A DNA stretch of 64,000 nt from Synechococcus sp. M16.1. GTDB lineage: Bacteria > Cyanobacteriota > Cyanobacteriia > PCC-6307 > Cyanobiaceae. Position 1 is the first letter of the stretch. Each line of letters opens with the position of its first letter. Under the pieces are notes generated by a model. The model saw only the letters and a program-made list of their open reading frames with translations, ran no database searches and had not been told where the DNA came from. The stretch covers positions 1,674,001 through 1,738,000 of the forward strand of contig NZ_CP047954.1 of assembly GCF_014279895.1 (NCBI RefSeq), in the 5' to 3' direction. Shown piece after piece: positions 1 to 64,000 of this stretch. Both the position numbers and the translations under genes were made by a program.

Positions 1-612
1 AAGCTTGATGGCCCCTCATGGACGGTCAAGAGCCGCTCCGTGGCGACCGGCAAGACCCAGGCCCTCTCGACCATGGGGCAGGCACTGGCCAACGCCGATG
101 CCTCTGGATTCCAGCTGCGGGAAGGGCTCCCGGCCATGCTGGAGCTGAAACAGCCCTGCAGCGAGTCTGAACTTCGCACCGTGCTCGATGCGACGTATCG
201 GCAACTGCTGAACCGTGTCCCAACGGAAAGCGAGCGCCTGGTCTCCGCCGAGTCCCGACTGCGCAATCAGGACATCGACCTGCCTGATTTCATCGCTGAA
301 GTGGCCATGAGCGAAGCGTTCCAGAACCGCATCGCCTCCATGGCTCCGCTTCGGGCCGCATCCGCCGCAGGCCTGGCGCTGCTGGGACGGGCCACCACCC
401 CAGCAGAGACCAGCCGCTTCTTGATCACCCGCGCTCAAGCAGGTCAGGGTGCAGCTGTCACCGAACTGTTGGCGGAACGGATCAGCACAACCGTGCCCCG
501 CATCGACGGCATGTCGACAGCCTCAGGGGTCAGCCAGGCCACCATCCAGCGCACGGCTTCGCTCTACCGCGGCAATGCCGGCCTGAATCCCCCCACGGGC
601 GACGCGATCTGA
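1..612 (+). CDS. apcE: ApcE C-terminal fragment (phycobilisome core-membrane linker), 5' end outside window
   Basis: This is the open 3' end of a gene that enters from the left edge. The frame is open from base 1 and stops at 610-612, giving about 203 residues. The sequence has a linker-type repeat: a helical stretch with residues such as 'YRQLLNRVPTESERL' is the REP-domain pattern of phycobilisome linkers. It is followed directly by apcA, apcB and apcC, the usual cyanobacterial order apcE-apcA-apcB-apcC. ApcE anchors the phycobilisome core to the thylakoid membrane and holds the terminal emitter. The chromophore-bearing N-terminal part is not in the window. Identity therefore rests on the linker pattern and on the neighbours. 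A terminator-like hairpin separates it from apcA. Confidence 0.85.
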   Translation, partial: KLDGPSWTVKSRSVATGKTQALSTMGQALANADASGFQLREGLPAMLELKQPCSESELRTVLDATYRQLLNRVPTESERLVSAESRLRNQDIDLPDFIAEVAMSEAFQNRIASMAPLRAASAAGLALLGRATTPAETSRFLITRAQAGQGAAVTELLAERISTTVPRIDGMSTASGVSQATIQRTASLYRGNAGLNPPTGDAI

Positions 613-671
613 GCCAAACGGCGATTTTCCTGACAAACAACCGCCCCAATTGCCAGCGGTTGTTCTCATTG

Positions 672-708
672 GATCCCGGTGAAGTGCCGCTTCATCGGGA
701 TCATTTTC
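672..708 (+). terminator. Hairpin terminator between apcE and apcA
   Basis: A 13-base stem (672-684 with 690-702, one G-U pair) closes a 5-base loop and is followed by a short T-containing tail. It lies 60 bases after the apcE stop. It probably ends or attenuates apcE transcription, so that the abundant apcABC message is made from its own promoter. Confidence 0.55.
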
Positions 709-919
709 TGCGTCTTGGGAGCCTCTCGAACCATGACGCAAAGCGCAGTCATGGCAACGGCTTTCGAGCCACGGTCGATGCCGTGAAGAACTGTTACCCG
801 GGCAAAAATCCCAGGCCGTCGCCAGCGCAGAATGCCTCAGCCGATCCCAACGGAGCGGGGCCACAACGATCAGTGTTGACCGTTGTGAACAAGTCTCACT
901 CCCGACGCTTCGACCCCCT

Positions 920-956
920 GTCTCAGCCTTTAGTCTGAGACGCGATCCCTCGGGAT
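920..956 (+). promoter_or_regulatory. Two tandem hairpins in the apcA leader
   Basis: Two perfect small stems sit back to back 63 bases before the apcA start. The first is 7 bp with an 8-base loop (920-926 with 935-941). The second is 5 bp with a 4-base loop (943-947 with 952-956). Neither has a T-run, so they are not classical terminators. They could stabilise the 5' end of the apcABC mRNA or mark a processing site. The function is inferred. Confidence 0.4.
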
Positions 957-1018
957 CACCCCTTATTCACCGGATACCGGTCTCCTACGGGCGGCCGCTT
1001 GTTTCGAGGCAGAACTGC

Positions 1019-1504
1019 ATGAGCATCGTCTCCAACTCGATCATCAACGCGGACGCCGAAGCCCGCTACCTCAGCCCTGGCGAACTCGACCAGATCAAAG
1101 CCTTCGTCACCGGCGGTCAACGCCGTCTGCGCGTGGCCCAGGTCCTGTGCGAGAGCCGCGAGCGCATCGTCAAGCAGGCTGGTGGTCAGCTGTTCCAGAA
1201 GCGTCCCGACGTCATCTCCCCCGGCGGCAACGCCTACGGAGAAGAGATGACCGCCACATGTCTGCGTGACATGGATTACTACCTCCGTCTTGTCACCTAC
1301 GGCATCGTCGCCGGTGACGTCACTCCGATCGAAGAGATCGGCGTGATCGGCGCGAAAGAGCTCTACCGCTCCTTGGGCACTCCCCTGGAAGCCATGGCAG
1401 AAGCCGTGCGCGAGATGAAGATCGTCGCCATGGGCCTTCTCACCGGAGCCGACGCAGAGGAAGCCGGCACCTACTTCGATTACGTGGTTGGCGCCCTCGC
1501 CTGA
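1019..1504 (+). CDS. apcA: Allophycocyanin alpha subunit
   Basis: A 161-residue globin-fold phycobiliprotein with the full length of ApcA. The N-terminus '[20 protein letters not shown]' is typical of the family. The bilin-binding cysteine is Cys81, inside '[11 protein letters not shown]'. The protein pairs with ApcB to form the alpha-beta monomer that stacks as trimers in the phycobilisome core. There it receives energy from phycocyanin and passes it on to ApcE and ApcD. It is first in a three-gene unit, 39 bases before apcB, and has a structured leader upstream. Identity is certain from sequence and context. Confidence 0.98.
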
Positions 1505-1543
1505 ACCGCTCGCTGAATTTCCCTCTCGTCTCCTCACGGATCC

Positions 1544-2032
1544 ATGCAAGACGCCATCACCAACGTCATCAACAAGTCGGACGTCCAGGGCCTCTACCTG
1601 GACACGGCTTCGATGAGCAGCCTCGAGTCGTATTTCGCCAGTGGTGAACTGCGCGTGCGCGCTGCCGCCACCATCAGTGCCAATGCTTCGGCCATCATCC
1701 GCGATGCCGTCGCCAAGGCCCTGCTGTACTCGGACATCACCCGTCCCGGCGGCAACATGTACACCACCCGCCGCTACGCAGCCTGCATCCGCGACCTGGA
1801 TTACTACCTGCGTTATTCCACCTACGCCATGCTGGCTGGCGACACCTCGATCCTCGACGAGCGTGTTCTGAACGGCCTCAAGGAGACCTACAACTCCCTG
1901 GGTGTGCCCATTGGCGCCACAGTTCAGGCCATCCAGGCCATGAAGGAAGTGACCGCAGGCCTGGTGGGCCCTGATGCTGGCAAGGAAATGGGTGTCTACT
2001 TCGACTACATCTGCTCCGGCCTCGGCAACTGA
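1544..2032 (+). CDS. apcB: Allophycocyanin beta subunit
   Basis: A 162-residue phycobiliprotein starting '[20 protein letters not shown]', typical of ApcB. The phycocyanobilin attachment residue is Cys81 in '[12 protein letters not shown]'. Asn71 in 'GGNMY' sits at the position that beta phycobiliproteins methylate on the side-chain nitrogen. It forms the core trimer with ApcA. The gene lies 39 bases after apcA and only 5 bases before apcC, so the three are co-transcribed and end at the strong terminator at 2262-2287. Confidence 0.98.
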
Positions 2033-2037
2033 GCCCC

Positions 2038-2238
2038 ATGCGGTTGTTCAAAGTCACCGCCTGCATTCCCAGCCCTGAAAAAGTTCGGACGCAGCGCGAA
2101 TTGCAGAACACCTTCTTCACCAAGTGGGTGCCCTACGACAGCTGGTTCGCTGAACAGCAGCGCATCCAAAAGCAGGGTGGCCGCATTATCAAGGTGGAGC
2201 TCTGCACCGGGGGTCAGCAGGTCAACGTCGGCAACTGA
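2038..2238 (+). CDS. apcC: Phycobilisome small core linker ApcC
   Basis: A 66-residue basic protein with the CpcD-like linker fold ('MRLFKVTACIPSPEKVRTQR' start). ApcC (L-C 7.8) caps the allophycocyanin trimers at the outer faces of core cylinders and tunes their spectrum. Its length matches the family. It starts 5 bases after the apcB stop and is the last gene of the operon. A clear terminator follows 24 bases downstream. Confidence 0.96.
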   Translation: MRLFKVTACIPSPEKVRTQRELQNTFFTKWVPYDSWFAEQQRIQKQGGRIIKVELCTGGQQVNVGN

Positions 2239-2261
2239 ACTCCGCTCCAAAGCGAATTCCG

Positions 2262-2287
2262 AGCCCGGTTCAATACCGGGCTTTTTT
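2262..2287 (+). terminator. Rho-independent terminator of the apcABC operon
   Basis: A GC-rich 7-bp perfect stem (2263-2269 with 2275-2281) with a 5-base loop is followed directly by six T. It lies just after apcC and before the convergent tlyA stop at 2296. No T-run is present on the opposite strand, so it should act only on the apc message. Confidence 0.9.
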
Positions 2288-2295
2288 ATTGGCCA

Positions 2296-3102
2296 TCAAC
2301 TCTGGAGGGTCTGCGCCACCAAAGCATCGAGATCCGGAAGAACAGCGGCATCTCCCTCCCCCAACCAAAGCACATACTCGTGGTTGCCGGCCGGTCCGGT
2401 GATCGGCGAAGCCACCAAGCCCTGGGGCTGCCACCCCGCTTCTGCTGCCGCTGCAATCACGGATTCAATGGCATCCCGGTGGGCCGCAGGGTCACGCACC
2501 ACGCCGCCCTTGCCGACGCGGCTCTTGCCCACCTCAAACTGCGGCTTCACCAGCACCAGCGCATCGGTATCGGGACCCCGCAACAACCGGCGCAACGCCG
2601 GAAGAATCAACCTCAGGGAAATGAATGACACATCGGTAACCGCCAGACTGGGCCAGAGGTCGTCGGCCCCATAGAGATCGTCGGGCTGCAGATGGCGCAG
2701 GTTGGTGCGTTCCCGCAGCACCACCCGTTCGTCGGTTCGCAGGCTCCAGGCCGTTTGGCCATAACCCACATCAACGCCATAAACACGGGTCGCACCGTGC
2801 TGCAGCAGGCAATCGGTGAAGCCTCCGGTGGAGATGCCGCCGTCCAGGCAGACGCGCCCCTCCACCGGCACAGGGAAAGCCTTCAAGCCCGCCAACAGTT
2901 TTTCGCCACCTCGGGAGACAAAGCGTGGGGGCTGCTCAACCCGCAGTTCTCGCTCCGGCGTCACCTCCGTTCCGGGCTTGTCCAACAGGGTGCCGGCGCC
3001 ATCCCGCACCTTCCCAGCACGAATCAACTGCTGCGCCTGTTGGCGCGAACTGACCAATCCACGGGTCAGGAGTTCCAGATCAAGACGCTGTTTGGACGCC
3101 AT
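2296..3102 (-). CDS. tlyA: TlyA-family rRNA 2'-O-methyltransferase (S4 domain plus FtsJ-like domain)
   Basis: The reading frame is open to 3378, but the family start is ATG at 3102 ('MASKQRLDLELLTRGL'), giving 268 residues, the normal TlyA length. An S4 RNA-binding domain occupies about residues 1-60. It is followed by a Rossmann methyltransferase with 'CLDGGISTGGFTDCLL' (SAM loop), 'VYGVDVGYGQ' and 'LVKPQFEVGK'. The SAM loop has 'GGIST' where many members have 'GASTGG'. TlyA proteins 2'-O-methylate cytidines in 16S and 23S rRNA. The annotation 'hemolysin' in this family is historical. The gene is convergent with the apc operon. Confidence 0.9.
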   Translation of the reverse strand: MASKQRLDLELLTRGLVSSRQQAQQLIRAGKVRDGAGTLLDKPGTEVTPERELRVEQPPRFVSRGGEKLLAGLKAFPVPVEGRVCLDGGISTGGFTDCLLQHGATRVYGVDVGYGQTAWSLRTDERVVLRERTNLRHLQPDDLYGADDLWPSLAVTDVSFISLRLILPALRRLLRGPDTDALVLVKPQFEVGKSRVGKGGVVRDPAAHRDAIESVIAAAAEAGWQPQGLVASPITGPAGNHEYVLWLGEGDAAVLPDLDALVAQTLQS

Positions 3103-3198
3103 TGCGACATAAAAGCAGACCGATCCCGAAGAAAACCGGCGATCCAGCGGCTGGAACGTGTTCTGCCTGGAGGATTTCCTTAATTCGCGTCGAGGGAC

Positions 3199-3399
3199 GT
3201 GTCCAACCACCGCCCCCAACCCGCCAAGGTGGTGCCGCTGTTGCAGCCGGGCAGCTTTGTGCGACTCGACAACCAGCCCTGCGACCTGCCGCCTTTCCAG
3301 GTGCTTCACTGCCGCGGCGGACGCTGCTGGGTGCGCCAGCAATCCTGGGGATCCCACGTGCAATGGGAAGTTGAGCAAGAGCGGTTGAACGTTGCATAA
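3199..3399 (+). CDS. Small conserved hypothetical protein
   Basis: A 66-residue basic protein read divergently from tlyA. It contains the run 'FVRLDNQPCDLPPFQV' and then 'CRGGRCWVRQQSWG', a compact beta-rich pattern with three cysteines and several tryptophans. I recall similar short proteins in marine Synechococcus and Prochlorococcus, but no function. No signal peptide or membrane segment is seen. The ATG at 3199 is the natural start. Role unknown. Confidence 0.65.
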   Translation: MSNHRPQPAKVVPLLQPGSFVRLDNQPCDLPPFQVLHCRGGRCWVRQQSWGSHVQWEVEQERLNVA

Positions 3400-3508
3400 G
3401 CGAAACAGCTGCTCATCAAGCCCTGCAAAGACTCCCAGCCAACAATTCTCTTCAATCAGTGCCTTGGCAAGGCAACCATTTCACGGCTCAATGGTGCATT
3501 GATTCTGG

Positions 3509-4747
3509 TTGAGCAAACGTTTGGGTCAGGCGACAGCCCTACAAAGAGCTTCGAGACGACGGGGTAAGCAAGAAACTCAGACGTTGGCTCTGATTCAGCG
3601 GCTGCTGCCCTTGCCGTGGCAGCTCTGGCCAGCAGAAGCTCGCCTGTTAATGGGGCTGGCGGGATTCTGGAGTGTGGCAGGGCTGGTGGTGTTGGCGTCC
3701 GCCAGTTGGTGGGTGGCCCTGCGGGAAATGGGCGATGGCGGTTTCTATCTGAAGCGGCAGGCGATCTGGCTCTTGGCCAGCTGGAGTTTGCTGGGCATCA
3801 CAATCTCCACCAACCTGCGGCGATGGCTGCGCTGGTCAGGCCCAGGGTTGTGGATGGGCTGCCTGCTGATCGCCGCCACCCTTGTGATGGGCACCACGGT
3901 GAACGGCGCCAGCCGCTGGCTGGTGCTGGGTCCGCTGCAGATGCAGCCCTCGGAGCTGGTGAAACCCTTCGTGGTGCTGCAGGCCGCCAACCTGTTCGCC
4001 CCCTGGAGCCGTATGAGCCTCGACCAGAAGCTCCTCTGGCTTGGGAGCTTCGGAGGGCTGCTGCTGCTGATCCTCAAGCAACCCAACCTCTCCACAGCGG
4101 CCCTGATGGGACTCACCCTCTGGATGGTGGCCCTAGGGGCCGGCCTGCGCTGGCGCAGCCTGTTGGGCACCGCCCTGGCGGGATCGCTGCTTGGCACAGC
4201 AAGCATTCTGATCAATGAATACCAGCGGATCCGGGTGGTGTCGTTTCTGGATCCCTGGAACGACCCGATGGGAGATGGCTATCAGCTGGTGCAGAGCCTG
4301 CTGGCGATCGGATCGGGCGGTTGGATGGGGCAGGGCTATGGCCTCTCCACCCAGAAGCTCCAATACCTGCCGATCCAGAGCACTGACTTCATCTACGCGG
4401 TGTTCGCCGAGGAATTTGGATTCGTGGGTTCAGTGCTGCTGCTGCTGTTCCTGATGCTGGTGGCCTGGGTGGGGCTGCGGGTGGCCCTGCGCTGCCGAAG
4501 CAACCAGGCACGGCTCGTGGCCATCGGCTGCACCACGATCCTGGTGGGCCAGTCGATCCTGAACATCGCAGTGGCCTCTGGGGCGATGCCCACCACCGGT
4601 CTGCCACTGCCTTTGATCAGCTACGGCGGCAACTCGCTGATGTCGAGCCTGGTGATCCTGGGTCTGCTGATCCGCTGTTCACTGGAATCCACCGGCTTGA
4701 TCGGGGGACGACCAAACAGGCGAGCGCGCCCCGTGCGCCAAGGCTGA
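3509..4747 (+). CDS. ftsW: FtsW/RodA/SpoVE-family peptidoglycan glycosyltransferase, probably FtsW
   Basis: A roughly 400-residue polytopic membrane protein with about ten hydrophobic segments. Family landmarks are 'NGASRWLVLGPLQMQPSEL', then 'DPMGDGYQLVQSLLAIGSGG', 'TDFIYAVFAEEFGFVG' and 'MPTTGLPLPLISYGGNS', all of the SEDS family. With a class B PBP, FtsW polymerises septal peptidoglycan from lipid II. The chosen TTG start at 3509 is uncertain, since no ATG precedes the first membrane segment except at about 3650. The stop overlaps the next start (TGATG), so translation is probably coupled. FtsW rather than RodA is the usual assignment in this gene neighbourhood but is not proven by sequence. 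Confidence 0.88.
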   Translation: MSKRLGQATALQRASRRRGKQETQTLALIQRLLPLPWQLWPAEARLLMGLAGFWSVAGLVVLASASWWVALREMGDGGFYLKRQAIWLLASWSLLGITISTNLRRWLRWSGPGLWMGCLLIAATLVMGTTVNGASRWLVLGPLQMQPSELVKPFVVLQAANLFAPWSRMSLDQKLLWLGSFGGLLLLILKQPNLSTAALMGLTLWMVALGAGLRWRSLLGTALAGSLLGTASILINEYQRIRVVSFLDPWNDPMGDGYQLVQSLLAIGSGGWMGQGYGLSTQKLQYLPIQSTDFIYAVFAEEFGFVGSVLLLLFLMLVAWVGLRVALRCRSNQARLVAIGCTTILVGQSILNIAVASGAMPTTGLPLPLISYGGNSLMSSLVILGLLIRCSLESTGLIGGRPNRRARPVRQG

Positions 4748-5124
4748 TGGAGGTGCAAATTCCCGTTTCAGTTGGGGAGTTGGTCGACAAGATCACCATC
4801 CTGCAGATCAAGGCCAACAGGTTCAGCGGTGAAGCCCTGGCCAACGTGCAAAAGGAACTCGCGCTGCTGGAGAGTGTCTTGGCGGGCTGTGGGGTAGAGC
4901 TGCCAACGGAGCTCGTTGACACGCTCTCTGAGATCAACCAGCGGCTCTGGACGATCGAAGACGCCATCCGTGAACAGGAAGCCAGCGGCTGCTTTGACGC
5001 CCGCTTCATCGAGCTGGCCCGCTCGGTGTACCGCTGCAATGACCAGCGGGCTGAGCTGAAACGGCAGATCAACACCGCCACCGGCTCCCACCTGATCGAA
5101 GAAAAGGGCTACACCGCCTATTGA
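4747..5124 (+). CDS. DUF6165 family protein
   Basis: A 125-residue soluble protein starting 'MEVQIPVSVGELVDKITILQ', the hallmark of the DUF6165 family. The rest is helical and charged, likely a two-helix coiled coil. These proteins are often found with cell-envelope or glycosyltransferase genes, and their biochemical role is unknown. The start codon shares one base with the ftsW stop, so it is co-translated with ftsW. No metal or catalytic motif is visible. Confidence 0.8.
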   Translation: MEVQIPVSVGELVDKITILQIKANRFSGEALANVQKELALLESVLAGCGVELPTELVDTLSEINQRLWTIEDAIREQEASGCFDARFIELARSVYRCNDQRAELKRQINTATGSHLIEEKGYTAY

Positions 5125-5178
5125 GCCTGACCTTTGCAACGGCTTGCCTGGATAGGCTTTGGGCACTCAAGGGCACCT

Positions 5179-5892
5179 GTGGACCTGCTTCTGCTCTCCG
5201 ATCTGGCCCAGAGCAGCGAAGAGCTGCTGCGGCGCGCCCTGGCAGAGCCTGGCCCGCTCACCCTGGCGCTGGTGTTCGGCGGCGGTGCCCTCACCAGCCT
5301 CGGCCCCTGTTCGCTGTCGTTGCTGCCGGTGACGCTGGCCTACCTAGCGGGCTTTGACGATGGCCAGCCGGCCTGGCAGCGCAGCCTGGCCTTCTGCGGC
5401 GGCATCGTCGGTGCCCTGGTGATGCTGGGGAGCATCAGCGGGCTGCTGGGCCGGATTTACGGCCAGGTGCCGGCACTGATCCCAACGTTGGTGGCACTTC
5501 TGACGGTTGCAATGGGGCTGAACCTTCTGGGGGTGCTGCGGATCCCCTTGCCCAGTGGTCCGGATCCGGAGCAGTGGCGCCAGAAGGTACCAGCGCCACT
5601 GGCGCCGGTGGCGGCAGGGCTGGCCTTCGGGCTGGCGGCCTCCCCCTGCACCACCCCGGTGTTGGCGGTGCTGCTGGGCTGGATCGCCCAGAGCGGGCGT
5701 CCCCTCGCGGGGGTGGCCCTGCTCAGCAGCTTCGGGATCGGCCAGGTGCTGCCCCTGCTGCTGGCGGGCACCTTTGCAGCAGCCATCCCCAAACTGCTGG
5801 CCCTGCGGGGCATCAGCCGCTGGGTGCCACCAGCCAGTGGCGTTGTGCTGCTCACCAGCGGCCTGCTCACCTTGCTGGCCCGCTGGAGCTGA
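5179..5892 (+). CDS. ccdA: CcdA, thiol-disulfide transporter for cytochrome c maturation
   Basis: A six-helix membrane protein of the DsbD-gamma/CcdA family. The two redox cysteines lie in '[18 protein letters not shown]' and '[16 protein letters not shown]', in mirror-image repeats. CcdA moves reducing equivalents from stromal thioredoxin across the thylakoid or plasma membrane to keep apocytochrome c haem-binding cysteines reduced. The frame is open upstream to a TTG at 5134. GTG at 5179 ('[15 protein letters not shown]') gives a more normal 237-residue protein. The stop overlaps the ccs1 start (TGATG), and the ccdA-ccs1 pairing supports the system II cytochrome c pathway. Confidence 0.92.
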
Positions 5893-7223
5893 TGGTGATA
5901 GAGAGCGGCACGGCACTGCTGAAACGCCTAGCGGCCTGGCTCAGTGATCTGCGTCTGGCCATCGTGCTGCTGCTGCTGATTTCCCTGGCCAGTGCCGTGG
6001 GCACCGGCATCCCCCAGGGGGATCCCCCCGCCAGCTACATCGATGCTTATGCCAACACCCCCTGGCTCGGGCTGCTCCACGGCGAGCAGGTGCTGCAGCT
6101 GCAGCTCGATCACGTGTATTCCAGCGGTTGGTTCCTGGCCCTGCTGGCCTGGCTGGGGCTCGCCCTGATCCTCTGCAGCTGGCGGCGCCAGTGGCCGGCC
6201 TTGGTGGCGGCCCGGCGCTGGATCGACTACCGCACCCCGCGCCAGCTGAGCAAACTGGCCATCGCCGAATGCCAGCCCTGCGCTGACCCCAGCCAGAGGC
6301 TGACGCAGCTGGAGACGGTGCTGCGGGCCGGCGGATGGGAGGTGCAACGCAAAGATCAACGGCTAGCGGCCCGACGCGGCGCCATCGGCCGAGTAGGCCC
6401 CCTACTCGTGCACACCGGGCTGGTGCTGCTGATGCTGGGTGCCGCCTGGGGTGCCCTGGCGGGGAACCGCCTGGAGCGATTCCTAGCCCCCGGCCGCAGC
6501 CTCGACCTGCTGGATCGCGATGGCACCAGCCAACTGACGATCACCCTGGACCGCTTCGCCATTGATCGGGACCCGGCGGGCCGCACGGAACAGTTCCGCT
6601 CGGCGCTGCAGCTGCAGGGACCCAACCAACGCTTGGATGCCGAGATCAGCGTCAATCACCCGCTGCGGCACCGGGGCATCACGATTTATCAGGCGGATTG
6701 GTCGCTGGCGACGATCAGTTTGCAGATCGGGCGCAGCCCCGTTCTCGAATTGCCGTTGCAGACCTACCCGGAGCTGGGGGATCAGATCTGGGGCCTGGTA
6801 CTGCCCACCCGCCCCGATGGAACCGAACCGGTGTTTCTGAGCCTGGAGAGCGAACAGGGGCCCGCCACGGTGTTCGATGCCGACGGCCAGCAGCTGGCAC
6901 GGCTGCGGCCGGGCGGTCCCGCCGCTGAGGTGAAGGGCTTGCCGATGCGAGTGAATGCGGTGCTTCCGGCCAGCGGACTGTTGCTCAAACGAGATCCCGG
7001 CGTGCCGCTGGTGTATCTGGGTTTCGCGGTGCTGCTGGTGGGCGGTGGATTGAGCCTGGTGGCCACCCGCCAGCTGTGGGCCATTGCTGCCGACGGAACA
7101 CTCAGCGTGGGCGGGCTATGCAACCGCAACCTCGCGGCCTTCGCCACTGAATTGCCAGAGCTGCTGGAGCGGGTGGTGGGTACTGAAGACGACAACCGCC
7201 CCCAGTCGACAGGAGCGAGCTAG
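5892..7223 (+). CDS. ccs1: Ccs1/ResB cytochrome c biogenesis protein (system II)
   Basis: 443 residues from ATG 5892, which overlaps the ccdA stop. Three N-terminal membrane segments (near '[20 protein letters not shown]', '[20 protein letters not shown]' and '[19 protein letters not shown]') precede a large lumenal domain. A last membrane helix near '[19 protein letters not shown]' follows. This is the ResB/Ccs1 layout. With CcsA it forms the haem delivery and ligation complex for c-type cytochromes. The His in '[10 protein letters not shown]' is a candidate haem ligand. CcsA itself is not in the window. Confidence 0.92.
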
Positions 7224-7226
7224 GTT

Positions 7227-7245
7227 GTTCAACATATCGTTGAAC
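7227..7245. promoter_or_regulatory. Palindromic operator before the toxin-antitoxin pair
   Basis: A perfect inverted repeat, GTTCAAC - 5 bases - GTTGAAC, ends 10 bases before the antitoxin ATG. Ribbon-helix-helix antitoxins normally bind such repeats over their own start to repress the operon. The repeat is directly visible. Its role is inferred. Confidence 0.6.
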
Positions 7246-7255
7246 ACTTTCAACC

Positions 7256-7483
7256 ATGGCCATTGGTGTTCGCGTCGAGCCTGAACTCGAACAGCAACTG
7301 GATCAATTGGCAGAACGCATGGGGAAAAGTCGCAGCGCCTGCGTCCGTGAAGCCATCGCTCAATACGTGCAACGGTTCGGCCAAAACGATGAAGCACTTC
7401 GGCAGTCGACCTTGATTGCCCACCATGCCCATCAGACGGATTGGAGCGAGCAAGTGCCGGACTGGAGTGACTGGACAGCATGA
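7256..7483 (+). CDS. Ribbon-helix-helix (CopG-type) antitoxin
   Basis: 75 residues. The N-terminal strand 'IGVRVEPELEQQLDQLAERM' and the helix 'GKSRSACVREAIAQYVQRF' form a classic RHH DNA-binding domain at residues 2-43. The C-terminal tail is acidic and tryptophan-rich ('DWSEQVPDWSDW'), the kind of flexible segment that wraps the toxin. The stop overlaps the toxin start by four bases (ATGA). A perfect palindrome just upstream fits autoregulation. Confidence 0.8.
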   Translation: MAIGVRVEPELEQQLDQLAERMGKSRSACVREAIAQYVQRFGQNDEALRQSTLIAHHAHQTDWSEQVPDWSDWTA

Positions 7484-7824
7484 GCGCCGTGGTTTTGCAG
7501 CGTGGACTGATCGTGACCGTGGCCGCAACAGGGGCTTATTCCGGCAAACCAAGACCCGCCGTAGTAGTGCAAGCCAACCGTTGGCTGCAGGGACATCCCA
7601 GCGTCACGCTCTGCCCCCTCACCAGCACCCTGCTGGATGCCCCGTTGGTGCGTATCCCGGTCACACCCAATGCGAGGAACGGATTGAAGAAGGCGTCCCA
7701 ACTGATGGCTGACAAACTGTTCAGCGTGCCCACCACAAGCATTGGTGAGCTGGTGGGCGTTCTGGAGCCCGACCGACTCAGTGCTCTCGATCTCGCCCTG
7801 CGCGGTTGGTTGGACCTTGCCTAA
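7480..7824 (+). CDS. MazF/PemK-like endoribonuclease toxin
   Basis: 114 residues with the MazF barrel pattern: 'QRGLIVTVAATGAYSGKPRP' then 'AVVVQANRWL', 'TLCPLTSTLLDAPLVRIPV', and 'KASQLMADKLFSVPTTSIGE'. The Arg and Pro of the first loop and the Ser/Thr of 'CPLTST' match the RNA-binding active site region of the family. Such toxins cut mRNA at short sequences and are neutralised by the upstream RHH protein. The gene looks intact. The pair sits between ccs1 and queF as a separate small cassette. Confidence 0.8.
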   Translation: MSAVVLQRGLIVTVAATGAYSGKPRPAVVVQANRWLQGHPSVTLCPLTSTLLDAPLVRIPVTPNARNGLKKASQLMADKLFSVPTTSIGELVGVLEPDRLSALDLALRGWLDLA

Positions 7825-7833
7825 AGCAAATCG

Positions 7834-8223
7834 TCAGCAAGGCTGACGAGTGCCGTGGCTGACCCGCACCACCGTGTGGACATTGCCGCGGGGATTGAAA
7901 TCCGCTTCCAGCTGCATCCAAACCGGATCGGTGGCCGCCACCAGATCGTCGAGGATGCGGTTGGTGACCTCCTCATGAGAGATCGACTGGTCGCGGAAGC
8001 TGTTCACATACAGCTTGATCGCCTTCAGCTCCACAACCCGGGGCCCGGGTTGGTAAATCAGGCGCAGCACCGCGAAGTCGGGATAGCCCGAGAAGGGGCA
8101 CTTGCAGGTGAATTCCGGCAGCTCGATCGACACCTCATAGGGGCGCCCGGGGCGGGGGTTGTCGAAGCAGATCAGCTCGGCTTCGGCGATGGCGCGCTCG
8201 CCGTAGAGGGGGGTCTGGGTCAA
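7834..8223 (-). CDS. queF: QueF, NADPH-dependent 7-cyano-7-deazaguanine reductase
   Basis: 129 residues from a TTG at 8223 (translated as '[12 protein letters not shown]...'). This matches the family start better than the in-frame ATG at 8301, which would add an odd basic extension. The active-site cysteine lies in '[18 protein letters not shown]', with the family motif 'ESKSLK' replaced here by '[15 protein letters not shown]'. The Glu in '[15 protein letters not shown]' is also conserved. QueF reduces preQ0 to preQ1 in queuosine tRNA modification. It is the short unimodular form. It is divergent from glnB. Confidence 0.93.
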
Positions 8224-8327
8224 AGGACGCTTGAAGCCTGTTCTGTTCAGCGACCTTAGGAAGTCAAGCTTCGGCAGCGTTCTGTAACAGCGGCCACGCA
8301 CGGCTCTGGGGAGCGCGGCATCCTTGA

Positions 8328-8687
<360 letters not shown>

Positions 8688-8696
8688 GGCTCGGTC

Positions 8697-9458
8697 TCAC
8701 CAGGCCCGATACACCAACCGCCCCAAAAGTTCCCGCAAGGCGCGGGAGCTGTTGTACAGGGCTGTAGCGCTCGGCAACCACTGGGTGGGATCACGCCAGA
8801 GCGGACCTGCCCAGCGGCCACGGGCCTGGAAGTCCACCGGGAACGGCAGCACCTCCATCCCCTGGCGTTCGAACAGGCGTTGGGAGCGACGCATGTGAAA
8901 GGCGCTGGTCACCAACAACACCCGGGATTGACGGACAGGCAGCAGCCGGCGAATGGCTACTGCCTCATCCGCTGTGTTGCGCACCGGCGGAGTACTGGCC
9001 ATAGCCGCTTCAGGCACGCCGAGCAATGCAGCTTCCTGGCGATAGTGCTGTCCTTCGGGGGGCTGACCAGGGCTAAAGGGGCTGACCCCCCCAGTGAACA
9101 GCAAGCGCGGCGCCCTACCAGCGCGAAACAATTCAAGGCCAGCAATGAAGCGGTCGGGATCGTGCCACTCGCTTAATCGAGCCGGGCCGGGGGCGGGATG
9201 GCGACCGCCGCTGAGCACAACGATGGCATCGGCCTGGGGGGCCTCCAAGGCGGAGCGGCGCTGCCAGGGGGCTTCCAGCCAGCACCAGAGGCTCTGACTC
9301 ACTAACCCGAGGGAAAAGACCCAAAGCAGCAGGGCGGCGATAATCACAGGCCAGCGCCAACGGAAAACCAAACTCACCGCTAGAAGGATCAGGCTGAATC
9401 CCAGGGGCAACAGAGCCAAGGGAAGAATCTTGCTAAGGAGATAAGACATCAAGAGCAT
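8697..9458 (-). CDS. YdcF/ElyC-type DUF218 membrane protein
   Basis: 253 residues. Two N-terminal membrane helices ('YLLSKILPLALLPLGFSLIL' and the next, to about residue 55) precede a DUF218 domain. The domain includes 'ADAIVVLSGGRHPAPG', 'AGRAPRLLFTGGVSPFSPG', 'NTADEAVAIRRLL' and 'VLLVTSAFHMRRSQRLF'. This is the SanA/ElyC/YdcF family, linked in enterobacteria to envelope integrity and lipid-carrier supply for cell-wall polymers. The exact reaction is unknown. It is convergent with glnB, only 9 bases away, and lies just downstream of the polysaccharide operon. Confidence 0.85.
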   Translation of the reverse strand: MLLMSYLLSKILPLALLPLGFSLILLAVSLVFRWRWPVIIAALLLWVFSLGLVSQSLWCWLEAPWQRRSALEAPQADAIVVLSGGRHPAPGPARLSEWHDPDRFIAGLELFRAGRAPRLLFTGGVSPFSPGQPPEGQHYRQEAALLGVPEAAMASTPPVRNTADEAVAIRRLLPVRQSRVLLVTSAFHMRRSQRLFERQGMEVLPFPVDFQARGRWAGPLWRDPTQWLPSATALYNSSRALRELLGRLVYRAW

Positions 9459-9491
9459 TAACCAATCCGGCGCTCAGCCAATACCAGAGGC

Positions 9492-11375
9492 TCATAGCTG
9501 ACATCCGGTCTCGCACCGTTGCCACTCCGGCACCAGTCGTGACAAAAGCCCAAGGGCCAGATCAACATCCTGGGCTGCAATCGCTGTTTCCAATTCACTC
9601 AATTGTGGCCAGAGATCCTCTGGAGACAAGGATCTCTCTTCTGCCCGGTAAATCAGGGGATGGGATGTGGGCTGGGATTGAGCATCGATTAAGAGCTCCT
9701 CATATAGCTTCTCGCCAGGTCGTAAACCGGTACAAACAATCTCAATATCTCCATCCGGATGGGCTGCATCGCGCAGGGATAAACCACTCAATCGCACCAT
9801 CTGCTCGGCCAAGTCTTTGATCCGCACTGGTTCACCCATATCCAGCAAGAAGACATCACCACCTTGAGCCAGCACGGAGGCCTGCAACACCAGCGAGGCC
9901 GCCTCAGAGATGGTCATGAAATAGCGGATGATCTCTGGATGGGTGAGGGTGATCGGCCCGCCTGCCGCAATCTGGCGACGGAATAGGGGGACCACAGACC
10001 CTGAGGAAGCGAGCACGTTGCCAAAGCGCACCATGGCAAAGCAGGTGCTGCTGCACCTGGCAGCGTGGGCCTGCACAACCAATTCGGCGAGACGCTTGGA
10101 CGCACCCATCACGTTGGTGGGACGCACGGCTTTATCGGTAGAGATGAGCACCACCTGGCAGGCACCGCTGGAAACTGCGGCGCGGCAAACCTGATCTGTA
10201 GAGAGCACGTTGTTGGCCAGGCCCGCCAAGGGATTGGCCTCCACTAGGGGAACGTGTTTGTAAGCAGCCGCATGGAACACCAGCTGCACTGACTGATCGG
10301 TGAACAAGTGCTGGAGCAACTGCGGGTCGGTAGCACTGCCCAGCACTAACTGAAGCCGCACGCCATCAGGCACCAGAGAACGAAGCTCCTGCTCGATGGC
10401 ATAGAGCGCAGGTTCACTCCGCTCCAGCAGGATCAACAGCGCCGGCGACAACGCCAGGATCTGACGGCAGAGCTCTGAACCAATCGAACCACCAGCACCA
10501 GTGACGCAGACAACCGCACCACGAATACCTGGCCCAAGCAGCTGGAGATCGGCGGGCACCTCATCACGTCCAAGCAAATCTTCAATCAAGATTGGCCTCA
10601 AGGCATCAATGCGAGCGCGACCAGAGGTGAGGTCATCCACCGACGGCACCTGCAACATGGTGATGCCAAGACGCTGAAAACTATCGACGATGCGGCGACG
10701 TTCACTGCGGGGAAGAGAAGGAATCGCCAGGAGAACCTGATCAATGGAGCTCTCCTTTTCCATCAGGACGTGGGGTGGCCTAATCGCAACACCGTTAATG
10801 GATCGGCCCCAATAGGCCGGATTGTCGTCGAGGAAGGTGACAATCCTGTGGTTGCCCGCCAAACGCAAAGACGCTGCCAGCTGGGCACCGGCTTCACCGG
10901 CGCCGTAGATGGCTACACGCAACTGGTGCTTGTGCTGGGTATAACGAAGATTGAGCAACACATCCCGCAGAGCAAAGCGAACCGCACCCGTGAATCCGGT
11001 GAGCAAAAACCACAAAAGAACCCAGCTGCTGCGGGGAGGCATCGGCAACCGCAGAATCACACCGATAACAACCAGGAACAGCACCACAAGGCCATTGCGA
11101 ACGGCTAGCTTGTAAAAGGCGGAACTCCCCACGTAACGAGTTAGACCTTTGTATTGCCCCGTTAATGCATAGATAGGTAGGCCAACGAGGAGAATGGCAA
11201 TCAACAACCAACTACCAGCGTTGACGAAGCTGCCATGAAATGGGTGCGATAATCGCATCCAAAAGCTCAGCCAAACCACTAAGGGCAGAAAAATCGCATC
11301 TATAGCTACAAGCAGAAGACGCCTGAAGGCTGGCGGCAAATTTAAAAGTGCATTGGTAGAAAATGAATAAAGCAT
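9492..11375 (-). CDS. FlaA1/CapD/WbpM-type membrane nucleotide-sugar 4,6-dehydratase
   Basis: 627 residues from ATG 11375, whose first base is shared with the upstream stop (TGATG). An in-frame ATG at 11426 is less likely. Four N-terminal membrane helices (to about residue 140) are followed by a first Rossmann domain ('VAIYGAGEAGAQLAASL'). A catalytic SDR domain comes next, with 'VVCVTGAGGSIGSELCRQIL', 'VFHAAAYKHVPLVEANP', 'STDKAVRPTNVMGASKRLAE' and 'RFGNVLASSGSVVPLF'. Enzymes of this type convert UDP-GlcNAc to a 4-keto-6-deoxy sugar, the precursor of QuiNAc, FucNAc or bacillosamine. It fits a pathway begun by the adjacent WecA-type transferase and epimerase. It is the last gene of the leftward operon. 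Confidence 0.92.
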   Translation of the reverse strand: MLYSFSTNALLNLPPAFRRLLLVAIDAIFLPLVVWLSFWMRLSHPFHGSFVNAGSWLLIAILLVGLPIYALTGQYKGLTRYVGSSAFYKLAVRNGLVVLFLVVIGVILRLPMPPRSSWVLLWFLLTGFTGAVRFALRDVLLNLRYTQHKHQLRVAIYGAGEAGAQLAASLRLAGNHRIVTFLDDNPAYWGRSINGVAIRPPHVLMEKESSIDQVLLAIPSLPRSERRRIVDSFQRLGITMLQVPSVDDLTSGRARIDALRPILIEDLLGRDEVPADLQLLGPGIRGAVVCVTGAGGSIGSELCRQILALSPALLILLERSEPALYAIEQELRSLVPDGVRLQLVLGSATDPQLLQHLFTDQSVQLVFHAAAYKHVPLVEANPLAGLANNVLSTDQVCRAAVSSGACQVVLISTDKAVRPTNVMGASKRLAELVVQAHAARCSSTCFAMVRFGNVLASSGSVVPLFRRQIAAGGPITLTHPEIIRYFMTISEAASLVLQASVLAQGGDVFLLDMGEPVRIKDLAEQMVRLSGLSLRDAAHPDGDIEIVCTGLRPGEKLYEELLIDAQSQPTSHPLIYRAEERSLSPEDLWPQLSELETAIAAQDVDLALGLLSRLVPEWQRCETGCQL

Positions 11376-12358
11376 CAGCTCTTGGATGCCACGGAGAAGG
11401 ACACCGCGAACTTTTGATCCAACCAAACTCCGAGCAACAACTCAACTACAGCAAAAACAAAAACCAAGGGCCAACCTCCCGTGACCATGGCCAAAGCCAG
11501 CAATGCCGTGGCCGCAACATAAGTAAGAGAGACCCGGCAATGAGGCCAGCCGGCCTGGTGCAGACGCTGGAAAAGGTGAAGACGATGGGCCTGGAAAACC
11601 CGATGTCCAGCCAGTAAACGGCGGAGCAAACAAAAAAAAGCATCTCCCAGGAGGGGTGTGGCTACCAGAAGGCAGCCAAACGCATCTGCCCAGCTGGTGG
11701 CCTGAAGCACTAGGCAAGCGAACACCGCACCAAGAAAGGTACTACCAGCGTCGCCCATGAACACCTTGGCGGGGCTCCAGTTCCAAGGCAGGAAGCCAAG
11801 CAAGGAACCCACCAAGGCCCACAATGGCCAGGGCGCATCGAGAACAATTGCCATTGCCGCAATGATCAGAGCCATGCAACCAGCCACCAGGCCATCGAGT
11901 CCGTCCATAAAGTTGGTAAAATTAACTACGGCTGTTATGACAATCACAAGAAAGCCAAAGGCAACAGAGAAAAATAAAGAGCTAAATACTCCGGGGAAAG
12001 CAATGAATGGGACAAGAGGGCTAAAATAAAGAAATGCAGAAGCAGTCAAAAGCTGAACGCAGAAGCGCCAAAACGCTGGCAAGTTATAACGGTCGTCAAG
12101 CAAGCCAACAACAGCAAGCGAAACGGAGAGCAAGGGGGCTAATGCGGCAACGTCGGATTGGCCACTAAATAGCGCAAAAAGTGAAGCAACAGAACTGACT
12201 AAAACAAAAGAGATGCCACCACCACGCGGAGTAGGGACATGGTGGGAACTGCGGGAATTGGGCTGATCAAGAAAAGAAGCACGCAATTTCGGGATAAGTG
12301 CACGGAGAAGCAGCGAGGAAATAGCTGTTCCGGCGGAGAGGGCTAATACTGCAAACAA
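11375..12358 (-). CDS. WecA/WbpL-type undecaprenyl-phosphate GlcNAc(-derived)-1-phosphate transferase
   Basis: 327 residues, about ten membrane helices. Landmarks of the PNPT family are all present: 'RSSHHVPTPRGGGISF' near the N-terminus, 'VVGLLDDRYNLPAFWR', 'NFTNFMDGLDGLVAG', 'KVFMGDAGSTFLG' and the histidine motif 'HRLHLFQRLH'. The enzyme loads the first amino sugar phosphate on the lipid carrier and so starts a heteropolysaccharide repeat unit. It shares one base with the following dehydratase gene and is 6 bases from the epimerase gene, as in O-antigen loci where WbpL/WbpV/WbpM make and load N-acetyl-fucosamine-type sugars. Confidence 0.93.
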   Translation of the reverse strand: MFAVLALSAGTAISSLLLRALIPKLRASFLDQPNSRSSHHVPTPRGGGISFVLVSSVASLFALFSGQSDVAALAPLLSVSLAVVGLLDDRYNLPAFWRFCVQLLTASAFLYFSPLVPFIAFPGVFSSLFFSVAFGFLVIVITAVVNFTNFMDGLDGLVAGCMALIIAAMAIVLDAPWPLWALVGSLLGFLPWNWSPAKVFMGDAGSTFLGAVFACLVLQATSWADAFGCLLVATPLLGDAFFCLLRRLLAGHRVFQAHRLHLFQRLHQAGWPHCRVSLTYVAATALLALAMVTGGWPLVFVFAVVELLLGVWLDQKFAVSFSVASKS

Positions 12359-12364
12359 CTCTTA

Positions 12365-13258
12365 TCAGAGAAGGGGAAGGACAGGAAAAGATTGAGGATT
12401 GGAATTTAGTAGATGATGAGCCTTGGTGAAACCAGAAAGATCAGAACCAACACGTAAAACCGCCTCAAAAGACTTGGGCGACAGAAAGAGCAAAGGAAAT
12501 GCTAAAGAATAAAAAAGACGGTTAGGAACAGGGAGCAAAAAACAACGGCGTGCAGAATCAGTGAGCGGTAGTGACTGCTGAAGGGATCTCAGAATAGAAC
12601 CATAGCTGGATTCATAATCCCCACCGATGTCAACGATCTGCGAATCAGAAGGATTACAGCTGCCGATAGAAAATTGGCGTACAAACTCCAATACAACATC
12701 AGCAAGTTGACTGGCATGGAGAGGCTGACGCAAGCCTGAGTCAACCGGAAAGGGAAGGAGTGGAAGCCTGCGCATAAAAAGAATCAAGCGGTGAAGGTTT
12801 TTGTCTACATATGGACCAACTCTTCCATAAACAAGGGTAGGACGAAGTACAAAACAGGGAATGTCGAGGAATTGAGACGATTTTAAAAGTTGCTCCTCGG
12901 CTGTAATCAGCCGATCCACAAGTTGACGATCAAAACGATTGAAAGAAAATCGTTTGGTGATCGCCGAGGAAGAGGAACAGGCAACAACACCTGATAAACC
13001 ATTAAGGCGTTCGGGAAAATCAAGAATTAGCCGATGAAGAAATGGAGCAAATAACCATATAGGCGCAAAGCTAATCAAGAAAGAGGGAGAATCAAGCTGA
13101 CTAGTTTGAAAAAAGCCAGATGGGTTGCAAAGGTCAAAATGCGCGAGCGGAGAACTACGCGAATATGAATGAAGTATCCAAGAAGGCTGAGTAGAGGATA
13201 CACAGCGACGAAAAGCCTCGCCTGATGGAGTGGAAGCTCCAAAGAGATGAATATGCAT
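12365..13258 (-). CDS. NAD-dependent epimerase/dehydratase, sugar 4-reductase-like
   Basis: 297 residues. The N-terminus has 'IHLFGASTPSGEAFRRCV', a variant of the Gly-rich NAD loop. 'VLRPTLVYGRVGPYVDKNLH' is the sugar-proximal region of the extended SDR family. The expected catalytic Tyr-x-x-x-Lys is not evident: the region reads 'FDRQLVDRLITAEEQLL', where 'TAEEQL' replaces 'YxxxK'. Similar WbpV-like reductases act after FlaA1-type dehydratases, which fits its place before the WecA gene. It is AT-rich and strongly Ser/Phe/Leu-biased compared with the two genes downstream. It may be functionally diverged. Confidence 0.75.
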   Translation of the reverse strand: MHIHLFGASTPSGEAFRRCVSSTQPSWILHSYSRSSPLAHFDLCNPSGFFQTSQLDSPSFLISFAPIWLFAPFLHRLILDFPERLNGLSGVVACSSSSAITKRFSFNRFDRQLVDRLITAEEQLLKSSQFLDIPCFVLRPTLVYGRVGPYVDKNLHRLILFMRRLPLLPFPVDSGLRQPLHASQLADVVLEFVRQFSIGSCNPSDSQIVDIGGDYESSYGSILRSLQQSLPLTDSARRCFLLPVPNRLFYSLAFPLLFLSPKSFEAVLRVGSDLSGFTKAHHLLNSNPQSFPVLPLL

Positions 13259-14061
13259 TAGCTCTCGAAAGCCAAAAGATTGCTAAAACGGCGAACATAA
13301 CGACTGAAAAATGAAAAAGGACAAAGCCATCCAAAAGCATTCCAGTAAGCAGTGAATACCTCAATCAATCGACTCAAGAAGAATCGGCTACTGACTCCAC
13401 CAGTGCTCATATGTACCAATTCCAAGTCTAAACAACGGACAGTAAGACCTGGCATTCGGCTCAGCTCAAGGAAATAATTGAGATCTGCAGACAAACTGAA
13501 TCCAGAACTATAGGAGGCAAGAAGATTGTAGGCTCCAGGGCCGAAAAAAGTTGCTTGATGCGGTGGCGTTGAACCCCAAAACAAAATTCTTCTGAATAAG
13601 GAGGAATCCAACACACAAGGTTTAGTAAAAGAGGAATATCGCTTGAGATCACCTGTGAGACCGTTAACGTAACGACCAACACAAACCAGAAGATCAGGCA
13701 GCGTTCCAGAAGATTGATCCATAGAAAGTACAGATGCCGCCTGAGCCAATACGGTGGAAGCGGGGGCCCAGTCATCAGATCCCCAAAACAAAAGCCAATC
13801 AGATGATCTTGCAAACTGAATGCCATAATTCATGGCACCAAAAATCCCTGGCATTGAGGGGTCTTGTTCAACCCACTGGAATCGTGGATCAGATGAAGCA
13901 AGATTATTCAGATAACTACGATGAGAAGAAGAAGAAGGACCATCAACAAAAAGAACACGCCAATTAAGGTATGTTTGAGAAGTTAAAGATGAGACTAGTA
14001 CTGGCAATAAACGATAAGAATTGTAGGTTGGTACGACAATCAGAAAGGAGGGGACAGCCAA
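13258..14061 (-). CDS. Family 2 glycosyltransferase
   Basis: 267 residues with a GT-A fold. 'FLIVVPTYNSYRLLPVLVSS' is the N-terminal nucleotide-binding strand, and 'WLLFWGSDDWAPASTVLAQA' contains the DxD-like metal site (GSDD). In between, 'PGIFGAMNYGIQFAR' is typical of GT2 enzymes related to WcaA-type colanic acid transferases. It probably adds a sugar to the lipid-linked repeat unit on the cytoplasmic face. The stop shares one base with the next start. A 104-base gap separates it from the Alg13-like gene upstream in the operon. Confidence 0.88.
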   Translation of the reverse strand: MAVPSFLIVVPTYNSYRLLPVLVSSLTSQTYLNWRVLFVDGPSSSSHRSYLNNLASSDPRFQWVEQDPSMPGIFGAMNYGIQFARSSDWLLFWGSDDWAPASTVLAQAASVLSMDQSSGTLPDLLVCVGRYVNGLTGDLKRYSSFTKPCVLDSSLFRRILFWGSTPPHQATFFGPGAYNLLASYSSGFSLSADLNYFLELSRMPGLTVRCLDLELVHMSTGGVSSRFFLSRLIEVFTAYWNAFGWLCPFSFFSRYVRRFSNLLAFES

Positions 14062-14165
14062 GACACAAATGAAATAATTAAGTATAATCAGGAAAAGAAA
14101 AAATCACAAGAAAAAAACATAAAGAAGATATGTTCAAGCTCAGTTTAAATAAGACAATAAAAGAC

Positions 14166-14684
14166 TTAAAGCATTTCTGCAATTATTGAATCCAAGCAAT
14201 GGCCTTGAGCGTCCCAATCAAAATAGAAATCCAAAAAGCTATTGCAAGATTCAATCCATACAGAAGAATCCACTAAACTTATGTCTATAAAAGATGAAAT
14301 AGTCTGAGAAGAGGAAAATGAAGGAATAATTCGCCATTGAAGAAGCAAAGAAGACCATTGAAGCTGATGGTCATCAATGTGCTCATACCATAAAGGTGAT
14401 CGAGGAACACAGAGAAATTGCCTACCGAGACGCATTAAATGGGTAGTACAACCAATACCGGCATGAGAAACAATGACATCAGCAGAGGAAATAAGAGTGT
14501 GAAAGTTCGTAGGATCGGCTCTATTAATGAGAGTAACGTGACTAAGGGACTTAAGGTCGAAACTACAATGAAAATTACCTATAATAGTAATACTAGGGTT
14601 TTGAAACCGAAGTGATTCAAGAATAAGAGACTCAACGCCAAAAAAAGGGGAGTTTAAGCTACCGACAAGGAAAAGAATATTCAA
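14166..14684 (-). CDS. Alg13-like GT28 C-terminal subunit
   Basis: 172 residues with the C-terminal half of a GT-B transferase. 'ADVIVSHAGIGCTTHLMRLG' is the nucleotide-sugar-binding GGxxT-type segment of GT28, followed by 'FLCVPRSPLWYEHIDDHQLQ' (donor-binding and helix). This is the pattern of Alg13, PssE and CpsG. It overlaps by four bases with the Alg14-like gene just upstream, so the two are translated together and should form one split glycosyltransferase. In the family the catalytic donor half is Alg13, and the membrane anchor and acceptor half is Alg14. Confidence 0.85.
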   Translation of the reverse strand: MNILFLVGSLNSPFFGVESLILESLRFQNPSITIIGNFHCSFDLKSLSHVTLINRADPTNFHTLISSADVIVSHAGIGCTTHLMRLGRQFLCVPRSPLWYEHIDDHQLQWSSLLLQWRIIPSFSSSQTISSFIDISLVDSSVWIESCNSFLDFYFDWDAQGHCLDSIIAEML

Positions 14685-15142
14685 GCAATCGATCGCGTTG
14701 GGAAAACATTATACTTAGAGTCGCAGACTGAGCTATGCCTAACATAAAATCTCGTCGCAAGGAAAGAAGCAAGGCGACCCGAAAGACCGAGCGAATAGAC
14801 CCTGGTAGGGGTATCAATAAAAACTGAAGGGATGTTCATTAAACGGCTAACTATGAGGAAAGGGATAGCAATAGTAGCACCAGTAGAAAAAACGAGTTTA
14901 ATATTAAAACGTCTAATTAGAATGTACGCGTAAAACAAGGAAGATAAGACTCGAAAAGGATTACGACCAATTTCACGAATAGCGAAGAAAGGAATATCAA
15001 GATTCCAACTATTTTTTATATCGATGAAATCGGGAGAATCGACACAAACAATATAGCGACAATAGTAACGGCTCTTTTTCATCATGTTGAGTGCAACACT
15101 AAAATGACCTCCGCCTGAGGCTACTACTAAGATGTCATTCAT
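14681..15142 (-). CDS. Alg14-like membrane-anchoring glycosyltransferase subunit
   Basis: 153 residues. The start 'MNDILVVASGGGHFSVALNM' is the Gly-rich acceptor-side loop of Alg14/PssD/EpsE. A hydrophobic patch follows near 'VLSSLFYAYILIRRFNIKLVFSTG'-like residues 65-95 and 'IPSVFIDTPTRVYSLGLSGR'. With the Alg13-like partner (overlapping by 4 bases) it should form a two-part GT-B enzyme that adds the second sugar to a lipid-linked unit, as Cps14F/G do in pneumococcus. The start shares one base with the polymerase gene stop upstream. Confidence 0.85.
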   Translation of the reverse strand: MNDILVVASGGGHFSVALNMMKKSRYYCRYIVCVDSPDFIDIKNSWNLDIPFFAIREIGRNPFRVLSSLFYAYILIRRFNIKLVFSTGATIAIPFLIVSRLMNIPSVFIDTPTRVYSLGLSGRLASFLATRFYVRHSSVCDSKYNVFPTRSIA

Positions 15143-16401
15143 TAAGGATCAGAGAAAGAGTATAGATTATAATTTGAATGTAGGTTATTTTGGCGATTAA
15201 AGGGAATTGAAAACAAAGCAATAAGCAAGGATAAAGAGAAGACAAGAAAAAACCGTGGTATCAAAAAAACCTCACCTCCTAGAGCAGTTAGCAGAAAAAG
15301 AGAACCATACCAAGCGAAGACAATAGATCTAAGTCTATGGCTAAATAGAGGAGAAAAGCGAGAGCAAGAGATAATGGAATAGATGCTATAAAAAATTGAA
15401 GTAAGGAACACGAAGAGACCAAGTAAGCCAAAAGACAATAGAATAAACAAAAGGCCTTGGTCAGTGTGAGTCAAGGTATTAGGATCAAATATACCAACAA
15501 TCCAATCCGCTAGGGTAAATGAAGAAAGCTTGGAAGAGAAAAATTCGAAACTTAACCTTGAAGATCTACTAAGATCGTTTCCACTAAACAGGTCAATTAA
15601 ACTAAGCGAACGGTAAACAATTGGATAAATGGAGGACACATAAAAAAATGACAGAGTAATTAATGAGACAATAGAAAGGACAAGGATAGATAATTGCTTT
15701 CTAATAACAAAAAGGCGCGAAAGGGATATGTAAAAAGAGGGATTTTTGTAGACAAAAGCAGACAAACTCATGAGAAAAACAATAGGCAAGAAAGCTCTAG
15801 AGCCAGTCAGGAGGCCTGAAATTAAACAGAGTAAGAGAAGAAGATACTGGGGAATGTAATAAATGTAAAACTTAAATGGGGAGTTAAATTTAAAACTTCC
15901 ACCAATGATGGAGAAGGTCAAAGATCCGAAGATAAAGCCAAGTGCAGGCCCATATACGTGCCTATCAAGCATAGACGAGGTATACAAGGGAAAACCTAAA
16001 CCAAATGTCGGACGAGTGAAAAAAATAATTAAAGCAGATATCAACAAAACGGAAAAAGTGTGGAGATATAGACTATGGACGCGATGAGAGGCATTGACAC
16101 GAGATTGATTGTGTGAAAATGCAAGCGACAAAGGTAATAGCAAAGAAAGCAAGGAAGAAATGTATCTCAAAAGATAGCCTAAATTCTCATAGGAGGGATA
16201 TTTGAGAACAATATAAAAACCAATATATGTCATGATTAGAAGTATCAAAGGGGAACGCCAAAGGCGTAATGATGCAGAATAAATGGCGACAAAAGGGATA
16301 ATGAAGATATCAAAATTAAAATATGAAAGTTTAAAGCATGATAAAAGGAAGAAAAAAGGGAGAGCAAAAAGAGATAGAGTGTGAAGAGATGGCTTATTCA
16401 T
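15142..16401 (-). CDS. O-antigen/exopolysaccharide polymerase-like membrane protein (Wzy-like)
   Basis: 419 residues with about ten or eleven predicted membrane spans and one larger outer loop near residues 275-330. Sequence conservation in Wzy proteins is low, so the call rests on topology, size and place within a repeat-unit operon. It is extremely rich in Ser, Leu, Phe and Ile. 'LLCLISGLLTGSRAFLPIV' resembles the O-antigen ligase/polymerase core motif (TGSR). It could be a WaaL-type ligase instead. It overlaps the upstream GT2 gene by 8 bases. Confidence 0.7.
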   Translation of the reverse strand: MNKPSLHTLSLFALPFFFLLSCFKLSYFNFDIFIIPFVAIYSASLRLWRSPLILLIMTYIGFYIVLKYPSYENLGYLLRYISSLLSLLLPLSLAFSHNQSRVNASHRVHSLYLHTFSVLLISALIIFFTRPTFGLGFPLYTSSMLDRHVYGPALGFIFGSLTFSIIGGSFKFNSPFKFYIYYIPQYLLLLLCLISGLLTGSRAFLPIVFLMSLSAFVYKNPSFYISLSRLFVIRKQLSILVLSIVSLITLSFFYVSSIYPIVYRSLSLIDLFSGNDLSRSSRLSFEFFSSKLSSFTLADWIVGIFDPNTLTHTDQGLLFILLSFGLLGLFVFLTSIFYSIYSIISCSRFSPLFSHRLRSIVFAWYGSLFLLTALGGEVFLIPRFFLVFSLSLLIALFSIPFNRQNNLHSNYNLYSFSDP

Positions 16402-17242
16402 GAGAGGATAGGAAAGCTCTTAGATAGGGGATTAGGAAATAAAACGGCCAAAGAAGACCAGAATTGCGCCAACAATAAAGAAGACGATATTTAGGAGGCT
16501 GGCGTTTAATATGACAAATATGCTTGAGCCTTAAAAAAGAACTGATAAGAAAGGATTTTGAATGGATTTGCGAAGGGGGGTGATGCTCGCAGATTCCTTG
16601 ATAGCCTTTACAAAGAAGTATTTTCCCGCCTCGTTTCGAAAATTGTAAGCCAAAATCGTAGTCAGCATATCCATGTTGGTATGCATGATACAGAAAATCA
16701 TCATGTAAAAGACAAATACGGGGAATCAAAGCAAGATTCATGTTAAGAGTATCAACTTGAATACAACATTCAAATGAGGGTGTCTGTTTAGAGAATTTGA
16801 ATAGATATCGAGACACTCTTTTTAAACCACCATAAGAAACAAAAGAGAGAGTTTTGTCAAGAAAGGAACCACATATGACAATTTGATCATCAGTTGTTTT
16901 AGTGTTAAATTCTAACTCTTTAAAAAGCTGTGGAATGGCATTATCAAAAAGATCAATATCGTCGTTAAAGACCAAAAGATGATCGAAATTATAGTGAGTG
17001 GAGATAAAATCAAAGCCTTTAGACATTGCACGGGCCCAGAAGTCATCTGATTTAGCAGGAATAATTTGAACTAATGGTAGGTGTTTGTTTAGTACAATTA
17101 CTGTATCGTCGTCAGATTCAGAATCAACAACAAAGATCGTAAAGTGAAAACCAGTTGATTTAAGCTGATAAAAAACTTGTTGAACTGAACGAAGAGTGAG
17201 GTGAGAACGGTTATGAGAGGCACAAAGTGCTGCAATATTCAT
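16394..17242 (-). CDS. Family 2 glycosyltransferase (rhamnosyltransferase-like)
   Basis: 282 residues from ATG 17242 ('MNIAALCASHNRSHLTLRSV'). The frame is open to 17311, but that extension is hydrophobic and unlike the family. GT-A features are 'FTIFVVDSESDDDTVIVLN' and the metal site 'HLLVFNDDIDLFDNAIPQLF' (NDDI). 'GYADYDFGLQFSKRGGKILL' matches the acceptor-side motif of GT2 enzymes that use nucleotide deoxysugars. It is the first gene of the leftward operon, facing the long purine-rich spacer. Confidence 0.82.
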   Translation of the reverse strand: MNIAALCASHNRSHLTLRSVQQVFYQLKSTGFHFTIFVVDSESDDDTVIVLNKHLPLVQIIPAKSDDFWARAMSKGFDFISTHYNFDHLLVFNDDIDLFDNAIPQLFKELEFNTKTTDDQIVICGSFLDKTLSFVSYGGLKRVSRYLFKFSKQTPSFECCIQVDTLNMNLALIPRICLLHDDFLYHAYQHGYADYDFGLQFSKRGGKILLCKGYQGICEHHPPSQIHSKSFLISSFLRLKHICHIKRQPPKYRLLYCWRNSGLLWPFYFLIPYLRAFLSSHE

Positions 17243-17924
17243 GAAAACAGAAACAAAAACAAGGAGAAAAGTATATGTTTTATTATAATACACAAACAAG
17301 CAAAGAGCCAATAAGGTGGCAAAATATTAAAAACAAAAGTGAAAAGAAGGAGTAGAAGACTAAACTTATAATAAATACACAATTGAGGCAAAGAGCGATA
17401 ATGCAGACATCAAGATATGATCATAGAAATAAAGAAAAAACAGTATGAGAGCATCAGATAAAATCGAACATAACAGTAATAGCGAGCATCTAATGAGGAG
17501 TAAATGAAAAGTTACTGAGGGATTGAGTAAACTAGGTAAGTTAAAATAGAGTAGGTGAAATATCAAAAGGGATAATGCATACCAATGATTAACTCAAATT
17601 ATCAGAAAGAGTGAAAGTTGATAGTAAGATAAAAGAGGGGAGGTGAAGTAATAACAAATAAACTAAAGGAAAAGGAATATGATGATCAGCTACATAATAA
17701 ATATGGATACGTTCAATCACAAAGTTGAAAGAATGAAAAAAGCAGAGAGTTGGGGAAAGAGATAATACACAGAAAAACTAAATCGATTCAGGAGAAGACA
17801 TAGATAAATGTAAGTTGGAGACTAAATGTAAGGTGAAGAGAAGAATAGAAAAAATTAATACCAAAAAGTGTTGAAACGATTGGTGGAATGCGTGCTAAAA
17901 TTTAGAGAACAGAAAAAAAAAAGA
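17243..17924. other. Long AT-rich spacer between divergent polysaccharide operons
   Basis: About 680 bases with no convincing gene. It must hold promoters for the leftward operon (from 17242) and the rightward operon (from about 17925). The plus strand is purine-rich: 41 of 60 bases at 17461-17520. A 66-codon open frame on the minus strand (17366-17566) is only a Leu/Phe/Ser-rich by-product of this bias. No clear promoter box, palindrome or RNA gene was recognised. Confidence 0.6.
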
Positions 17925-19709
17925 ATGATAAAAAGATCTAAGAGCAGAAGTTCAACAATGATGCTGTTCTTAATAATATGGGAAATGTTAAAGGCTAAGC
18001 GAAGAATACAACTGTCATTGTTAGTAATATTAGCCTTTGTGAGTGCACTAGCTGAGCTTATATCATTAGGTACCGTCATACCTTTTCTAGCAGTAATCAG
18101 TCAACCAGAGAAAATTTGGAATGTACCTATTGTTCAAAATATTTCAGGTTTATTGGAGATTACATCAAAAGAGGGGTTATTGGCACCAGCTACAATTTTA
18201 TTTATAGTGGCAACAATAGCATCTTCATGCATAAGAGTATTAAATGTATGGGCAAATGGAAAGGTAGCATCCGAGATCGGATCCGATATAAGCTGCATGG
18301 CGTTCAACAAGGTTTTACAGAGAAACTATCAATACCATATAAATACCAACACAAGTAAAATCATAAGTACGATAACAACACAAGTAAATCAATTAGTTGT
18401 TGCGCTAAATGCCCTACTACAACTGACAATATCAACAGCTATAGCAACAAGCCTGATGGTAGGAATGCTAACAATAAGCTTTAAAATAACGTGTATTTCA
18501 ATTGGAGTTTTAGTAATTATATACTGGAATATAATCCTGATCGTAAAAAAGGATCTACAATTAAACGGTCGCTTGATAACAGATGCATCATCAAAACAAA
18601 TTAAAGTTTTGCAGGAGTCACTGGGCATGATACGCGAGGTTATTCTTGGACACCATCAAGGGATATATTCATTGTTGTACAGAGAGATAGACTTACCTCA
18701 ACGAAAACTACAGGCACGAAATAAGTTCCTAGGGGTATTTCCAAGATATTTATTAGAAGCAACCGGGATAACGGGAATTGCAATAATTGGATATGTGCTT
18801 ACAGTTAACCAGCCTGAAAAAGGGCTTTCTTCTATTGCACTGTTAGGAGCACTAGCTTTAGGCGCACAGAGACTATTACCAACAATACAACAGATATATA
18901 CAAATTGGAGTACATTTAATACACGAAATGCAGCGATATATGATGTCATAATACTTATAGGGGGTGAAAAGGAATCAACGGTAATGACAAGCTATGGCAA
19001 AATAGAAAAAGTTGAAAAAATTGAGATGAGAAACTTATGCTTTAAGTACAGTACCAATGAAAGAAAAATTCTTGATAATGTAAACTTTGAAATAAAGTCT
19101 GGCGAAAAAGTAGCAATTATTGGAACTACGGGTAGTGGTAAAAGCACAGCAATTGATATGCTGATGGGATTAATACAGCCAACTTCTGGGAAAATAATGG
19201 TAAATGGAAAAGATATTAATGATGGCGACAAAAGTATGAATTTAAAAAGTTGGAGAAATAGCGTGGCACATGTACCTCAATCAATCTATTTAATAGACAG
19301 TACTATCGCAAAGAATATAGCATTTGGTATTCCAGAAAGAGATATTGATATGGATAAAGTTAAATACGTAGCCAAAAGGGCTCAAATATCAGGATTTATT
19401 GATAGCCTTGATGATAAATACAGTCATTTAGTAGGCGAAAATGGGGTAAAGTTAAGTGGAGGGCAACGTCAAAGATTAGGAATTGCCAGGGCACTCTATA
19501 AGGATGCACAAGTTTTGATATTGGATGAAGCTACAAGTGCTTTAGATGATAAAACCGAGGGAGTGTTAATGAAATCATTGCTACATAGCTACAAAGATAT
19601 GACAATAATTATGGTTGCACACAGACTGTCATCAATTAAATACTGCGAGAGCGTGTACAAGTTGGAGAAAGGAAGGCTTAATAAGTGGGAAAAGGAGGAT
19701 AAAAGTTGA
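17925..19709 (+). CDS. ABC exporter of the PglK/MsbA type, probable lipid-linked oligosaccharide flippase
   Basis: 594 residues from ATG 17925 ('MIKRSKSRSSTMMLFLIIWE'). A TTG at 17868 and an ATG at 17958 are alternatives. Six membrane helices fill about residues 25-310. The nucleotide-binding domain follows with Walker A 'IIGTTGSGKSTAIDML', signature 'LSGGQRQRLGIARALY', Walker B 'VLILDEATSALD' and H-loop 'MVAHRLS'. One-piece exporters like PglK flip lipid-linked glycans, which fits the first place in this rightward glycan operon. No Wzx-type flippase is seen in the locus, so this protein may serve that role. Very AT-rich codon use points to transfer. Confidence 0.85.
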   Translation: MIKRSKSRSSTMMLFLIIWEMLKAKRRIQLSLLVILAFVSALAELISLGTVIPFLAVISQPEKIWNVPIVQNISGLLEITSKEGLLAPATILFIVATIASSCIRVLNVWANGKVASEIGSDISCMAFNKVLQRNYQYHINTNTSKIISTITTQVNQLVVALNALLQLTISTAIATSLMVGMLTISFKITCISIGVLVIIYWNIILIVKKDLQLNGRLITDASSKQIKVLQESLGMIREVILGHHQGIYSLLYREIDLPQRKLQARNKFLGVFPRYLLEATGITGIAIIGYVLTVNQPEKGLSSIALLGALALGAQRLLPTIQQIYTNWSTFNTRNAAIYDVIILIGGEKESTVMTSYGKIEKVEKIEMRNLCFKYSTNERKILDNVNFEIKSGEKVAIIGTTGSGKSTAIDMLMGLIQPTSGKIMVNGKDINDGDKSMNLKSWRNSVAHVPQSIYLIDSTIAKNIAFGIPERDIDMDKVKYVAKRAQISGFIDSLDDKYSHLVGENGVKLSGGQRQRLGIARALYKDAQVLILDEATSALDDKTEGVLMKSLLHSYKDMTIIMVAHRLSSIKYCESVYKLEKGRLNKWEKEDKS

Positions 19710-19761
19710 GGTCATGCAAGAGGGAAGAAAGAGGTATGATAGAAATAGATTAATGTAGGTA

Positions 19762-20661
19762 ATGGAGAAAAAATTAGCGATTATAGTGTGCGATAATGGC
19801 TTAGGTCATTTACGGAGATCAATAATAATAGCTGAACGTGAAATGCCGAAGGGGTACACGCCAACAATATTTGCGCCAAAAAATTCAATTGCAAAAATTA
19901 GAAATGTGACTCCAATTCTGGAAAACATAGAAAATATCAATTTTGAGACAAGAATGACAATTAAAAGTCTAAAAGATATAAGCAGTTCTGGAGTACCAGA
20001 TTGGGTAAATAGACTACCACCTATAGAAAAATATGATAAAATAATATGTGACAACTTGCCAGAAATACTCCTAATCCGGAATGATGCAATAATATCGGCT
20101 CAATTTTTTTGGCACGATATCATACCGAATATATCGGAATCATATGGATTATTGTGCGACAGACTATTGAGTGAGTACAAGCCGGAAATAATAGGTTGCC
20201 AATATTTTTCAATGCCAAAAGTAAGATGTCAACCGGGATTTAGGCCTGTGAAGCCCTATCTGAAGGATAAGGATATGGAAGCTCTGAAAAGGATTGACAA
20301 GGAAAAAAGGGATTCACTACTAATTACTTGCGGAACAACAGATGCAGCGAGAGATAGGTACCACAAAATTATTAGCGAAATTATCAAGACTGGGAATATA
20401 GCATATAGAGAAGTATATGTGGATTCAGAGCTTATGCCTATTATGCATCCTAAATGGATGAAGAAGGCGACGTATTCATTTGAAATGTTCAGCAGGTTAA
20501 AAGCTTGTATATGTAGGCCAGGCTTGGGAATATTGAACGATGTATTGCCACATCAGATAGACATCAGATGTATTTATGAAAAAGGAAACAAGGAGATGCA
20601 GTACAATGCTGGGGTGGTAGAATCTATAGTGAATAAGGATTTCGAAGGCTTTTGTCCATAA
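19762..20661 (+). CDS. GT-B glycosyltransferase-like protein (GT28/MGT-like), unassigned
   Basis: 299 residues. 'IIVCDNGLGHLRRSIIIAE' is a GHxxR nucleotide-fold start as in MurG, MGDG synthase and PseG. The C-terminal 'KACICRPGLGILNDVLPHQ' resembles the donor-binding segment of GT28 enzymes, followed by an 'EMQYNAGVVES' helix. The middle part is diverged. It could be a glycosyltransferase or, by the PseG-like start, a nucleotide-sugar hydrolase in nonulosonate synthesis. It overlaps the next gene by 10 bases, and that gene looks like a sialyltransferase, so the two probably act in one pathway. Confidence 0.6.
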   Translation: MEKKLAIIVCDNGLGHLRRSIIIAEREMPKGYTPTIFAPKNSIAKIRNVTPILENIENINFETRMTIKSLKDISSSGVPDWVNRLPPIEKYDKIICDNLPEILLIRNDAIISAQFFWHDIIPNISESYGLLCDRLLSEYKPEIIGCQYFSMPKVRCQPGFRPVKPYLKDKDMEALKRIDKEKRDSLLITCGTTDAARDRYHKIISEIIKTGNIAYREVYVDSELMPIMHPKWMKKATYSFEMFSRLKACICRPGLGILNDVLPHQIDIRCIYEKGNKEMQYNAGVVESIVNKDFEGFCP

Positions 20662-21650
20662 TATGCACTGGTCTAACACCTCTACTCAATCTATGTGCAT
20701 CGAATTTAGTTAACGATTCGGAAGATATTAATTATCTTCTATATCAAAATACATATAACACTGAAAGATATTCGGCGGATATAGAACTAAGAAAAGTCTA
20801 TGCCAAACAAATTGCTGCATCATTTAATAAAAAAATAAAGTTTCACGGTCCATTCACATGGGAATGTCCACCTCGAGAGAACCGAAAAAAAGGACAGGAA
20901 GTAAAGTATGAATACCCAAGTGGAGTACCTATTGATGAATGCAACTTGATAACAGAAAATTGTATTCTATTCTTGAAAGATAAGATAAAAAACTCAAAGT
21001 TACATATTTTTCCGGAAGGTGCATCTTGCTTCTCTCAATTTGGAACGCGTTTGCCATGGTCACTTTATCGATATGGAATAAAGCCATATCTACATATGCA
21101 CGCAATTAATATAATGAAAAAACTAAATATATCAAGAAGATACTTACTGGGGTCACAGTCAGTCAATTTAAAGGAGTATATAGGGAATTCAAAATATTTT
21201 TGTGTATTAGACCAACAGATGTTGCAGCAGGGCTATAAAAAGTGCGCAAAGTACATCACTGAAATCTACGATGATTTGAATTATAAGGATTTTGATAATT
21301 GTTATTTTCACCCATGCCTAAGTGAATTAAATACGACAGCTTATGGACGGTGGTTCGAACAGTTTTTACCAATTATCGAAAGTTCGTTTGTGGTAGCCAA
21401 GCTTGCTCCCAAAGATAGAATAAATCATCCTCTTCAGTTCAAAGAGAGGGTAAAGTTTATTGATCCAAAATATTCTCTTTTACCGGGTGAACTGATAACT
21501 ATACAAGCCAATATGAGTTATATAGGTTACTACTCCTCAATGATACTATCATTCAGAAAGAACAAGATTCACCTTATAGCACCACCAGATGATAAAATAA
21601 AAAAGAGTAAAGACAAGGTCTTTAAAGGCCTAAAAACTATACTAAACTAG
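20652..21650 (+). CDS. Probable bacterial GT-B sialyltransferase (polysialyltransferase-like)
   Basis: 332 residues from a TTG at 20652 that overlaps the previous gene. Features that recall bacterial GT-B sialyltransferases (GT38/52/97/100) appear in the right order. The N-terminal strand 'IICTGLTPLLNLC' comes first. An acidic-Gly motif 'LHIFPEGASCF' lies at about residue 120, where the families have D/E-D/E-G. An HP motif sits in 'APKDRINHPLQF' at about 255, and a late 'YYSSMIL' serine pair at about 300. NeuA- and NeuB-type genes lie 2.4-4 kb downstream and would make the donor. The match is by motif only and was not aligned. Confidence 0.55.
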   Translation: MSIICTGLTPLLNLCASNLVNDSEDINYLLYQNTYNTERYSADIELRKVYAKQIAASFNKKIKFHGPFTWECPPRENRKKGQEVKYEYPSGVPIDECNLITENCILFLKDKIKNSKLHIFPEGASCFSQFGTRLPWSLYRYGIKPYLHMHAINIMKKLNISRRYLLGSQSVNLKEYIGNSKYFCVLDQQMLQQGYKKCAKYITEIYDDLNYKDFDNCYFHPCLSELNTTAYGRWFEQFLPIIESSFVVAKLAPKDRINHPLQFKERVKFIDPKYSLLPGELITIQANMSYIGYYSSMILSFRKNKIHLIAPPDDKIKKSKDKVFKGLKTILN

Positions 21651-21754
21651 ACTTAAAGAGTTAAACGGGAAAGATTATGCAAATGTTTATAGCATAGAAG
21701 ACAGAAAAAAGCTAGATTTTAATTAGAATCAAACAATGTGATCTTAAACACAAC

Positions 21755-22678
21755 ATGTTCGAAACCCCGGTTCTTCTTCTTCTATTCAATCGCCCAAAAG
21801 AAACTCAACAAGTAATTGATGCTTTACAAGTTGTAAGACCAAGCAAAATATATGTAGCTATTGATGGACCACGTAAAAATAATGAAAAAGATATAAAACT
21901 AATATCTGAAGTAGAATCAATAATAGAAAATATTAACTGGAGTTGCAATATTCGCACCTTAAAAAGAGTTAATAATGTCGGATGCAAAAATGCAGTAAGT
22001 GATGCAATAGATTGGTTATTCAATAATGAGGAGGAGGCAATCATAATTGAGGATGACTGTTTACCATCTGAAAGCTTTTTTTTCTTCTGTGAGAAAATGC
22101 TCGCAAAATATCGACACGATAGCCGAATAGCACAAATATGTGGCTTTAATCCGCTAAATATAGATAGGGCGATGAAGTACGATTATTTTTACTCGTACCT
22201 TGGTAGTGTATGGGGATGGGCTACATGGAAAAGAGCATGGCAGAACTACGACATAAGTATGCACGACTGGCCGGATATTATGAGTAAGAATCAGCTACAG
22301 TACCAATATATTAGTTCTCTTTTGAGAAATCAAAGGTATATTGCATATGAGAAAACTTATAATGGCAAAATAAGTACATGGGACTATCAATGGGCATACA
22401 CTAGAGCAATAAATAATCAACTATGCGTCATTCCATCAAAGTCACTTATCAAAAATTTGGGCTGCAATGATGATGGTACTAATATTAAAAGAAAACCAAG
22501 ATGGTTAGAATCAAATGTCTGCAATGAAATCGACTGTGATAGGCTCATATCACCTCCCAACATGTTACCAAATGTTAAATATGAGAAACGATTCTCAAGG
22601 AGAGCAAAACCTTGGTTTGGGGCTGAAATATATTATTTGATAAGAGTAAGCCAGCTAAAACTAATGGATCGTAATTGA
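21755..22678 (+). CDS. GT-A family glycosyltransferase-like protein (HlpA-like)
   Basis: 307 residues. 'PVLLLLFNRPKETQQVIDAL' and 'KIYVAIDGPRKNNEKDI' open a GT-A fold. 'EAIIIEDDCLPSESFFFFC' carries the acidic metal site (EDDC). The later 'YLGSVWGWATWKRAWQNYD' and 'WDYQWAYTRAINNQLCVIP' are trademarks of the group often labelled 'hemolytic protein HlpA' or nucleotide-diphospho-sugar transferase. It probably transfers a sugar in polysaccharide synthesis. It ends 3 bases before the next gene and is likely co-translated with it. Confidence 0.8.
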   Translation: MFETPVLLLLFNRPKETQQVIDALQVVRPSKIYVAIDGPRKNNEKDIKLISEVESIIENINWSCNIRTLKRVNNVGCKNAVSDAIDWLFNNEEEAIIIEDDCLPSESFFFFCEKMLAKYRHDSRIAQICGFNPLNIDRAMKYDYFYSYLGSVWGWATWKRAWQNYDISMHDWPDIMSKNQLQYQYISSLLRNQRYIAYEKTYNGKISTWDYQWAYTRAINNQLCVIPSKSLIKNLGCNDDGTNIKRKPRWLESNVCNEIDCDRLISPPNMLPNVKYEKRFSRRAKPWFGAEIYYLIRVSQLKLMDRN

Positions 22679-22681
22679 ATC

Positions 22682-23821
22682 GTGTCAAGACTCTATCAGC
22701 GGCTAATCAGTTCGCTTCCCGAAGTATATCAACCAATAATCTTAAAAGATAAGGTCTTGGCAAGTGGCCTAAGGAACAATTGTGAAGATAGATTTAATGC
22801 AATATCGCACCTGATAGGTGACAATCAGACGATTCTAGATATTGGCTCAAATGCCGGATATTTTTCGATAAAGATAGCAAACGAATTTAAGAATAGCCTA
22901 ATCGTATCTGTTGAGTCTTCTCCGCATTATGCAAATCTACAGCGCCAGCTTATAACTGACTCAAAAATAAGTAATATTGTATTGATAAATGCTTCTATGA
23001 ACCTAAATTGGTTAGATGAAGCCTATAAAGCATGTGTTTATTTTGACCATGTTCTTGTACTTTCAGTAATTCATCATTTCGATCAACCAAGAAAGGTGTT
23101 GAAAGCACTATCAAAAGTATGTAAATCAATAATAATTGAAATGCCTCATGCGGAGGAAAAAGATGTCTGCGGAAAAAAAGGTATTGAATCAATTGATATT
23201 GATTTCATGAGACAATTAAAGCCCTACTTTAAGAAACTAACATTTGAGTCTGATATACATACAGATGATAACAGGAAGCGCTGCTATTACCATTGCTATG
23301 AGAATGAATACGAACGTAAAGCATACTACCCATACATCGGCTATCCTTACTCTCAACGAAAATATGAGATAAGATCCAATAAAGAATTAAAATATTACAA
23401 ACATCACTTGGATAAAGAAATTGAAGCAACTCCAGGCATAAATCTAGTTGACTGTTATCAACTAGGACCCATTCTTTCGCCAAATACTCGAAGGATATTT
23501 ATGACAATAAGGGCTCAAATAGATGAGTTATCAAAAGGAGATAAATCTGGATATGGTGATATAAGACCATGGAATATAGTTTTAGGATCTAGAGGTCCCT
23601 TCCTTATAGATTATATAATGACAAATGATCTCAATCCTTCTCTCAAATTATCGAGGGATAGAGATATAGCAAGAATTGGTTTATTCCTTATTAAAAAACA
23701 CTATAAGCTCTCCCTAAGCTTTTCATTACCTATTCTCAAGAATTACTTACTATACAACATCAGGAATTTTACAAAGACGTGCGTTTCATATTTTAAGAAA
23801 ATAAAGCGAAAGGATGGATAA
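22682..23821 (+). CDS. SAM-dependent methyltransferase with C-terminal kinase-like segment (WbdD-like layout)
   Basis: 379 residues from a GTG at 22682. Residues 40-180 form a class I methyltransferase: 'QTILDIGSNAGYFSIKIA' (SAM loop), 'LIVSVESSPHYANLQRQL' and 'VLVLSVIHHFDQPRKVL'. The C-terminal third contains 'GYGDIRPWNIVLGSRGPFLI' followed by 'DYI'. This looks like a protein-kinase-type catalytic loop (HGDxxxxN) and a DFG-like site, though the His is Tyr and DFG is 'DYI'. WbdD in E. coli O8/O9a has a methyltransferase and a kinase in this order and caps O-antigen chains. A similar chain-ending role is an inference here. Confidence 0.65.
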   Translation: MSRLYQRLISSLPEVYQPIILKDKVLASGLRNNCEDRFNAISHLIGDNQTILDIGSNAGYFSIKIANEFKNSLIVSVESSPHYANLQRQLITDSKISNIVLINASMNLNWLDEAYKACVYFDHVLVLSVIHHFDQPRKVLKALSKVCKSIIIEMPHAEEKDVCGKKGIESIDIDFMRQLKPYFKKLTFESDIHTDDNRKRCYYHCYENEYERKAYYPYIGYPYSQRKYEIRSNKELKYYKHHLDKEIEATPGINLVDCYQLGPILSPNTRRIFMTIRAQIDELSKGDKSGYGDIRPWNIVLGSRGPFLIDYIMTNDLNPSLKLSRDRDIARIGLFLIKKHYKLSLSFSLPILKNYLLYNIRNFTKTCVSYFKKIKRKDG

Positions 23822-24035
23822 ATAGAGTTTACGTGAGTAATGCACTAAGGAAGAAGTTAAAATAATAATCGAGATACTGCCAATAAAAGCACAATAGTAT
23901 TGGCTAGATGCAAACGATAAGCTAAATAATAAAGGATTTATGTTGTAAATGCTTAAAACAGCAAAACTTAGATCTTATTTGAAATTGAAAATAGTCAAAA
24001 GCAAGGAGATTATAATGTGATATAATAAAAGGACA

Positions 24036-24761
24036 TTGGATCTCGGCGTGGCTAATTCAGTATTATTTGTAATAATTGCAAGAATGGGTTCAAAGGGTAT
24101 AAAGAACAAAAATTTATGTGAAATTGGAGGGATTACATTAGTAGAACATACAATTCGTGCTGCAAAAACTGCAGCATCACAAATACATGGATCAAGGATT
24201 GTAGTAAGCACAGATGGACAAGAAATCATAGATATCGCACTGAAGAATAAAGTTGATGCTCCTTTCGTAAGACCAAGTTATTTATGTGGTGATGATGTTG
24301 AATCATTGCCCGTAGTGCAGCATGCGGTAAATTTTATGGAACTGGCAAGCAATACTCAGTATGAGATTATTTGCTATATGCAGCCAACATCACCTCTTGT
24401 TAGATGGCAAGACATCATGAAATGCTACAAGAAATTGCTTGAGAAGAAGTCACTTAGTGCAGTAACAGTAACAACAGTCTCTACGCATCCATTTAAAATG
24501 AAGAGAATGCTTTCTGATGGAAAACTAATCAATTATATTGATCAGGGTTTTGATGATATGCGTCCACGTCAGAAGCTGCCACCGGTTTTTAGAAGGGCTG
24601 GCAGCGTTTACATGAGCCGAAGGAAAGTAGTAATGGAGGATAATACACTCATATCAGATGATTGCATGGGTGTGGTAGTCCCTCCTCATACTGCAATAGA
24701 TATTGATAAAAAAGAAGACCTTGAGCTGGCAAGAATTTGTTATGATAACTACAAGAATTAA
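24036..24761 (+). CDS. neuA: CMP-nonulosonate (sialic/legionaminic-type acid) cytidylyltransferase
   Basis: About 241 residues. The start is uncertain: a TTG at 24036 or a GTG at 24048. The N-terminal nucleotide loop 'FVIIARMGSKGIKNKNLCEI' is the NeuA pattern with Met in place of the usual Gly. 'VVSTDGQEIIDIALK', 'YMQPTSPLVRWQDI' and 'VFRRAGSVYMSRRKVV' are the CTP and sugar-acid binding segments. The enzyme activates a nonulosonic acid with CTP for glycosyltransfer. It lies 7 bases before a NeuB-type gene, and a probable sialyltransferase is upstream. Which nonulosonate is used cannot be told from sequence alone. Confidence 0.85.
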   Translation: MDLGVANSVLFVIIARMGSKGIKNKNLCEIGGITLVEHTIRAAKTAASQIHGSRIVVSTDGQEIIDIALKNKVDAPFVRPSYLCGDDVESLPVVQHAVNFMELASNTQYEIICYMQPTSPLVRWQDIMKCYKKLLEKKSLSAVTVTTVSTHPFKMKRMLSDGKLINYIDQGFDDMRPRQKLPPVFRRAGSVYMSRRKVVMEDNTLISDDCMGVVVPPHTAIDIDKKEDLELARICYDNYKN

Positions 24762-24768
24762 TTAAAAA

Positions 24769-25743
24769 GTGGCGGAATTTTTCTTCATAGCAGAGTTGTG
24801 CCAAAACCACAATGGTTCTGTAGACATGCTTATGAAGATGGCTGATGCTGCGGCTAAAGCTGGTGCGACTCATGTCAAAGTCCAGCATATATTTGCAGAC
24901 AAACTGGTCTATCGCCCTCAGTTCGAGGAGGACAATAAAGCAGCGAGGTCGCTATTCCGTCCATGGGAGAGAGAATTTGAACGCCTAAAGGGACTGGAAT
25001 TAACGACTAGGGACTACGAAAGATTTGTGGGTCATGTGAGGGATCAACTAGGTTTAATCCCAGTAACGACTTGTTTTACACGAGATACTATACCCAGGAT
25101 AATTGATGAGGGATTTCGTGAAATCAAAGTAGCAAGTTACGATTGTGCGTCTTATCCTTTAATAAGAGAGTTGGCTGATAAGTTTGATGGACTAATAGTA
25201 TCTACAGGCGCAACATTTGAAGACGAGCTAATGCACACAATATCTATTTTAAAAGAATCATCAAAGCCATATTCACTCTTGCATTGTGTAACACAGTATC
25301 CAACACCAATGAGCAATAGCAATCTAAGCCGCATAAAAAGACTCCAAGAATTGTGCTCAAGAGTGGGATACAGTGACCACAGCAATCCCTCAAATGATGG
25401 AACATATGCATCGAAAGCTGCAATTTATCTAGGCGCAAAAATTATTGAAAGGCATTTTTCGATCCTAAGTGCCGAAGAGACTAAAGATGGACCAGTATCA
25501 GTTGGATTAGAAGAAACAGCCGATATTATTAATTTTGCGAAGAAATCAACAGATGAGCAAATTGATGAGCTATTGACTGGATGCCCTGAATGGGAGCAGA
25601 TGATTGGTTCATCTGAAAGATTGCTGTCTCCAGATGAATTAATAAATAGATCCTATTACAGGGGGCGTTTTGCTTCATTGCGGAAAGGATACACTAATCA
25701 TTACTCGGAAGTTATTAACAACTGGGAGGAAACACCACTATGA
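24769..25743 (+). CDS. neuB: NeuB-type nonulosonate synthase lacking the C-terminal SAF domain
   Basis: 324 residues from a GTG at 24769. The TIM-barrel synthase domain is clear: 'FIAELCQNHNGSVDMLMKM', 'VTTCFTRDTIPRI', 'EIKVASYDCASYPLIREL', 'YSLLHCVTQYPTPM' and 'GYSDHSNPSNDGTYASKA'. It condenses phosphoenolpyruvate with an N-acyl hexosamine-type sugar to a nine-carbon acid. Typical NeuB proteins carry a further antifreeze-like (SAF) domain of about 60 residues. Here the protein ends soon after 'RSYYRGRFASLRKG'. It overlaps the next gene by four bases. NeuC (UDP-GlcNAc 2-epimerase) is not in the window. Confidence 0.85.
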   Translation: MAEFFFIAELCQNHNGSVDMLMKMADAAAKAGATHVKVQHIFADKLVYRPQFEEDNKAARSLFRPWEREFERLKGLELTTRDYERFVGHVRDQLGLIPVTTCFTRDTIPRIIDEGFREIKVASYDCASYPLIRELADKFDGLIVSTGATFEDELMHTISILKESSKPYSLLHCVTQYPTPMSNSNLSRIKRLQELCSRVGYSDHSNPSNDGTYASKAAIYLGAKIIERHFSILSAEETKDGPVSVGLEETADIINFAKKSTDEQIDELLTGCPEWEQMIGSSERLLSPDELINRSYYRGRFASLRKGYTNHYSEVINNWEETPL

Positions 25744-27476
25744 GCGAAAAACTATCACGTTTTTTGATTTGTTATGAGCAGGATTTTCTTGATGATGTAA
25801 TCAAGAGGATAAATGGACAAAAAGATAAGTTTCCAGGTGTTATATTTGTGCAAAATAACAAGGGGCAGCTACGTGGAGTCTTGACTGATTCAGATATCAT
25901 TAAAGCTATATCACAATGTACAGATACTCACATACCAGTAAGTGATCATATGAATAGAAATCCTATAGCGTATAAAGAATCACTACCACGCTCAGAGCTA
26001 CTTCAGGAAGTAAGATTAGAAGTAAATAAAAGGAAAAGCACTTCTGGGAAGCTTGTAAGATACGTTCCAATCATTGATGAAAAACAGAGGATATTGGATA
26101 TAATAGATATATATTCCTTGGCAGAGTTTAATCTTGATACAAATTATACAGTATGTATAGCAGGTTTAGGATTTGTCGGACTTACTCTGGCTGTCAAGAT
26201 TGCCAGCCTTGGTATAAGTGTAATTGGCTACGATACCAATCAAGAACTTATTGATAGCTTGGCAGAAAGAGAAGTGACGGTTTATGAGCCACGCTTAAAA
26301 GATATGTTAGATAAAGTACTAGACGAAAAATCTTTATTTTTAACACACAACTCAAAAGATATAAGTCTTTGTAACATATATATCATTTCTGTAGGAACCC
26401 CAACTAAAAACGATATCCCTGATTTGAATTATATCAAAGCCGCGTTAAATGTTATAGGCGATAATCTGTCGACCAATGATCTTGTAATGCTAAGGTCAAC
26501 AGTTCCAGTTGGAACAACGAGAAACATTGCTTCAAAGGTACTTACAAAGAAATCTGGGTTGCGCTGCGGCGATGAATACTATTTAGCCTTCACGCCTGAG
26601 AGAACAGTTGAGGGACGCGCTATGGATGAGCTATCTCAGTTACCGCAAATTGTAGGCGGAATATCGAAACGTTGTGTAGAGAAGTCATCACAGTTTTGGT
26701 CCAACATTTCAAATAGTGTTGTCCCTGTAAGTTCCGTTGAAGCTGCGGAATTCGTCAAGTTGTTAAATAACTCATACAGGGATCTTCGATTTGCTTTTTC
26801 AAATTCATTTAGTTTACTTGCTGATAACTACAATCTAGTTGCACGAGAGGTAATAGAGGCCGCCAATGATGGCTATCCTAGGGATCCAATCGCGTTGCCT
26901 AGTCCTGGTGTTGGAGGATATTGTTTGTCAAAAGATCCATACTTATATGCATCAACGTGCCCAAAAGAACATACTCATTCTGAATTAGCATCACTAGGGA
27001 GAACCATAAATAAGCTTTCGGGACTTTATCCTCTATCTCTTGCTAATGAATATGCGGAAAGGAATAATCGCAGCTTAGAAACTTACTCCATTCTTATTAT
27101 TGGTATTGCATTTAAGGGTGAGCCGCAAACAATGGATTTACGTGGATCTTCATCCATTGATCTTGCTTATGGACTAAAAAAAAGGGGAGCTAAAGTTTAT
27201 ATATATGACCATCTTGTGCCATCAAATAAGTTAGATCATTTACCGTTTGAACAAACTAGTTTTGATGACTCATGCAATAAATGCGAAATAGTAATGATCA
27301 TGAATAACAATCCCAATAACATTTCTGATGAGCTTTTGCATCTCCTGAATAAGAAACCAACTCTACTTTTTGATGGATGGTCACAGTACGATAGTATACA
27401 AGTTTCCAAATATAAAAATATTTGTTATTCTACAATGGGCTTTATGCACGGTCGAGAACAGTTGCCGACCAATTAA
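25740..27476 (+). CDS. CBS-domain pair fused to a UDP-sugar 6-dehydrogenase (WecC/UDP-ManNAc dehydrogenase type)
   Basis: 578 residues. About the first 130 form two CBS motifs ('VIFVQNNKGQLRGVLTDSDI' and 'YVPIIDEKQRILDIIDIYS'). The rest is a nucleotide-sugar dehydrogenase: 'VCIAGLGFVGLTLAVKIASL' (NAD loop), 'GTPTKNDIPDLNYIKAAL', 'FTPERTVEGRAMDEL', 'AEFVKLLNNSYRDLRFAFSN' and the catalytic cysteine in 'PGVGGYCLSKDPYLYAS'. It should oxidise a UDP-N-acetylhexosamine to the uronic acid. CBS modules usually bind adenosine nucleotides, so this fusion suggests energy control. CBS domains in legionaminate loci are normally fused to nucleotidyltransferases, which makes this arrangement unusual. Confidence 0.85.
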   Translation: MSEKLSRFLICYEQDFLDDVIKRINGQKDKFPGVIFVQNNKGQLRGVLTDSDIIKAISQCTDTHIPVSDHMNRNPIAYKESLPRSELLQEVRLEVNKRKSTSGKLVRYVPIIDEKQRILDIIDIYSLAEFNLDTNYTVCIAGLGFVGLTLAVKIASLGISVIGYDTNQELIDSLAEREVTVYEPRLKDMLDKVLDEKSLFLTHNSKDISLCNIYIISVGTPTKNDIPDLNYIKAALNVIGDNLSTNDLVMLRSTVPVGTTRNIASKVLTKKSGLRCGDEYYLAFTPERTVEGRAMDELSQLPQIVGGISKRCVEKSSQFWSNISNSVVPVSSVEAAEFVKLLNNSYRDLRFAFSNSFSLLADNYNLVAREVIEAANDGYPRDPIALPSPGVGGYCLSKDPYLYASTCPKEHTHSELASLGRTINKLSGLYPLSLANEYAERNNRSLETYSILIIGIAFKGEPQTMDLRGSSSIDLAYGLKKRGAKVYIYDHLVPSNKLDHLPFEQTSFDDSCNKCEIVMIMNNNPNNISDELLHLLNKKPTLLFDGWSQYDSIQVSKYKNICYSTMGFMHGREQLPTN

Positions 27477-27907
27477 TATATCTCGACCATGCAAACAGAT
27501 CAGCTTTTCACTACCAAAACGCACTTATTTAATTTTTACCGATTAGTCTCATCGGGAAGTACTTAACAGTGTTAAGATAATCGAGTAGACGAGAACAGCG
27601 CCATGGTTTACAAGTCAATTATTCCATTAAAAATTTATTAATTGATTAATTTTTGAGATAAATATTGTAATTATTGTCTCTGCTATTATGGCACTACATA
27701 GTAAAAGCATGATCAAATATATAGGCCATTCTATTTATGAGTTAAAAAATCGAGTGGATTGGTACAATGATAGAATCCATTATTACACATCAATGAAGTT
27801 CAGAATTGGTACATGACCAATTTCAATAGATGCTTTGAAAAGCTAGACGTATTGGCATTACCAGTCACTTTGTGCTGTAAAATTGTTGAAAGATCCTTGA
27901 TGTACCA
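27477..27907. other. Intergenic stretch with two small inverted repeats
   Basis: 431 bases, very AT-rich, with no gene. Two perfect inverted repeats are seen: CTTAAC-3-GTTAAG at 27562-27576 and AATTGGT-5-ACCAATT at 27804-27822. The motif ATTGGTACA also occurs near 27760, so the second repeat is part of a short direct repeat as well. They may be weak hairpins or operator sites between two transcription units. No typical terminator T-run was seen. Confidence 0.45.
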
Positions 27908-29005
27908 TTGCACGTCGGCTTCGATAGGCAAGCATTTCTTCGTCAAAAGCACGGAGGTATAAGTAGATATTTTTCTGATCTTTATTTTGAAATAAAAAAA
28001 CGTCAAGACAATAAGATTTCAGCTCTTCTCTTATTTCAAAAACATCAAAACTCTTATCTTTCAGAAGAGGGAATAGGAGTAAATCTTAATTCAATTAATG
28101 CCCGTTTTTATATTAAGGCTTTAGAGTCGTTAAATCCCAGGATTAGGATTTCTTCAAAAGTCGATGTACATCATGCGACTTACTATATGGGAAGACCTTA
28201 CCGTAAGAATTCTAAGGCAATCCTTGTATCTACATTGCACGACATGAATCCTGAAAAGTATCCTAGATATTTTCGAAAAAACCCACATCTTAACAAAAGA
28301 GAATGGTTGAGTGAAAGTGATTTAATCGTTTCTGTAAGCAAGGCTTCTGCAGAAGATTTGTTAGAAACTATGCCACAACTATCTACACGCCTTAAGGTAA
28401 TACATCTTCACTCCAGATTTAACTCCCATAGCGATAAGAAAAAACCAGGAGTTTTTTATTTAGACGGCAGAGAATATTTGCTATACATTGGATCAAGAAC
28501 AGGTTGCAAAAATGCTTCTATATTACTAGAAGCATTTGCAAAGTGCAGTCCGAAGCGCAATAATTTGAAGCTTATCTTTGCTGGTGGTGGTAGCTTTGTT
28601 AAAGAAGAAAAAAAACTAATTAATGCACTTGGGTTGTCGACACATGTACAGCAAATGAATGTAAGTGATGAAGAATTATGGTACTTGTATACATATGCCA
28701 AGGCAGTCGTTGTACCTTCTATCGGCGAAGGTTTTAGCTTGCCCCTTGTTGAAGCATTGTCTGCGGATGTCCCTGTTATTTGTTCAAAAATATCTGTTCA
28801 CTGGGAGGTTGCAGGTCTATACGGTGAATTTGTTGATCCAAGAAATATACAGGAGTGGGTAGATATATTTAATTCGTTAGATAAACTAGCAAAACCATCA
28901 CACAAATTAAAATCGAAAGAATACAGGAAACTTTGTGAATATTATTCTATAAGCAGAATGGCCAACCAGCATATTCAAGAATACATAAATTTGTGTCCTC
29001 AATAA
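27908..29005 (+). CDS. Family 4 glycosyltransferase
   Basis: 365 residues from a TTG at 27908 ('HVGFDRQAFLRQKHGGISRY'). The GT-B fold shows 'SDLIVSVSKASAEDLLE' at the end of the first domain and 'EYLLYIGSRTGCKNASILLE' at the start of the second. 'KAVVVPSIGEGFSLPLVEAL' is the ExFxxxxxE donor site, here as 'EGFSLPLVE'. It likely adds a hexose to the repeat unit. The weak start and the gap before it suggest its own transcript or a rearranged joint. Confidence 0.85.
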   Translation: MHVGFDRQAFLRQKHGGISRYFSDLYFEIKKRQDNKISALLLFQKHQNSYLSEEGIGVNLNSINARFYIKALESLNPRIRISSKVDVHHATYYMGRPYRKNSKAILVSTLHDMNPEKYPRYFRKNPHLNKREWLSESDLIVSVSKASAEDLLETMPQLSTRLKVIHLHSRFNSHSDKKKPGVFYLDGREYLLYIGSRTGCKNASILLEAFAKCSPKRNNLKLIFAGGGSFVKEEKKLINALGLSTHVQQMNVSDEELWYLYTYAKAVVVPSIGEGFSLPLVEALSADVPVICSKISVHWEVAGLYGEFVDPRNIQEWVDIFNSLDKLAKPSHKLKSKEYRKLCEYYSISRMANQHIQEYINLCPQ

Positions 29006-29110
29006 AAATACAACACTGCAGTTAATTGCTGTTTTAAGCCCTATTCTATAGATTCAGGGCATAATATTTATCAATTAATCTCAAATGGTGACTAGAGGTT
29101 TTTACAGTGT

Positions 29111-30142
29111 GTGATACACTCAAAGATACTTAAGACAATCAAGATGCTCTTTAAACCTATTTTGATAAAAATGAGGGCATTGGTAATTATTTTATATTTA
29201 AATTTCAAGTTTTTTCGATCAGGGAAGCGTAAAGAAGCTGAAAAGTATAAGTATCTTGAATTAAGCAATAGAGAAGAGAAAGAATTTTTAGTAATCTTTT
29301 CATGGCTAGAGCATAATTATAACTTGATCCGAAGATTATGTCATGAAGAAGTATTCAAGATAGATAGACTACATGATTCCAGAGATAATCATATTTTTTC
29401 TTTTTGGAACTCGGGCCACAATCTATCTCCCAAATTAATAAAATGGTGTAGTAAAGAACTAGAAAATTCAAGCAATAATGTGATATTGTTGAATGAAAGA
29501 AACATAATTAAGTTCGACAAATTAGATCTATCATACTTTAAGTATGTTCGGAAATGGTGCAATAAGATTGATGTATTACGGTTTGAGCTATTAGCAAAAT
29601 ATGGCGGGGTATATATAGATGCAGATTTATGGTGTAGAGAGGATGCACAGTTTTATATAGAACAGTTGGAAAAGAAAAATAGCAACTTTTTTGCTTTCTC
29701 AGAACCTTCAATATTTAATATGAGAATTGGTTTTCTTGCAGGGAAAAAAGGGAATTATATAAGTGTTATGCTATATGTTGCTCTTAAGCATTTATGGCAA
29801 AGAGAGAAGCCATTTTTTCTTGAACAAGTCTGTTTTCATCATGTACGTTGGTTATTTATGGCGCTTTGCATCTACGATAATGAGTTTGCGGAAAATTGGA
29901 AAAGATCTCTAACAAGAAATGTCTTACCAAACTATGCTCTTATCAGAAACCTGAGAAAACATGGAAACAAAGCACATGTATACAAAAGTATTTCTCAAAG
30001 TGACATCCATATACTATCTCATAAAAGAAGCGATATTAAAATTGAGCAGCTAGTTTACTGGTCCAAACAATATAAATTTGTAGATGATAGAAAGTGTATA
30101 ACAGTAGCCGAATTCAATTCAAGACCCAAGGAAGCATCTTAG
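29111..30142 (+). CDS. GT32-like glycosyltransferase / capsular polysaccharide synthesis protein
   Basis: 343 residues from a GTG at 29111. A hydrophobic N-terminal stretch (residues 12-35) may anchor the membrane. The donor site 'KIDVLRFELLAKYGGVYIDA' and then 'DLWC' is the GT32/OCH1 DxD motif with the R..L...GG.Y.D pattern. 'FSFWNSGHNLSPKLIKWC' matches the N-terminal 'IW' signature of capsular synthesis GTs. It probably transfers a hexose in the same pathway. It is the last gene of the rightward glycan set before a long gap. Confidence 0.8.
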   Translation: MIHSKILKTIKMLFKPILIKMRALVIILYLNFKFFRSGKRKEAEKYKYLELSNREEKEFLVIFSWLEHNYNLIRRLCHEEVFKIDRLHDSRDNHIFSFWNSGHNLSPKLIKWCSKELENSSNNVILLNERNIIKFDKLDLSYFKYVRKWCNKIDVLRFELLAKYGGVYIDADLWCREDAQFYIEQLEKKNSNFFAFSEPSIFNMRIGFLAGKKGNYISVMLYVALKHLWQREKPFFLEQVCFHHVRWLFMALCIYDNEFAENWKRSLTRNVLPNYALIRNLRKHGNKAHVYKSISQSDIHILSHKRSDIKIEQLVYWSKQYKFVDDRKCITVAEFNSRPKEAS

Positions 30143-30943
30143 CATTTGCTCAACAATATTGATTTATAGTTTAATAGAATAATAAAAATTTCTTCTGGCT
30201 TGATAAGGAATATCGACGATTTTTTAATTGTATTCATATCAACCGGACGATTGGTTAATAATTTAAATAATCCTAATATAGAATGAGAATCCATAATCTT
30301 TGTCATTTATATGAAAAGCTCGAGTTATGGAAAACAATATATATTCTCGTCAAAACATCAAACTATACTTTCCAATTCAACTAATTAAAAATTTCAATAA
30401 TCATAGTTGCACCAAGATCGTGACATCCAAAATTTGCTTTTAACATCAATCACAAAATAGCAGAAATTATATTTGGCAAGGAAATCTTCAGTATATATAT
30501 TTTAGTGCACTCCTCAGTGGATGACAAATTTGGTTATATGTAATATATTCATATCTAAAAATATAAGCAATATCATTTCTAAAACTAAAACAGAAAGCGT
30601 TTATTAGTCAATACTTTTTAATTAAGTTATAGCAATTAGTTATTTGTTGATAAATGCTTTTTGATTATATTAGAGATGTTTTTAATATAGGGTATCAAGA
30701 AATAGGGGCACACCTCAACAGAATCAATACAGAGATGGAAAATCCTCTTCAGAAGAGGACGTTGGTTTTTATCAATGGCTGGCTTTGAAAGTATTATAAA
30801 ATGTAGATGTCAAAAGTCCTGTTAACGCCTAAAAAGATGCGGTAAGATTTGCTTTTTCTCCGAAGGAAGAAATAAAAGAATGATATATCAAGCTAAAATT
30901 GAGGATTTCGGGAAAATGAGAAGACTGGTTCCATGTTGATCTT
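30143..30943. other. Long AT-rich gap before the export genes
   Basis: About 800 bases with no supported gene. It is rich in short A and T runs. The segment at 30660-30900 has fragments of open frame but many stops, which looks like decayed sequence. A small stem at 30744-30758 is followed, 9 bases later, by a T-run near 30763 and could be a weak terminator. The gap marks the joint between the AT-rich glycan genes and the Wza/Wzz genes and should carry their promoter. Confidence 0.4.
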
Positions 30944-32203
30944 ATGAGACAGGTCAGAGTCCGTCCCAAGGTGTGTTTTCAAGCCTGTGATAACAAATAT
31001 AATTGTTCGAGCTCTGTTCCTTTAGAATTGAAAGCTAAGAGGATTTTCATTGGTGCATTGCTTGCTTTTGCAGGAATCATTTATTCACCTTGTGCTAAAA
31101 GTGAAGAAAACAAGAGTTTATTTACCAATCAGTTAATACCAAAACGAGTTGAAGCAAATTTCAATAATGAATATATTCTTGGTTCTGGTGATATTTTAGA
31201 AATCGAACTTGTTGATATCCCAGATCTGAGTGGTCAATTTTTTATTGGTCCGGACGGAACAATATATCTACCCCGACTACGTGCTCTGAATGTAGAGGGT
31301 ATGACTGTTGATGAACTTCAGTCACTCCTTACTATCAAGTATAAAGAATATTTAATCGATCCGCAGGTTTATGTCAGGCCTGTCGCCTATAGGCCAATTC
31401 GTGTTTACGTAGGAGGTGAAGTTAAGCGTCCAGGCTATTACACTCTCTCCGGCAATCAAAGTCTTACCTTAAGCAATAATCAGCAACTTAATCAGATTAT
31501 TAATGATCCAAAAGTACCATACTCAGGGGCTTCTCCTCAAACATTCAATCAACCTCAGCTTAATATCACCAGGTCCACATTTTCTGTTTTTCCCACTATT
31601 TTTGATGCCATCCAGAATGCACAAGGAATTACTCCATATTCTAAGCTTTCTGAAGTACAAGTAACAAGAAGGAAGCCCCAAAGTAAAGGTGGTGGGCGTA
31701 TACGCACTGAGCTCAATTTCCTTTCCCTGATAACAGAGGGAGACGAATCTCAAAACATTCGTCTCTTCGACGGAGATGTTGTTAATGTTGGTAAAAGCCA
31801 AAAAGTTTTGCTAGATCAATTAATTAAGGCAGGTAAGTCAAACCTTACTCCTGAGTTCATGCAGGTATATGTAACTGGCCGAGTCAAAGAACCTGGACCA
31901 GTCATCTTGCCTCAAGGGTCAAGTTTAGTACACGCAGTGGATCTTGCTGGTGGAACCCAGGTACTGCACGGAAAGGTTGAATTCATCAGATTTACGCGTG
32001 CAAGTGAAATGGATCGACGGATCTTCGGTCTGAATAGCGATACTCCTTCAGGTGATTACCGAAACCCAGTTCTGATGGCAGGTGATGTGATTCGAATTCG
32101 TGAAACTCCTTTGACAAAATCTGTCGCTGTAATCAATGAACTAACTACCCCAGTACTAGGTGTGTATTCGCTCTATTCAATCTTTGAAGACTTCAGCAAC
32201 TAA
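30944..32203 (+). CDS. Wza/KpsD-type outer-membrane polysaccharide export protein
   Basis: 419 residues. A basic N-terminus and a hydrophobic stretch near residue 30-50 ('IFIGALLAFAGIIYSP') form a signal peptide ending near 'PCAKS', possibly with a lipobox-like Cys. 'EYILGSGDILEIELVDIPD' begins the poly-export domain. 'RPIRVYVGGEVKRPGYYTL' and 'MQVYVTGRVKEPGPVILPQG' are the two SLBB repeats. Wza forms the outer-membrane channel for capsule or exopolysaccharide. It shares one base with the Wzz-like gene stop-start joint, so the pair is coupled. Confidence 0.9.
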   Translation: MRQVRVRPKVCFQACDNKYNCSSSVPLELKAKRIFIGALLAFAGIIYSPCAKSEENKSLFTNQLIPKRVEANFNNEYILGSGDILEIELVDIPDLSGQFFIGPDGTIYLPRLRALNVEGMTVDELQSLLTIKYKEYLIDPQVYVRPVAYRPIRVYVGGEVKRPGYYTLSGNQSLTLSNNQQLNQIINDPKVPYSGASPQTFNQPQLNITRSTFSVFPTIFDAIQNAQGITPYSKLSEVQVTRRKPQSKGGGRIRTELNFLSLITEGDESQNIRLFDGDVVNVGKSQKVLLDQLIKAGKSNLTPEFMQVYVTGRVKEPGPVILPQGSSLVHAVDLAGGTQVLHGKVEFIRFTRASEMDRRIFGLNSDTPSGDYRNPVLMAGDVIRIRETPLTKSVAVINELTTPVLGVYSLYSIFEDFSN

Positions 32204-33837
32204 TGACAAGTAAACTATCTACCAACTTGGTTCAGCCACAGATTTCTCCAGTAGGGGATGAAATCGATCTCCGACAGTTTGCTAGTGCCCTGGGGCGCCA
32301 AAAAAAACTGATCGCCCTTATAGCCGGTGGGTCTGTCTTATTAAGTGGTTGGTACGCCTCCACCCTCCAACAGGTTTGGCAAGGTCAATTTCAGATCGTT
32401 CTCGAAGAGCAAAATTCTCCTAAGAGCGGGCTAGGACAACTCGTCGCTGGCAAACCAGGACTAGCCAACATAGCTGGGTTACGTATCGGAGGGGGAAATC
32501 AATTGATGACAGAAGTAAAAATCCTTGAAAGCCCCTCGGTGCTCAAACCCACCTATGACTTCGTTAAGGCAAGCAAGGCAAAAGCCGGTGAGAACACAAG
32601 CAGCTTGTCTTTCCGTGACTGGCGCGACGCCAACCTAAAGATTGAACTACTCCAAGGCACATCAGTTCTCAACATTATTTATCGAGATACTGACCAAAAA
32701 TTAATTCTCCCTGTGGTCAGAAAAATCTCAAGTGATTATCAACTTTACTCCGGTCGGGATCGATCAAAGTCAATCACTAATAGCCTTGCCTTCATCAGAG
32801 AACAGGTTGAACGGTTTCGGAAACGTGCAGCAGAATCAAGCCGCGCTTTGGATTCTTTCTCCATAACTTATGGTATCTCCACTAGTGGAGAATCAGTAAG
32901 TAGTTCTGGTATTGATGCTTCAAATCTGGTAAGTTATAATTCAAGCTCAAGATTAAGAACCTCAACTAGTCAATCCAACACACAAAGCTTTCAGGGAAAT
33001 GCTCTTGGACAACTCGCAGCAATCAATCAGGAACTTATACGCAGACAACAACGATTCACCAGCCGTGATCCAGGGGTGCTGGCCCTGATACGCGAGCGAG
33101 ACGCTCTGCGTCGGTATATCGAAGTTACTGCCGGGGGAAGCCTGACATTGCCAGGCCTGCAACCAGCGACCAAAGAGCAAGCCCAAGAGGTCATCCTGCA
33201 ATTTAAGGAACTCAATCGCACTGCAAAAAGAGACGCCGCCACCCTTGACGAGCTGGAATCCTCTCTCCTGGCCCTACAACTCGAGCAGGCCCGCCAAACC
33301 GAACCCTGGGAGCTTATCTCAGATCCCACCCTGCTCGATCGGCCTGTGGCTCCCAGGAAGAAACGCATCGTCACCCTTGGATTGTTGGTAGGTCTAGTGC
33401 TCGGCTGTGGTGCTGGGTTAATACGTGATCGCCGGAGTGGCCTTGTGTTCAGCGACAACGAGTTGCGTTCATCGTTGCCGGGCCCAATGCTGGATCGCCT
33501 AAAACTTCATCAACCCGACACCTGGCCATTGTCCTTCGCTCTGTTGGCACAAGGTCCTCTCAATCAGGCAAAGAGCGTCGGCTTAATTCCCGTTGGCGTA
33601 ATCGATAACAATAGATTGAATGACCTTGCCAAAGCTCTCCAAATGGCTTTAGGCCAAAAAACTCTAGTGATCAGCAAAGAGCTCGTTCAAACTCGAAGCT
33701 GCGACTCACAAATACTGCTGGTACAAGCAGGCAACTGCAGCCGTTCAGAATTAGCCCAAATCAAACAAAGCTTGACCCTTCAGGGCACACCCGTAGTCGG
33801 GTGGCTGCTGATAGATTCCACAACGGAGGCTTTGTGA
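32203..33837 (+). CDS. Wzz/PCP chain-length determinant protein with decayed kinase-like tail
   Basis: 544 residues. 'EIDLRQFASALGRQKKLIAL' leads into the first membrane helix (residues 35-55), and 'RIVTLGLLVGLVLGCGAGLI' is the second (about residue 390). The large periplasmic part between them is helical with a coiled coil, 'DPTLLDRPVAPRKKRIV' being the PCP Pro-rich joint. After the second helix the protein has about 130 residues that resemble a Wzc kinase fold, but no Walker A motif is visible. It thus looks like a Wzc without kinase activity. Control of chain length and export with the adjacent Wza is the likely role. Confidence 0.85.
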   Translation: MTSKLSTNLVQPQISPVGDEIDLRQFASALGRQKKLIALIAGGSVLLSGWYASTLQQVWQGQFQIVLEEQNSPKSGLGQLVAGKPGLANIAGLRIGGGNQLMTEVKILESPSVLKPTYDFVKASKAKAGENTSSLSFRDWRDANLKIELLQGTSVLNIIYRDTDQKLILPVVRKISSDYQLYSGRDRSKSITNSLAFIREQVERFRKRAAESSRALDSFSITYGISTSGESVSSSGIDASNLVSYNSSSRLRTSTSQSNTQSFQGNALGQLAAINQELIRRQQRFTSRDPGVLALIRERDALRRYIEVTAGGSLTLPGLQPATKEQAQEVILQFKELNRTAKRDAATLDELESSLLALQLEQARQTEPWELISDPTLLDRPVAPRKKRIVTLGLLVGLVLGCGAGLIRDRRSGLVFSDNELRSSLPGPMLDRLKLHQPDTWPLSFALLAQGPLNQAKSVGLIPVGVIDNNRLNDLAKALQMALGQKTLVISKELVQTRSCDSQILLVQAGNCSRSELAQIKQSLTLQGTPVVGWLLIDSTTEAL

Positions 33838-35174
33838 AACTGCGATGGCATTTGCCACTGGCCTTCAGTCTCGCTCTTCTGGATATTAGCCAGATCGCAA
33901 AGAGTGATGAATGGATCCCAGTCAAACAACAAACACCCACCTCACAAAGAGACGATGATTCAGGACCTTACCGCTGGGTTCAAGTAGAGGCCCCTACAAA
34001 AACAAAAACCTCCACACCAATCCGATGGCAAGAGCTAAAAGCTGAACCCAACAATGGACTAAAGAAAGCGGTGATTTGGTCACCCGTTGAACCCAGCCTA
34101 TCTACTGATATTGAGCGAAAAATCGAAGAAGAGGCCCCAATCCAGAATCCGGCCAATGCAGCAATTAAAATTCAACCCCCTGTGATGCCAAGTGGCACCA
34201 CCTTTGCAAATGAGAAGAGTATTTGGCGTGATGATAACTGGCATCCTCAGATTTCTGGGACTGTACCTATTGGATTTGGACCCAAAGGGTTAATGATCAG
34301 TGGCTCGTTATGGGCAATCGATTGCATTACAGGTGCTGGCTACTGCAAGAATACAAGTGGGTTGGATGAATATCGAGACCAATTTGAAAAAATAGGCGAG
34401 GCACAATACAATCTTTCAATTGGCATTGGTGATACAGAAAAAATTGCTGGAATTACTGTCACCTCCCGTTTTGAAGAGACAAGCCTCCAAATTGGCGAGA
34501 GAAACACTGAAGAGGAAAAAAATATCTTTAGCAACTTCTACATCGGCACACATATTAGTCGCAATTTTGGTTCTGATACAGCATTTAAAATAGGTATAGA
34601 CAATTGGCTCGATTTTCGTGAGTGCGGTACGTGTGGCTTCGCCAAAAGCGCTTATGGAGTCATTAGCCAGCGTTTTCGCTTAAAAGATGATCAAAATAGC
34701 ATCTTCCCTAATGCATATTTAACATTCGGCGTGGGGAACGGGCAGTTTAGACCTTTGGATGAATTGGTTCTTGATGGCATCCGCAAACAACGCAATGCAG
34801 GCTGCGCAACCCCTGGCTTTACGCCAAACAAACCATGCAGCCCTGAGGCACTGACACGAGCCTCTCTGCGTGCGAGAAGCTATGGACAAATCAACCCAAT
34901 TGGGGCCGTCGCACTCGAGACATTCCCAGGCTTGAACTTAATTGGCGAATGGAGTGGTAGAAACCTGAATGCAGGATTTAGTGTTCGCCCATTCGAAGAA
35001 TTGGGCTTAATATTAACAGGTATGTGGGAAAATATTCTCCCTAACTGCGACTATGGCTGCACAGTTTCTGTATCAGGGGTCCCCGATGGAATCGACCTAA
35101 AGACAAGCCTTCCACAGGCCTTAACACAACGGCCACGCTTTTCTTTCCAAGCCGCACTGGAATTAAAATTCTAG
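33834..35174 (+). CDS. Probable outer-membrane beta-barrel protein of the export locus
   Basis: 446 residues from GTG 33834, with a GGAGG ribosome site just upstream and a 4-base overlap with the Wzz stop. The start 'MKLRWHLPLAFSLALLDISQ' is a signal peptide. The first 130 residues are Pro/Thr/Lys-rich and likely extended. From about residue 150 alternating strands with 'IGTHISRNFGSDTAFKIG', 'AYLTFGVGNGQFRP' and a C-terminal Phe ('RFSFQAALELKF') are typical of a barrel. Cys-x-x-Cys pairs ('ECGTCGFA', 'NCDYGC') suggest loops with disulfides. Such barrels may guide the glycan through or hold it at the outer membrane. No known family was recognised. Confidence 0.7.
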   Translation: MKLRWHLPLAFSLALLDISQIAKSDEWIPVKQQTPTSQRDDDSGPYRWVQVEAPTKTKTSTPIRWQELKAEPNNGLKKAVIWSPVEPSLSTDIERKIEEEAPIQNPANAAIKIQPPVMPSGTTFANEKSIWRDDNWHPQISGTVPIGFGPKGLMISGSLWAIDCITGAGYCKNTSGLDEYRDQFEKIGEAQYNLSIGIGDTEKIAGITVTSRFEETSLQIGERNTEEEKNIFSNFYIGTHISRNFGSDTAFKIGIDNWLDFRECGTCGFAKSAYGVISQRFRLKDDQNSIFPNAYLTFGVGNGQFRPLDELVLDGIRKQRNAGCATPGFTPNKPCSPEALTRASLRARSYGQINPIGAVALETFPGLNLIGEWSGRNLNAGFSVRPFEELGLILTGMWENILPNCDYGCTVSVSGVPDGIDLKTSLPQALTQRPRFSFQAALELKF

Positions 35175-35197
35175 CAATAAATCTCACCTAACTAATT

Positions 35198-35449
35198 ATG
35201 CCTAGCCCCGAAGAAAATCACAAAAAACCTTGTCCGGACAAATCAAACCTCAAATCACTTCAGAAAGATCTCGCCAAAACCAATGAAATCTACAAATTGC
35301 AAGAAAGCAAATTTGAACACCTCCGAATACAAGCAAAACAAATAGAGCAAAACAGCCAGAACAACCCAAAACCAAAGAAAGAGTCAGCCCCAATCACATT
35401 CAAAAAATTAAAGCACGATCAATCACCAATCAGTAGCGTAAACAAGTGA
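35198..35449 (+). CDS. Small Lys-rich coiled-coil hypothetical protein
   Basis: 83 residues, strongly charged. Residues 18-52 ('LKSLQKDLAKTNEIYKLQES' and on) fit a single amphipathic helix. The tail is Lys/Pro/Ser-rich. No signal or membrane segment is seen. It follows the barrel gene by 24 bases and overlaps the next small gene by four bases, so it belongs to the Wza-Wzz-barrel transcript. Function unknown. Confidence 0.55.
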   Translation: MPSPEENHKKPCPDKSNLKSLQKDLAKTNEIYKLQESKFEHLRIQAKQIEQNSQNNPKPKKESAPITFKKLKHDQSPISSVNK

Positions 35450-35622
35450 CAAATCAAAAAAACATCGAAATCATCAAAGAAGAGCTTGACCATTTCATCC
35501 GCCTCAGTCATGCCCAAGCCGAGCAACTCAAACAGTACGCCGAATTACAGAAGCGTAGTCATACGCTAATTAACACCCTGCTTCAGCGTTTAAATGAAAC
35601 GGGGTCGACTGACTCGGCTTAA
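35446..35622 (+). CDS. 58-residue helical hypothetical protein
   Basis: It starts at a GTG that overlaps the previous stop by four bases and ends with TAA at 35620-35622. The peptide ('MTNQKNIEIIKEELDHFIRL' start) is one long amphipathic helix with 'AEQLKQYAELQKRSHTLINT', a likely coiled coil. The translational overlap and regular heptads support a real gene. It may pair with the preceding coiled-coil protein. The stop touches the convergent RgpF-like stop at 35619. Confidence 0.5.
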   Translation: MTNQKNIEIIKEELDHFIRLSHAQAEQLKQYAELQKRSHTLINTLLQRLNETGSTDSA

Positions 35623-36869
35623 GGCATACATGCGCTCCAATCAACTTTGAACTCGGTGAATCGCTCGAAATCAAATAGAAGTTCACGACGCCATAACCTT
35701 GGCATCCCATCAACAATATCCACATCGGGTTGTTCAGCAAGACGCCGCAACTGCAGCTGAAGAGACGCAAAATCACGCCATAAATTATTGGAAGAAACCG
35801 TAATCCAATCGACATCAGCACATGCCACAAGCTGCAGAAGAGCCTGATCACTCATAACAGAACATTCACAGACCTGAACAGAAAGAAGTCCATCTTCAAT
35901 ATCTTTCTTGAATTCTTTTAGCATCTGAGCCCGTTTCTTGGTCTCAGTTGTATGAACGGTGATGCAGCACCTCAGCTTGGGATGATGGTGCTGTTTAACC
36001 CAGCCAATACGCTCAGCCAAAACATCATATTCGCAACTGCGCAGCAAGATGGCGACAGAGATTGATTCCTGCCAAAGGCGTCGATGGGGTGAAGCTTGCC
36101 ACATTTGCTCCCAAACCTCAGGGAACTCACGAGCAACAACCGCACAAGTTCGAGCAAGGCCATCTTGATTCGCCTCATCTTCCTTGAAAGCACGGGTTTT
36201 AATCACTGGCATCTTCTCCAGCAAAGAACAGATCGGATAGGCCGTTGAATTGCCCATCATCTCTCCATTCCGTGGATCGAACATCTCAGCTGCCGGAAGC
36301 AAAGCTTTCCAGGAGAAACCCAGACTCTTGATAAGCCGTGAAAACCCCAATTCATAGGCCTGAATCACATCATGGCGACTCGACTGCGGCACCACAGAAG
36401 CAAAGAAATCTCGAACAGCAGGATTAAGGATGACCTCAGACTGAATCAACAAGAAATAACTTTGCAAGTGCGGCGAATACAAATAAGATTCGGTCAATCC
36501 CCAAACAGGAGTCGCTAGATCAATCATCTTCAGGACAACAGCCCCAAAATCAAAAAACGGTCCAATCACACTGTCATTGCACAACAACACATGAGAGGCA
36601 GAGGCCAACCAACCCCGAGAATCAGCCTCAGCCAACCCCAAGCGATAGGAGCCAAAATCATAGGCACGATGCCGTCTTGCTAGAAAAAAAGTACATTCAT
36701 CATTTGCAAATTCAGCCGGTGCAGATAGATCATCTTGATCAGCCACCAGAATAAGAAAATCGCTAACGGAGCGCACAGCCCGAATCCAACGCAGGGTGAC
36801 CGGGGACCATTCCCCACCATGGGCATAGCCCGCCATCACCGTGACCAGCCGATGATGCGGTTCAGTCAT
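35619..36869 (-). CDS. RgpF-like (rhamnan synthesis protein F) family protein
   Basis: 416 residues from ATG 36869 ('MTEPHHRLVTVMAGYAHGGE'), which overlaps the upstream gene by 8 bases. The frame stays open to 36914. Family signs are 'FFLARRHRAYDFGSYRLGLA', 'HVLLCNDSVIGPFFDFG', 'VWGLTESYLYSPHLQSYFLL' and 'VIKTRAFKEDE'. RgpF-type proteins take part in rhamnose-rich polysaccharide assembly. The DUF616-like C-terminal part seems diverged. The GC content is back to core level, so this gene lies outside the AT-rich block. Confidence 0.75.
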   Translation of the reverse strand: MTEPHHRLVTVMAGYAHGGEWSPVTLRWIRAVRSVSDFLILVADQDDLSAPAEFANDECTFFLARRHRAYDFGSYRLGLAEADSRGWLASASHVLLCNDSVIGPFFDFGAVVLKMIDLATPVWGLTESYLYSPHLQSYFLLIQSEVILNPAVRDFFASVVPQSSRHDVIQAYELGFSRLIKSLGFSWKALLPAAEMFDPRNGEMMGNSTAYPICSLLEKMPVIKTRAFKEDEANQDGLARTCAVVAREFPEVWEQMWQASPHRRLWQESISVAILLRSCEYDVLAERIGWVKQHHHPKLRCCITVHTTETKKRAQMLKEFKKDIEDGLLSVQVCECSVMSDQALLQLVACADVDWITVSSNNLWRDFASLQLQLRRLAEQPDVDIVDGMPRLWRRELLFDFERFTEFKVDWSACMP

Positions 36870-37500
36870 CAATGTTCTGCTCCCAATGCTCGAGCTGCTG
36901 GGCATACAGCTCAAGCATCAAATGATTGGTGAACAACGTGCGATCCCAAGGGAATTCATTCGGTACCGGCATTTTCAATGCTGTTTTTTCCAACACTCTT
37001 TGCAACCAAGATTCATCCAAATCCTTGCTCTCAAGCAACGCCTCGATCAAGAGAGCCTTCACGCGATCTATCTGATTGCGATCAAACGCATGAGCCACGT
37101 CCGTTGCCAATATTTCACCAGTCTCAATCTTTTTTTCAAGCCTCTTGAGCGCCGTCTCGGCGATCTCCCGCATCACCGGATTGGAGTGATGCAGCAACGC
37201 TCGCCAACGCTGTTCCGCCCGCTCCCATTCGCCGAGGACCATCCAGATCCGCGCCTGCACATCCTCAAACAGTGCCAACCACTGTTGGTGCCGCAAACAG
37301 CAATCGATCAACGCTTGCGCCACATCAACAGCGCCCACCTTCTGCAAACAGCGCAGCTCCGCGTAGATCTCTCGCGGGCCCACCTCACCATCACCCGTGC
37401 CGATGCATTGCGGCGTCCAGGCGAAACGATCACAGATCAGCAGCGCTTCGGCCCTCAACGCCAAAGCACGTTCCTTCGCTGTGGTTGCCGAATCAGCCAT
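36862..37500 (-). CDS. Hypothetical alpha-helical (TPR-like) protein
   Basis: 212 residues, mostly helical, with repeated helix pairs such as 'VDVAQALIDCCLRHQQWLAL' and 'VLGEWERAEQRWRALLHHSN', which look like degenerate TPR units. No signal peptide or catalytic motif is seen. It overlaps the RgpF-like gene start by 8 bases and is divergent from the TPR-glycosyltransferase at 37563. It is probably a partner of these glycan enzymes, but this is context only. Confidence 0.6.
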   Translation of the reverse strand: MADSATTAKERALALRAEALLICDRFAWTPQCIGTGDGEVGPREIYAELRCLQKVGAVDVAQALIDCCLRHQQWLALFEDVQARIWMVLGEWERAEQRWRALLHHSNPVMREIAETALKRLEKKIETGEILATDVAHAFDRNQIDRVKALLIEALLESKDLDESWLQRVLEKTALKMPVPNEFPWDRTLFTNHLMLELYAQQLEHWEQNIDD

Positions 37501-37562
37501 CGACGAAATTGTGCTTCAGTTGATCAATTGCTGGCAAGCTGCATGAAACGCTGATCCCTGTC

Positions 37563-40268
37563 ATGGCGCAAGATCAGCGCCCAACCACCTTGGACGACAC
37601 GCCCGAATCCCTTGAGATCGCCAGGGGCTTAATCCGCCAAAGGCGGTGGTTGGATGCTGATGAACTTCTCCAAACAGCACTGCAGCACAGCCCCGGCAGT
37701 GTGGCTCTGCGCGCTGAATACGCTCAAGTCCAGCTGCGCTTTGGCAACCCCAACGGCGCTCTTCAGTTGCTGACGCCTTGCATCAACCAAGGCATCAGCA
37801 GCATCGCCATAAACGGTTTGGTCTGGCGCGCTCAGGTGCGCGCCGCCCAAACCTCTGAGCAGGCAGCGCAGCTCGTTGGCAAAGCCTTGAGCGCGGGCGA
37901 GCCACTGCCGAACTTCCTTATCGAAGAATGGCGAATGATCGCCCAGGGCCTGCTGCAAGCCGGCTGGCAACACGAGGCGGAGGCCTGGCTGCAGGCCCTT
38001 GGAACAAGGGCTGAAGAGCTCAAGCTCACATCAATCTGGCTGGAACAGAGAGGAGCCAAGGCCTCCAGCGCAGAGCTGAATCTCGATCACCTCAGCGCAC
38101 AGATGGTGCTGCATCCAGCCAAAGAGCTGCAACGCAAGGCTCAAGCCTTCAACGAAGAGATCTGCCAAGCGTGGCTTGAAGCACTGCCGCCCCGGTTGGC
38201 GCTGCGCCCAGGCCCCAGGCTCCGCTGGCTGCTCTGCGCCAACGACAACCTGTCGCAATGCTGGCTCTACCGCGTGGAACAGAAGCGCCAGCAACTGCTC
38301 CAGCTGGGATGTCAGGCCACCGTCCTCACTTTCAACGAGCTCCAAACCGTCGCCTCCATCCCGTCGCTGCTGCACGACATGGATGGCCTGCTGATCCATC
38401 GGTTACCCGCCAGTGGGCCGCTGTTTGGCCTGATCGCTGAGGCGCGCCGGCAGGGCATTCCCGTGCTGCTTGATCTCGATGACCTGCTCTTCGATCCAGA
38501 GCATTGCCCACCGCCGCTAGCCAACTACGGCGGCAGCGTGCCGCCCGAATGGCACCGCAAGGTGACCGCCACCCTTCCTCAACTCCAAGCCAGCTTGAGG
38601 GCCGCCGATCAGCTGTTGTTCAGCACCAGCACACTGCGTGACCGCTGGGCCGCAATCCAACACCAGCAGGGCCATCCGGCACAGCCCATCCAGATCTGGC
38701 CCAATTTGATCCCCATTGAGCTGCTGCAGGCCCAACGAAAGCCGCGGCTGCGCTGGTTACGCCAACGCAGCGGTCGGCTGCGCCTGCTGGTGGCCAGTGC
38801 CAGCACCCCTCACACCCTGGTCTGGCACCAACAATTGGCACCAGCCTTGGCCCAGCTGATGAGGCAACACCCCCGGCTGCGTCTAGATCTGCTGGGCAGC
38901 CTGCAGTTGCCGTTGGTGCTGGAGCCGTTTCAAAGCCGCATCCGCTGCCGCGGCCACTGCCCCTTCCCGGACTACTTGCGACGATTGCGGGAGGGCGACA
39001 TCGGCCTGATGGTGCTGGAGCCCGGCCCCTTCACCGACGCCAAGAGCCCCAACCGCTGGATGGAATGCAGCCTGATGGGCCTGGCCACGGTGCTCAGCCC
39101 CATCCGCAGCTGCACAGAGCTGCTTCGCGATGGGAAGCACACCCTGTTCGCCAACAGCCAGCAAGCCTGGGTAGATCAAATCAACCAATTGATCAAGCAG
39201 CCCCAACAGCGCCTGGATCTGGCGCGGCGGGCCCAGCAGCATGCCCTGGAGCATCTCGGCGCCGATCAGGCCGCAACATGCTGGGCGCCGCTGCTGCAAC
39301 GGGATCACCCGCGCCCCCAGCAACGGGTGGCCTTGATCGTCGATGCCGACAGCCCCAATGCGATTCAGGGCGAAGCTCGCCTGGCCAATGCCCTGGCCCA
39401 GACGCTGCGACAAGACCCCAAGAGACGGGTCGACTGGCGACAACACGGCTGGGACACACCAGCGGACTGTCTACATATCACCGGCACCGGGGCCCAGGCC
39501 CAAGCCGCCGTGGACCGAGCCATCGAGAGACAGATTCCCTATGTGCTGCACCTCCACGACGGCAGCTGGCTCAAAGCGGAGCAACAAACGCGGCTGCAAC
39601 GGGCCGCCTGCTGCACCGCCAGCAGCCACCAGCTGCATCAGGCCAGCCGTGCAAGGGGCCTCACCAACGTGACCGTGATCGCATGGCCATGGCAGGCCTT
39701 CCCCAGCCAAAAGCGCCCAAAACAAGACGGTCCACTCCGGGCCCTTGTGCCGCACCACCGCGGCCATGAAAGCGGGCTTCTGGCTCTGAAGGCAGCGATC
39801 CAGCAATTGCCCCCACAGGCGTTGGAGTTCACCGTGCTCGACGACGCGCCAGCACCGGTCCAACCATGCCATCAACGCTGGGGGGACTGTGATGTGCACT
39901 GGTGCAGCCCGCTGACCAGAACTGATCTAGCGGAGCTGCTGGCCAGCCATCAGGTGTGGATTGAACCCACCCTTAGCGGGGGCGATGACCTTGCGCTGGC
40001 CAAGGAGGTGCTCAGCGCAGGGCTGTGGCTACTGGCCAGCGACGCCAGTGCTACGGCCGAACTGCTGAACAACGGCCCGTTCGGAACAAAGCTCCAATGC
40101 GAACGGCGCTCGGAATGGCCCCTGCAGCTGCTGCGGATGCAGGGGCACGACCATCCACCAGCCCCGCTGCTCCAGTTCCGGGCCACCCAGCCGAACCTCA
40201 CTGACGTTCTCGAAAGCCTGCACAAGCGGCTTGGGATCTGGGCTGATCAAAGAAAGCCGGTACTCTGA
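37563..40268 (+). CDS. Large TPR-glycosyltransferase (GT-B) protein
   Basis: 901 residues. About residues 15-170 are TPR repeats ('LIRQRRWLDADELLQTALQH'). Residues 215-580 are a GT4-like GT-B domain with 'HRLPASGPLFGLIAEARRQG', 'IPVLLDLDDLLFDPEHCPP', 'TLVWHQQLAPALAQLM' and 'SPNRWMECSLMGLATVLSPI' (donor-site helix). A second, more degenerate glycosyltransferase-like region follows from about 590 ('VALIVDADSPNAIQGEARLA'). No signal peptide is seen. Its size and neighbours (type I secretion and other TPR-GT genes) suggest glycosylation of a surface protein or a long glycan. The acceptor is unknown. Confidence 0.78.
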   Translation: MAQDQRPTTLDDTPESLEIARGLIRQRRWLDADELLQTALQHSPGSVALRAEYAQVQLRFGNPNGALQLLTPCINQGISSIAINGLVWRAQVRAAQTSEQAAQLVGKALSAGEPLPNFLIEEWRMIAQGLLQAGWQHEAEAWLQALGTRAEELKLTSIWLEQRGAKASSAELNLDHLSAQMVLHPAKELQRKAQAFNEEICQAWLEALPPRLALRPGPRLRWLLCANDNLSQCWLYRVEQKRQQLLQLGCQATVLTFNELQTVASIPSLLHDMDGLLIHRLPASGPLFGLIAEARRQGIPVLLDLDDLLFDPEHCPPPLANYGGSVPPEWHRKVTATLPQLQASLRAADQLLFSTSTLRDRWAAIQHQQGHPAQPIQIWPNLIPIELLQAQRKPRLRWLRQRSGRLRLLVASASTPHTLVWHQQLAPALAQLMRQHPRLRLDLLGSLQLPLVLEPFQSRIRCRGHCPFPDYLRRLREGDIGLMVLEPGPFTDAKSPNRWMECSLMGLATVLSPIRSCTELLRDGKHTLFANSQQAWVDQINQLIKQPQQRLDLARRAQQHALEHLGADQAATCWAPLLQRDHPRPQQRVALIVDADSPNAIQGEARLANALAQTLRQDPKRRVDWRQHGWDTPADCLHITGTGAQAQAAVDRAIERQIPYVLHLHDGSWLKAEQQTRLQRAACCTASSHQLHQASRARGLTNVTVIAWPWQAFPSQKRPKQDGPLRALVPHHRGHESGLLALKAAIQQLPPQALEFTVLDDAPAPVQPCHQRWGDCDVHWCSPLTRTDLAELLASHQVWIEPTLSGGDDLALAKEVLSAGLWLLASDASATAELLNNGPFGTKLQCERRSEWPLQLLRMQGHDHPPAPLLQFRATQPNLTDVLESLHKRLGIWADQRKPVL

Positions 40269-40286
40269 GCACCGCAACAGAAGGTG

Positions 40287-43100
40287 ATGACGGCCCACCT
40301 GGCACCGCCCCAAGACTGGAACGCGCTCCTGCCAGCGGACGTCACGACGCGCAGCCTTGCCCCTGGCGAGACCCTGCTCGCCCCAGGAGATCAACCCAAG
40401 CAGATTTGGCTGATCCGCAGCGGCTCGGTGCGCAGCCTTGCGGCCCTACCCCCGCAACATCAGTGGCGCACGGTGGAGCGCCACGGCGAAGACTGTTTCG
40501 TGGGCTGGTTGGGATGGCTGCACGGCCGGCCGGTTGAGCATCTACGCGCGGCCGAAGCCAGCAAGGTGATCGAACTGAGCCTCCAGCAATTCGAACAGCT
40601 CTGGCACAGCCAACCAGCCCTTCGCCACTGGTGCGCCAACCAGACGCCGACGGCGGAGGCGCTGCATCTGCTGCTCCAGCTCAGCCACAGCAACCCAGCC
40701 CGAAGCCACCAGCTCGATGACTGGCGCAACCTCCAACCCTCCCTGCGATGGGCCATTGATGCAACTCCCGAGAGCCGGCCCGGGGGGCAGTGGCATTGGA
40801 TCAACGGCGCCGTGTGGCCCGAACGCCCCAGTGATCCAGCACAGCAGCAACGGCTGATCTGGCTGCCCGATCCCGACGACGACGCCATCCAACTGGGCCT
40901 ACGCGAGCTTGGCCCATCTCCACGGGAGCAGCACAATGCAGGTCCCCTGCGCCTCAAACGGGCCAGTGGCCCGCGGGACATTCCTCTCGCCATCTGCCAA
41001 AGCCTTGCATCGTTCTACGGCGTTCCTGCCAACCGCGACAACCTGCTCGATGAAATCGATGCCCTGCTGCAGCGTCAACGCCAGCTCAACCTGATCAACA
41101 TTGGCCAGCTGCTCAGCGGCCTGGACCTTTCGGTTTCGATGGTTGAGCTGCCGATCCAGCAACTCAGCCGCGTCCCCTGTCCGGCGGTGTTCATCCACCA
41201 AGGTCACATCACCCTGCTGGAAGGCATTAGCGAAGACGGCCAGCTGCGCTTGCTCGACCCGGAACTCGGACCACTCACGCTGAACGCCGATGTGATCCAG
41301 CCTGAGCAGGACGACCGTTTACCGATCCTGCTGCTGCGCCGCCGGCCCGACAGCAAAGAGCAACGCTTTAGTTGGGCCTGGTACGGCCCCTTCCTGCGCC
41401 CCCACCGCCGCGAATTGATCGAAGTGCTGGTCAGCTCCGGTGTGGTGAACGTGCTGGCCCTGGTCACCCCGTTGGGGATCATGCGATTGATCAACGCCCG
41501 CACCGGCGGCAGTGATTCGCTCGATGCCGTGATCAGCATCGGCGTGATCCTGATCGGCGCCAGCGTGGTGGCCGCCATCGCCTCAGCTCTGCGCAGCCTG
41601 ATCTTCACCGGCGTGGCCAACCGCGTGGACATGGACACCCGAGAAACAATTCTCGATCGGTTGGTTCGGCTTCCCCAGGGCTTCTTCGATGCCCGGCCCG
41701 TGGGCCGCATCACCTACTACTTCAACCAGCTCGATCGCCTGCGCGATTTCTTGATCGGCCGGGCCCTCACCACCCTGGTGGACTTCAGCTTCAGCTTGCT
41801 CTACCTGGTGGTGCTGTTCAGCCTTAACCCGCTGCTCACCCTGGTCACCCTGAGCACGCTGCCGCTGTTCATCGTGCTGGCCCTGATCGCCAACCCGATC
41901 GTGGAACACCAAATCGAACGGGTGGTGCAGGAGGGCGTTAACACCAACAGCTATCTCACAGAAGCGATCACCGGCATCCAAACGATCAAGTCCCAGAACG
42001 CCGAGTTGAAGACCCGCTGGGATTTCCAAGACCGCTACAGCCGTTTCATCGGAGAGGACTTCAAGCTCAAGGTGAGCGGAGAAACCGTGGGGGCCTTGGC
42101 CAAATTCCTCGGCGACCTCACCGGCATCGCGACGATGGTGGTGGGGGTCTGGCTGGTGTCCCGCAACGATCTGACGATCGGGGCCCTGTTCGCCTTCCGA
42201 ATCATTGGCGATCGCGTCACGGGTCCTTTGGTGCAATTGGTGCAGACCTGGCAGCAGTTCAAGATCCAGTCCCGCAATCTCACCCTGGCGGCGGACGTGG
42301 TCGACCGACCCACCGAGCAGTCCGAGCGCGAAGCGGAGAACATCCCCATGCCGCCGCTCACAGGCGAGGTGGCGATCGAAAAGGTCGACTTCCGCTATCA
42401 GGAGCGGGGAGCGATGACCCTTCACAACGTGTCGCTGAACGTGCCCGCTGGCACCTTTGTGGGACTAGTGGGCGGCTCAGGATCGGGCAAATCCACCCTG
42501 TTGAAACTGCTGCCCCGCTTCTACGCCCCGGAATCTGGCCGCATCAAAATCGATGGGCTGGACATCAGCAAGGTGGAGCTCTATTCCCTCCGCCGCCAAA
42601 TCGGTGTGGTGCCCCAGGACTCCCTGCTCTTTGACGGCACCATCAAGGAAAACCTGCTGATGGTGAAGCCCGATGCCACCACTGAAGAGCTGATGCGCGC
42701 GGCCAGGATCGCCTGCGCCCACGACTTCATCATGGAGATGCCCCAGGGCTACAACTCTCCGGTGGGCGAGCGCGGTGCTGGCCTCTCTGGTGGCCAACGC
42801 CAACGCATGGCCCTGGCTCGGGCGGTGCTGCAGAACCCACGGATGCTGATCCTCGATGAGGCCACCAGTGCCCTCGATGCCACCACGGAACGGCAGGTTT
42901 GCCTCAACCTGTTTGAGGCCTTCCGCGGGCGCACCGTGTTCTTCATCACCCACCGGCTCTCCACGGTGCGGCCCGCCGATCTGATCGTGCTGATGGACCA
43001 GGGAGTGGTGATGGAAACTGGCGACCACGACACCCTGATGCAGCGTCAGGGCTGGTATTCCGCCCTGGTGCAAAGCCAGGCCATGGAGGGACTGAACTGA
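40287..43100 (+). CDS. Type I secretion ABC exporter with N-terminal cyclic-nucleotide-binding-like domain
   Basis: About 937 residues (ATG 40287, or GTG 40284). Residues 1-110 resemble a CNB domain ('SLAPGETLLAPGDQPKQIWL' and then 'IRSGSVRSL'). Residues 235-335 look like a C39-peptidase-type domain, but no catalytic Cys is seen at its start, as in HlyB. The exporter membrane domain spans about 370-650. The NBD has Walker A 'GGSGSGKSTLLKLLPRF', signature 'LSGGQRQRMALARAVL' and Walker B 'MLILDEATSALDATT'. Its stop overlaps the HlyD gene start. It should export a large or repeat-rich protein, such as the RTX-like one at 48960. Confidence 0.9.
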   Translation: MTAHLAPPQDWNALLPADVTTRSLAPGETLLAPGDQPKQIWLIRSGSVRSLAALPPQHQWRTVERHGEDCFVGWLGWLHGRPVEHLRAAEASKVIELSLQQFEQLWHSQPALRHWCANQTPTAEALHLLLQLSHSNPARSHQLDDWRNLQPSLRWAIDATPESRPGGQWHWINGAVWPERPSDPAQQQRLIWLPDPDDDAIQLGLRELGPSPREQHNAGPLRLKRASGPRDIPLAICQSLASFYGVPANRDNLLDEIDALLQRQRQLNLINIGQLLSGLDLSVSMVELPIQQLSRVPCPAVFIHQGHITLLEGISEDGQLRLLDPELGPLTLNADVIQPEQDDRLPILLLRRRPDSKEQRFSWAWYGPFLRPHRRELIEVLVSSGVVNVLALVTPLGIMRLINARTGGSDSLDAVISIGVILIGASVVAAIASALRSLIFTGVANRVDMDTRETILDRLVRLPQGFFDARPVGRITYYFNQLDRLRDFLIGRALTTLVDFSFSLLYLVVLFSLNPLLTLVTLSTLPLFIVLALIANPIVEHQIERVVQEGVNTNSYLTEAITGIQTIKSQNAELKTRWDFQDRYSRFIGEDFKLKVSGETVGALAKFLGDLTGIATMVVGVWLVSRNDLTIGALFAFRIIGDRVTGPLVQLVQTWQQFKIQSRNLTLAADVVDRPTEQSEREAENIPMPPLTGEVAIEKVDFRYQERGAMTLHNVSLNVPAGTFVGLVGGSGSGKSTLLKLLPRFYAPESGRIKIDGLDISKVELYSLRRQIGVVPQDSLLFDGTIKENLLMVKPDATTEELMRAARIACAHDFIMEMPQGYNSPVGERGAGLSGGQRQRMALARAVLQNPRMLILDEATSALDATTERQVCLNLFEAFRGRTVFFITHRLSTVRPADLIVLMDQGVVMETGDHDTLMQRQGWYSALVQSQAMEGLN

Positions 43101-44371
43101 TGCCCCCAAGCGACAACAGCTCCTGGAGCTTCAACCAACCGGTGCTGCTGAAGAAGAACCGTCGCACCTCTTCGGTGTTGGTCTGGACCCTGGCGGGCGG
43201 CACCGCATTCGGCACAGCTTGGGCCTTCCTGGCCCCCCTTCCCCAGACCGTGGCCGTTCAAGGCAAGCTCCAACCCGCTAGTGGCGTCCAAGCGATTGAA
43301 GCCTCCGTGCCCGGTGTGGTGGATGATGTGGCCGTGGTGGAGGGCCAGCGGGTGGCCCGCGGCGATCTGCTGCTGCGCTTCGATGCCCGCGATGCTGAAA
43401 CCCGGCTGAACTCAGCCCAGCGCAACCGCGACCGGCTGCAGAACCAGGTGACGATCAACCGCGTGGTGCTGGGCGAACAACCCGAATCCAGCCTCAGCGC
43501 TAACCAAAAGGCCCTGCTCAAGAGCCAACGCCAAGACAACGACGGCAACTTGCAAGCCGAAAGCGCTGCCATCCGCCGCAGCAAGGTGAGCATCGCTGGT
43601 TTGCGCCAATCGCTGAGCACCGCCGAAATGGTCGCCGACCGCTATCAGGCCCTGCAGCGCGAGGGCGCGAGCAGCGAACTGCAAGTGGTGGCGGCACTGG
43701 CGAAAGTAACCGAGTTCCGCACAAGCCTCGATGCCGAAGAAGAGGAACTGATTCGGCTTCAGTCACGACGGGACGCGGACCAAGGCGGCCGTGAAGCCCG
43801 CCTGCGCAAAGAAATTGAGGCCAACCTCAACCGCATCGCCAGCCTCGACACCGAGATCCGCAAAGCCGAAGTGCTGCTCTCCCGGATCAGTGTTCAGGCG
43901 CCCATCTCCGGCCTTGTGTTCGATCTCAACGTCAGCCGCGGCGATGTGGTGACTGGCGGCAAAGGCGTCAAGCCCATGCTTCAGATCATTCCTGAAGACG
44001 ATCTTCAGGCCAAGATCTACATCCCCAATGAGGCGATTGGCTTCATCCGCAAGGGTCAGCGGGCCGACATTTCCTTGGCGGCCTTCAACGCCAGTGATTA
44101 CGGCTATCTGCCAGCAACCGTGCAGCGGATCGGCTCCGATGCCCTCACCCCCAAGGAACAACAGCGGGAGCTGGGGCAAGACGCCAAGGGCTTGTATTTC
44201 CCCGCCACCCTGAAACTTGATAGCCAAGCGCTGATGGTGGGGCAACGGTCGGTGCCGCTGCAGCCAGGAATGAGCCTGACGGCGGATCTGCACCTGCGCA
44301 CCCGGCGCTTTATTTCAGCGATCACCGACATGTTTGATGACAAGCAACGCAGCCTTCAACGCCTGCCGTGA
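43100..44371 (+). CDS. HlyD-family membrane fusion protein of type I secretion
   Basis: 423 residues. One membrane helix near residues 22-45 ('SSVLVWTLAGGTAFGTAWAF') precedes 'VAVQGKLQPASGVQAIEASV' and a lipoyl-like half. A long coiled coil covers about 95-270. The barrel-type C-terminal part contains 'ISVQAPISGLVFDLNVSRGD' and 'PGMSLTADLHLRTRRFIS'. This is the HlyD/PrtE layout that bridges the ABC exporter to the outer-membrane channel. Start shares one base with the ABC stop. The matching TolC-like protein is not in the window. Confidence 0.92.
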   Translation: MPPSDNSSWSFNQPVLLKKNRRTSSVLVWTLAGGTAFGTAWAFLAPLPQTVAVQGKLQPASGVQAIEASVPGVVDDVAVVEGQRVARGDLLLRFDARDAETRLNSAQRNRDRLQNQVTINRVVLGEQPESSLSANQKALLKSQRQDNDGNLQAESAAIRRSKVSIAGLRQSLSTAEMVADRYQALQREGASSELQVVAALAKVTEFRTSLDAEEEELIRLQSRRDADQGGREARLRKEIEANLNRIASLDTEIRKAEVLLSRISVQAPISGLVFDLNVSRGDVVTGGKGVKPMLQIIPEDDLQAKIYIPNEAIGFIRKGQRADISLAAFNASDYGYLPATVQRIGSDALTPKEQQRELGQDAKGLYFPATLKLDSQALMVGQRSVPLQPGMSLTADLHLRTRRFISAITDMFDDKQRSLQRLP

Positions 44372-44649
44372 TCGACCGCCGCGACCCCCATCCGCTCTGG
44401 CGACACCTGCCCCCGGAACGCCGCAGCCAACGCGCTCGGCTTCAGCTCAAGGCTTGGCGCTGGTGGGCCTGGTTGCACCAGCGGCGCCAACGCATTGGCG
44501 TTGCCATTGGCCTCTACGTTCTGATCTGGCTGATTCCGCTGCTGCTGCAACAGCCCCTCATCACCAGCTTTGCCCTGCTGCCTCTGGTGCTGGTGCCCCC
44601 GGTGGGTTGGCTGATCTACTGGCTGGTCTGGCAGGAGTTCCATGGCTGA
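44368..44649 (+). CDS. Small two-helix membrane protein of the secretion operon
   Basis: 93 residues from a GTG at 44368 that overlaps the HlyD stop by four bases. The N-terminal 40 residues are Arg/Trp-rich ('RRSQRARLQLKAWRWWAWLH'). Two hydrophobic helices follow ('IGVAIGLYVLIWLIPLLLQQ' and 'FALLPLVLVPPVGWLIYWLV'). It overlaps the parvulin gene by 8 bases. No family was recognised. The tight coupling suggests a small accessory part of the exporter. Confidence 0.65.
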   Translation: MIDRRDPHPLWRHLPPERRSQRARLQLKAWRWWAWLHQRRQRIGVAIGLYVLIWLIPLLLQQPLITSFALLPLVLVPPVGWLIYWLVWQEFHG

Positions 44650-45412
44650 GATTGAACTGCATCCCGGCACGCCCTACTGCGATGTCGCCACCCTCAACCG
44701 CATCGCACGCCAGCAGGGCCTCTGCCTGGCGATCGCCCAGGCCTCCATTTACGACGAAATTTGCCAGGCCGTATCGCTTCCCGAGGAAGACGTCACGGCG
44801 TTAACGCGCGCGTACTTGGAGCGCCAGGAGCTGGACCCCGACGACGGGGAGGCCTGCGCTGCCCTGCTGCGCGCCAAAGGATGGACCCAGGAGGATCTGC
44901 ACTACTTCGCCAGCAAAGGAGAACGCCTTACCCGTTTTCAACAGCGCGTGTTCAACGATGAGGTGGAGCAGCATTTCCTCAGCCGCAAGCTGGCCCACGA
45001 CCAGGTCACCTATTCGCTGATCCGGGTCCGGGATGGAGACCTGGCTTTTGAGTTGCACCAACGCCTGCTGGAGGGCGAAGCCGACTTCGCCACCCTGGCC
45101 AGCCGCTACTCGGAAGGAGCAGAACGCACCTCAGGCGGCCAATGCGGGCCGGTGCCTTTTGATCAAGCCCACGAGACCGTGGTGGAGAAGCTGCGCGGAT
45201 GCCAGGAGGGCGAATTGCTGGAACCGTTCTTCTTGGTGGACATCTGGCTGATCCTGCGCCTGGACCTCTGGGAGGGTGCGCGCCTGGATACGGCCATGCG
45301 CGAAACCCTCTTGGAGGAATTGTTCGAGCAATGGCTGCAGCGACGGGTGAACCAATTGCTTGCTGGGCAGCCCCCCGAACCGCTGCCGCTGCACTTATTG
45401 GAGCGTCTCTAA
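44642..45412 (+). CDS. Parvulin-type peptidyl-prolyl isomerase (no signal peptide)
   Basis: 256 residues. Residues 115-220 form a rotamase domain ('YSLIRVRDGDLAFELHQRLL', 'ADFATLASRYSEGAERTSGG', 'QCGPVPFDQAHETVVEKLRG'). The first 110 residues are helical, as in SurA/PrsA-type chaperones, but no signal peptide is seen, so it may act in the cytoplasm. Parvulin genes are known beside HlyB/HlyD genes in some cyanobacterial and proteobacterial type I systems, where they may keep the substrate unfolded for export. It overlaps the preceding gene and runs 18 bases into the convergent gene. Confidence 0.85.
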   Translation: MAEIELHPGTPYCDVATLNRIARQQGLCLAIAQASIYDEICQAVSLPEEDVTALTRAYLERQELDPDDGEACAALLRAKGWTQEDLHYFASKGERLTRFQQRVFNDEVEQHFLSRKLAHDQVTYSLIRVRDGDLAFELHQRLLEGEADFATLASRYSEGAERTSGGQCGPVPFDQAHETVVEKLRGCQEGELLEPFFLVDIWLILRLDLWEGARLDTAMRETLLEELFEQWLQRRVNQLLAGQPPEPLPLHLLERL

Positions 45413-46432
45413 CTCCCGCTCTAGCCAGGTCGGCAGCGACGCGGTGTCTTTCACAGTGACGGCGCCAGCGGGATAAAACAAAAGCATCGCGATCAGCGAT
45501 TCCGGGGATTCGGGTGCTGAGAAGGCAGCGCAGATTCGCTGGTCCTGATCGTCAACCAACTCCTGCCCGAAATTGGCCGTGATCAAACTGCGGGTCACCA
45601 GACCGACGGGCGTGTCGTACAAGCCCTGGGCTTGGGTTGGTTCGATGTCTAACCAGAGCTGGGCCACGATGCAACGGAGACCGCTGAGTTCCTCCAGCAC
45701 ATCCTGATCCTCAGCGTCCAAGCTGTAGCGGTTAATCAAGCTGGTCATCCGGCTGAGAGCCGCTTCATCACGGAATAGGGCCATCGCCTCCTCCCCGCGT
45801 CGGCTGGCCAGCGGTTGCAAGCTCGCGATTGAGTCCGTGGGGCTCTCACTGGCGGCTTCCAGCAAGGCCACCGGCTCCTGCAACGGCAGATCTGGCTCGC
45901 AATGGGCGGCGTAATCCGGCAGCAACCAATCCGGCAGAACATCAAGCGGCGAGGACACGCATCGCTGCCGCGGCCGGGTGTAGGGCATCAAGGCCAGGAG
46001 CAGATTGCAATGCCGCGGCTTTTGCTTGGGGTCGTCCAGCTGCTGCTGGAGCTGATAGCACCAGGCCTTTTCGTCACGCGCCAGCTCTTGATGAACCAGG
46101 GGCCCCTCAAGCTGCAGCCGCTGCAGGGCTCCGATCGCGCTGCAGTACAGCAGCTCCAGCTGATCCGAGGGGGCCGACAACCAGAACACCGAGAGACAGT
46201 GCCGGGCTTGCCGGGCCGCCTGCAACGTGGCGGATGTGGGGTTCACCGCGGCTTCGCGCAGAATCGCCTCCAGGCGCGCCACAGACCAAGGACGAGCAGC
46301 ACCGCTGGGATCAATCCCCGCCAAAGCGGGCAGCTCCACGTGTCCTGTCGGACCCGACAGCAGATCTAGAGCCGGGGCTGACACTTGGCTTGGCGGCGCA
46401 AGCGTCTGCAGCAGCCAGCGACGCAACCCCAT
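45395..46432 (-). CDS. Hypothetical protein near the secretion genes
   Basis: 345 residues from ATG 46432 ('MGLRRWLLQTLAPPSQVSAP'). The frame is open to 46468. The sequence is Leu/Ala/Gln-rich and mostly helical with no clear catalytic motif. 'ESLIAMLLFYPAGAVTVKDT' near the C-terminus is the most conserved-looking segment. It overlaps the convergent parvulin gene by 18 bases and is divergent from a GT4 gene. I do not recognise the family. A role linked to the secretion and glycan genes is only suggested by place. Confidence 0.6.
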   Translation of the reverse strand: MGLRRWLLQTLAPPSQVSAPALDLLSGPTGHVELPALAGIDPSGAARPWSVARLEAILREAAVNPTSATLQAARQARHCLSVFWLSAPSDQLELLYCSAIGALQRLQLEGPLVHQELARDEKAWCYQLQQQLDDPKQKPRHCNLLLALMPYTRPRQRCVSSPLDVLPDWLLPDYAAHCEPDLPLQEPVALLEAASESPTDSIASLQPLASRRGEEAMALFRDEAALSRMTSLINRYSLDAEDQDVLEELSGLRCIVAQLWLDIEPTQAQGLYDTPVGLVTRSLITANFGQELVDDQDQRICAAFSAPESPESLIAMLLFYPAGAVTVKDTASLPTWLERELETLQ

Positions 46433-46493
46433 GATGGATTGAATGACGTGCCGGAAGGTTATCGGCACCTATCGCAGCCCGACGCACGCTCCC

Positions 46494-47693
46494 ATGCATC
46501 TGCTGCTGATTCATCAGAACTTTCCTGGTCAATTCCGCGACCTGGCTCCTGCCTGGTTGGCCCGGGGGCACCGGGTCACCGCTTTGGGCTCAGCCTCGGC
46601 TCCCGAAGATGACCCGCGCTGGGACGGTCTCACTTATGTGCGCTACAGGCTGGATGGCATCGAGGAGCCGTCGGTGGAGGAGCGGGGCCACGCCGTAGCC
46701 GAAGCCTGCCGGCAGCTGCAGCAACAAGGATTGGTCCCCAATCTCGTCATGGTGCACACCGCCTGGGGGGAATCGCAGCAGTTGCGTGAGGTGTTTCCAA
46801 CAACCCCGCTGGTGGTGTTCCCCGAGTTGTGGGGGCATGCCGAAGCTCTGGGCTTTGGCATCGATCAGCAGCTCACAGGCCAAAGCGCCGAAGACAGCTG
46901 GTTCGAGCAAGAAAACCAACTGGCGGCGACGGCCATCGATGAAAGCGATGCTGCGATCGTGGCCTGCGAGGCCCAACGTCAGAGCTTCCCGCTGCCCTGG
47001 CGAGATCAACTCACGGTGTTGCCAGAAGGCTTGGAGCAGAGCAAATACGGAGCTGCCCCCTCCGCCGAGCTGCGCTGGAACAACCACATATTTGCGGCCG
47101 GTCAGCCCCTGGTCACCTTGGTCTCCCGAAATCTGGAACCGCTGCGCGGCCTACGCCAAGCGCTGCTGGCCTGGCCCGCCATCGCTGCTGCCGTTCCGGA
47201 CGCACAACTGCTGCTGGTGGGAGATCGCGGCCAGGGCTACGGCATGGAAGCGCCACCCGCTGGCGACGACCACCTCAGCGCCGCCTTGAAAACGTTGCCG
47301 AAGGGAGTCGACCACCAGCGCATCCATTGGCTGGGATCATTAGATCACTCGATCATGGTACGGCTGCTGCAGGTCAGCGCCTGTCATCTCGCCCTCAGTT
47401 ACCCCTACACCCTGTCCTGGAGCGTCCTGGAGGCGATGGCTTGCGGCGCTGCATTGGTCAGCAACCATGGCAGCCCGATCGCCCGTGAGCTGATCGATGG
47501 ACACAACGGCCTGCTGGTTCCCTTCAACGACCATCACGCCCTGGCACAAGCCGTAATTGAGCTGTTGAACCATCCTGCGCGGCGAGCCCAGATCGGGACC
47601 GCCGCCCTCCACACCATCGAACAACGCTTTTCCTTACCCAAGAGCCTTGAAGGCTTTGAAGAACTCTTTCAGCAGCTGAATCAAAACGGCTGA
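46494..47693 (+). CDS. Family 4 glycosyltransferase
   Basis: 399 residues from ATG 46494 ('MHLLLIHQNFPGQFRDLAPA'). An earlier ATG at 46443 lies in a divergent promoter region and is less likely. The N-terminus is typical of GT4 enzymes that start 'ILFIHQNFPGQF'. The C-terminal donor site is 'SWSVLEAMACGAALVSNHGS', with 'LVTLVSRNLEPLRGLRQALL' at the domain joint. It should be a retaining transferase using a nucleotide sugar. It ends by overlapping the convergent TPR-GT gene by 13 bases. Confidence 0.88.
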   Translation: MHLLLIHQNFPGQFRDLAPAWLARGHRVTALGSASAPEDDPRWDGLTYVRYRLDGIEEPSVEERGHAVAEACRQLQQQGLVPNLVMVHTAWGESQQLREVFPTTPLVVFPELWGHAEALGFGIDQQLTGQSAEDSWFEQENQLAATAIDESDAAIVACEAQRQSFPLPWRDQLTVLPEGLEQSKYGAAPSAELRWNNHIFAAGQPLVTLVSRNLEPLRGLRQALLAWPAIAAAVPDAQLLLVGDRGQGYGMEAPPAGDDHLSAALKTLPKGVDHQRIHWLGSLDHSIMVRLLQVSACHLALSYPYTLSWSVLEAMACGAALVSNHGSPIARELIDGHNGLLVPFNDHHALAQAVIELLNHPARRAQIGTAALHTIEQRFSLPKSLEGFEELFQQLNQNG

Positions 47694-48841
47694 GAATCGC
47701 GCCAGTCATCAACCGCCGTCAGCAGCTGAGCCATCAACCCCGACCAATCGCCATGGCGCGGCTGCCGAAACAGCCGCATCGAGGGATAAAGCGGTGTTGT
47801 TGGTGATGAACGTTGCCAGCGGGAAGCGGCGGCCCAAGGCAATAACAGCCAAGTGGGATGGCCAATCACCCCACCGAGATGGGCAGCGGCGGTGTCCACC
47901 GACAGGAGCAAATCACATTCCTGCATCATCAAGGCCTGATCAAGAAAATCAGCATCGCGGGCCAAATCAAAGCCCGGTTGCAGCATCACCAGCTCCAAGC
48001 CGCGGCTCTGAAGGGCAGCACAGAGCTCCTGACGCTGCGGCTCAGGGATGCTCTTACGGCGGAATTCCAAAGCCAACGAGGGATCCTCGAGATAGCGGCC
48101 CGACTCCCAGACCAGAGCCACCCGGGGGCGCCCGGATGCACGCGGGCGCTGCGGCAACCGCAAGACCTCGGGAGTCCACCAGGTCTTGGCCTGAAGCAGC
48201 GACGGCAGGCTGAGCAAGGACCCGTGGCAAAGCCCCGTCCAATCTCGTTCGTCACGAATGCAGACGTTGAGATTGCCCTCCAGCCAAGACAAACCCTGTT
48301 GAAACAACCGCTGCAGAGGAGGGCGCACCGCCAGGGTCAAGCTCAGATCAGGCCTGCAAACCCCTGGCAGCCAACGCAGCGCTTGGAGGCTGTCGCCAAA
48401 GCCCTGTTCATCCCAAAGGGTCAGCGCAGTGGCTTCGGGCCAGCCCTGGAAATGGGGCAGTGGCGGACTCTCGGTAGACATGGTGTTCTCCGTCCAACGC
48501 TGCTCGGCCAACGCCCAGGCGTTCAGCCAATCCCCCTGCCCCAGAAGAGCACGGGCCTGGCTGTGCTGCCGGCATGCGCGCCTGTAAGCCAACTCAGCCT
48601 GTTCAAACCAGCCCACATCGAGACAGAGATGCCCAAGCAGCGTCCAGGCGCGGGAATCGACCTCGTGTTCAGGCCACAGCTCAGCGCGCACGGTCCAGCG
48701 GGCCCAGCTCAAGGCCTCGGCAACCTGATCGTTCAGCCGAAGACGGTTGGCAAGCTCCACCCAAAATAGGGGTTGTTCAGGATCCGCTGACACAACCTGC
48801 CGCGCCTCGTGTATGGCCTGCTGCCTTGACAGATCCGACAT
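47681..48841 (-). CDS. TPR protein with GT9/GT41-like glycosyltransferase domain
   Basis: 386 residues. Residues 1-115 carry TPR-type helices ('AYRRACRQHSQARALLGQGD'). The rest resembles heptosyltransferase/OGT-like proteins: 'LWDEQGFGDSLQALRWLPGV', 'ALVWESGRYLEDPSLALEFR' and 'LLLSVDTAAAHLGGVIGHPT' with a following 'WLLLPWAAASRW'. Proteins of this layout in cyanobacteria are thought to modify proteins or glycans, and the acceptor is unknown. It is divergent from the RTX-like secreted protein gene, only 118 bases away, which makes a link to that protein plausible. Confidence 0.85.
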   Translation of the reverse strand: MSDLSRQQAIHEARQVVSADPEQPLFWVELANRLRLNDQVAEALSWARWTVRAELWPEHEVDSRAWTLLGHLCLDVGWFEQAELAYRRACRQHSQARALLGQGDWLNAWALAEQRWTENTMSTESPPLPHFQGWPEATALTLWDEQGFGDSLQALRWLPGVCRPDLSLTLAVRPPLQRLFQQGLSWLEGNLNVCIRDERDWTGLCHGSLLSLPSLLQAKTWWTPEVLRLPQRPRASGRPRVALVWESGRYLEDPSLALEFRRKSIPEPQRQELCAALQSRGLELVMLQPGFDLARDADFLDQALMMQECDLLLSVDTAAAHLGGVIGHPTWLLLPWAAASRWQRSSPTTPLYPSMRLFRQPRHGDWSGLMAQLLTAVDDWRDSQPF

Positions 48842-48959
48842 CTCACAGCTCCCTCATCAGATGGCAGCACGGCTCGATGCATCGAGTAAAAGCTTTTTTA
48901 GCCGTAGACGGGAAAAGAAGTAGAATATTTCCGTCTCACCGTGTTCTTAGGCCTCTTCC

Positions 48960-49529
48960 ATGGCAACTCTCGGTACTGATTCCATTGATGTAGTACTGCC
49001 TGCTGGCGTGTCATCAAGTGACGTTGCTGTAACAACAGGCCCCGACGGCAGCAGCGATGTTGTCCTCTCAAATCCCGTGTCTGGCCTTGAAATCAAGGCA
49101 ACGTCAGGCACCACCGATATTTCAGGATCGCAGCTGTCGAAGAGCACCGTTACCGGAAGCACCACTAAGGGTGTTGCTGTGACTGTCAACATTTCCGATA
49201 CGGTCGCCAAAAAGCTCACTGTCGATTTCAGTGCATCCAAGAAAGCCGCGGATTCCGTCAGCTTTAGTGGAGCGACTACCGTCAAGAAGGGCACCATTGA
49301 CCTTGGCAAGGGCAATGACAGCATCACCTTCGGAAGCAACGTCAAATTCAAAGGCACAACTACTATTGACCTTGGCAAAGGCGGGAAAGACGTAGTTGTC
49401 ATTGAAGCAAACAAATTGAAGAAAGGTAAGCTTGAAATTACAAACTTCGGCAAGAAAGACAAATTAAAAATCGGTGACGACACCTTCAAGAAGGGTGACG
49501 ACATGCCCAACTACATTAAGTTGGATTGA
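48960..49529 (+). CDS. RTX-like acidic secreted protein, probable type I secretion substrate
   Basis: 189 residues, rich in Thr, Ser, Asp, Gly, Lys and without cysteine. No N-terminal signal peptide is seen. Two similar repeat blocks, 'KKGTIDLGKGNDSITFGSNV' and 'GTTTIDLGKGGKDVVVIEAN', recall RTX nonapeptide units (GGxGxDxxx) that bind calcium. The tail 'ITNFGKKDKLKIGDDTFKKG' resembles the C-terminal secretion end of RTX proteins (DxLxI). The gene is alone between a divergent TPR-GT gene and a strong terminator and lies 3.5 kb from the ABC-HlyD genes. High expression is likely given its own promoter and terminator. Confidence 0.75.
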   Translation: MATLGTDSIDVVLPAGVSSSDVAVTTGPDGSSDVVLSNPVSGLEIKATSGTTDISGSQLSKSTVTGSTTKGVAVTVNISDTVAKKLTVDFSASKKAADSVSFSGATTVKKGTIDLGKGNDSITFGSNVKFKGTTTIDLGKGGKDVVVIEANKLKKGKLEITNFGKKDKLKIGDDTFKKGDDMPNYIKLD

Positions 49530-49569
49530 GATTTTCTGACTCATTTCAGTAGTCTTTCTCGATTTCATC

Positions 49570-49595
49570 AAACCCCTCCTCTGAGGGGTTTTTTT
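49570..49595 (+). terminator. Rho-independent terminator after the RTX-like gene
   Basis: A perfect 9-bp stem (49570-49578 with 49583-49591) with a 4-base loop is followed by further T's. It lies 40 bases after the stop and separates this gene from purB. Confidence 0.92.
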
Positions 49596-49647
49596 ATGCG
49601 ACCGGGTCACCTCATAGATTTGTTGGGTTGTTCAACCGAGCGCGCCG

Positions 49648-50943
49648 GTGATTGAGCGTTACACCCTTCCTGAGATGGGAGCCGTCTGGAGTGAGCAGGC
49701 CAAATTCCAAAGCTGGCTGGATGTTGAGATCGCTGCCACCGAAGCCAACTGCAGGCTCGGCCGCGTGCCCCAAGAGGCCCTCGACACCATCAAAGCCAAA
49801 GCCAGCTTCGAGGTGGAGCGCATCCTCGAAATCGAAGCCGAAGTGCGCCACGACGTGATCGCCTTCCTCACCAACGTGAATGAGCACGTGGGTGATGCAG
49901 GGCGTCACATCCATGTGGGCATGACCAGCAGCGACGTGCTGGACACGGGCGTGGCCCTGCAGCTGAAACGTTCCGTGGCCCTGCTGCGCACCGAACTCGA
50001 TGCCCTGGCCGATGCCCTGCGCGAACTGGCCCGAGCCCATAAGGGCACCGAAATGATCGGCCGCTCCCATGCCATCCACGGCGAACCGATCACCTTCGGC
50101 TTCAAGGTGGCCGGCTGGTTAGCGGAAACCGAACGCAACCGCATCCGGCTGGAACGGCTTGAGCAGGATGTAGCCGTGGGCCAGGTGAGCGGCGCCATGG
50201 GCACCTATGCCAACACCGATCCCCAGGTTGAAGCCATCGCCTGCGAGATCCTCGGGCTGACTCCCGACACCGCCAGCACCCAGGTCATCTCCCGCGATCG
50301 CCATGCCGACTACGTGCAGACCCTCGCCCTGGTGGGCGCCTCCCTGGAGCGCTTCTCCACCGAGATTCGCAACCTTCAACGCACCGACGTGCTGGAAGTG
50401 GAGGAGAACTTCGCCAAGGGCCAGAAGGGCAGCTCCGCCATGCCCCACAAACGCAACCCGATCCGCAGTGAGCGGATCAGCGGTCTGGCCCGGGTGCTGC
50501 GCAGCTACACCATTGCTGCTCTTGAGAACGTGGCCCTCTGGCACGAGCGCGACATCAGCCACAGCTCCACGGAGCGAATGATGCTTCCCGATTGCTCAGT
50601 GACCCTGCACTTCATGCTGCGGGAAATGACCAGCGTCGTGAAGGGTCTTGGGATCTACCCCGAGAACATGCGCCGCAACATGAATGTGTATGGCGGCGTG
50701 GTGTTCAGCCAACGGGTGCTACTCGCTCTGGTCGGAACAGGCATGAGCCGAGAGGAGGCTTACCGGGTCGTTCAACGCAACGCCCACACAGCCTGGAACA
50801 CCGCCGGCGGCGACTTCCGCGCCAACCTTGAATCGGATGGTGACGTCACCAGCCGCCTCTCCGCGGCGGAGCTAGCGGACTGCTTCAGCACCGCATTGCA
50901 TCAGGAGAATCTGGGCGTGATCTGGGAGCGGCTGGGCATCTGA
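49648..50943 (+). CDS. purB: Adenylosuccinate lyase
   Basis: 431 residues from a GTG at 49648 ('MIERYTLPEMGAVWSEQAKF'). The fumarase/aspartase superfamily signature 'GSSAMPHKRNPIRSERI' is intact, with the catalytic Ser loop. 'MTSSDVLDTGVALQLKR' and 'GRSHAIHGEPITFGFK' carry the substrate His residues. It makes AMP from adenylosuccinate and also acts on SAICAR in purine synthesis. Its end overlaps the convergent SDR gene by 43 bases. Confidence 0.98.
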   Translation: MIERYTLPEMGAVWSEQAKFQSWLDVEIAATEANCRLGRVPQEALDTIKAKASFEVERILEIEAEVRHDVIAFLTNVNEHVGDAGRHIHVGMTSSDVLDTGVALQLKRSVALLRTELDALADALRELARAHKGTEMIGRSHAIHGEPITFGFKVAGWLAETERNRIRLERLEQDVAVGQVSGAMGTYANTDPQVEAIACEILGLTPDTASTQVISRDRHADYVQTLALVGASLERFSTEIRNLQRTDVLEVEENFAKGQKGSSAMPHKRNPIRSERISGLARVLRSYTIAALENVALWHERDISHSSTERMMLPDCSVTLHFMLREMTSVVKGLGIYPENMRRNMNVYGGVVFSQRVLLALVGTGMSREEAYRVVQRNAHTAWNTAGGDFRANLESDGDVTSRLSAAELADCFSTALHQENLGVIWERLGI

Positions 50944-51617
50944 TCCAAGCACTGCCCCAGCGGCTGCTGGGGCTGAGCAGGGGAGCTGGTGATTTCCAAG
51001 ATGCGACCGCAGGCCTGTGGCTGCTCCAGAGCATCCAGGCACACCTGTGCCACAAGGCGGCGAGGAATGCTGTTGCTTTGTTGTTGATCGGCGTTGGTCA
51101 CCAGCACTCCCTCCGTGGTGCTGCGGCTGTCGTCCTCACTCAGGCCTCCAGGCCGGATCACGGTCCAATCCAGACCACTCCGCTCCAGGCAGCGCTCCCC
51201 CACCCGCTTCCAAACCAGGATCAGGCCGAACAGATTGAGGGGATGCAGCCAACGGCCAGCGCAGAGGGAGCTCACCAGCAGCACCCGCTTCAGCCCCAGA
51301 GAGCGGCAGGCCTGCACCTGCGCCTGCACCCCCCAGGCGTCCACCTGCAAGGGACCGGCCAGGTTGATCGAAGGGCGAGCACCCGTGGCGATCACCAGTT
51401 CCGTGCAGCCCTGCAGCGCATGGAGCAACGCTTCCGCCGAGTCCAGCTCCAGGCGACGCACCTCGAGGCGCCCCTCCTGCTCGGCCTGGGCCAGGGCAGA
51501 GGGCAGCACGGAAGCAGGCCGAACAATGGCTCGGACCGATCGACCACGCTTGAGCGCCTCCTCCACCACGCGCCATCCGGTTTTGCCGGAGGCGCCAGAC
51601 ACCGCTAGTTGCGTCAT
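50901..51617 (-). CDS. Atypical SDR / NmrA-like NAD(P)-binding protein
   Basis: 238 residues from ATG 51617 ('MTQLAVSGASGKTGWRVVEE'), the Gly-rich loop of atypical short-chain dehydrogenases. The in-frame ATG at 51647 would add ten unlike residues. 'LVIATGARPSINLAGPLQVD', 'RVLLVSSLCAGRW' and 'LERSGLDWTVIRPGGLSEDD' are typical of the Ycf39/NAD(P)H-binding group. No catalytic Tyr-x-x-x-Lys is apparent, so it may be a regulatory or chaperone-type member. Its last 43 bases lie inside the end of purB on the other strand. Confidence 0.85.
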   Translation of the reverse strand: MTQLAVSGASGKTGWRVVEEALKRGRSVRAIVRPASVLPSALAQAEQEGRLEVRRLELDSAEALLHALQGCTELVIATGARPSINLAGPLQVDAWGVQAQVQACRSLGLKRVLLVSSLCAGRWLHPLNLFGLILVWKRVGERCLERSGLDWTVIRPGGLSEDDSRSTTEGVLVTNADQQQSNSIPRRLVAQVCLDALEQPQACGRILEITSSPAQPQQPLGQCLDQMPSRSQITPRFS

Positions 51618-51700
51618 CCCATCAGACCTGACCTGCGCACCAGTCAACAGGCAAAGGGAAACACCAGACCGGGCAGAATCGACACGACATCCCCAACCGC

Positions 51701-51916
51701 ATGAGCACGGACCAACTCCGGCAATTTTTTGCTCACATCTCCAGAGATCCTTCGCTCAGGGAGCAAGTTCTGCAGGCCGTGAGCGCCGATGCTGCGGCCC
51801 TTATTGCCCAAGAACTGGGTTATGAAGTCTCCGGCGATGAACTGCTGCGGTTCTCCGGCAAGAGTTCCTCCGGCGTCAGCGTCACCAAGATTCAGCACCC
51901 CGGGGAATATCACTGA
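51701..51916 (+). CDS. Nif11-domain leader-peptide-like protein
   Basis: 71 residues. 'MSTDQLRQFFAHISRDPSLR' and the following 'AVSADAAALIAQELGYEVSG' form the Nif11 domain found in leaders of cyanobacterial lanthipeptides (prochlorosins) and in free-standing copies. The tail 'GVSVTKIQHPGEYH' has no cysteine or Ser/Thr-rich core and no double-glycine cut site, so it is unlikely to be a modified peptide. No LanM enzyme is nearby. Role unknown. Confidence 0.85.
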   Translation: MSTDQLRQFFAHISRDPSLREQVLQAVSADAAALIAQELGYEVSGDELLRFSGKSSSGVSVTKIQHPGEYH

Positions 51917-52034
51917 AAGGACTGGAGCACGACGTTCGGATCTGTCGTGACGCCCTCAACGTATGAGGGCTCGCAAACAAGACTGGAATTTGCCCTCCAG
52001 CTGAGCCAGAACCGAAGGGCTTGCATTCCTTCTG

Positions 52035-52169
52035 ATGGCACGCCTTCTTCAGCTTTTGCAAGGGTCCAGCAACAACGCCGATCTGGCGGCATGGACGGCC
52101 GTGATCTTTGCCTCGATCACCGCACTGGTGATCTGGGGACTCCTCAATGCCTACCCAAACTTGCTCTAG
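52035..52169 (+). CDS. 44-residue single-helix membrane protein
   Basis: Starts ATG 52035 and stops TAG 52167-52169. The N-terminal 17 residues are polar ('MARLLQLLQGSSNNADLAAW') and one hydrophobic helix follows ('TAVIFASITALVIWGLLNAY'). The composition and size are like small thylakoid or photosystem-associated proteins of cyanobacteria. The GC codon bias matches the core genome. It is too short for usual gene calls but looks real. Function not known to me. Confidence 0.55.
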   Translation: MARLLQLLQGSSNNADLAAWTAVIFASITALVIWGLLNAYPNLL

Positions 52170-52179
52170 GAATCAAGAA

Positions 52180-52725
52180 CTAACGGTACGGATCCTGCTG
52201 ATAAACATTCAGACGCAAGGTGGGTCCGAGATAACGGACGGGGTCCTTACCATCCGCCAGGAGCTCTGTTGACCATTGATAAATACTGGACTGAGGATTA
52301 AAGCCACGGAACACAACATTCACGGTGTGCCCCGGCTCAATCGCTGGATTGAATTCGATGCTCAAATCCTCTTCAGGGCCTGAGACAACAGCCCTGGCCA
52401 ATCCTCTTGCTCCTTTGCCGCGAAGGGAATAATCGCCGAGATAAACCCGAGGCTCCAGGCGACCCCAATCCCACTGATCAAGATTGGGCAACTGCCGCAA
52501 AACAATCGCGCCCAAGGCATTGCCAGCATCCTCAGGAACCACAACCGAAATCGTGGTGCGATTGCGCAAGCCTTCAGTTGATTCAGGGTTGTGAATCATC
52601 ACCCGGGTTGGGGGACGATCAAACAACGATTGCGCGAACGATGAGGGCACCTGTAGCCACATCAATGGGCCCCACAAAAGCATCGCAATCCACCGGTGCT
52701 TCACCCGGTTGTTCCAACGAATCAA
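52180..52725 (-). CDS. DUF2808 family secreted protein
   Basis: 181 residues. The N-terminal 'WIAMLLWGPLMWLQVPSSFA' is a signal peptide ending at 'FAQS'. The rest has the DUF2808 pattern: 'RTTISVVVPEDAGNALGAIV' and 'WDWGRLEPRVYLGDYSLRGK', then 'IEPGHTVNVVFRGFNPQSSI' and 'PVRYLGPTLRLNVYQQDPYR'. This beta-rich family is common in cyanobacteria and is predicted to be periplasmic. Its function is unknown. It ends 10 bases after the small gene at 52035-52169 on the other strand. Confidence 0.85.
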   Translation of the reverse strand: MIRWNNRVKHRWIAMLLWGPLMWLQVPSSFAQSLFDRPPTRVMIHNPESTEGLRNRTTISVVVPEDAGNALGAIVLRQLPNLDQWDWGRLEPRVYLGDYSLRGKGARGLARAVVSGPEEDLSIEFNPAIEPGHTVNVVFRGFNPQSSIYQWSTELLADGKDPVRYLGPTLRLNVYQQDPYR

Positions 52726-52787
52726 TCAACCCTAGCCCGATCAAACAAAACAACATCTCAGGCGGAAGCTCCATCCTTCGATGGGAA

Positions 52788-53303
52788 TCAGCAATGCCTG
52801 GCCAGCAAGGATTCGACCATGCCGGACTGGCTCTGCAGCGCATAGGCCTCCACTTCACGCTGGCGCTGCAGCGGCCCGAGCGACTGGGTCACCGTGAGCA
52901 CGTGGGCAGCCGTTGAACGGTCGAGATGATGCGCCAAAAACCGATCTACCTGCGTGGGGCTGAAACCACCCTGCGCCTGCAGCATCAAGCTGATCGTGGA
53001 AGACGACGGCGTCTCCAAACCATCCAGACAATCTTGAACGACGTGGATGGCCTCATGGGTCAGAACATCCAACTGAAGCCCTGGTTGATCGCGCAGCCCC
53101 TGCGACAAACAGAGACGGTTCACGCCCATGTTGTAAGCAGCACGCTCGAGCCCGGGGCCGCACCGCTCGAGCCGATCGATCACAACACCAAGCTGCTCAA
53201 GCCGATCAATCAACCGATCCGTGCGCGCCGAAAGCGAAGTCGCTCGAGCAGGGGTTGCCCAGGCCGCCAGCAAGGCAAAAGCGAGAAACAGACGAATCAG
53301 CAA
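52788..53303 (-). CDS. Secreted protein with HExxH-type metal motif, hypothetical
   Basis: 171 residues with a clear signal peptide ('LIRLFLAFALLAAWATPARA'). The segment 'LQLDVLTHEAIHVVQDCLDG' contains HEAIH, which fits the HExxH zinc-peptidase motif. A third ligand Glu could be in 'QREVEAYALQSQSG' about 70 residues later. It is small for a peptidase and may be a non-enzymatic relative. Cys48, Cys65 and Cys92-type residues could form disulfides. No family name was recalled. Confidence 0.65.
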   Translation of the reverse strand: MLIRLFLAFALLAAWATPARATSLSARTDRLIDRLEQLGVVIDRLERCGPGLERAAYNMGVNRLCLSQGLRDQPGLQLDVLTHEAIHVVQDCLDGLETPSSSTISLMLQAQGGFSPTQVDRFLAHHLDRSTAAHVLTVTQSLGPLQRQREVEAYALQSQSGMVESLLARHC

Positions 53304-53384
53304 AGGCGAGACGCATCAGACGCAAGCTGAGCCTACGCTTGTGCGCGGTTCCGCCATCGGACTTTCAACAGTTTCAAGAGTGCT

Positions 53385-53546
53385 GTGCCGTTCAAACTGC
53401 GTCTGAGCGCATCGGAATGGCGGTTTGCCCTGACGTCATTTGCAGCAAAGGTGGGTTTGTTCTGGTTATCCGAATTGGTGATCTGCCAATGGGATCAGGA
53501 ACGCTGGGTTTGCAATGTTGTGGGAAAGGTTTTGTCCCCTGCCTGA
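53385..53546 (+). CDS. Possible 53-residue small protein
   Basis: It runs from GTG 53385 to TGA 53544-53546 in a gene-poor stretch, with a weak AAGAG site upstream. The peptide ('MPFKLRLSASEWRFALTSFA' start, then 'AKVGLFWLSELVICQWDQER') is Trp-rich with a short hydrophobic helix. Codon choice looks like the core genome. A longer frame (53255-53608) crosses it in another phase but is less protein-like. It may be a real small gene. Confidence 0.35.
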   Translation: MPFKLRLSASEWRFALTSFAAKVGLFWLSELVICQWDQERWVCNVVGKVLSPA

Positions 53547-53684
53547 TCACATTCGCACTAATGGATCTTCTGGTGATCCCACAGATCAGGCGCTTAAGAA
53601 ACCGCTGAAATTCAAGATCTTGGCCTGAAGAAGGGGCTAATCACCTTCATGAGCAGGGTTTTACAGGACCAAGCCAAGCAGTGA

Positions 53685-53936
53685 TCAAAACCTCAGACCA
53701 TGAGCTTGACGGAGTTGCTCCTTACTGACCAAGCAAGTGCCCAGATCAGGATTGGTTGCACCTGGCCGGTATTCAGCGTTCTTCAGAAGCTCCGTTGACT
53801 TACCCCGCAGCCAGAGCAGCTGCCCTGTGGAAGCATCACGCTTGCAACTCACCCACGCATCAGAACGAGCAGCCGGAGCACATGTCACCAGCACCCAAAC
53901 AGCAATCAACCCAAAAGAGCAGCGTGAGGACAACAT
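53685..53936 (-). CDS. Small secreted hypothetical protein
   Basis: 83 residues. 'SSRCSFGLIAVWVLVTCAPA' forms a signal peptide ending near 'AARSDA'. The mature part ('WVSCKRDASTGQLLWLRGKS') is short, basic and has two cysteines. It is bounded by long gene-poor stretches. No homologue was recalled, and a plus-strand frame over the same bases looks like a shadow. Confidence 0.5.
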   Translation of the reverse strand: MLSSRCSFGLIAVWVLVTCAPAARSDAWVSCKRDASTGQLLWLRGKSTELLKNAEYRPGATNPDLGTCLVSKEQLRQAHGLRF

Positions 53937-53955
53937 CTGGTTTCAAGAATCCTTG

Positions 53956-54048
53956 TTAGGTGGCCAGCAACTCAAGCCAGAACAATGCAATGAGCGCAGT
54001 GGCGCCCAACGCCAAAGCGAACCATTGGTCTTTGAGGGTGCGGACCAC
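53956..54048 (-). CDS. Possible 30-residue membrane peptide
   Basis: From GTG 54048 to TAA at 53956. The peptide starts 'MVRTLKDQWFALALGATALI' and is mostly one hydrophobic helix. It is only a weak candidate, since it is short and the upstream frame stays open a few codons further. Confidence 0.2.
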   Translation of the reverse strand: MVRTLKDQWFALALGATALIALFWLELLAT

Positions 54049-54202
54049 GTTGCGATAGCTGTTGCCCCAATAAAACGAGCTTTCAACCAGAAGCCAACCT
54101 CAGCCGATCCTCTGTCGACCAACCGATGTCACCATCAAGATGCTTCTCTTTCCGGAGCGCATCAGGCGAGACGCGGTTCCATGTCAGCGCCAAACTGATC
54201 AC

Positions 54203-54385
54203 ATGGCTCAAAAACCCTGGTTCCAAGCCAACATCCACGCCCCCGGCACAGGCTTCGCCTTGCTGGTCATTGCGTTTTGCTTGCTGCTTCAGACCATCCC
54301 TTCAGCGATCTGCGTGTTGACCCCCAGGGCTGGCTGGGACCCACCGTTGTCTCCGGAGAGGGTGAGGTACTGCAAGGGCGGCTAG
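54203..54385 (+). CDS. Possible 60-residue membrane protein, perhaps frameshifted
   Basis: From ATG 54203, 'MAQKPWFQANIHAPGTGFAL' leads to a hydrophobic helix ('LVIAFCLLLQTIPSAICVL'). A different phase from about 54271 to the stop at 54439 reads as a sensible protein end ('SDLRVDPQGWLGPTVVSGEG', 'EVLQGRLGISPSAWSHQAGL'). The two may be halves of one gene broken by a frameshift near 54290, or the first may be the true gene. Either is uncertain. Confidence 0.35.
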   Translation: MAQKPWFQANIHAPGTGFALLVIAFCLLLQTIPSAICVLTPRAGWDPPLSPERVRYCKGG

Positions 54386-54450
54386 GGATTTCACCAAGCG
54401 CCTGGTCACATCAAGCCGGACTCAGAGATCCACTGTCCTGAAATGTTTGA

Positions 54451-54468
54451 GGGGGCCTTCCAGCCCCC
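54451..54468. other. GC hairpin before the arabinose cluster
   Basis: A 6-bp G/C stem (54451-54456 with 54463-54468) with a 6-base loop, no T-run on either side. It lies 70 bases before the UbiA-type gene and may be a weak end or leader structure. Confidence 0.3.
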
Positions 54469-54539
54469 ATGAGTCATCGGAGCTGTTAGTGAGGTAGAGA
54501 TAATCGGGAGGTGAGCCACACAGCGCGCGTTTGATTGGC

Positions 54540-55451
54540 ATGAATCCATCGGCTATAGCGCGAGCCTGCCGTCCACGGCAGTGGACCAAAAACTTGCTGG
54601 TATTTGCAGCACCGCTGTTCGCCTTCACGGTCGATGCAGAGATTTGGCTTGCCGCTTCTGGGTCACTGGTGGCGTTCTGCCTGATTTCCAGTTCCACCTA
54701 CCTGCTGAATGACAGCCTTGATGTGGAGGCCGATCGGCAGCATCCCCGTAAGCGCTATCGCCCGATAGCAGCTGGACAGGTGCCTGTGCCCCTGGCACTG
54801 ACCACGTCGGCGCTGTTGGTCGTTCTCAGCCTGATGCTGGCTGCCGCTGTATCAGTCCTGCTGGCAGGAGTGATCTTGGCGTATGGGCTGATCCAGGTGG
54901 GTTATTGCCTGCGGCTCAAACGAGAGCCACTGTTGGATTTGTTCTGCATCGCTGCAGGTTTTTTGTTGCGGTCCATGGCCGGCGGCGTGGCTGCAGGGCT
55001 AGCCCTGTCTCCCTGGTTCCTCCTAACGGTTGGTCTGCTGGCGTTGTTTCTGGCGGTGGAAAAACGTAAGGCCGAACTGCAAATTGCCCTTGGGCGTGGG
55101 GTGATGACACGCCAAGTTTTGGAGCGCTACACACTGCCATTAATGCTGCGGATGGAAGGCCTGCTGTCGACCAGTGCGTTTATGAGCTATTCGCTCTGGT
55201 CAGCAGGCCCTGCTCTAAATGGCGCCTCAACCAGCTGGATGCTGCTGACCGTGCCGTTTGTTCTGGTGGGGATCTTTCGCTATCAGCTGCTCAGTGATCC
55301 AGAGGAAGCCGAGCGCCGTCGTGCATCGAATCCCGATCGAACCAGCGAAAAGCCCGAGGAAATTTTGTTGGGCGATCGAGGCATCAAGCTGACCCTGCTC
55401 GGTTGGTTGATCACAACAGCGGTAATCGGTGCATCAATCCACGCCAGCTGA
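54540..55451 (+). CDS. ubiA: UbiA-family polyprenyl-phosphate phosphoribosyltransferase (DPPR synthase-like)
   Basis: 303 residues from ATG 54540; TTG 54531 is an alternative. About eight or nine membrane helices. The Mg-binding motif is N57-D58-S-L-D61-V-E-A-D65 ('LLNDSLDVEADRQHPRKRYR'). A second motif lies in 'LRLKREPLLDLFCIAAGFLL'. This pattern is closer to mycobacterial Rv3806c-type enzymes, which join PRPP to decaprenyl phosphate, than to quinone-pathway UbiA. Five further genes of a polyprenyl-phosphoarabinose route follow. The stop shares one base with the next start. The donor PRPP is inferred from the family and the context. Confidence 0.85.
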   Translation: MNPSAIARACRPRQWTKNLLVFAAPLFAFTVDAEIWLAASGSLVAFCLISSSTYLLNDSLDVEADRQHPRKRYRPIAAGQVPVPLALTTSALLVVLSLMLAAAVSVLLAGVILAYGLIQVGYCLRLKREPLLDLFCIAAGFLLRSMAGGVAAGLALSPWFLLTVGLLALFLAVEKRKAELQIALGRGVMTRQVLERYTLPLMLRMEGLLSTSAFMSYSLWSAGPALNGASTSWMLLTVPFVLVGIFRYQLLSDPEEAERRRASNPDRTSEKPEEILLGDRGIKLTLLGWLITTAVIGASIHAS

Positions 55452-57013
55452 TGACGCCGCAGAGGAAGCAACGGATTGCTGTTTTTGATGTTGATGGCAC
55501 GTTGCTGCTGGGCGACTGCCTCTGGCTTGCTGCCCGCCGAGCCAAGAACGCTTGGGGGCAAGTCGTTGCGGTTTTGGCCTGTTTACCCTGGTTGATTGGC
55601 TGGCAGTTGCGGCTGATCAGGACCGGGCGGTTCAAGCAGCAGGTCGTTGCCGCTTTTGGCATCTGCGAAGCGGTCAACCGCGCAGAGGCGGCGGATCGTG
55701 CGGACTGGCTACTTGATGATTTGAAGGCCCAGATCAATCCCGAGGCTCTGCAGAGGTTGCACTGGCACCAGCAACAAGGTGATCGGGTGCTCCTCTGTTC
55801 AGCTTCCCCACGGCTGTTGCTGCAGCCCCTGGCCGATTGGCTGAAAGTGGAGCTGCTCTGCACCGAACTGGAGCAAAAGAATGGCCTGTGGAGACCCGGT
55901 CTGGCGACTGCGAACTGCAAAGGCCCTGAGAAGGTTCGCCGCCTTGAGGAGCATCTCGGATCACTGAAAGGTCGATCGATTGAGGCCTACGGCGACAGCA
56001 AGGGGGATCGGGAGTTGCTGAAGGCAGCTGCCATTCCGCACTACCGGAGCTTCCTTGCCCAACCCACGCCTTATCCAGCGTTTTCGCTGGGGCCACTGCT
56101 GCCGGTGGTGGCGATTGCAGTGCTGGGTTATGGGCTGCTGGGCATCTGGAGCCAGGGCGATCAGCTTTTGCCGCTGCTGCGCAGCCTGTGGCCGCAGATC
56201 GGTCTTGGACTGTTGCTGGTGTTGTTGGGTTACGCCATTCGCTATGGCCGCTGGCGCCTCTTGCTAGCGGCCGTGCACCAACACCCGCCCATGGCGTCTG
56301 ACGCCAGGATCTGGATGGGCTCCTACGCCTTCACTGCCACTCCGGGTAAATCAGGGGAAGCAGTGCGCTCGCTCCTCCTGAAGCAAGAGTGCGGCGTCCC
56401 CATGCCGCCAACCTTGATGGCGCTGGTGGTGGAGCGGATCAGCGATGGCACAGCCGTGCTGCTCCTGCTGTTGATCAACCTGCCGTTGCTGCTGCGCTGG
56501 CAGGTGCCGCTGGCGGTGCCCATCAGCCTTGGGGTCGCGGCTGTACTCGCGGGGTGGTTTGCGGTGCGTAGCCCTTGGGCGACGGAGCAGCTCAAAAGCA
56601 CCGTCAAACGACTGCTGCCCCGCAAGCTGGCCAGTGCCAGTGGTGATGGCTTGATTGCCCTGCGCCAATTGCTCCAGCCATGGCTGCTGTTGCAAGCCAC
56701 TGCGATTAGTACCGTGGCCTGGAGCCTGGAGGGCGTGAGCCTCTGGCTGTTGCTACGGGGAATGGGTGTGGGTGAGGTGGGAATCGGCGGAGCCACCATT
56801 GCCCATACGGCCGCGGGCCTGATCGGCGCGCTCAGCCTGCTTCCAGGAGGCCTGGGCAGCACGGAAGCGGGCACGGTTGGACTGCTCGCACTACAGGGTG
56901 TTGGCGTGGCAGCGGCCACTCCTGCAACGTTGCTGATTCGGCTGATGACGCTGTGGTTCGCGACTGCGCTTGGGGTGGTCTTCTTACTCTGGCAACCGCG
57001 ACATAAACCGTGA
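55451..57013 (+). CDS. HAD phosphatase fused to LPG-synthase-TM/UPF0104 flippase-like domain
   Basis: 520 residues from ATG 55451, which shares a base with the UbiA stop. Residues 1-215 are a HAD-IB (phosphoserine phosphatase-like) phosphatase: 'IAVFDVDGTLLLGDCLW' with Asp13 and Asp15, 'DRVLLCSASPRLLLQPLADW' and 'EAYGDSKGDRELLKAA'. Residues 220-520 are a polytopic UPF0104/AglD-type region ('FTATPGKSGEAVRSLLLKQE', 'ALSLLPGGLGSTEAGTVGLL'). In context the HAD part could remove the 5-phosphate from polyprenyl-phospho-5-phosphoribose, and the membrane part could move the finished lipid sugar across the membrane. Both roles are inferred. Confidence 0.8.
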   Translation: MTPQRKQRIAVFDVDGTLLLGDCLWLAARRAKNAWGQVVAVLACLPWLIGWQLRLIRTGRFKQQVVAAFGICEAVNRAEAADRADWLLDDLKAQINPEALQRLHWHQQQGDRVLLCSASPRLLLQPLADWLKVELLCTELEQKNGLWRPGLATANCKGPEKVRRLEEHLGSLKGRSIEAYGDSKGDRELLKAAAIPHYRSFLAQPTPYPAFSLGPLLPVVAIAVLGYGLLGIWSQGDQLLPLLRSLWPQIGLGLLLVLLGYAIRYGRWRLLLAAVHQHPPMASDARIWMGSYAFTATPGKSGEAVRSLLLKQECGVPMPPTLMALVVERISDGTAVLLLLLINLPLLLRWQVPLAVPISLGVAAVLAGWFAVRSPWATEQLKSTVKRLLPRKLASASGDGLIALRQLLQPWLLLQATAISTVAWSLEGVSLWLLLRGMGVGEVGIGGATIAHTAAGLIGALSLLPGGLGSTEAGTVGLLALQGVGVAAATPATLLIRLMTLWFATALGVVFLLWQPRHKP

Positions 57014-57951
57014 ACAACAAGCGCATTCCCTGGCTGGGGCTGATTGCACTTGTTCTGCTCGCTCTTGCAGTGGCAGGCCTGGTGCAGCTTCCCGCTGTTC
57101 AGCAGCAAGCCCTGCTCCAATCGCTTGAGTCACTGCTTGTGTGGCTGCCGGTGCTTTATGGGGTGGTGGCCCTGAGCTATGCAGGCCGCTATTGGCGCTG
57201 GAGACTGCTGCTGGGGAAACTGAGAATCGGCAGCACCAACTGGCCCGACCTGCTGTGTTGGTTCCGGGGTTTTGCCCTCACCGCCACCCCCGCCAAGGTG
57301 GGCGAGCTGAGCCGGGTTCAGCTGCTGCATAAACAGCTTGGCTATCCCCGTCTGCCCCTGGTGCATGTGTTTGTTGCTGAGCGCTGCGCAGATGCAGCAG
57401 CAGTGGGTCTGTTGCTGTTGCTGCTCATCCCCAACCAGCTCCTCGGCAGCATTCCATCACTGAGTTCAACCTGGCTCCTGGCCGTGGCCGTGGCCGTGGT
57501 AGCGGCATCTGCCCTGCTGCTCGCCAGTCGACGTTCCTGTCGTCGTTGGATGCAGAACCAGTGGCACCGCTTTCGCCACCACTTCCCCAGCGGCGCTCTG
57601 GCTCAAGGCTTACTGCCCGCCACTTTGATTTCGGTGGTGGTCTGGGCGAACGAGGCCCTGGTGTTGTGGTTGTTGGTGCGGCTGCTTGCACCTGCTCCTA
57701 TCACCATTCCAGCGGCCATAACTATCTACTTAGTGTCTGGGACTGCGGGCATGGCTTCCTCCCTACCGGGCGGGATCGGTGTGAATGAGGCAGCCACCGT
57801 GCTGCTGCTAGGCCAGCAAGGGGTTCCAGCGGCTGTGGCGCTACCGGTTGCGATGCTGCGGCGGCTGATCACGCTCTGGTCGATGGCAACTTTGGCAATT
57901 GTTATGGGTTTCCATCCACTACCCATTAATGAGTCAGACAATTTAAGATAA
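57010..57951 (+). CDS. Second LPG-synthase-TM/UPF0104 membrane protein
   Basis: 313 residues from a GTG at 57010 that overlaps the previous stop by four bases. It is a paralogue of the C-terminal half of the preceding protein: 'GFALTATPAKVGELSRVQLL' and 'MASSLPGGIGVNEAATVLLL' match the two family motifs. About eight membrane helices. Members include AglD and lysylphosphatidylglycerol synthase membrane regions, some of which are proposed flippases. Two copies side by side suggest a two-part transporter for the lipid-linked pentose. This is inference. Confidence 0.82.
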   Translation: MNNKRIPWLGLIALVLLALAVAGLVQLPAVQQQALLQSLESLLVWLPVLYGVVALSYAGRYWRWRLLLGKLRIGSTNWPDLLCWFRGFALTATPAKVGELSRVQLLHKQLGYPRLPLVHVFVAERCADAAAVGLLLLLLIPNQLLGSIPSLSSTWLLAVAVAVVAASALLLASRRSCRRWMQNQWHRFRHHFPSGALAQGLLPATLISVVVWANEALVLWLLVRLLAPAPITIPAAITIYLVSGTAGMASSLPGGIGVNEAATVLLLGQQGVPAAVALPVAMLRRLITLWSMATLAIVMGFHPLPINESDNLR

Positions 57952-58537
57952 TTTTGGTAGCTAAATTTTTCAATATTGCTGATATCAATTAGGTATACTT
58001 GCTGGAATGCTTTTAAAAAGCACGCATTATTAATTTACGCTTTTTAAATGTTAATTTCAGGGTGCCATCACGAAACACCGTCATTTCCTTTCTTGCTCCT
58101 TGCTAGGGGCTTCAGCAGTTGTCGGAGCAACTGGATGCGGTAGTTCACCGTGGACGGTCGCACCATCGACAGTTGCGCATGACAGAGAGCATTGCACTCC
58201 CTGCTCTCTAGCAAAATTAGGGCTAAAATAGATAAAGAAAATACTTTAAATCTAAAAGCTTTTAGTTCAGGAATGCAGGCAATGATTACCAAATTAATAA
58301 TGCTGCCTGGGTCAATTCTTCCTTATATTTTTTATGCAATTAAGGCCTAGACCCGCAATTGATTGGATAGCGGCAAAATCGTCTTTGCGGTCATCGTAAT
58401 CGATAAAAATTTATGGTACCTTTTGATGGAATCTGCAGCTTACTCTTTTAATGTTAATTCTGTAATTCATTCGCTTCGGCTATATGTAGTGTTTAAGCCC
58501 GCAAGCAATTATCTTCGTTGGAGCCATTTGTCAGGTC
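57952..58537. other. Gap inside the arabinose cluster with a decayed lipoprotein-like fragment
   Basis: 586 bases with a drop in GC. No intact gene. Together with the fragment at 58055-58231 it looks like degraded DNA inserted into the gene set. The promoter for the DprE2-like gene should be in its right part. A minus-strand 74-codon frame at 58068-58292 is a shadow. Confidence 0.5.
58055..58231 (+). pseudogene. Remnant of a lipoprotein/ABC substrate-binding protein N-terminus
   Basis: An open phase without a start codon reads 'ITKHRHFLSCSLLGASAVVG' and then 'ATGCGSSPW', which is the look of a signal peptide with a lipobox Cys, as in ABC substrate-binding proteins. It ends at TAG 58229-58231 soon after. 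It is most simply a leftover gene start. The parent gene is not identified. Confidence 0.3.
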
Positions 58538-59263
58538 GTGATTCGTAGTGCTTTTATTTTAGGAAGCACCAGCGAGGTGGCCAAGGCCATCTGCAGGGAG
58601 CTAGCCTGCCGCGGCTGTGGGCATTTGCACCTGGTGGCCCGGAATGAAGAAGCCAACCAGGCCTTTGCGAGAGAGTTGGAGGCGAGCTACGGAGTAGCAG
58701 TCAGTACCGAGTACACCGACCTGCTGGCCGATAGTTCTCTGTCCCCAGTCCGCCGGCCTCAGGTAGGTGATTTCGATCTCTATCTGATCACAGCAGGTGC
58801 GCTGGGCAATGCCGAACTGGCGCGCAGTGATACCGCTGAAGCGATGCGGATCCATGCAGCCAATGTGGGCGGCCTTTTGCCTTGGCTTACAGCTATCGCC
58901 ACTTCCGAACGACTGTCCCGGCCCGGACGGCTGTGGGTGTTTAGTTCGGTGGCGGCCGATCGTGGGCGGCCATCGAATTATCATTATGGCGCCGCCAAAG
59001 CCGCCCTGACGGCACTCTGTGAGGGGCTGTTGTTGCGCTGCTACGGCAAGCCATTTGCGGTGCGCATCATCAAGGCTGGTTTTATGGCAACGCCGATGAC
59101 GGTGGGCAAGGCACCACCAGCCTTATGCGCCAGCCCTGAATCGGTTGCGCAAAACTTGCTGCGTCGACCGAACAGACGTGGGATCGAATACTTGCCCTGG
59201 TGGTGGTCACCATTGATGCGGCTGATTCGTGTTCTTCCTGCTCCCATCGCGTCCAAACTCTGA
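58538..59263 (+). CDS. dprE2: DprE2-like short-chain dehydrogenase (polyprenyl-phosphoryl-2-ketoribose reductase)
   Basis: 241 residues from a GTG at 58538. The NAD loop is 'AFILGSTSEVAKAICRELAC'. The catalytic set is Ser136/Ser137 ('VFSSVAADRGRPSN') and Tyr150-x-x-x-Lys154 ('YHYGAAKAALTALCEGLLLR'). The C-terminal 'PFAVRIIKAGFMATPMTVGK' is typical of DprE2. With DprE1 it converts polyprenyl-phosphoryl-ribose to arabinose: DprE1 oxidises C2 and DprE2 reduces the 2-keto form with NADH. It lies 8 bases before the DprE1-like gene, as in actinobacteria (where the order is reversed). Confidence 0.88.
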   Translation: MIRSAFILGSTSEVAKAICRELACRGCGHLHLVARNEEANQAFARELEASYGVAVSTEYTDLLADSSLSPVRRPQVGDFDLYLITAGALGNAELARSDTAEAMRIHAANVGGLLPWLTAIATSERLSRPGRLWVFSSVAADRGRPSNYHYGAAKAALTALCEGLLLRCYGKPFAVRIIKAGFMATPMTVGKAPPALCASPESVAQNLLRRPNRRGIEYLPWWWSPLMRLIRVLPAPIASKL

Positions 59264-59271
59264 AGTTACCT

Positions 59272-60654
59272 ATGACCATTTCTCTTCCGGAAGGCTTGAC
59301 AGCCGAAACCAAAATGCTGAGCGGCTGGGGCCGCACAAACCCCGTCACCTGCCAGGTGGTGCAACCCAGCTCGGTGGAACAGCTGCAGGAACTGATCCGA
59401 GGAGCACCACCCAATTCACTAATTGCAAGGGGTTTAGGCCGCTCCTATGGCGATGCAGCTCAGCTCAAAGACGGCACGGTAATTGAGCTACCGGCCTTTG
59501 ACCGGATCGAGCTGGATCCCAGCAGCAGCACGGTCACTGCAGGAGCTGGAGTGAGCTTCGATCAGATCCTGCGGGTGATTGTGCCAGCGGGGTTCTTTCT
59601 GCCGGTGACGCCTGGTACTCGCAACGTCACCGTTGGAGGAGCGATTGCCGCTGATGTTCACGGCAAAAACCACCACGTAGATGGCAGCTTTGGCAACCAT
59701 GTGCAGCGGTTGCTGCTGGTGGATGCCAATGGCGACTTGAGAGAGCTAACCCCCAGCGGACGTGGCAGTTTTGATGAAGCGGAGTTTTTCTGGGCCACCG
59801 TTGGTGGCATGGGGCTCACGGGCGTGATCGTGGAGGCGACGTTTTCGCTGATCCCAATCACCAACTCACTAATCAGTGTCGATACCACCCGCTACCAAGA
59901 TCTGGAGACGCTGATGGCGGCAATGGTGGAAGCAGATTCCAAGTACCGCTACAGCGTGGCCTGGGTCGACAGCCTCGATCCCAAAGGCCGCGGCGTGTTG
60001 ACCTGCGGAGACCATGCCACCGCAAAAGCACTCCCGAAAGACAAGCAAGCGGATCCTCTCTTCTACGACCCCAAGGCACGGGCCTCAGCCCCACCGTTTC
60101 TACCCGGAGGATTGCTCAACAAGTTCACGGTACGAGCGTTTAATGAAGCTTGGTATCTCAAGGCTCCTAAGCATCGGGTTGGCGAGCTGCAGGAGATTTC
60201 ACCGTTCTTTCACCCTCTCGATGGCGTACAAGACTGGAACCGGATCTATGGCGCAGCTGGCTTCTTGCAATATCAATTCGCTGTGCCAAATGAAGCAGCT
60301 CATCTGGTAGCCCACACCTTGGAAGCACTACGGAAAGTTGGAGCCCCAAGCTTTTTAACAGTGCTTAAGAGATTTGGCCAAAGCAACCCAGCCCCGTTGT
60401 CATTTCCAATGCCTGGGTGGACCTTGGCTGCAGATGTGCCGGCTGGAGTTTCCGGGCTGCTGGAGGTCTTGGATGAGCTGGATGAACAAGTGGCCGATGT
60501 TGGCGGTAGACTGTATCTAGCGAAAGACTCCAGACAGTCCAAAAAAATATTTAAGCAAAGTTACCCGAGATTTTTTGAGCGGAATAAACTTCATACCAAA
60601 CAAGAAATAAACAGTGCTTTCAAATCAGACATTTACAATAGATGCATAGGTTAA
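59272..60654 (+). CDS. dprE1: DprE1-like FAD-dependent polyprenyl-phosphoryl-ribose 2-oxidase
   Basis: 460 residues from ATG 59272, almost the length of M. tuberculosis DprE1 (461). The frame is open to 59200. The FAD domain has 'ARGLGRSYGDAAQLKDGTVI', 'PVTPGTRNVTVGGAIAADVH' and 'GKNHHVDGSFGNHVQRLLLV'. The substrate domain has 'PFFHPLDGVQDWNRIYGAAG' and 'FGQSNPAPLSFPMPGW'. Lys418 in 'RLYLAKDSR' matches the catalytic lysine at the same number. The residue equal to Cys387, target of benzothiazinones, is Ala386 here. It forms the epimerase with DprE2. The last residues become AT-rich at the island edge. Confidence 0.93.
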   Translation: MTISLPEGLTAETKMLSGWGRTNPVTCQVVQPSSVEQLQELIRGAPPNSLIARGLGRSYGDAAQLKDGTVIELPAFDRIELDPSSSTVTAGAGVSFDQILRVIVPAGFFLPVTPGTRNVTVGGAIAADVHGKNHHVDGSFGNHVQRLLLVDANGDLRELTPSGRGSFDEAEFFWATVGGMGLTGVIVEATFSLIPITNSLISVDTTRYQDLETLMAAMVEADSKYRYSVAWVDSLDPKGRGVLTCGDHATAKALPKDKQADPLFYDPKARASAPPFLPGGLLNKFTVRAFNEAWYLKAPKHRVGELQEISPFFHPLDGVQDWNRIYGAAGFLQYQFAVPNEAAHLVAHTLEALRKVGAPSFLTVLKRFGQSNPAPLSFPMPGWTLAADVPAGVSGLLEVLDELDEQVADVGGRLYLAKDSRQSKKIFKQSYPRFFERNKLHTKQEINSAFKSDIYNRCIG

Positions 60655-60781
60655 GAATAATATTTAAAACTATTGGCGCGGAAGGTACTCCCGCCTTATG
60701 CAATATTTAGTGATAGACTACTGTAATCTCAAAAATGCTCTAAAAGTCAAACCTCTAACCAAACCCTTTCTGAAGTAAAAC

Positions 60782-62374
60782 ATGATTTCTCCAAATACAA
60801 ATACGAAAAGCAGCATACTAATTGCCACTATTTCAGGGTGTTTGTTTTTTTTGATGTGCATTCTCGTCATGAGAAATGGACATCTCCACGAAGATGCCTA
60901 TATTTTATTCCAATATTCACGCAATTTTTCGCAAGGGCTAGGTATTTCGTTTGATGTCGTAAATGGACCGGCTGAGGGTGCAACTGATTTTTTATGGATG
61001 TGCCTATTAGGAATATTTCATCGTATTTTTATGGGCAATATTGAAATTGGAGTCATTGCAGCTTCCCTAAATTCCATAGGACTTGCATATATAACCAGAG
61101 AGGTAATAAATATCAGAAAATCTGTAGATCTGAACACAATAGCTATTTGCATACTCCTAATTGTTTCGGGCGGAGCGGCCGCAGCTATAGGCGGCTTTTC
61201 CACAGCTGCTTTCGGAGCTGTGTATGTAGCGACAATCTTGTCATTCTTCAGAAATAAATTTAATCAAGGCTTGGTATTTTCAACGCTTCTTGCTCTTTTT
61301 CGCCCAGATGGATTTTTTTTAGGAAGTGCAACCATTATAGCTTATCTTTTCCTTGAATTACCTGAGCTGGACGCAAAACAAACAGCAAAGAAATTAACAA
61401 TATTTTATTTGATCCCATTGATTACATATTTCTTTTGGAGGTATACCTATTTTGGACTGCTTCTTCCGCTTCCTCTAATAGTAAAACAAAACACTGATTT
61501 TATGTTTGAAGGCATTCGTCCTAACATGAAATCATTGGTTGGATACAGCCCCGTAATTACAGGCATTCTATTATACTTCAGAAGCTACATTGAAGCCAAT
61601 ACAAACAAAAGATTCTTCATCCTTGCTTTCTCAGGGTCATTAACACTTTTCATGCTACTTATATTCGCCCATCAATCCCAAAATGTCGGGATGCGATTCC
61701 AATTCCCGCTTCATCTTTCAATAATCTTACTTGCTTCATCAATATTTCCTAAAACAACAAAAACTTCTATCCTATCCAGCGCCTTAATATTTATAAGCAT
61801 AGTGTATTTTTCTAGAGGATTCCATGCAAACATAAATTATTTGACAAATAGCGATTACATAAATTCATTCCCGCAAATCCTTCGTCAACGCCTTGATATC
61901 AATTCAATAGCAGTTACTGAGGCCGGAAGATTTCCTTACTGGTACAATGCGGATAGCATGGTTGACCTGGTAGGTCTCAATAGCAAAAATGTAGTGACAA
62001 ACGGTCCCATAGCAGAGCTCGAAGAAAAAAATCCTGACCTTATTTTTATTCATCATGCGGGAAGATTCATCTATCCTGATGAATTAATTGGCACAGGAGA
62101 TAATTTTGTAATTTTCGACCCAAACTCTATTAAGTTATCTGAATACAATGGATCTAATCCTGTCAAACTTGCTCCTGCTGCTGCCTTAGAAAATGCTATC
62201 AACAGATCATTGACGGGAATTGCAGTTAAATATGGCAAAAAAAACAAATACTTCTCACATGTTTATTTTGTTCCAGATTCTGTCAACTTGAAAAAATTCA
62301 AAACAGCTGTTGCCGATAGTTTTCTGACAAAAACGAATTACTTTGCATCCGAGAAACCAAATAAAAATCAATAA
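60782..62374 (+). CDS. GT-C membrane glycosyltransferase, AftB-like, probable arabinofuranosyltransferase
   Basis: 530 residues, AT-rich, with about ten membrane helices in the first 350 residues and a C-terminal extracellular domain. The first outer loop has 'NGHLHEDAYILFQYSRNFSQ' and then 'GLGISFDVVNGPAEGATDFL', which lines up with AftB: Asp of 'EDA' as catalytic base, then 'N..G.G..F......E...' and a 'TS/TD..W' site. 'LALFRPDGFFLG' and 'YFGLLLPLPLIVKQ' also match ('RPE', 'YYGLLVPS'). AftB adds D-arabinofuranose from the polyprenyl donor. The substrate is inferred from this and from the DprE1/E2 genes next door. The acceptor is unknown. Confidence 0.75.
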   Translation: MISPNTNTKSSILIATISGCLFFLMCILVMRNGHLHEDAYILFQYSRNFSQGLGISFDVVNGPAEGATDFLWMCLLGIFHRIFMGNIEIGVIAASLNSIGLAYITREVINIRKSVDLNTIAICILLIVSGGAAAAIGGFSTAAFGAVYVATILSFFRNKFNQGLVFSTLLALFRPDGFFLGSATIIAYLFLELPELDAKQTAKKLTIFYLIPLITYFFWRYTYFGLLLPLPLIVKQNTDFMFEGIRPNMKSLVGYSPVITGILLYFRSYIEANTNKRFFILAFSGSLTLFMLLIFAHQSQNVGMRFQFPLHLSIILLASSIFPKTTKTSILSSALIFISIVYFSRGFHANINYLTNSDYINSFPQILRQRLDINSIAVTEAGRFPYWYNADSMVDLVGLNSKNVVTNGPIAELEEKNPDLIFIHHAGRFIYPDELIGTGDNFVIFDPNSIKLSEYNGSNPVKLAPAAALENAINRSLTGIAVKYGKKNKYFSHVYFVPDSVNLKKFKTAVADSFLTKTNYFASEKPNKNQ

Positions 62375-63092
62375 TATCCTTAAGTAAATCTCTTTTCTTA
62401 GGCACGGACAATAAGTCTACTGCCTATAAAGGCAAAATTCGATTAAAACATTCGCTTCTGATGGGGTGTCAGATAACAACCTCATTGTCATGAACGAAGC
62501 GACTGCCCCATACCTTGGAGGCCAATGTCAGAGATATTCTTTCTAAGAATACCTGCAGGTTGCGGTCGAGAGGGCTAAAGAGCAGAAGCAGAAGGTCATC
62601 GCGGTGAGTACGGTTTTGCGCGGTGCTCGCACCAGCGGTTCCACAATTGGTTCATGAACCATTAGATCCGCCCCAAGCATCCAGCAACGGAGCCAATCCT
62701 TCGAGCGATGTGGATGAAGTCAGCGGGGCAGCTCTCACGCCTGGCTGGAAACCTCCACATCACCAACACCCAGAGCAGCCCAGACCCGGTCAGCGATCAC
62801 CACGCCGAGCTGGGGATGGCTCAAAGCAAAGCCTGGAAAACCTTCAGGGTCTTTCACCCCGATGCTGAAATCTCAGGATCCAAGATCTGCCCAGCATCAA
62901 TCAGTTCAAGCGCGTACAAAGCAGACAAGCCCCCTAAATCAATGACACCTGAGACGAGTCACTTATACCCAAAAGCAGCAACGTCGCAGGCACCAAGTTC
63001 GTCCACATTCAGGTCAGGTGCACCTTCGACGCCCCACCTAGTGTGGAGGGTCCAGCAGTAGAGCATCGCCAGTTGCTCGTCAGAAGGGTCCA
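62375..63092. other. Gene-poor, decayed stretch at the right edge of the cluster
   Basis: About 720 bases with no supported gene. Short fragments in different phases look like protein: on the plus strand near 62550-62660 ('EYLQVAVERAKEQKQKVIAV' and on), and on the minus strand near 62730-62950 ('VIADRVWAALGVGDVEV', and in another phase 'GGLSALYALELIDAG'). They point to broken genes rather than working ones. Plus-strand frames at 62623-62868 and 62708-63061 read as Pro/Ser/Gln-rich shadow sequence. Confidence 0.45.
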
Positions 63093-63461
63093 TTAACCCA
63101 ACTTGAGAGATGAACTCTCACCAGGCTCAGCAAGAACGTTGTTAGACGTGGTTCCCGTTGAGCTCTGGCCGAGCGTCGCCGAGAGCGTGAAAACGTCCAC
63201 CCCCCGCCGAATTGCATGAGTGGCATGAGTGTGGCGGCAACGGTGCGGGTAGAGGTGCACTTCGGCAGCCTTTCCCCATCTGGCCATGCGAGCGGCCACC
63301 CCCTGCCGGGTCAATGGCCCATTCCTTTTATTAGTTGGAAAGAGCCAGTCCTCAGCACCGCCGCGGCCCAACGACACGAACAGCGCCACCCTTCGGCATG
63401 AAGGATGGATGCGTCTGGCTTGAACTGCACCACCTTCTGCTGATGAGCGTTCACAAGCCAC
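63093..63461 (-). pseudogene. Tyrosine recombinase (integrase) remnant lacking catalytic residues
   Basis: Only the C-terminal part of a phage-type integrase is present: 'DWLFPTNKRNGPLTRQGVAA' and 'PHRCRHTHATHAIRRGVDVF', then 'TLSATLGQSSTGTTSNNVLA'. The HxxR motif is intact, but the second catalytic His (LGH) is Gln and the nucleophilic Tyr position is Asn, so it cannot act as a recombinase. No N-terminal core-binding domain precedes it. It marks an old integration event near the right edge of the variable region. Confidence 0.8.
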
Positions 63462-63548
63462 CTCTCACCGCCAGCCCTGGCCGGATTGTCTCCGTAGCGG
63501 GGCCCTTCCTTAAACATGGCTAAAACTAAGGACTGACACCCCTCCGCC

Positions 63549-63728
63549 ATGGAAGAGGCCACGTTCTGGGAACCGACCGACAAATTTCTGAACCAAGCCG
63601 ACTACGACCTGAAGCTCTTGATGAAGACCTGGAAAGACGAATACGGCGCGGATGACTACGCGTGCTCCATGGTGCTGCGGACCATCGCCGACAGCGTTTA
63701 TCTGCCTGAGGGCCAACCGCTCGTCTAG
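63549..63728 (+). CDS. Hypothetical 59-residue acidic protein
   Basis: From ATG 63549 to TAG 63726-63728. The peptide ('MEEATFWEPTDKFLNQADYD' start, then 'LKLLMKTWKDEYGADDYACS') is acidic, soluble and helical. It ends 2 bases before the next small gene, so the two are likely one transcript. Codon use matches the core genome. Function unknown. Confidence 0.5.
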   Translation: MEEATFWEPTDKFLNQADYDLKLLMKTWKDEYGADDYACSMVLRTIADSVYLPEGQPLV

Positions 63729-63730
63729 CC

Positions 63731-63958
63731 ATGTTCTTGGACATAATCGGCGTTCTTCTACTCGTTGCCCTTCTGGCGTTTGGTGCCGGGGCTTTGTGGA
63801 AACCCCTAAGAGCACTCTGGGGATTTATCTCCCGGCGTCAGGCCCTGGGTTGGTGGACAAGAAAGCCCATCCTCCCAATCGTTCGAGGCAAGAGCGGCGG
63901 CCGCTTTAAGCGCATCTACCGCAAGAGGACACGCCGCTCCTTCTATGGACGCTTCTAA
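63731..63958 (+). CDS. Small basic membrane protein, hypothetical
   Basis: 75 residues. One N-terminal helix ('LDIIGVLLLVALLAFGAGAL') is followed by a very basic tail ('RGKSGGRFKRIYRKRTRRSF'). It starts 2 bases after the previous stop. It could anchor at the membrane and bind nucleic acid or lipid head groups. No family was recognised. Confidence 0.5.
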   Translation: MFLDIIGVLLLVALLAFGAGALWKPLRALWGFISRRQALGWWTRKPILPIVRGKSGGRFKRIYRKRTRRSFYGRF

Positions 63959-64000
63959 GTAGCCGTAACCGCAATTGCGCATGAAAAAGCCGGGTGCAGT

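Follow-up and report, generated by a model that had tools for sequence, protein, structure and literature searches.

The cluster and its fused gene

The window, a stretch of 64,000 nucleotides of Synechococcus sp. M16.1, carries on the forward strand, in this order, genes for a UbiA-type synthase, a fused phosphatase-flippase, a second flippase, a DprE2-like reductase, DprE1 and a membrane protein. The first (54531..55451, 306 aa) is predicted to be a UbiA-family polyprenyl-phosphate phosphoribosyltransferase (DPPR/PPPR synthase): it scores 266 bits against NF008978 (cut-off 207), has the NDxxDxxxD motif at residue 60 and matches the DPPR synthase of M. tuberculosis (8j8j) with E 2.7e-48. DprE1, the polyprenylphosphoryl-ribose 2-oxidase (59272..60654, with ATG 59272 as the likely start in a frame open from 59200), lies above the curated cut-off of NF053785 (520.5 against 500 bits) and matches the solved DprE1 4aut with E 6.9e-115. 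The SDR reductase preceding it (58538..59263) is under the cut-offs of both NF053786 (96 bits, cut-off 250) and PRK07102 (165 bits), and can be named DprE2-like only, from its similarity and its place beside DprE1, which a relative of it adjoins in most other clusters examined. The membrane protein (60782..62374, 530 aa) matches nothing in Pfam and resembles only weakly, at 30 bits and below cut-off, the LA_3751/LA_3752 putative glycosyltransferase family; its place makes it a candidate GT-C pentofuranosyltransferase, and among the compared loci it has a clear homologue only in Synechococcus GFB01. Between 53301 and 64000 no GtrA was found among open frames of at least 60 aa, and the open frames of 60-199 aa, searched for a MATE/EmrE-type flippase, contain two hydrophobic segments at most. 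Rfam gave no match in 53000-64000, and promoter- and terminator-like sites were in no excess over chance expectation.

The fused gene (55451..57013, + strand) runs from the ATG at 55451 to a stop ending at 57013, has no internal stop and encodes 520 aa; its start codon and the synthase stop codon have a single base in common (TGATG, a 1-nt overlap). As the preliminary description had held, a HAD-IB domain with both Asp of DxDGT and an AglD/UPF0104 membrane domain lie on one chain. The HAD domain occupies residues 10-191 (55478..56023; Pfam PF12710, 112.1 bits, cut-off 27; TIGR01488 HAD-IB, 72.2 bits, cut-off 45) and the flippase domain residues 221-508 (56111..56974; LPG_synthase_TM, PF03706, the AglD/UPF0104 family, 142.1 bits, cut-off 33.4; TIGR00374 flippase-like, 81.1 bits, cut-off 43.2), and Pfam finds nothing else in the protein. 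A search of genome contigs with one protein returned three loci; the two-domain chain is also uninterrupted in Cyanobium sp. FGCU52 and Synechococcus sp. 8F6 (82% and 80% identical, respectively), and outside the family of the window in two genomes of two other families (G075 and G223). The fusion is one real, intact gene: its intact presence in 24 genomes of the family and in these two rules out a chance fusion or an assembly error.

HAD phosphatases share four motifs, namely a DxD with the nucleophilic Asp (I), a Ser/Thr (II), a Lys (III) and an acidic pair (IV). Here motif I is DVDGT (D13 and D15); D13, D15, K161, D182 and D186 are identical in 31/31 aligned HAD domains, and the position of S117 holds S or T in all 31. 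With its catalytic residues complete, this part can be placed by motifs in HAD subclass IB and is most likely the remover of the 5-phosphate in the DprE1 route. Against the narrower HAD-IB model TIGR01490 the fusion scores 95.1, just under the cut-off of 98.3, which five of the nine proteins tested reach (G409, G223, G075, G114 and Persicobacter) and four miss (the window protein, G441, G655 and G669). Hydropathy places a hydrophobic helix in the cap, at residues 38-56.

A structure model of the whole protein (pLDDT 55) was set aside, while that of the membrane domain (pLDDT 67, pTM 0.66) has the fold of MprF: against 6lvf, VIA-align gives Z 20.8 and rmsd 3.6 over 249 residues, with the first unrelated row at 6.8, and Foldseek gives E 1.9e-3 with probability 1.00. 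The matched MprF span, residues 56-325, is subdomain 1 provided that 6lvf is the R. tropici protein described in PMC8131360. E427, E472 and R497 are invariant in 39/39 flippase domains; from the profile spans and that same paper, rather than from an alignment, E472 and R497 are the likely counterparts of D254 and R279 of SaMprF. R264 together with K300 marks the flippases of the pathway, in columns that were chosen post hoc, after inspection.

A feature absent from the preliminary description follows at once: a second flippase without HAD (57010..57951, + strand, 313 aa, PF03706 140.1 bits), which starts with GTG, overlaps the end of the fusion by 4 nt and is of type B. In the tree it groups within the clade of the type-B HAD-flippases, a position that rules out an unrelated neighbour. 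Free type-B flippases (n=5) have apparently lost the HAD while the flippase was retained.

Distribution of the fusion and its linkage to DprE1

Two samples were searched, 400 genomes of the family and 386 from across the phylum, with four genomes common to both (G000, G353, G409 and G441). The intact fusion is present in 24/400 family genomes, among them those of the window, FGCU52 and 8F6, and DprE1 in 31/400 family (E <= 1e-40) and 16/386 phylum genomes, above its curated cut-off in 24 of the 31 and 4 of the 16. The possibility that the fusion sits mostly in genomes devoid of DprE1 is not borne out: 23/24 family fusions are in DprE1 genomes, all on the same strand and 743-4714 bp away, and so are 6/6 fusions of the phylum sample (DprE1 above the curated cut-off in 18/23 and 4/6 of them, respectively). 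Counted per genus, fusion and DprE1 coincide in 9/9 (family) and 6/6 (phylum) cases, with Fisher p of 1.8e-8 and 1.7e-7, relatedness inflating the counts; linkage through one clonal lineage only is rejected by the presence of the fusion in nine genera of the family and two other families, although kinship still inflates p. A UbiA gene lies at most 7 kb from 24/24 family fusions, including that of G655, which has neither DprE1 nor DprE2, and in six genomes (G584, G599, G591, G592, G669 and G690; DprE1 split in two pieces in G599) UbiA, HAD-flippase, DprE2 and DprE1 form a contiguous unit.

One of the 24, G729, has a match covering only residues 7-385 and was counted because a local profile search shows both domains. 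The copy in G610 (Synechococcus GFB01), left out of the 24, is in pieces and that of G028 is truncated, and DprE1 was found in neither genome. Two later trees were built without the broken or truncated L020 (G028), L026/L147 (GFB01/G610) and L143 (G493), one of them also without L018, while the HAD piece of L026 was kept in the earlier HAD trees and in the local HAD profile; L024 and L025 are the same loci as G665 and G565. Searched over the whole genome, the fusion profile has no match at E <= 1e-5 in eight DprE1 genomes (G059, 64% complete, G471, G727, G738, G123, G221, G246 and G140), so that the pathway can dispense with a HAD of this type.

Phyla beyond the cyanobacteria were covered through plasmids only. 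None of 72,556 plasmid records covers 80% of the fusion; 64 contain DprE1, and the 11 of these that were examined have no HAD-flippase, a HAD-UbiA fusion in five (three by Pfam, two by the local profile) and an adjacent GtrA in five. No relative was found in the viral contigs scanned.

The HAD has more than one partner. Of the 16 phylum-sample genomes with DprE1, six have a HAD fused to UbiA and six have one fused to the flippase, the latter arrangement being that of lineage A, lineage B, G075 and G223. A single HAD family behind all fusions is rejected, since the usual HAD-UbiA fusions have HADs of a separate clade (100/100). In Persicobacter a HAD of the window's clade is fused to UbiA beside DprE1/E2; Unfused HADs of this clade also occur, in G650 and G680 within a DprE1 cluster and in G114 near UbiA and GT87. 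G085 combines HAD-UbiA, DprE1, DprE2 and a free flippase of the membrane family of the fusion, on a contig of 12.8 kb that may be transferred or foreign DNA, its HAD grouping with Burkholderia.

GtrA is the usual candidate exporter, and Rv3789 of mycobacteria is GtrA-like. GtrA adjoins 12/12 type-B fusions, where the MprF-type domain may therefore not be the exporter, and is present in 10/12 HAD-UbiA loci examined; in G650 and G680 it accompanies the HAD in a DprE1 cluster without a flippase. By contrast, it is absent from the stretches fetched around 14 fusions not of type B, six of them minimal four-gene units.

Comparison with known systems

The DprE1 pathway is a drug-target pathway in mycobacteria, in which the 5-phosphatase is loosely assigned and direct evidence for the exporter is lacking (PMC11127046). 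The window has in common with the mycobacterial arabinan donor pathway (Rv3806c, Rv3807c, DprE1, DprE2 and Rv3789) the DPPR synthase, the DprE1 homologue and the DprE2-like SDR. That the mycobacterial phosphatase candidate is differently folded, as previously noted for this DNA, agrees with Kelly et al. (PMC11127046), according to whom Rv3807c has no relationship to HAD; the exporter proposed there, Rv3789, is a small protein of the SMR type. The phosphatase of the window has a Pfam HAD domain and thus is not of the Rv3807c type, and one HAD-flippase may take the places of Rv3807c and Rv3789.

The prototype of the three-component pentofuranose systems is ORF15 (PRP-PPPRS)/ORF14/ORF12 of Citrobacter youngae (PMC11127046, Kelly et al. 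2024), whose main text makes no mention of cyanobacteria. In predicted functions, these systems and the window share a UbiA-type phosphoribosyltransferase, a HAD 5-phosphatase, a flippase and, in the window as a candidate, a membrane glycosyltransferase, with DprE1/E2 where the sugar is Araf. They differ in the chain that bears the HAD, which is the synthase in the former and the MprF/AglD-type flippase in the window, and in the proposed flippase, small and MATE/EmrE-like as opposed to the PF03706 candidates, of which a second one follows the fusion. Their GT-C transferase is of GT136; the candidate of the window has the weak similarity described above. In the HAD tree, from which ORF15 itself was absent, the usual HAD-UbiA fusions and the window protein belong to different clades. 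In Citrobacter the D18A mutant of ORF15 yields the phosphorylated lipid, with a small amount of dephosphorylated product remaining (PMC11127046). The dephosphorylation step, which the preliminary description called missing, is very probably performed here by the HAD, but a tested HAD for it was already known in the PRP domain of ORF15; what is new is the HAD on an MprF-type flippase, not the chemistry.

Two other families join an enzyme to the same kind of membrane domain. MprF, the lysyl-phosphatidylglycerol synthase-flippase, also has both on one chain, but its enzyme is a C-terminal GNAT synthase, whereas the fusion has an N-terminal HAD and no subdomain 2. AglD of Haloferax, as described in PMC5898192, combines a cytoplasmic glycosylation-pathway enzyme with the UPF0104 membrane family, its enzyme part being an archaeal glycosyltransferase instead of a phosphatase. 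In the rhizobial noeCNHOP genes for Nod-factor arabinosylation, according to PMC5080398, noeC, noeH and noeO cover all but one of the four steps of the route, and NoeN was proposed as the phosphatase for the remaining one. A locus with noe-like gene order (L085) has no HAD-flippase, and its gene between synthase and DprE1 is annotated as GtrA.

Proposed pathway and competing explanations

We propose that the fusion is probably a two-function enzyme of a lipid-linked pentofuranose pathway, acting as both phosphatase and translocator, and on sequence grounds the cluster appears able to make and export lipid-bound D-arabinose. The UbiA enzyme, as its strong homology indicates, would use PRPP to attach 5-phosphoribose to polyprenyl phosphate at the cytoplasmic face of the membrane. 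The HAD, assumed to be cytoplasmic, would then strip the 5-phosphate through the nucleophile D13, leaving polyprenyl-phospho-ribose, a step made plausible by the same chemistry published for the related system. DprE1 and the DprE2-like reductase would invert C2 to give polyprenyl-phospho-D-arabinose, and in genomes without DprE1/DprE2 the route would end at ribose. Finally, the MprF-type domain, alone or with the second flippase, would pass the finished lipid across the membrane, probably as a scramblase requiring no energy source, and a GT-C transferase in the periplasm, by consuming the lipid, would give the transport its direction. With the phosphatase attached to the flippase, the charged phospho-intermediate and the exit would be kept together. 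The MprF/AglD class is thereby proposed as exporters of polyprenyl-phospho-pentoses; no report of polyprenyl-lipid movement by this family was found in the literature consulted, and its characterised relative MprF moves phospholipids.

A stricter form, in which dephosphorylation licenses or drives flipping and the HAD passes the lipid directly into the flippase cavity, falls within the two-function reading, so that the probabilities overlap; we find it rather doubtful. It draws on the single chain in lineages A, B, G075 and G223 and on the close contact of synthase and flippase domains in MprF reported in PMC8131360. On the other hand, the product of the HAD is a ribose lipid that must still pass DprE1/DprE2, unless these act outside the cell membrane, a location that PMC11127046 treats as disputed; the five free type-B flippases seem to have shed the HAD and yet persisted, and there are DprE1 clusters with the HAD but no flippase, or with a flippase but no HAD. 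Of the coupling of 5-phosphate removal and transport suggested by the preliminary description, the 5-dephosphorylation is thus very probable, while the coupling itself would have to accommodate HADs that are elsewhere separate or on the synthase and flippases that occur without one.

Alternatively, the fusion may act as phosphatase only, its membrane domain either serving to anchor the protein and present the lipid or bringing used polyprenyl phosphate back to the inner leaflet, and the exporter being GtrA, the second flippase or another protein. The association of GtrA with type-B fusions and HAD-UbiA loci, as well as G650 and G680, speaks for this, and PaMprF (PMC11980842) is a promiscuous scramblase that moves many lipids with no energy source, so that either direction is possible. 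We nevertheless consider it unlikely, and slightly more so than direct hand-off: GtrA is missing from the stretches fetched around the 14 fusions not of type B and from the open frames of at least 60 aa between 53301 and 64000 of the window, the likely transport residues E472 and R497, kept in 39/39 domains, would be unneeded by a mere anchor, and G085 has a free flippase in its DprE1 operon. Finally, a general lipid phosphatase with an incidental link to DprE1, for example a phosphatidylglycerophosphatase C, a HAD-IB relative, is very improbable. In its favour are a weak score against YfhB, the PgpC model (30.4 bits, cut-off 259), and similar HAD domains on 1690 of the 72,556 plasmid records, enterobacterial for the most part; against it are the DprE1 linkage counts and the same HAD clade on the phosphoribosyltransferase chain itself in Persicobacter.

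Within the two-function reading, we tentatively put forward that the on-chain phosphatase lets only the dephosphorylated pentose lipid out of an otherwise promiscuous MprF-type scramblase, a single phosphatase serving both the A flippase of the window (with HAD) and the B flippase (HAD lost), which might pair as a heterodimer; we regard this as possible, although somewhat unlikely in this specific form. R264 and K300 would then determine the choice of lipid, and an MprF-type exporter would be named for the DprE1 product. As both candidate functions lie on one conserved cyanobacterial chain, within a unit of four genes, dephosphorylation and export become open to test in a laboratory host. On the proposed pathway, the surface glycans of some picocyanobacteria should contain D-arabinofuranose, or in the case of G655 ribofuranose.

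The window gene cluster and the two domains of the fusion

In the single-contig, 2.11-Mb genome of Synechococcus sp. M16.1, the HAD-flippase fusion (window 55451-57013) lies in a cluster encoded entirely on the + strand. It is preceded by a UbiA synthase (54531-55451; E 2.7e-48 to 8j8j, the M. tuberculosis enzyme of known structure) and followed by a second flippase (57010-57951), a DprE2-like SDR (58538-59263), DprE1 (about 59272-60654), matching the solved DprE1 4aut (E 6.9e-115), and a 530-aa membrane protein (60782-62374). UbiA overlaps the fusion by 1 nt and the fusion overlaps the second flippase by 4 nt, an arrangement resembling that of translationally coupled genes. An AT-rich stretch of 586 bp without a long open frame (57952-58537), present once in the genome, separates the second flippase from the DprE2-like gene; in the Cyanobium locus L024 only 2 bp lie between the flippase stop and the next ATG. 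In the alignment to 4aut, window DprE1 carries Ala at the position of the Cys targeted by covalent inhibitors of mycobacterial DprE1. The window also holds a low-GC island (12000-36000; 34-47% vs about 60%) with frames that, by eye, resemble glycosyltransferase, NeuB and polysaccharide export genes. The relatives of the fusion gene named by a genome scan were Cyanobium sp. FGCU52, Synechococcus sp. 8F6 and Synechococcus sp. GFB01, in keeping with a picocyanobacterial source.

In the HAD domain, D13, D15, K161, D182 and D186 are invariant in 31/31 aligned domains, and S117 is Ser or Thr; the absence of an export signal, judged by eye, and the general features of the families suggest that it would lie in the cytoplasm. 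The flippase domain was modeled over residues 206-520 with its paralogue as extra rows (pLDDT 67, pTM 0.66). Against six MprF structures the model scored Z 19.3-20.8, the best alignment covering 249 residues at 3.6 A and the next row scoring 6.8. The aligned MprF stretch 56-325 would fall in subdomain 1, provided that 6lvf corresponds to the R. tropici protein described in PMC8131360. E427, E472 and R497 are conserved in 39/39 flippase domains. R264 and K300, whose columns were picked after inspection of the alignment, are present in 26/26 HAD-fused flippases, in 5/5 free flippases of type B (one of two HAD-flippase lineages, A and B, in the Cyanobiaceae) and in the unfused flippase that genome G085 carries in its DprE1 operon, and in 0/7 flippases of genomes without DprE1, six of these seven being close kin.

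Fusions of UPF0104 to glycosylation or lipid enzymes are already known, AglD and MprF being the cases named in PMC5898192, which also predicts flippase function for the whole family; the P. aeruginosa GlcN-PG operon ends with a UPF0104 gene for a putative flippase (PMC12713373). Neither a HAD-UPF0104 fusion nor a link between UPF0104 and DprE1 occurred among the open-licence PMC papers listed, and within that literature HAD would be a new UPF0104 partner.

Co-occurrence of the fusion with DprE1

Of 386 genomes sampled across the phylum, 16 had DprE1 by NF053785 (E <= 1e-40), four of them over the curated cut-off. A fusion profile built from four sequences (window, L024, L025 and G075) matched 17/386 genomes at E <= 1e-15, with both domains on one chain in six (G000, G075, G223, G353, G409 and G441). 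All six carry DprE1 (Fisher p 1.8e-9, kinship ignored), over the cut-off in four and below it in G075 (458) and G223 (474 bits vs 500). Fusion and DprE1 lie within about 3 kb of each other in five; the exception is G075, where the fusion is a lone gene 2.3 Mb from DprE1. The 6/6 fusion genera are among 13 DprE1 genera of 142. The 16 DprE1 genomes comprise six with HAD-flippase, six with HAD-UbiA (G085, G099, G112, G304, G337 and G463) and four with neither near DprE1 (G123, G140, G221 and G246). In G223, two DprE1-like genes (L064 2017-3420 and 9720-11027) flank the fusion. Adjoining DprE1/E2 in G304, one 651-aa frame (L074 230-2185) is a possible HAD-UbiA-GtrA triple fusion by local profiles; Pfam found HAD and UbiA in it, and not GtrA.

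The family sample comprised 400 genomes, four of which (G000, G353, G409 and G441) are shared with the phylum sample. At E <= 1e-40 the fusion profile matched 32, 23 spanning both domains, G729 complete by local profile search, and eight pieces or single domains left outside the intact count (G028, G472, G532, G547, G556, G610, G650 and G680). DprE1 occurred in 31/400 (24/31 over the cut-off). The preliminary description had named a fusion residing mostly in genomes without DprE1/DprE2 as evidence against its arabinose-route reading; the opposite was found, DprE1 accompanying 23/24 intact fusions of the family (Fisher p 1.3e-29, kinship ignored) as well as all those of the phylum. In these 23, DprE1 is over the cut-off in 18 (in G599 it is in two pieces) and lies 743-4714 bp from the fusion (median 2187), always on the same strand; all 9/9 fusion genera are among 12 DprE1 genera of 59. 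The fusion is uncommon in the window's genus: in the initial set of relatives examined, it is whole only in the window genome and truncated in G028.

Of the remaining DprE1 genomes of the family, G650 and G680 carry a HAD of this type as its own gene behind GtrA, G688 carries HAD-UbiA, G493 retains fragments of a flippase where a contig ends, and G059, G471, G727 and G738 have nothing of the HAD/flippase kind. A whole-genome search with the fusion profile (E <= 1e-5) gave 0/8 for these last four and the four phylum genomes with neither arrangement, G059 being 64% complete.

The one intact fusion without DprE1 is that of G655 (3.4 Mb, 50 contigs, estimated 100% complete), where UbiA adjoins the fusion, DprE1 was not found genome-wide and the stretch fetched holds neither DprE1 nor DprE2; this gene content would fit a ribose (ribofuranose) version of the pathway. 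With synthase and fusion present and DprE1 missing, the fusion therefore tracks the synthase more closely than DprE1. There, synthase and fusion (L138 7888-10376) are followed by a 407-aa frame resembling a membrane protein. In G028 (77% complete, no DprE1 in the genome), a synthase and a shortened HAD (L020 9400-10765) adjoin a gene that by eye is integrase-like, with no flippase found in the stretch. In the draft of Synechococcus sp. GFB01, the fusion gene is spread over more than one frame (L026 10001-11530), a synthase gene and one homologous to that of the 530-aa membrane protein in the window lie nearby, and DprE1 was not found.

Phosphatase lineages and the proposed coupling to transport

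In the HAD tree, a 100/100 branch parts flippase-fused HADs from those found in typical HAD-UbiA fusions; on the flippase-fused side also fall the separate HADs of G114 and G364 and a long-branched Persicobacter HAD (L086), fused to UbiA beside DprE1/E2. It therefore looks as if two HAD lineages were enlisted for what is apparently one step; in one lineage, fusions occur both to the flippase and to UbiA.

The D18A change in the HAD (PRP) domain of Citrobacter youngae ORF15 yields phosphorylated lipid, with some dephosphorylated product remaining (PMC11127046), and deletion of noeN, the proposed phosphatase gene of Rhizobium IRBG74, lowers but does not abolish arabinosylation (PMC5080398). These residual products suggest that other phosphatases can partly substitute, which may explain the DprE1 genomes without HAD. 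Published gene order puts noeN between synthase and DprE1 in nod clusters; in that of Sinorhizobium alkalisoli, the gene between the two (L085 7576-7998) is annotated GtrA, which, if the gene is the same, sits oddly with NoeN as a phosphatase.

By analogy with mycobacterial and Citrobacter work, the reactions would run from synthase to phosphatase, epimerases, flippase and transferase; the fusion would thus join the second step to the fourth, with the third carried out by the products of adjacent genes. Many lipids are moved by P. aeruginosa MprF with no energy source (PMC11980842). If the flippase domain moves lipids likewise, a phosphatase at its mouth could limit the escape of phosphorylated precursor. 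The strict coupling of dephosphorylation to transport proposed earlier finds no support in the natural variants, namely HAD alone, flippase alone and HAD on the synthase.

Lineages A and B

Within the family, the HAD tree separates A (13 rows, 97/97) from B (13 rows, 98/97), with G075 and G223 outside both. Among the flippases, B forms a single clade (17 rows, 100/100) and the A members do not form one supported clade; some rows on the two trees are long. The second flippases of the window, G565 and G665 cluster with the HAD-flippase of G441 (98/96), whose HAD is also type B, and the flippases of G353 and G540 adjoin this group (92/90), all inside B. On the simplest reading of these trees, the window's second flippase would derive from a type-B fusion whose HAD disappeared once A and B were brought together.

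Type-B fusions lie directly behind GtrA in 12/12 cases, and GtrA is absent from the fetched stretches of the 14 non-type-B fusions (12 type A, G075 and G223). Gene-by-gene reading of type-B clusters showed three genes together, for an NAD-dependent epimerase, an FAD amine-oxidase-like protein and GtrA, in G409 (L061 8523-11277) and G441 (L063 4998-7677); perhaps they act further on the lipid-linked sugar. On a Burkholderia stagnalis plasmid (L087), DprE1/E2 are followed by a similar trio.
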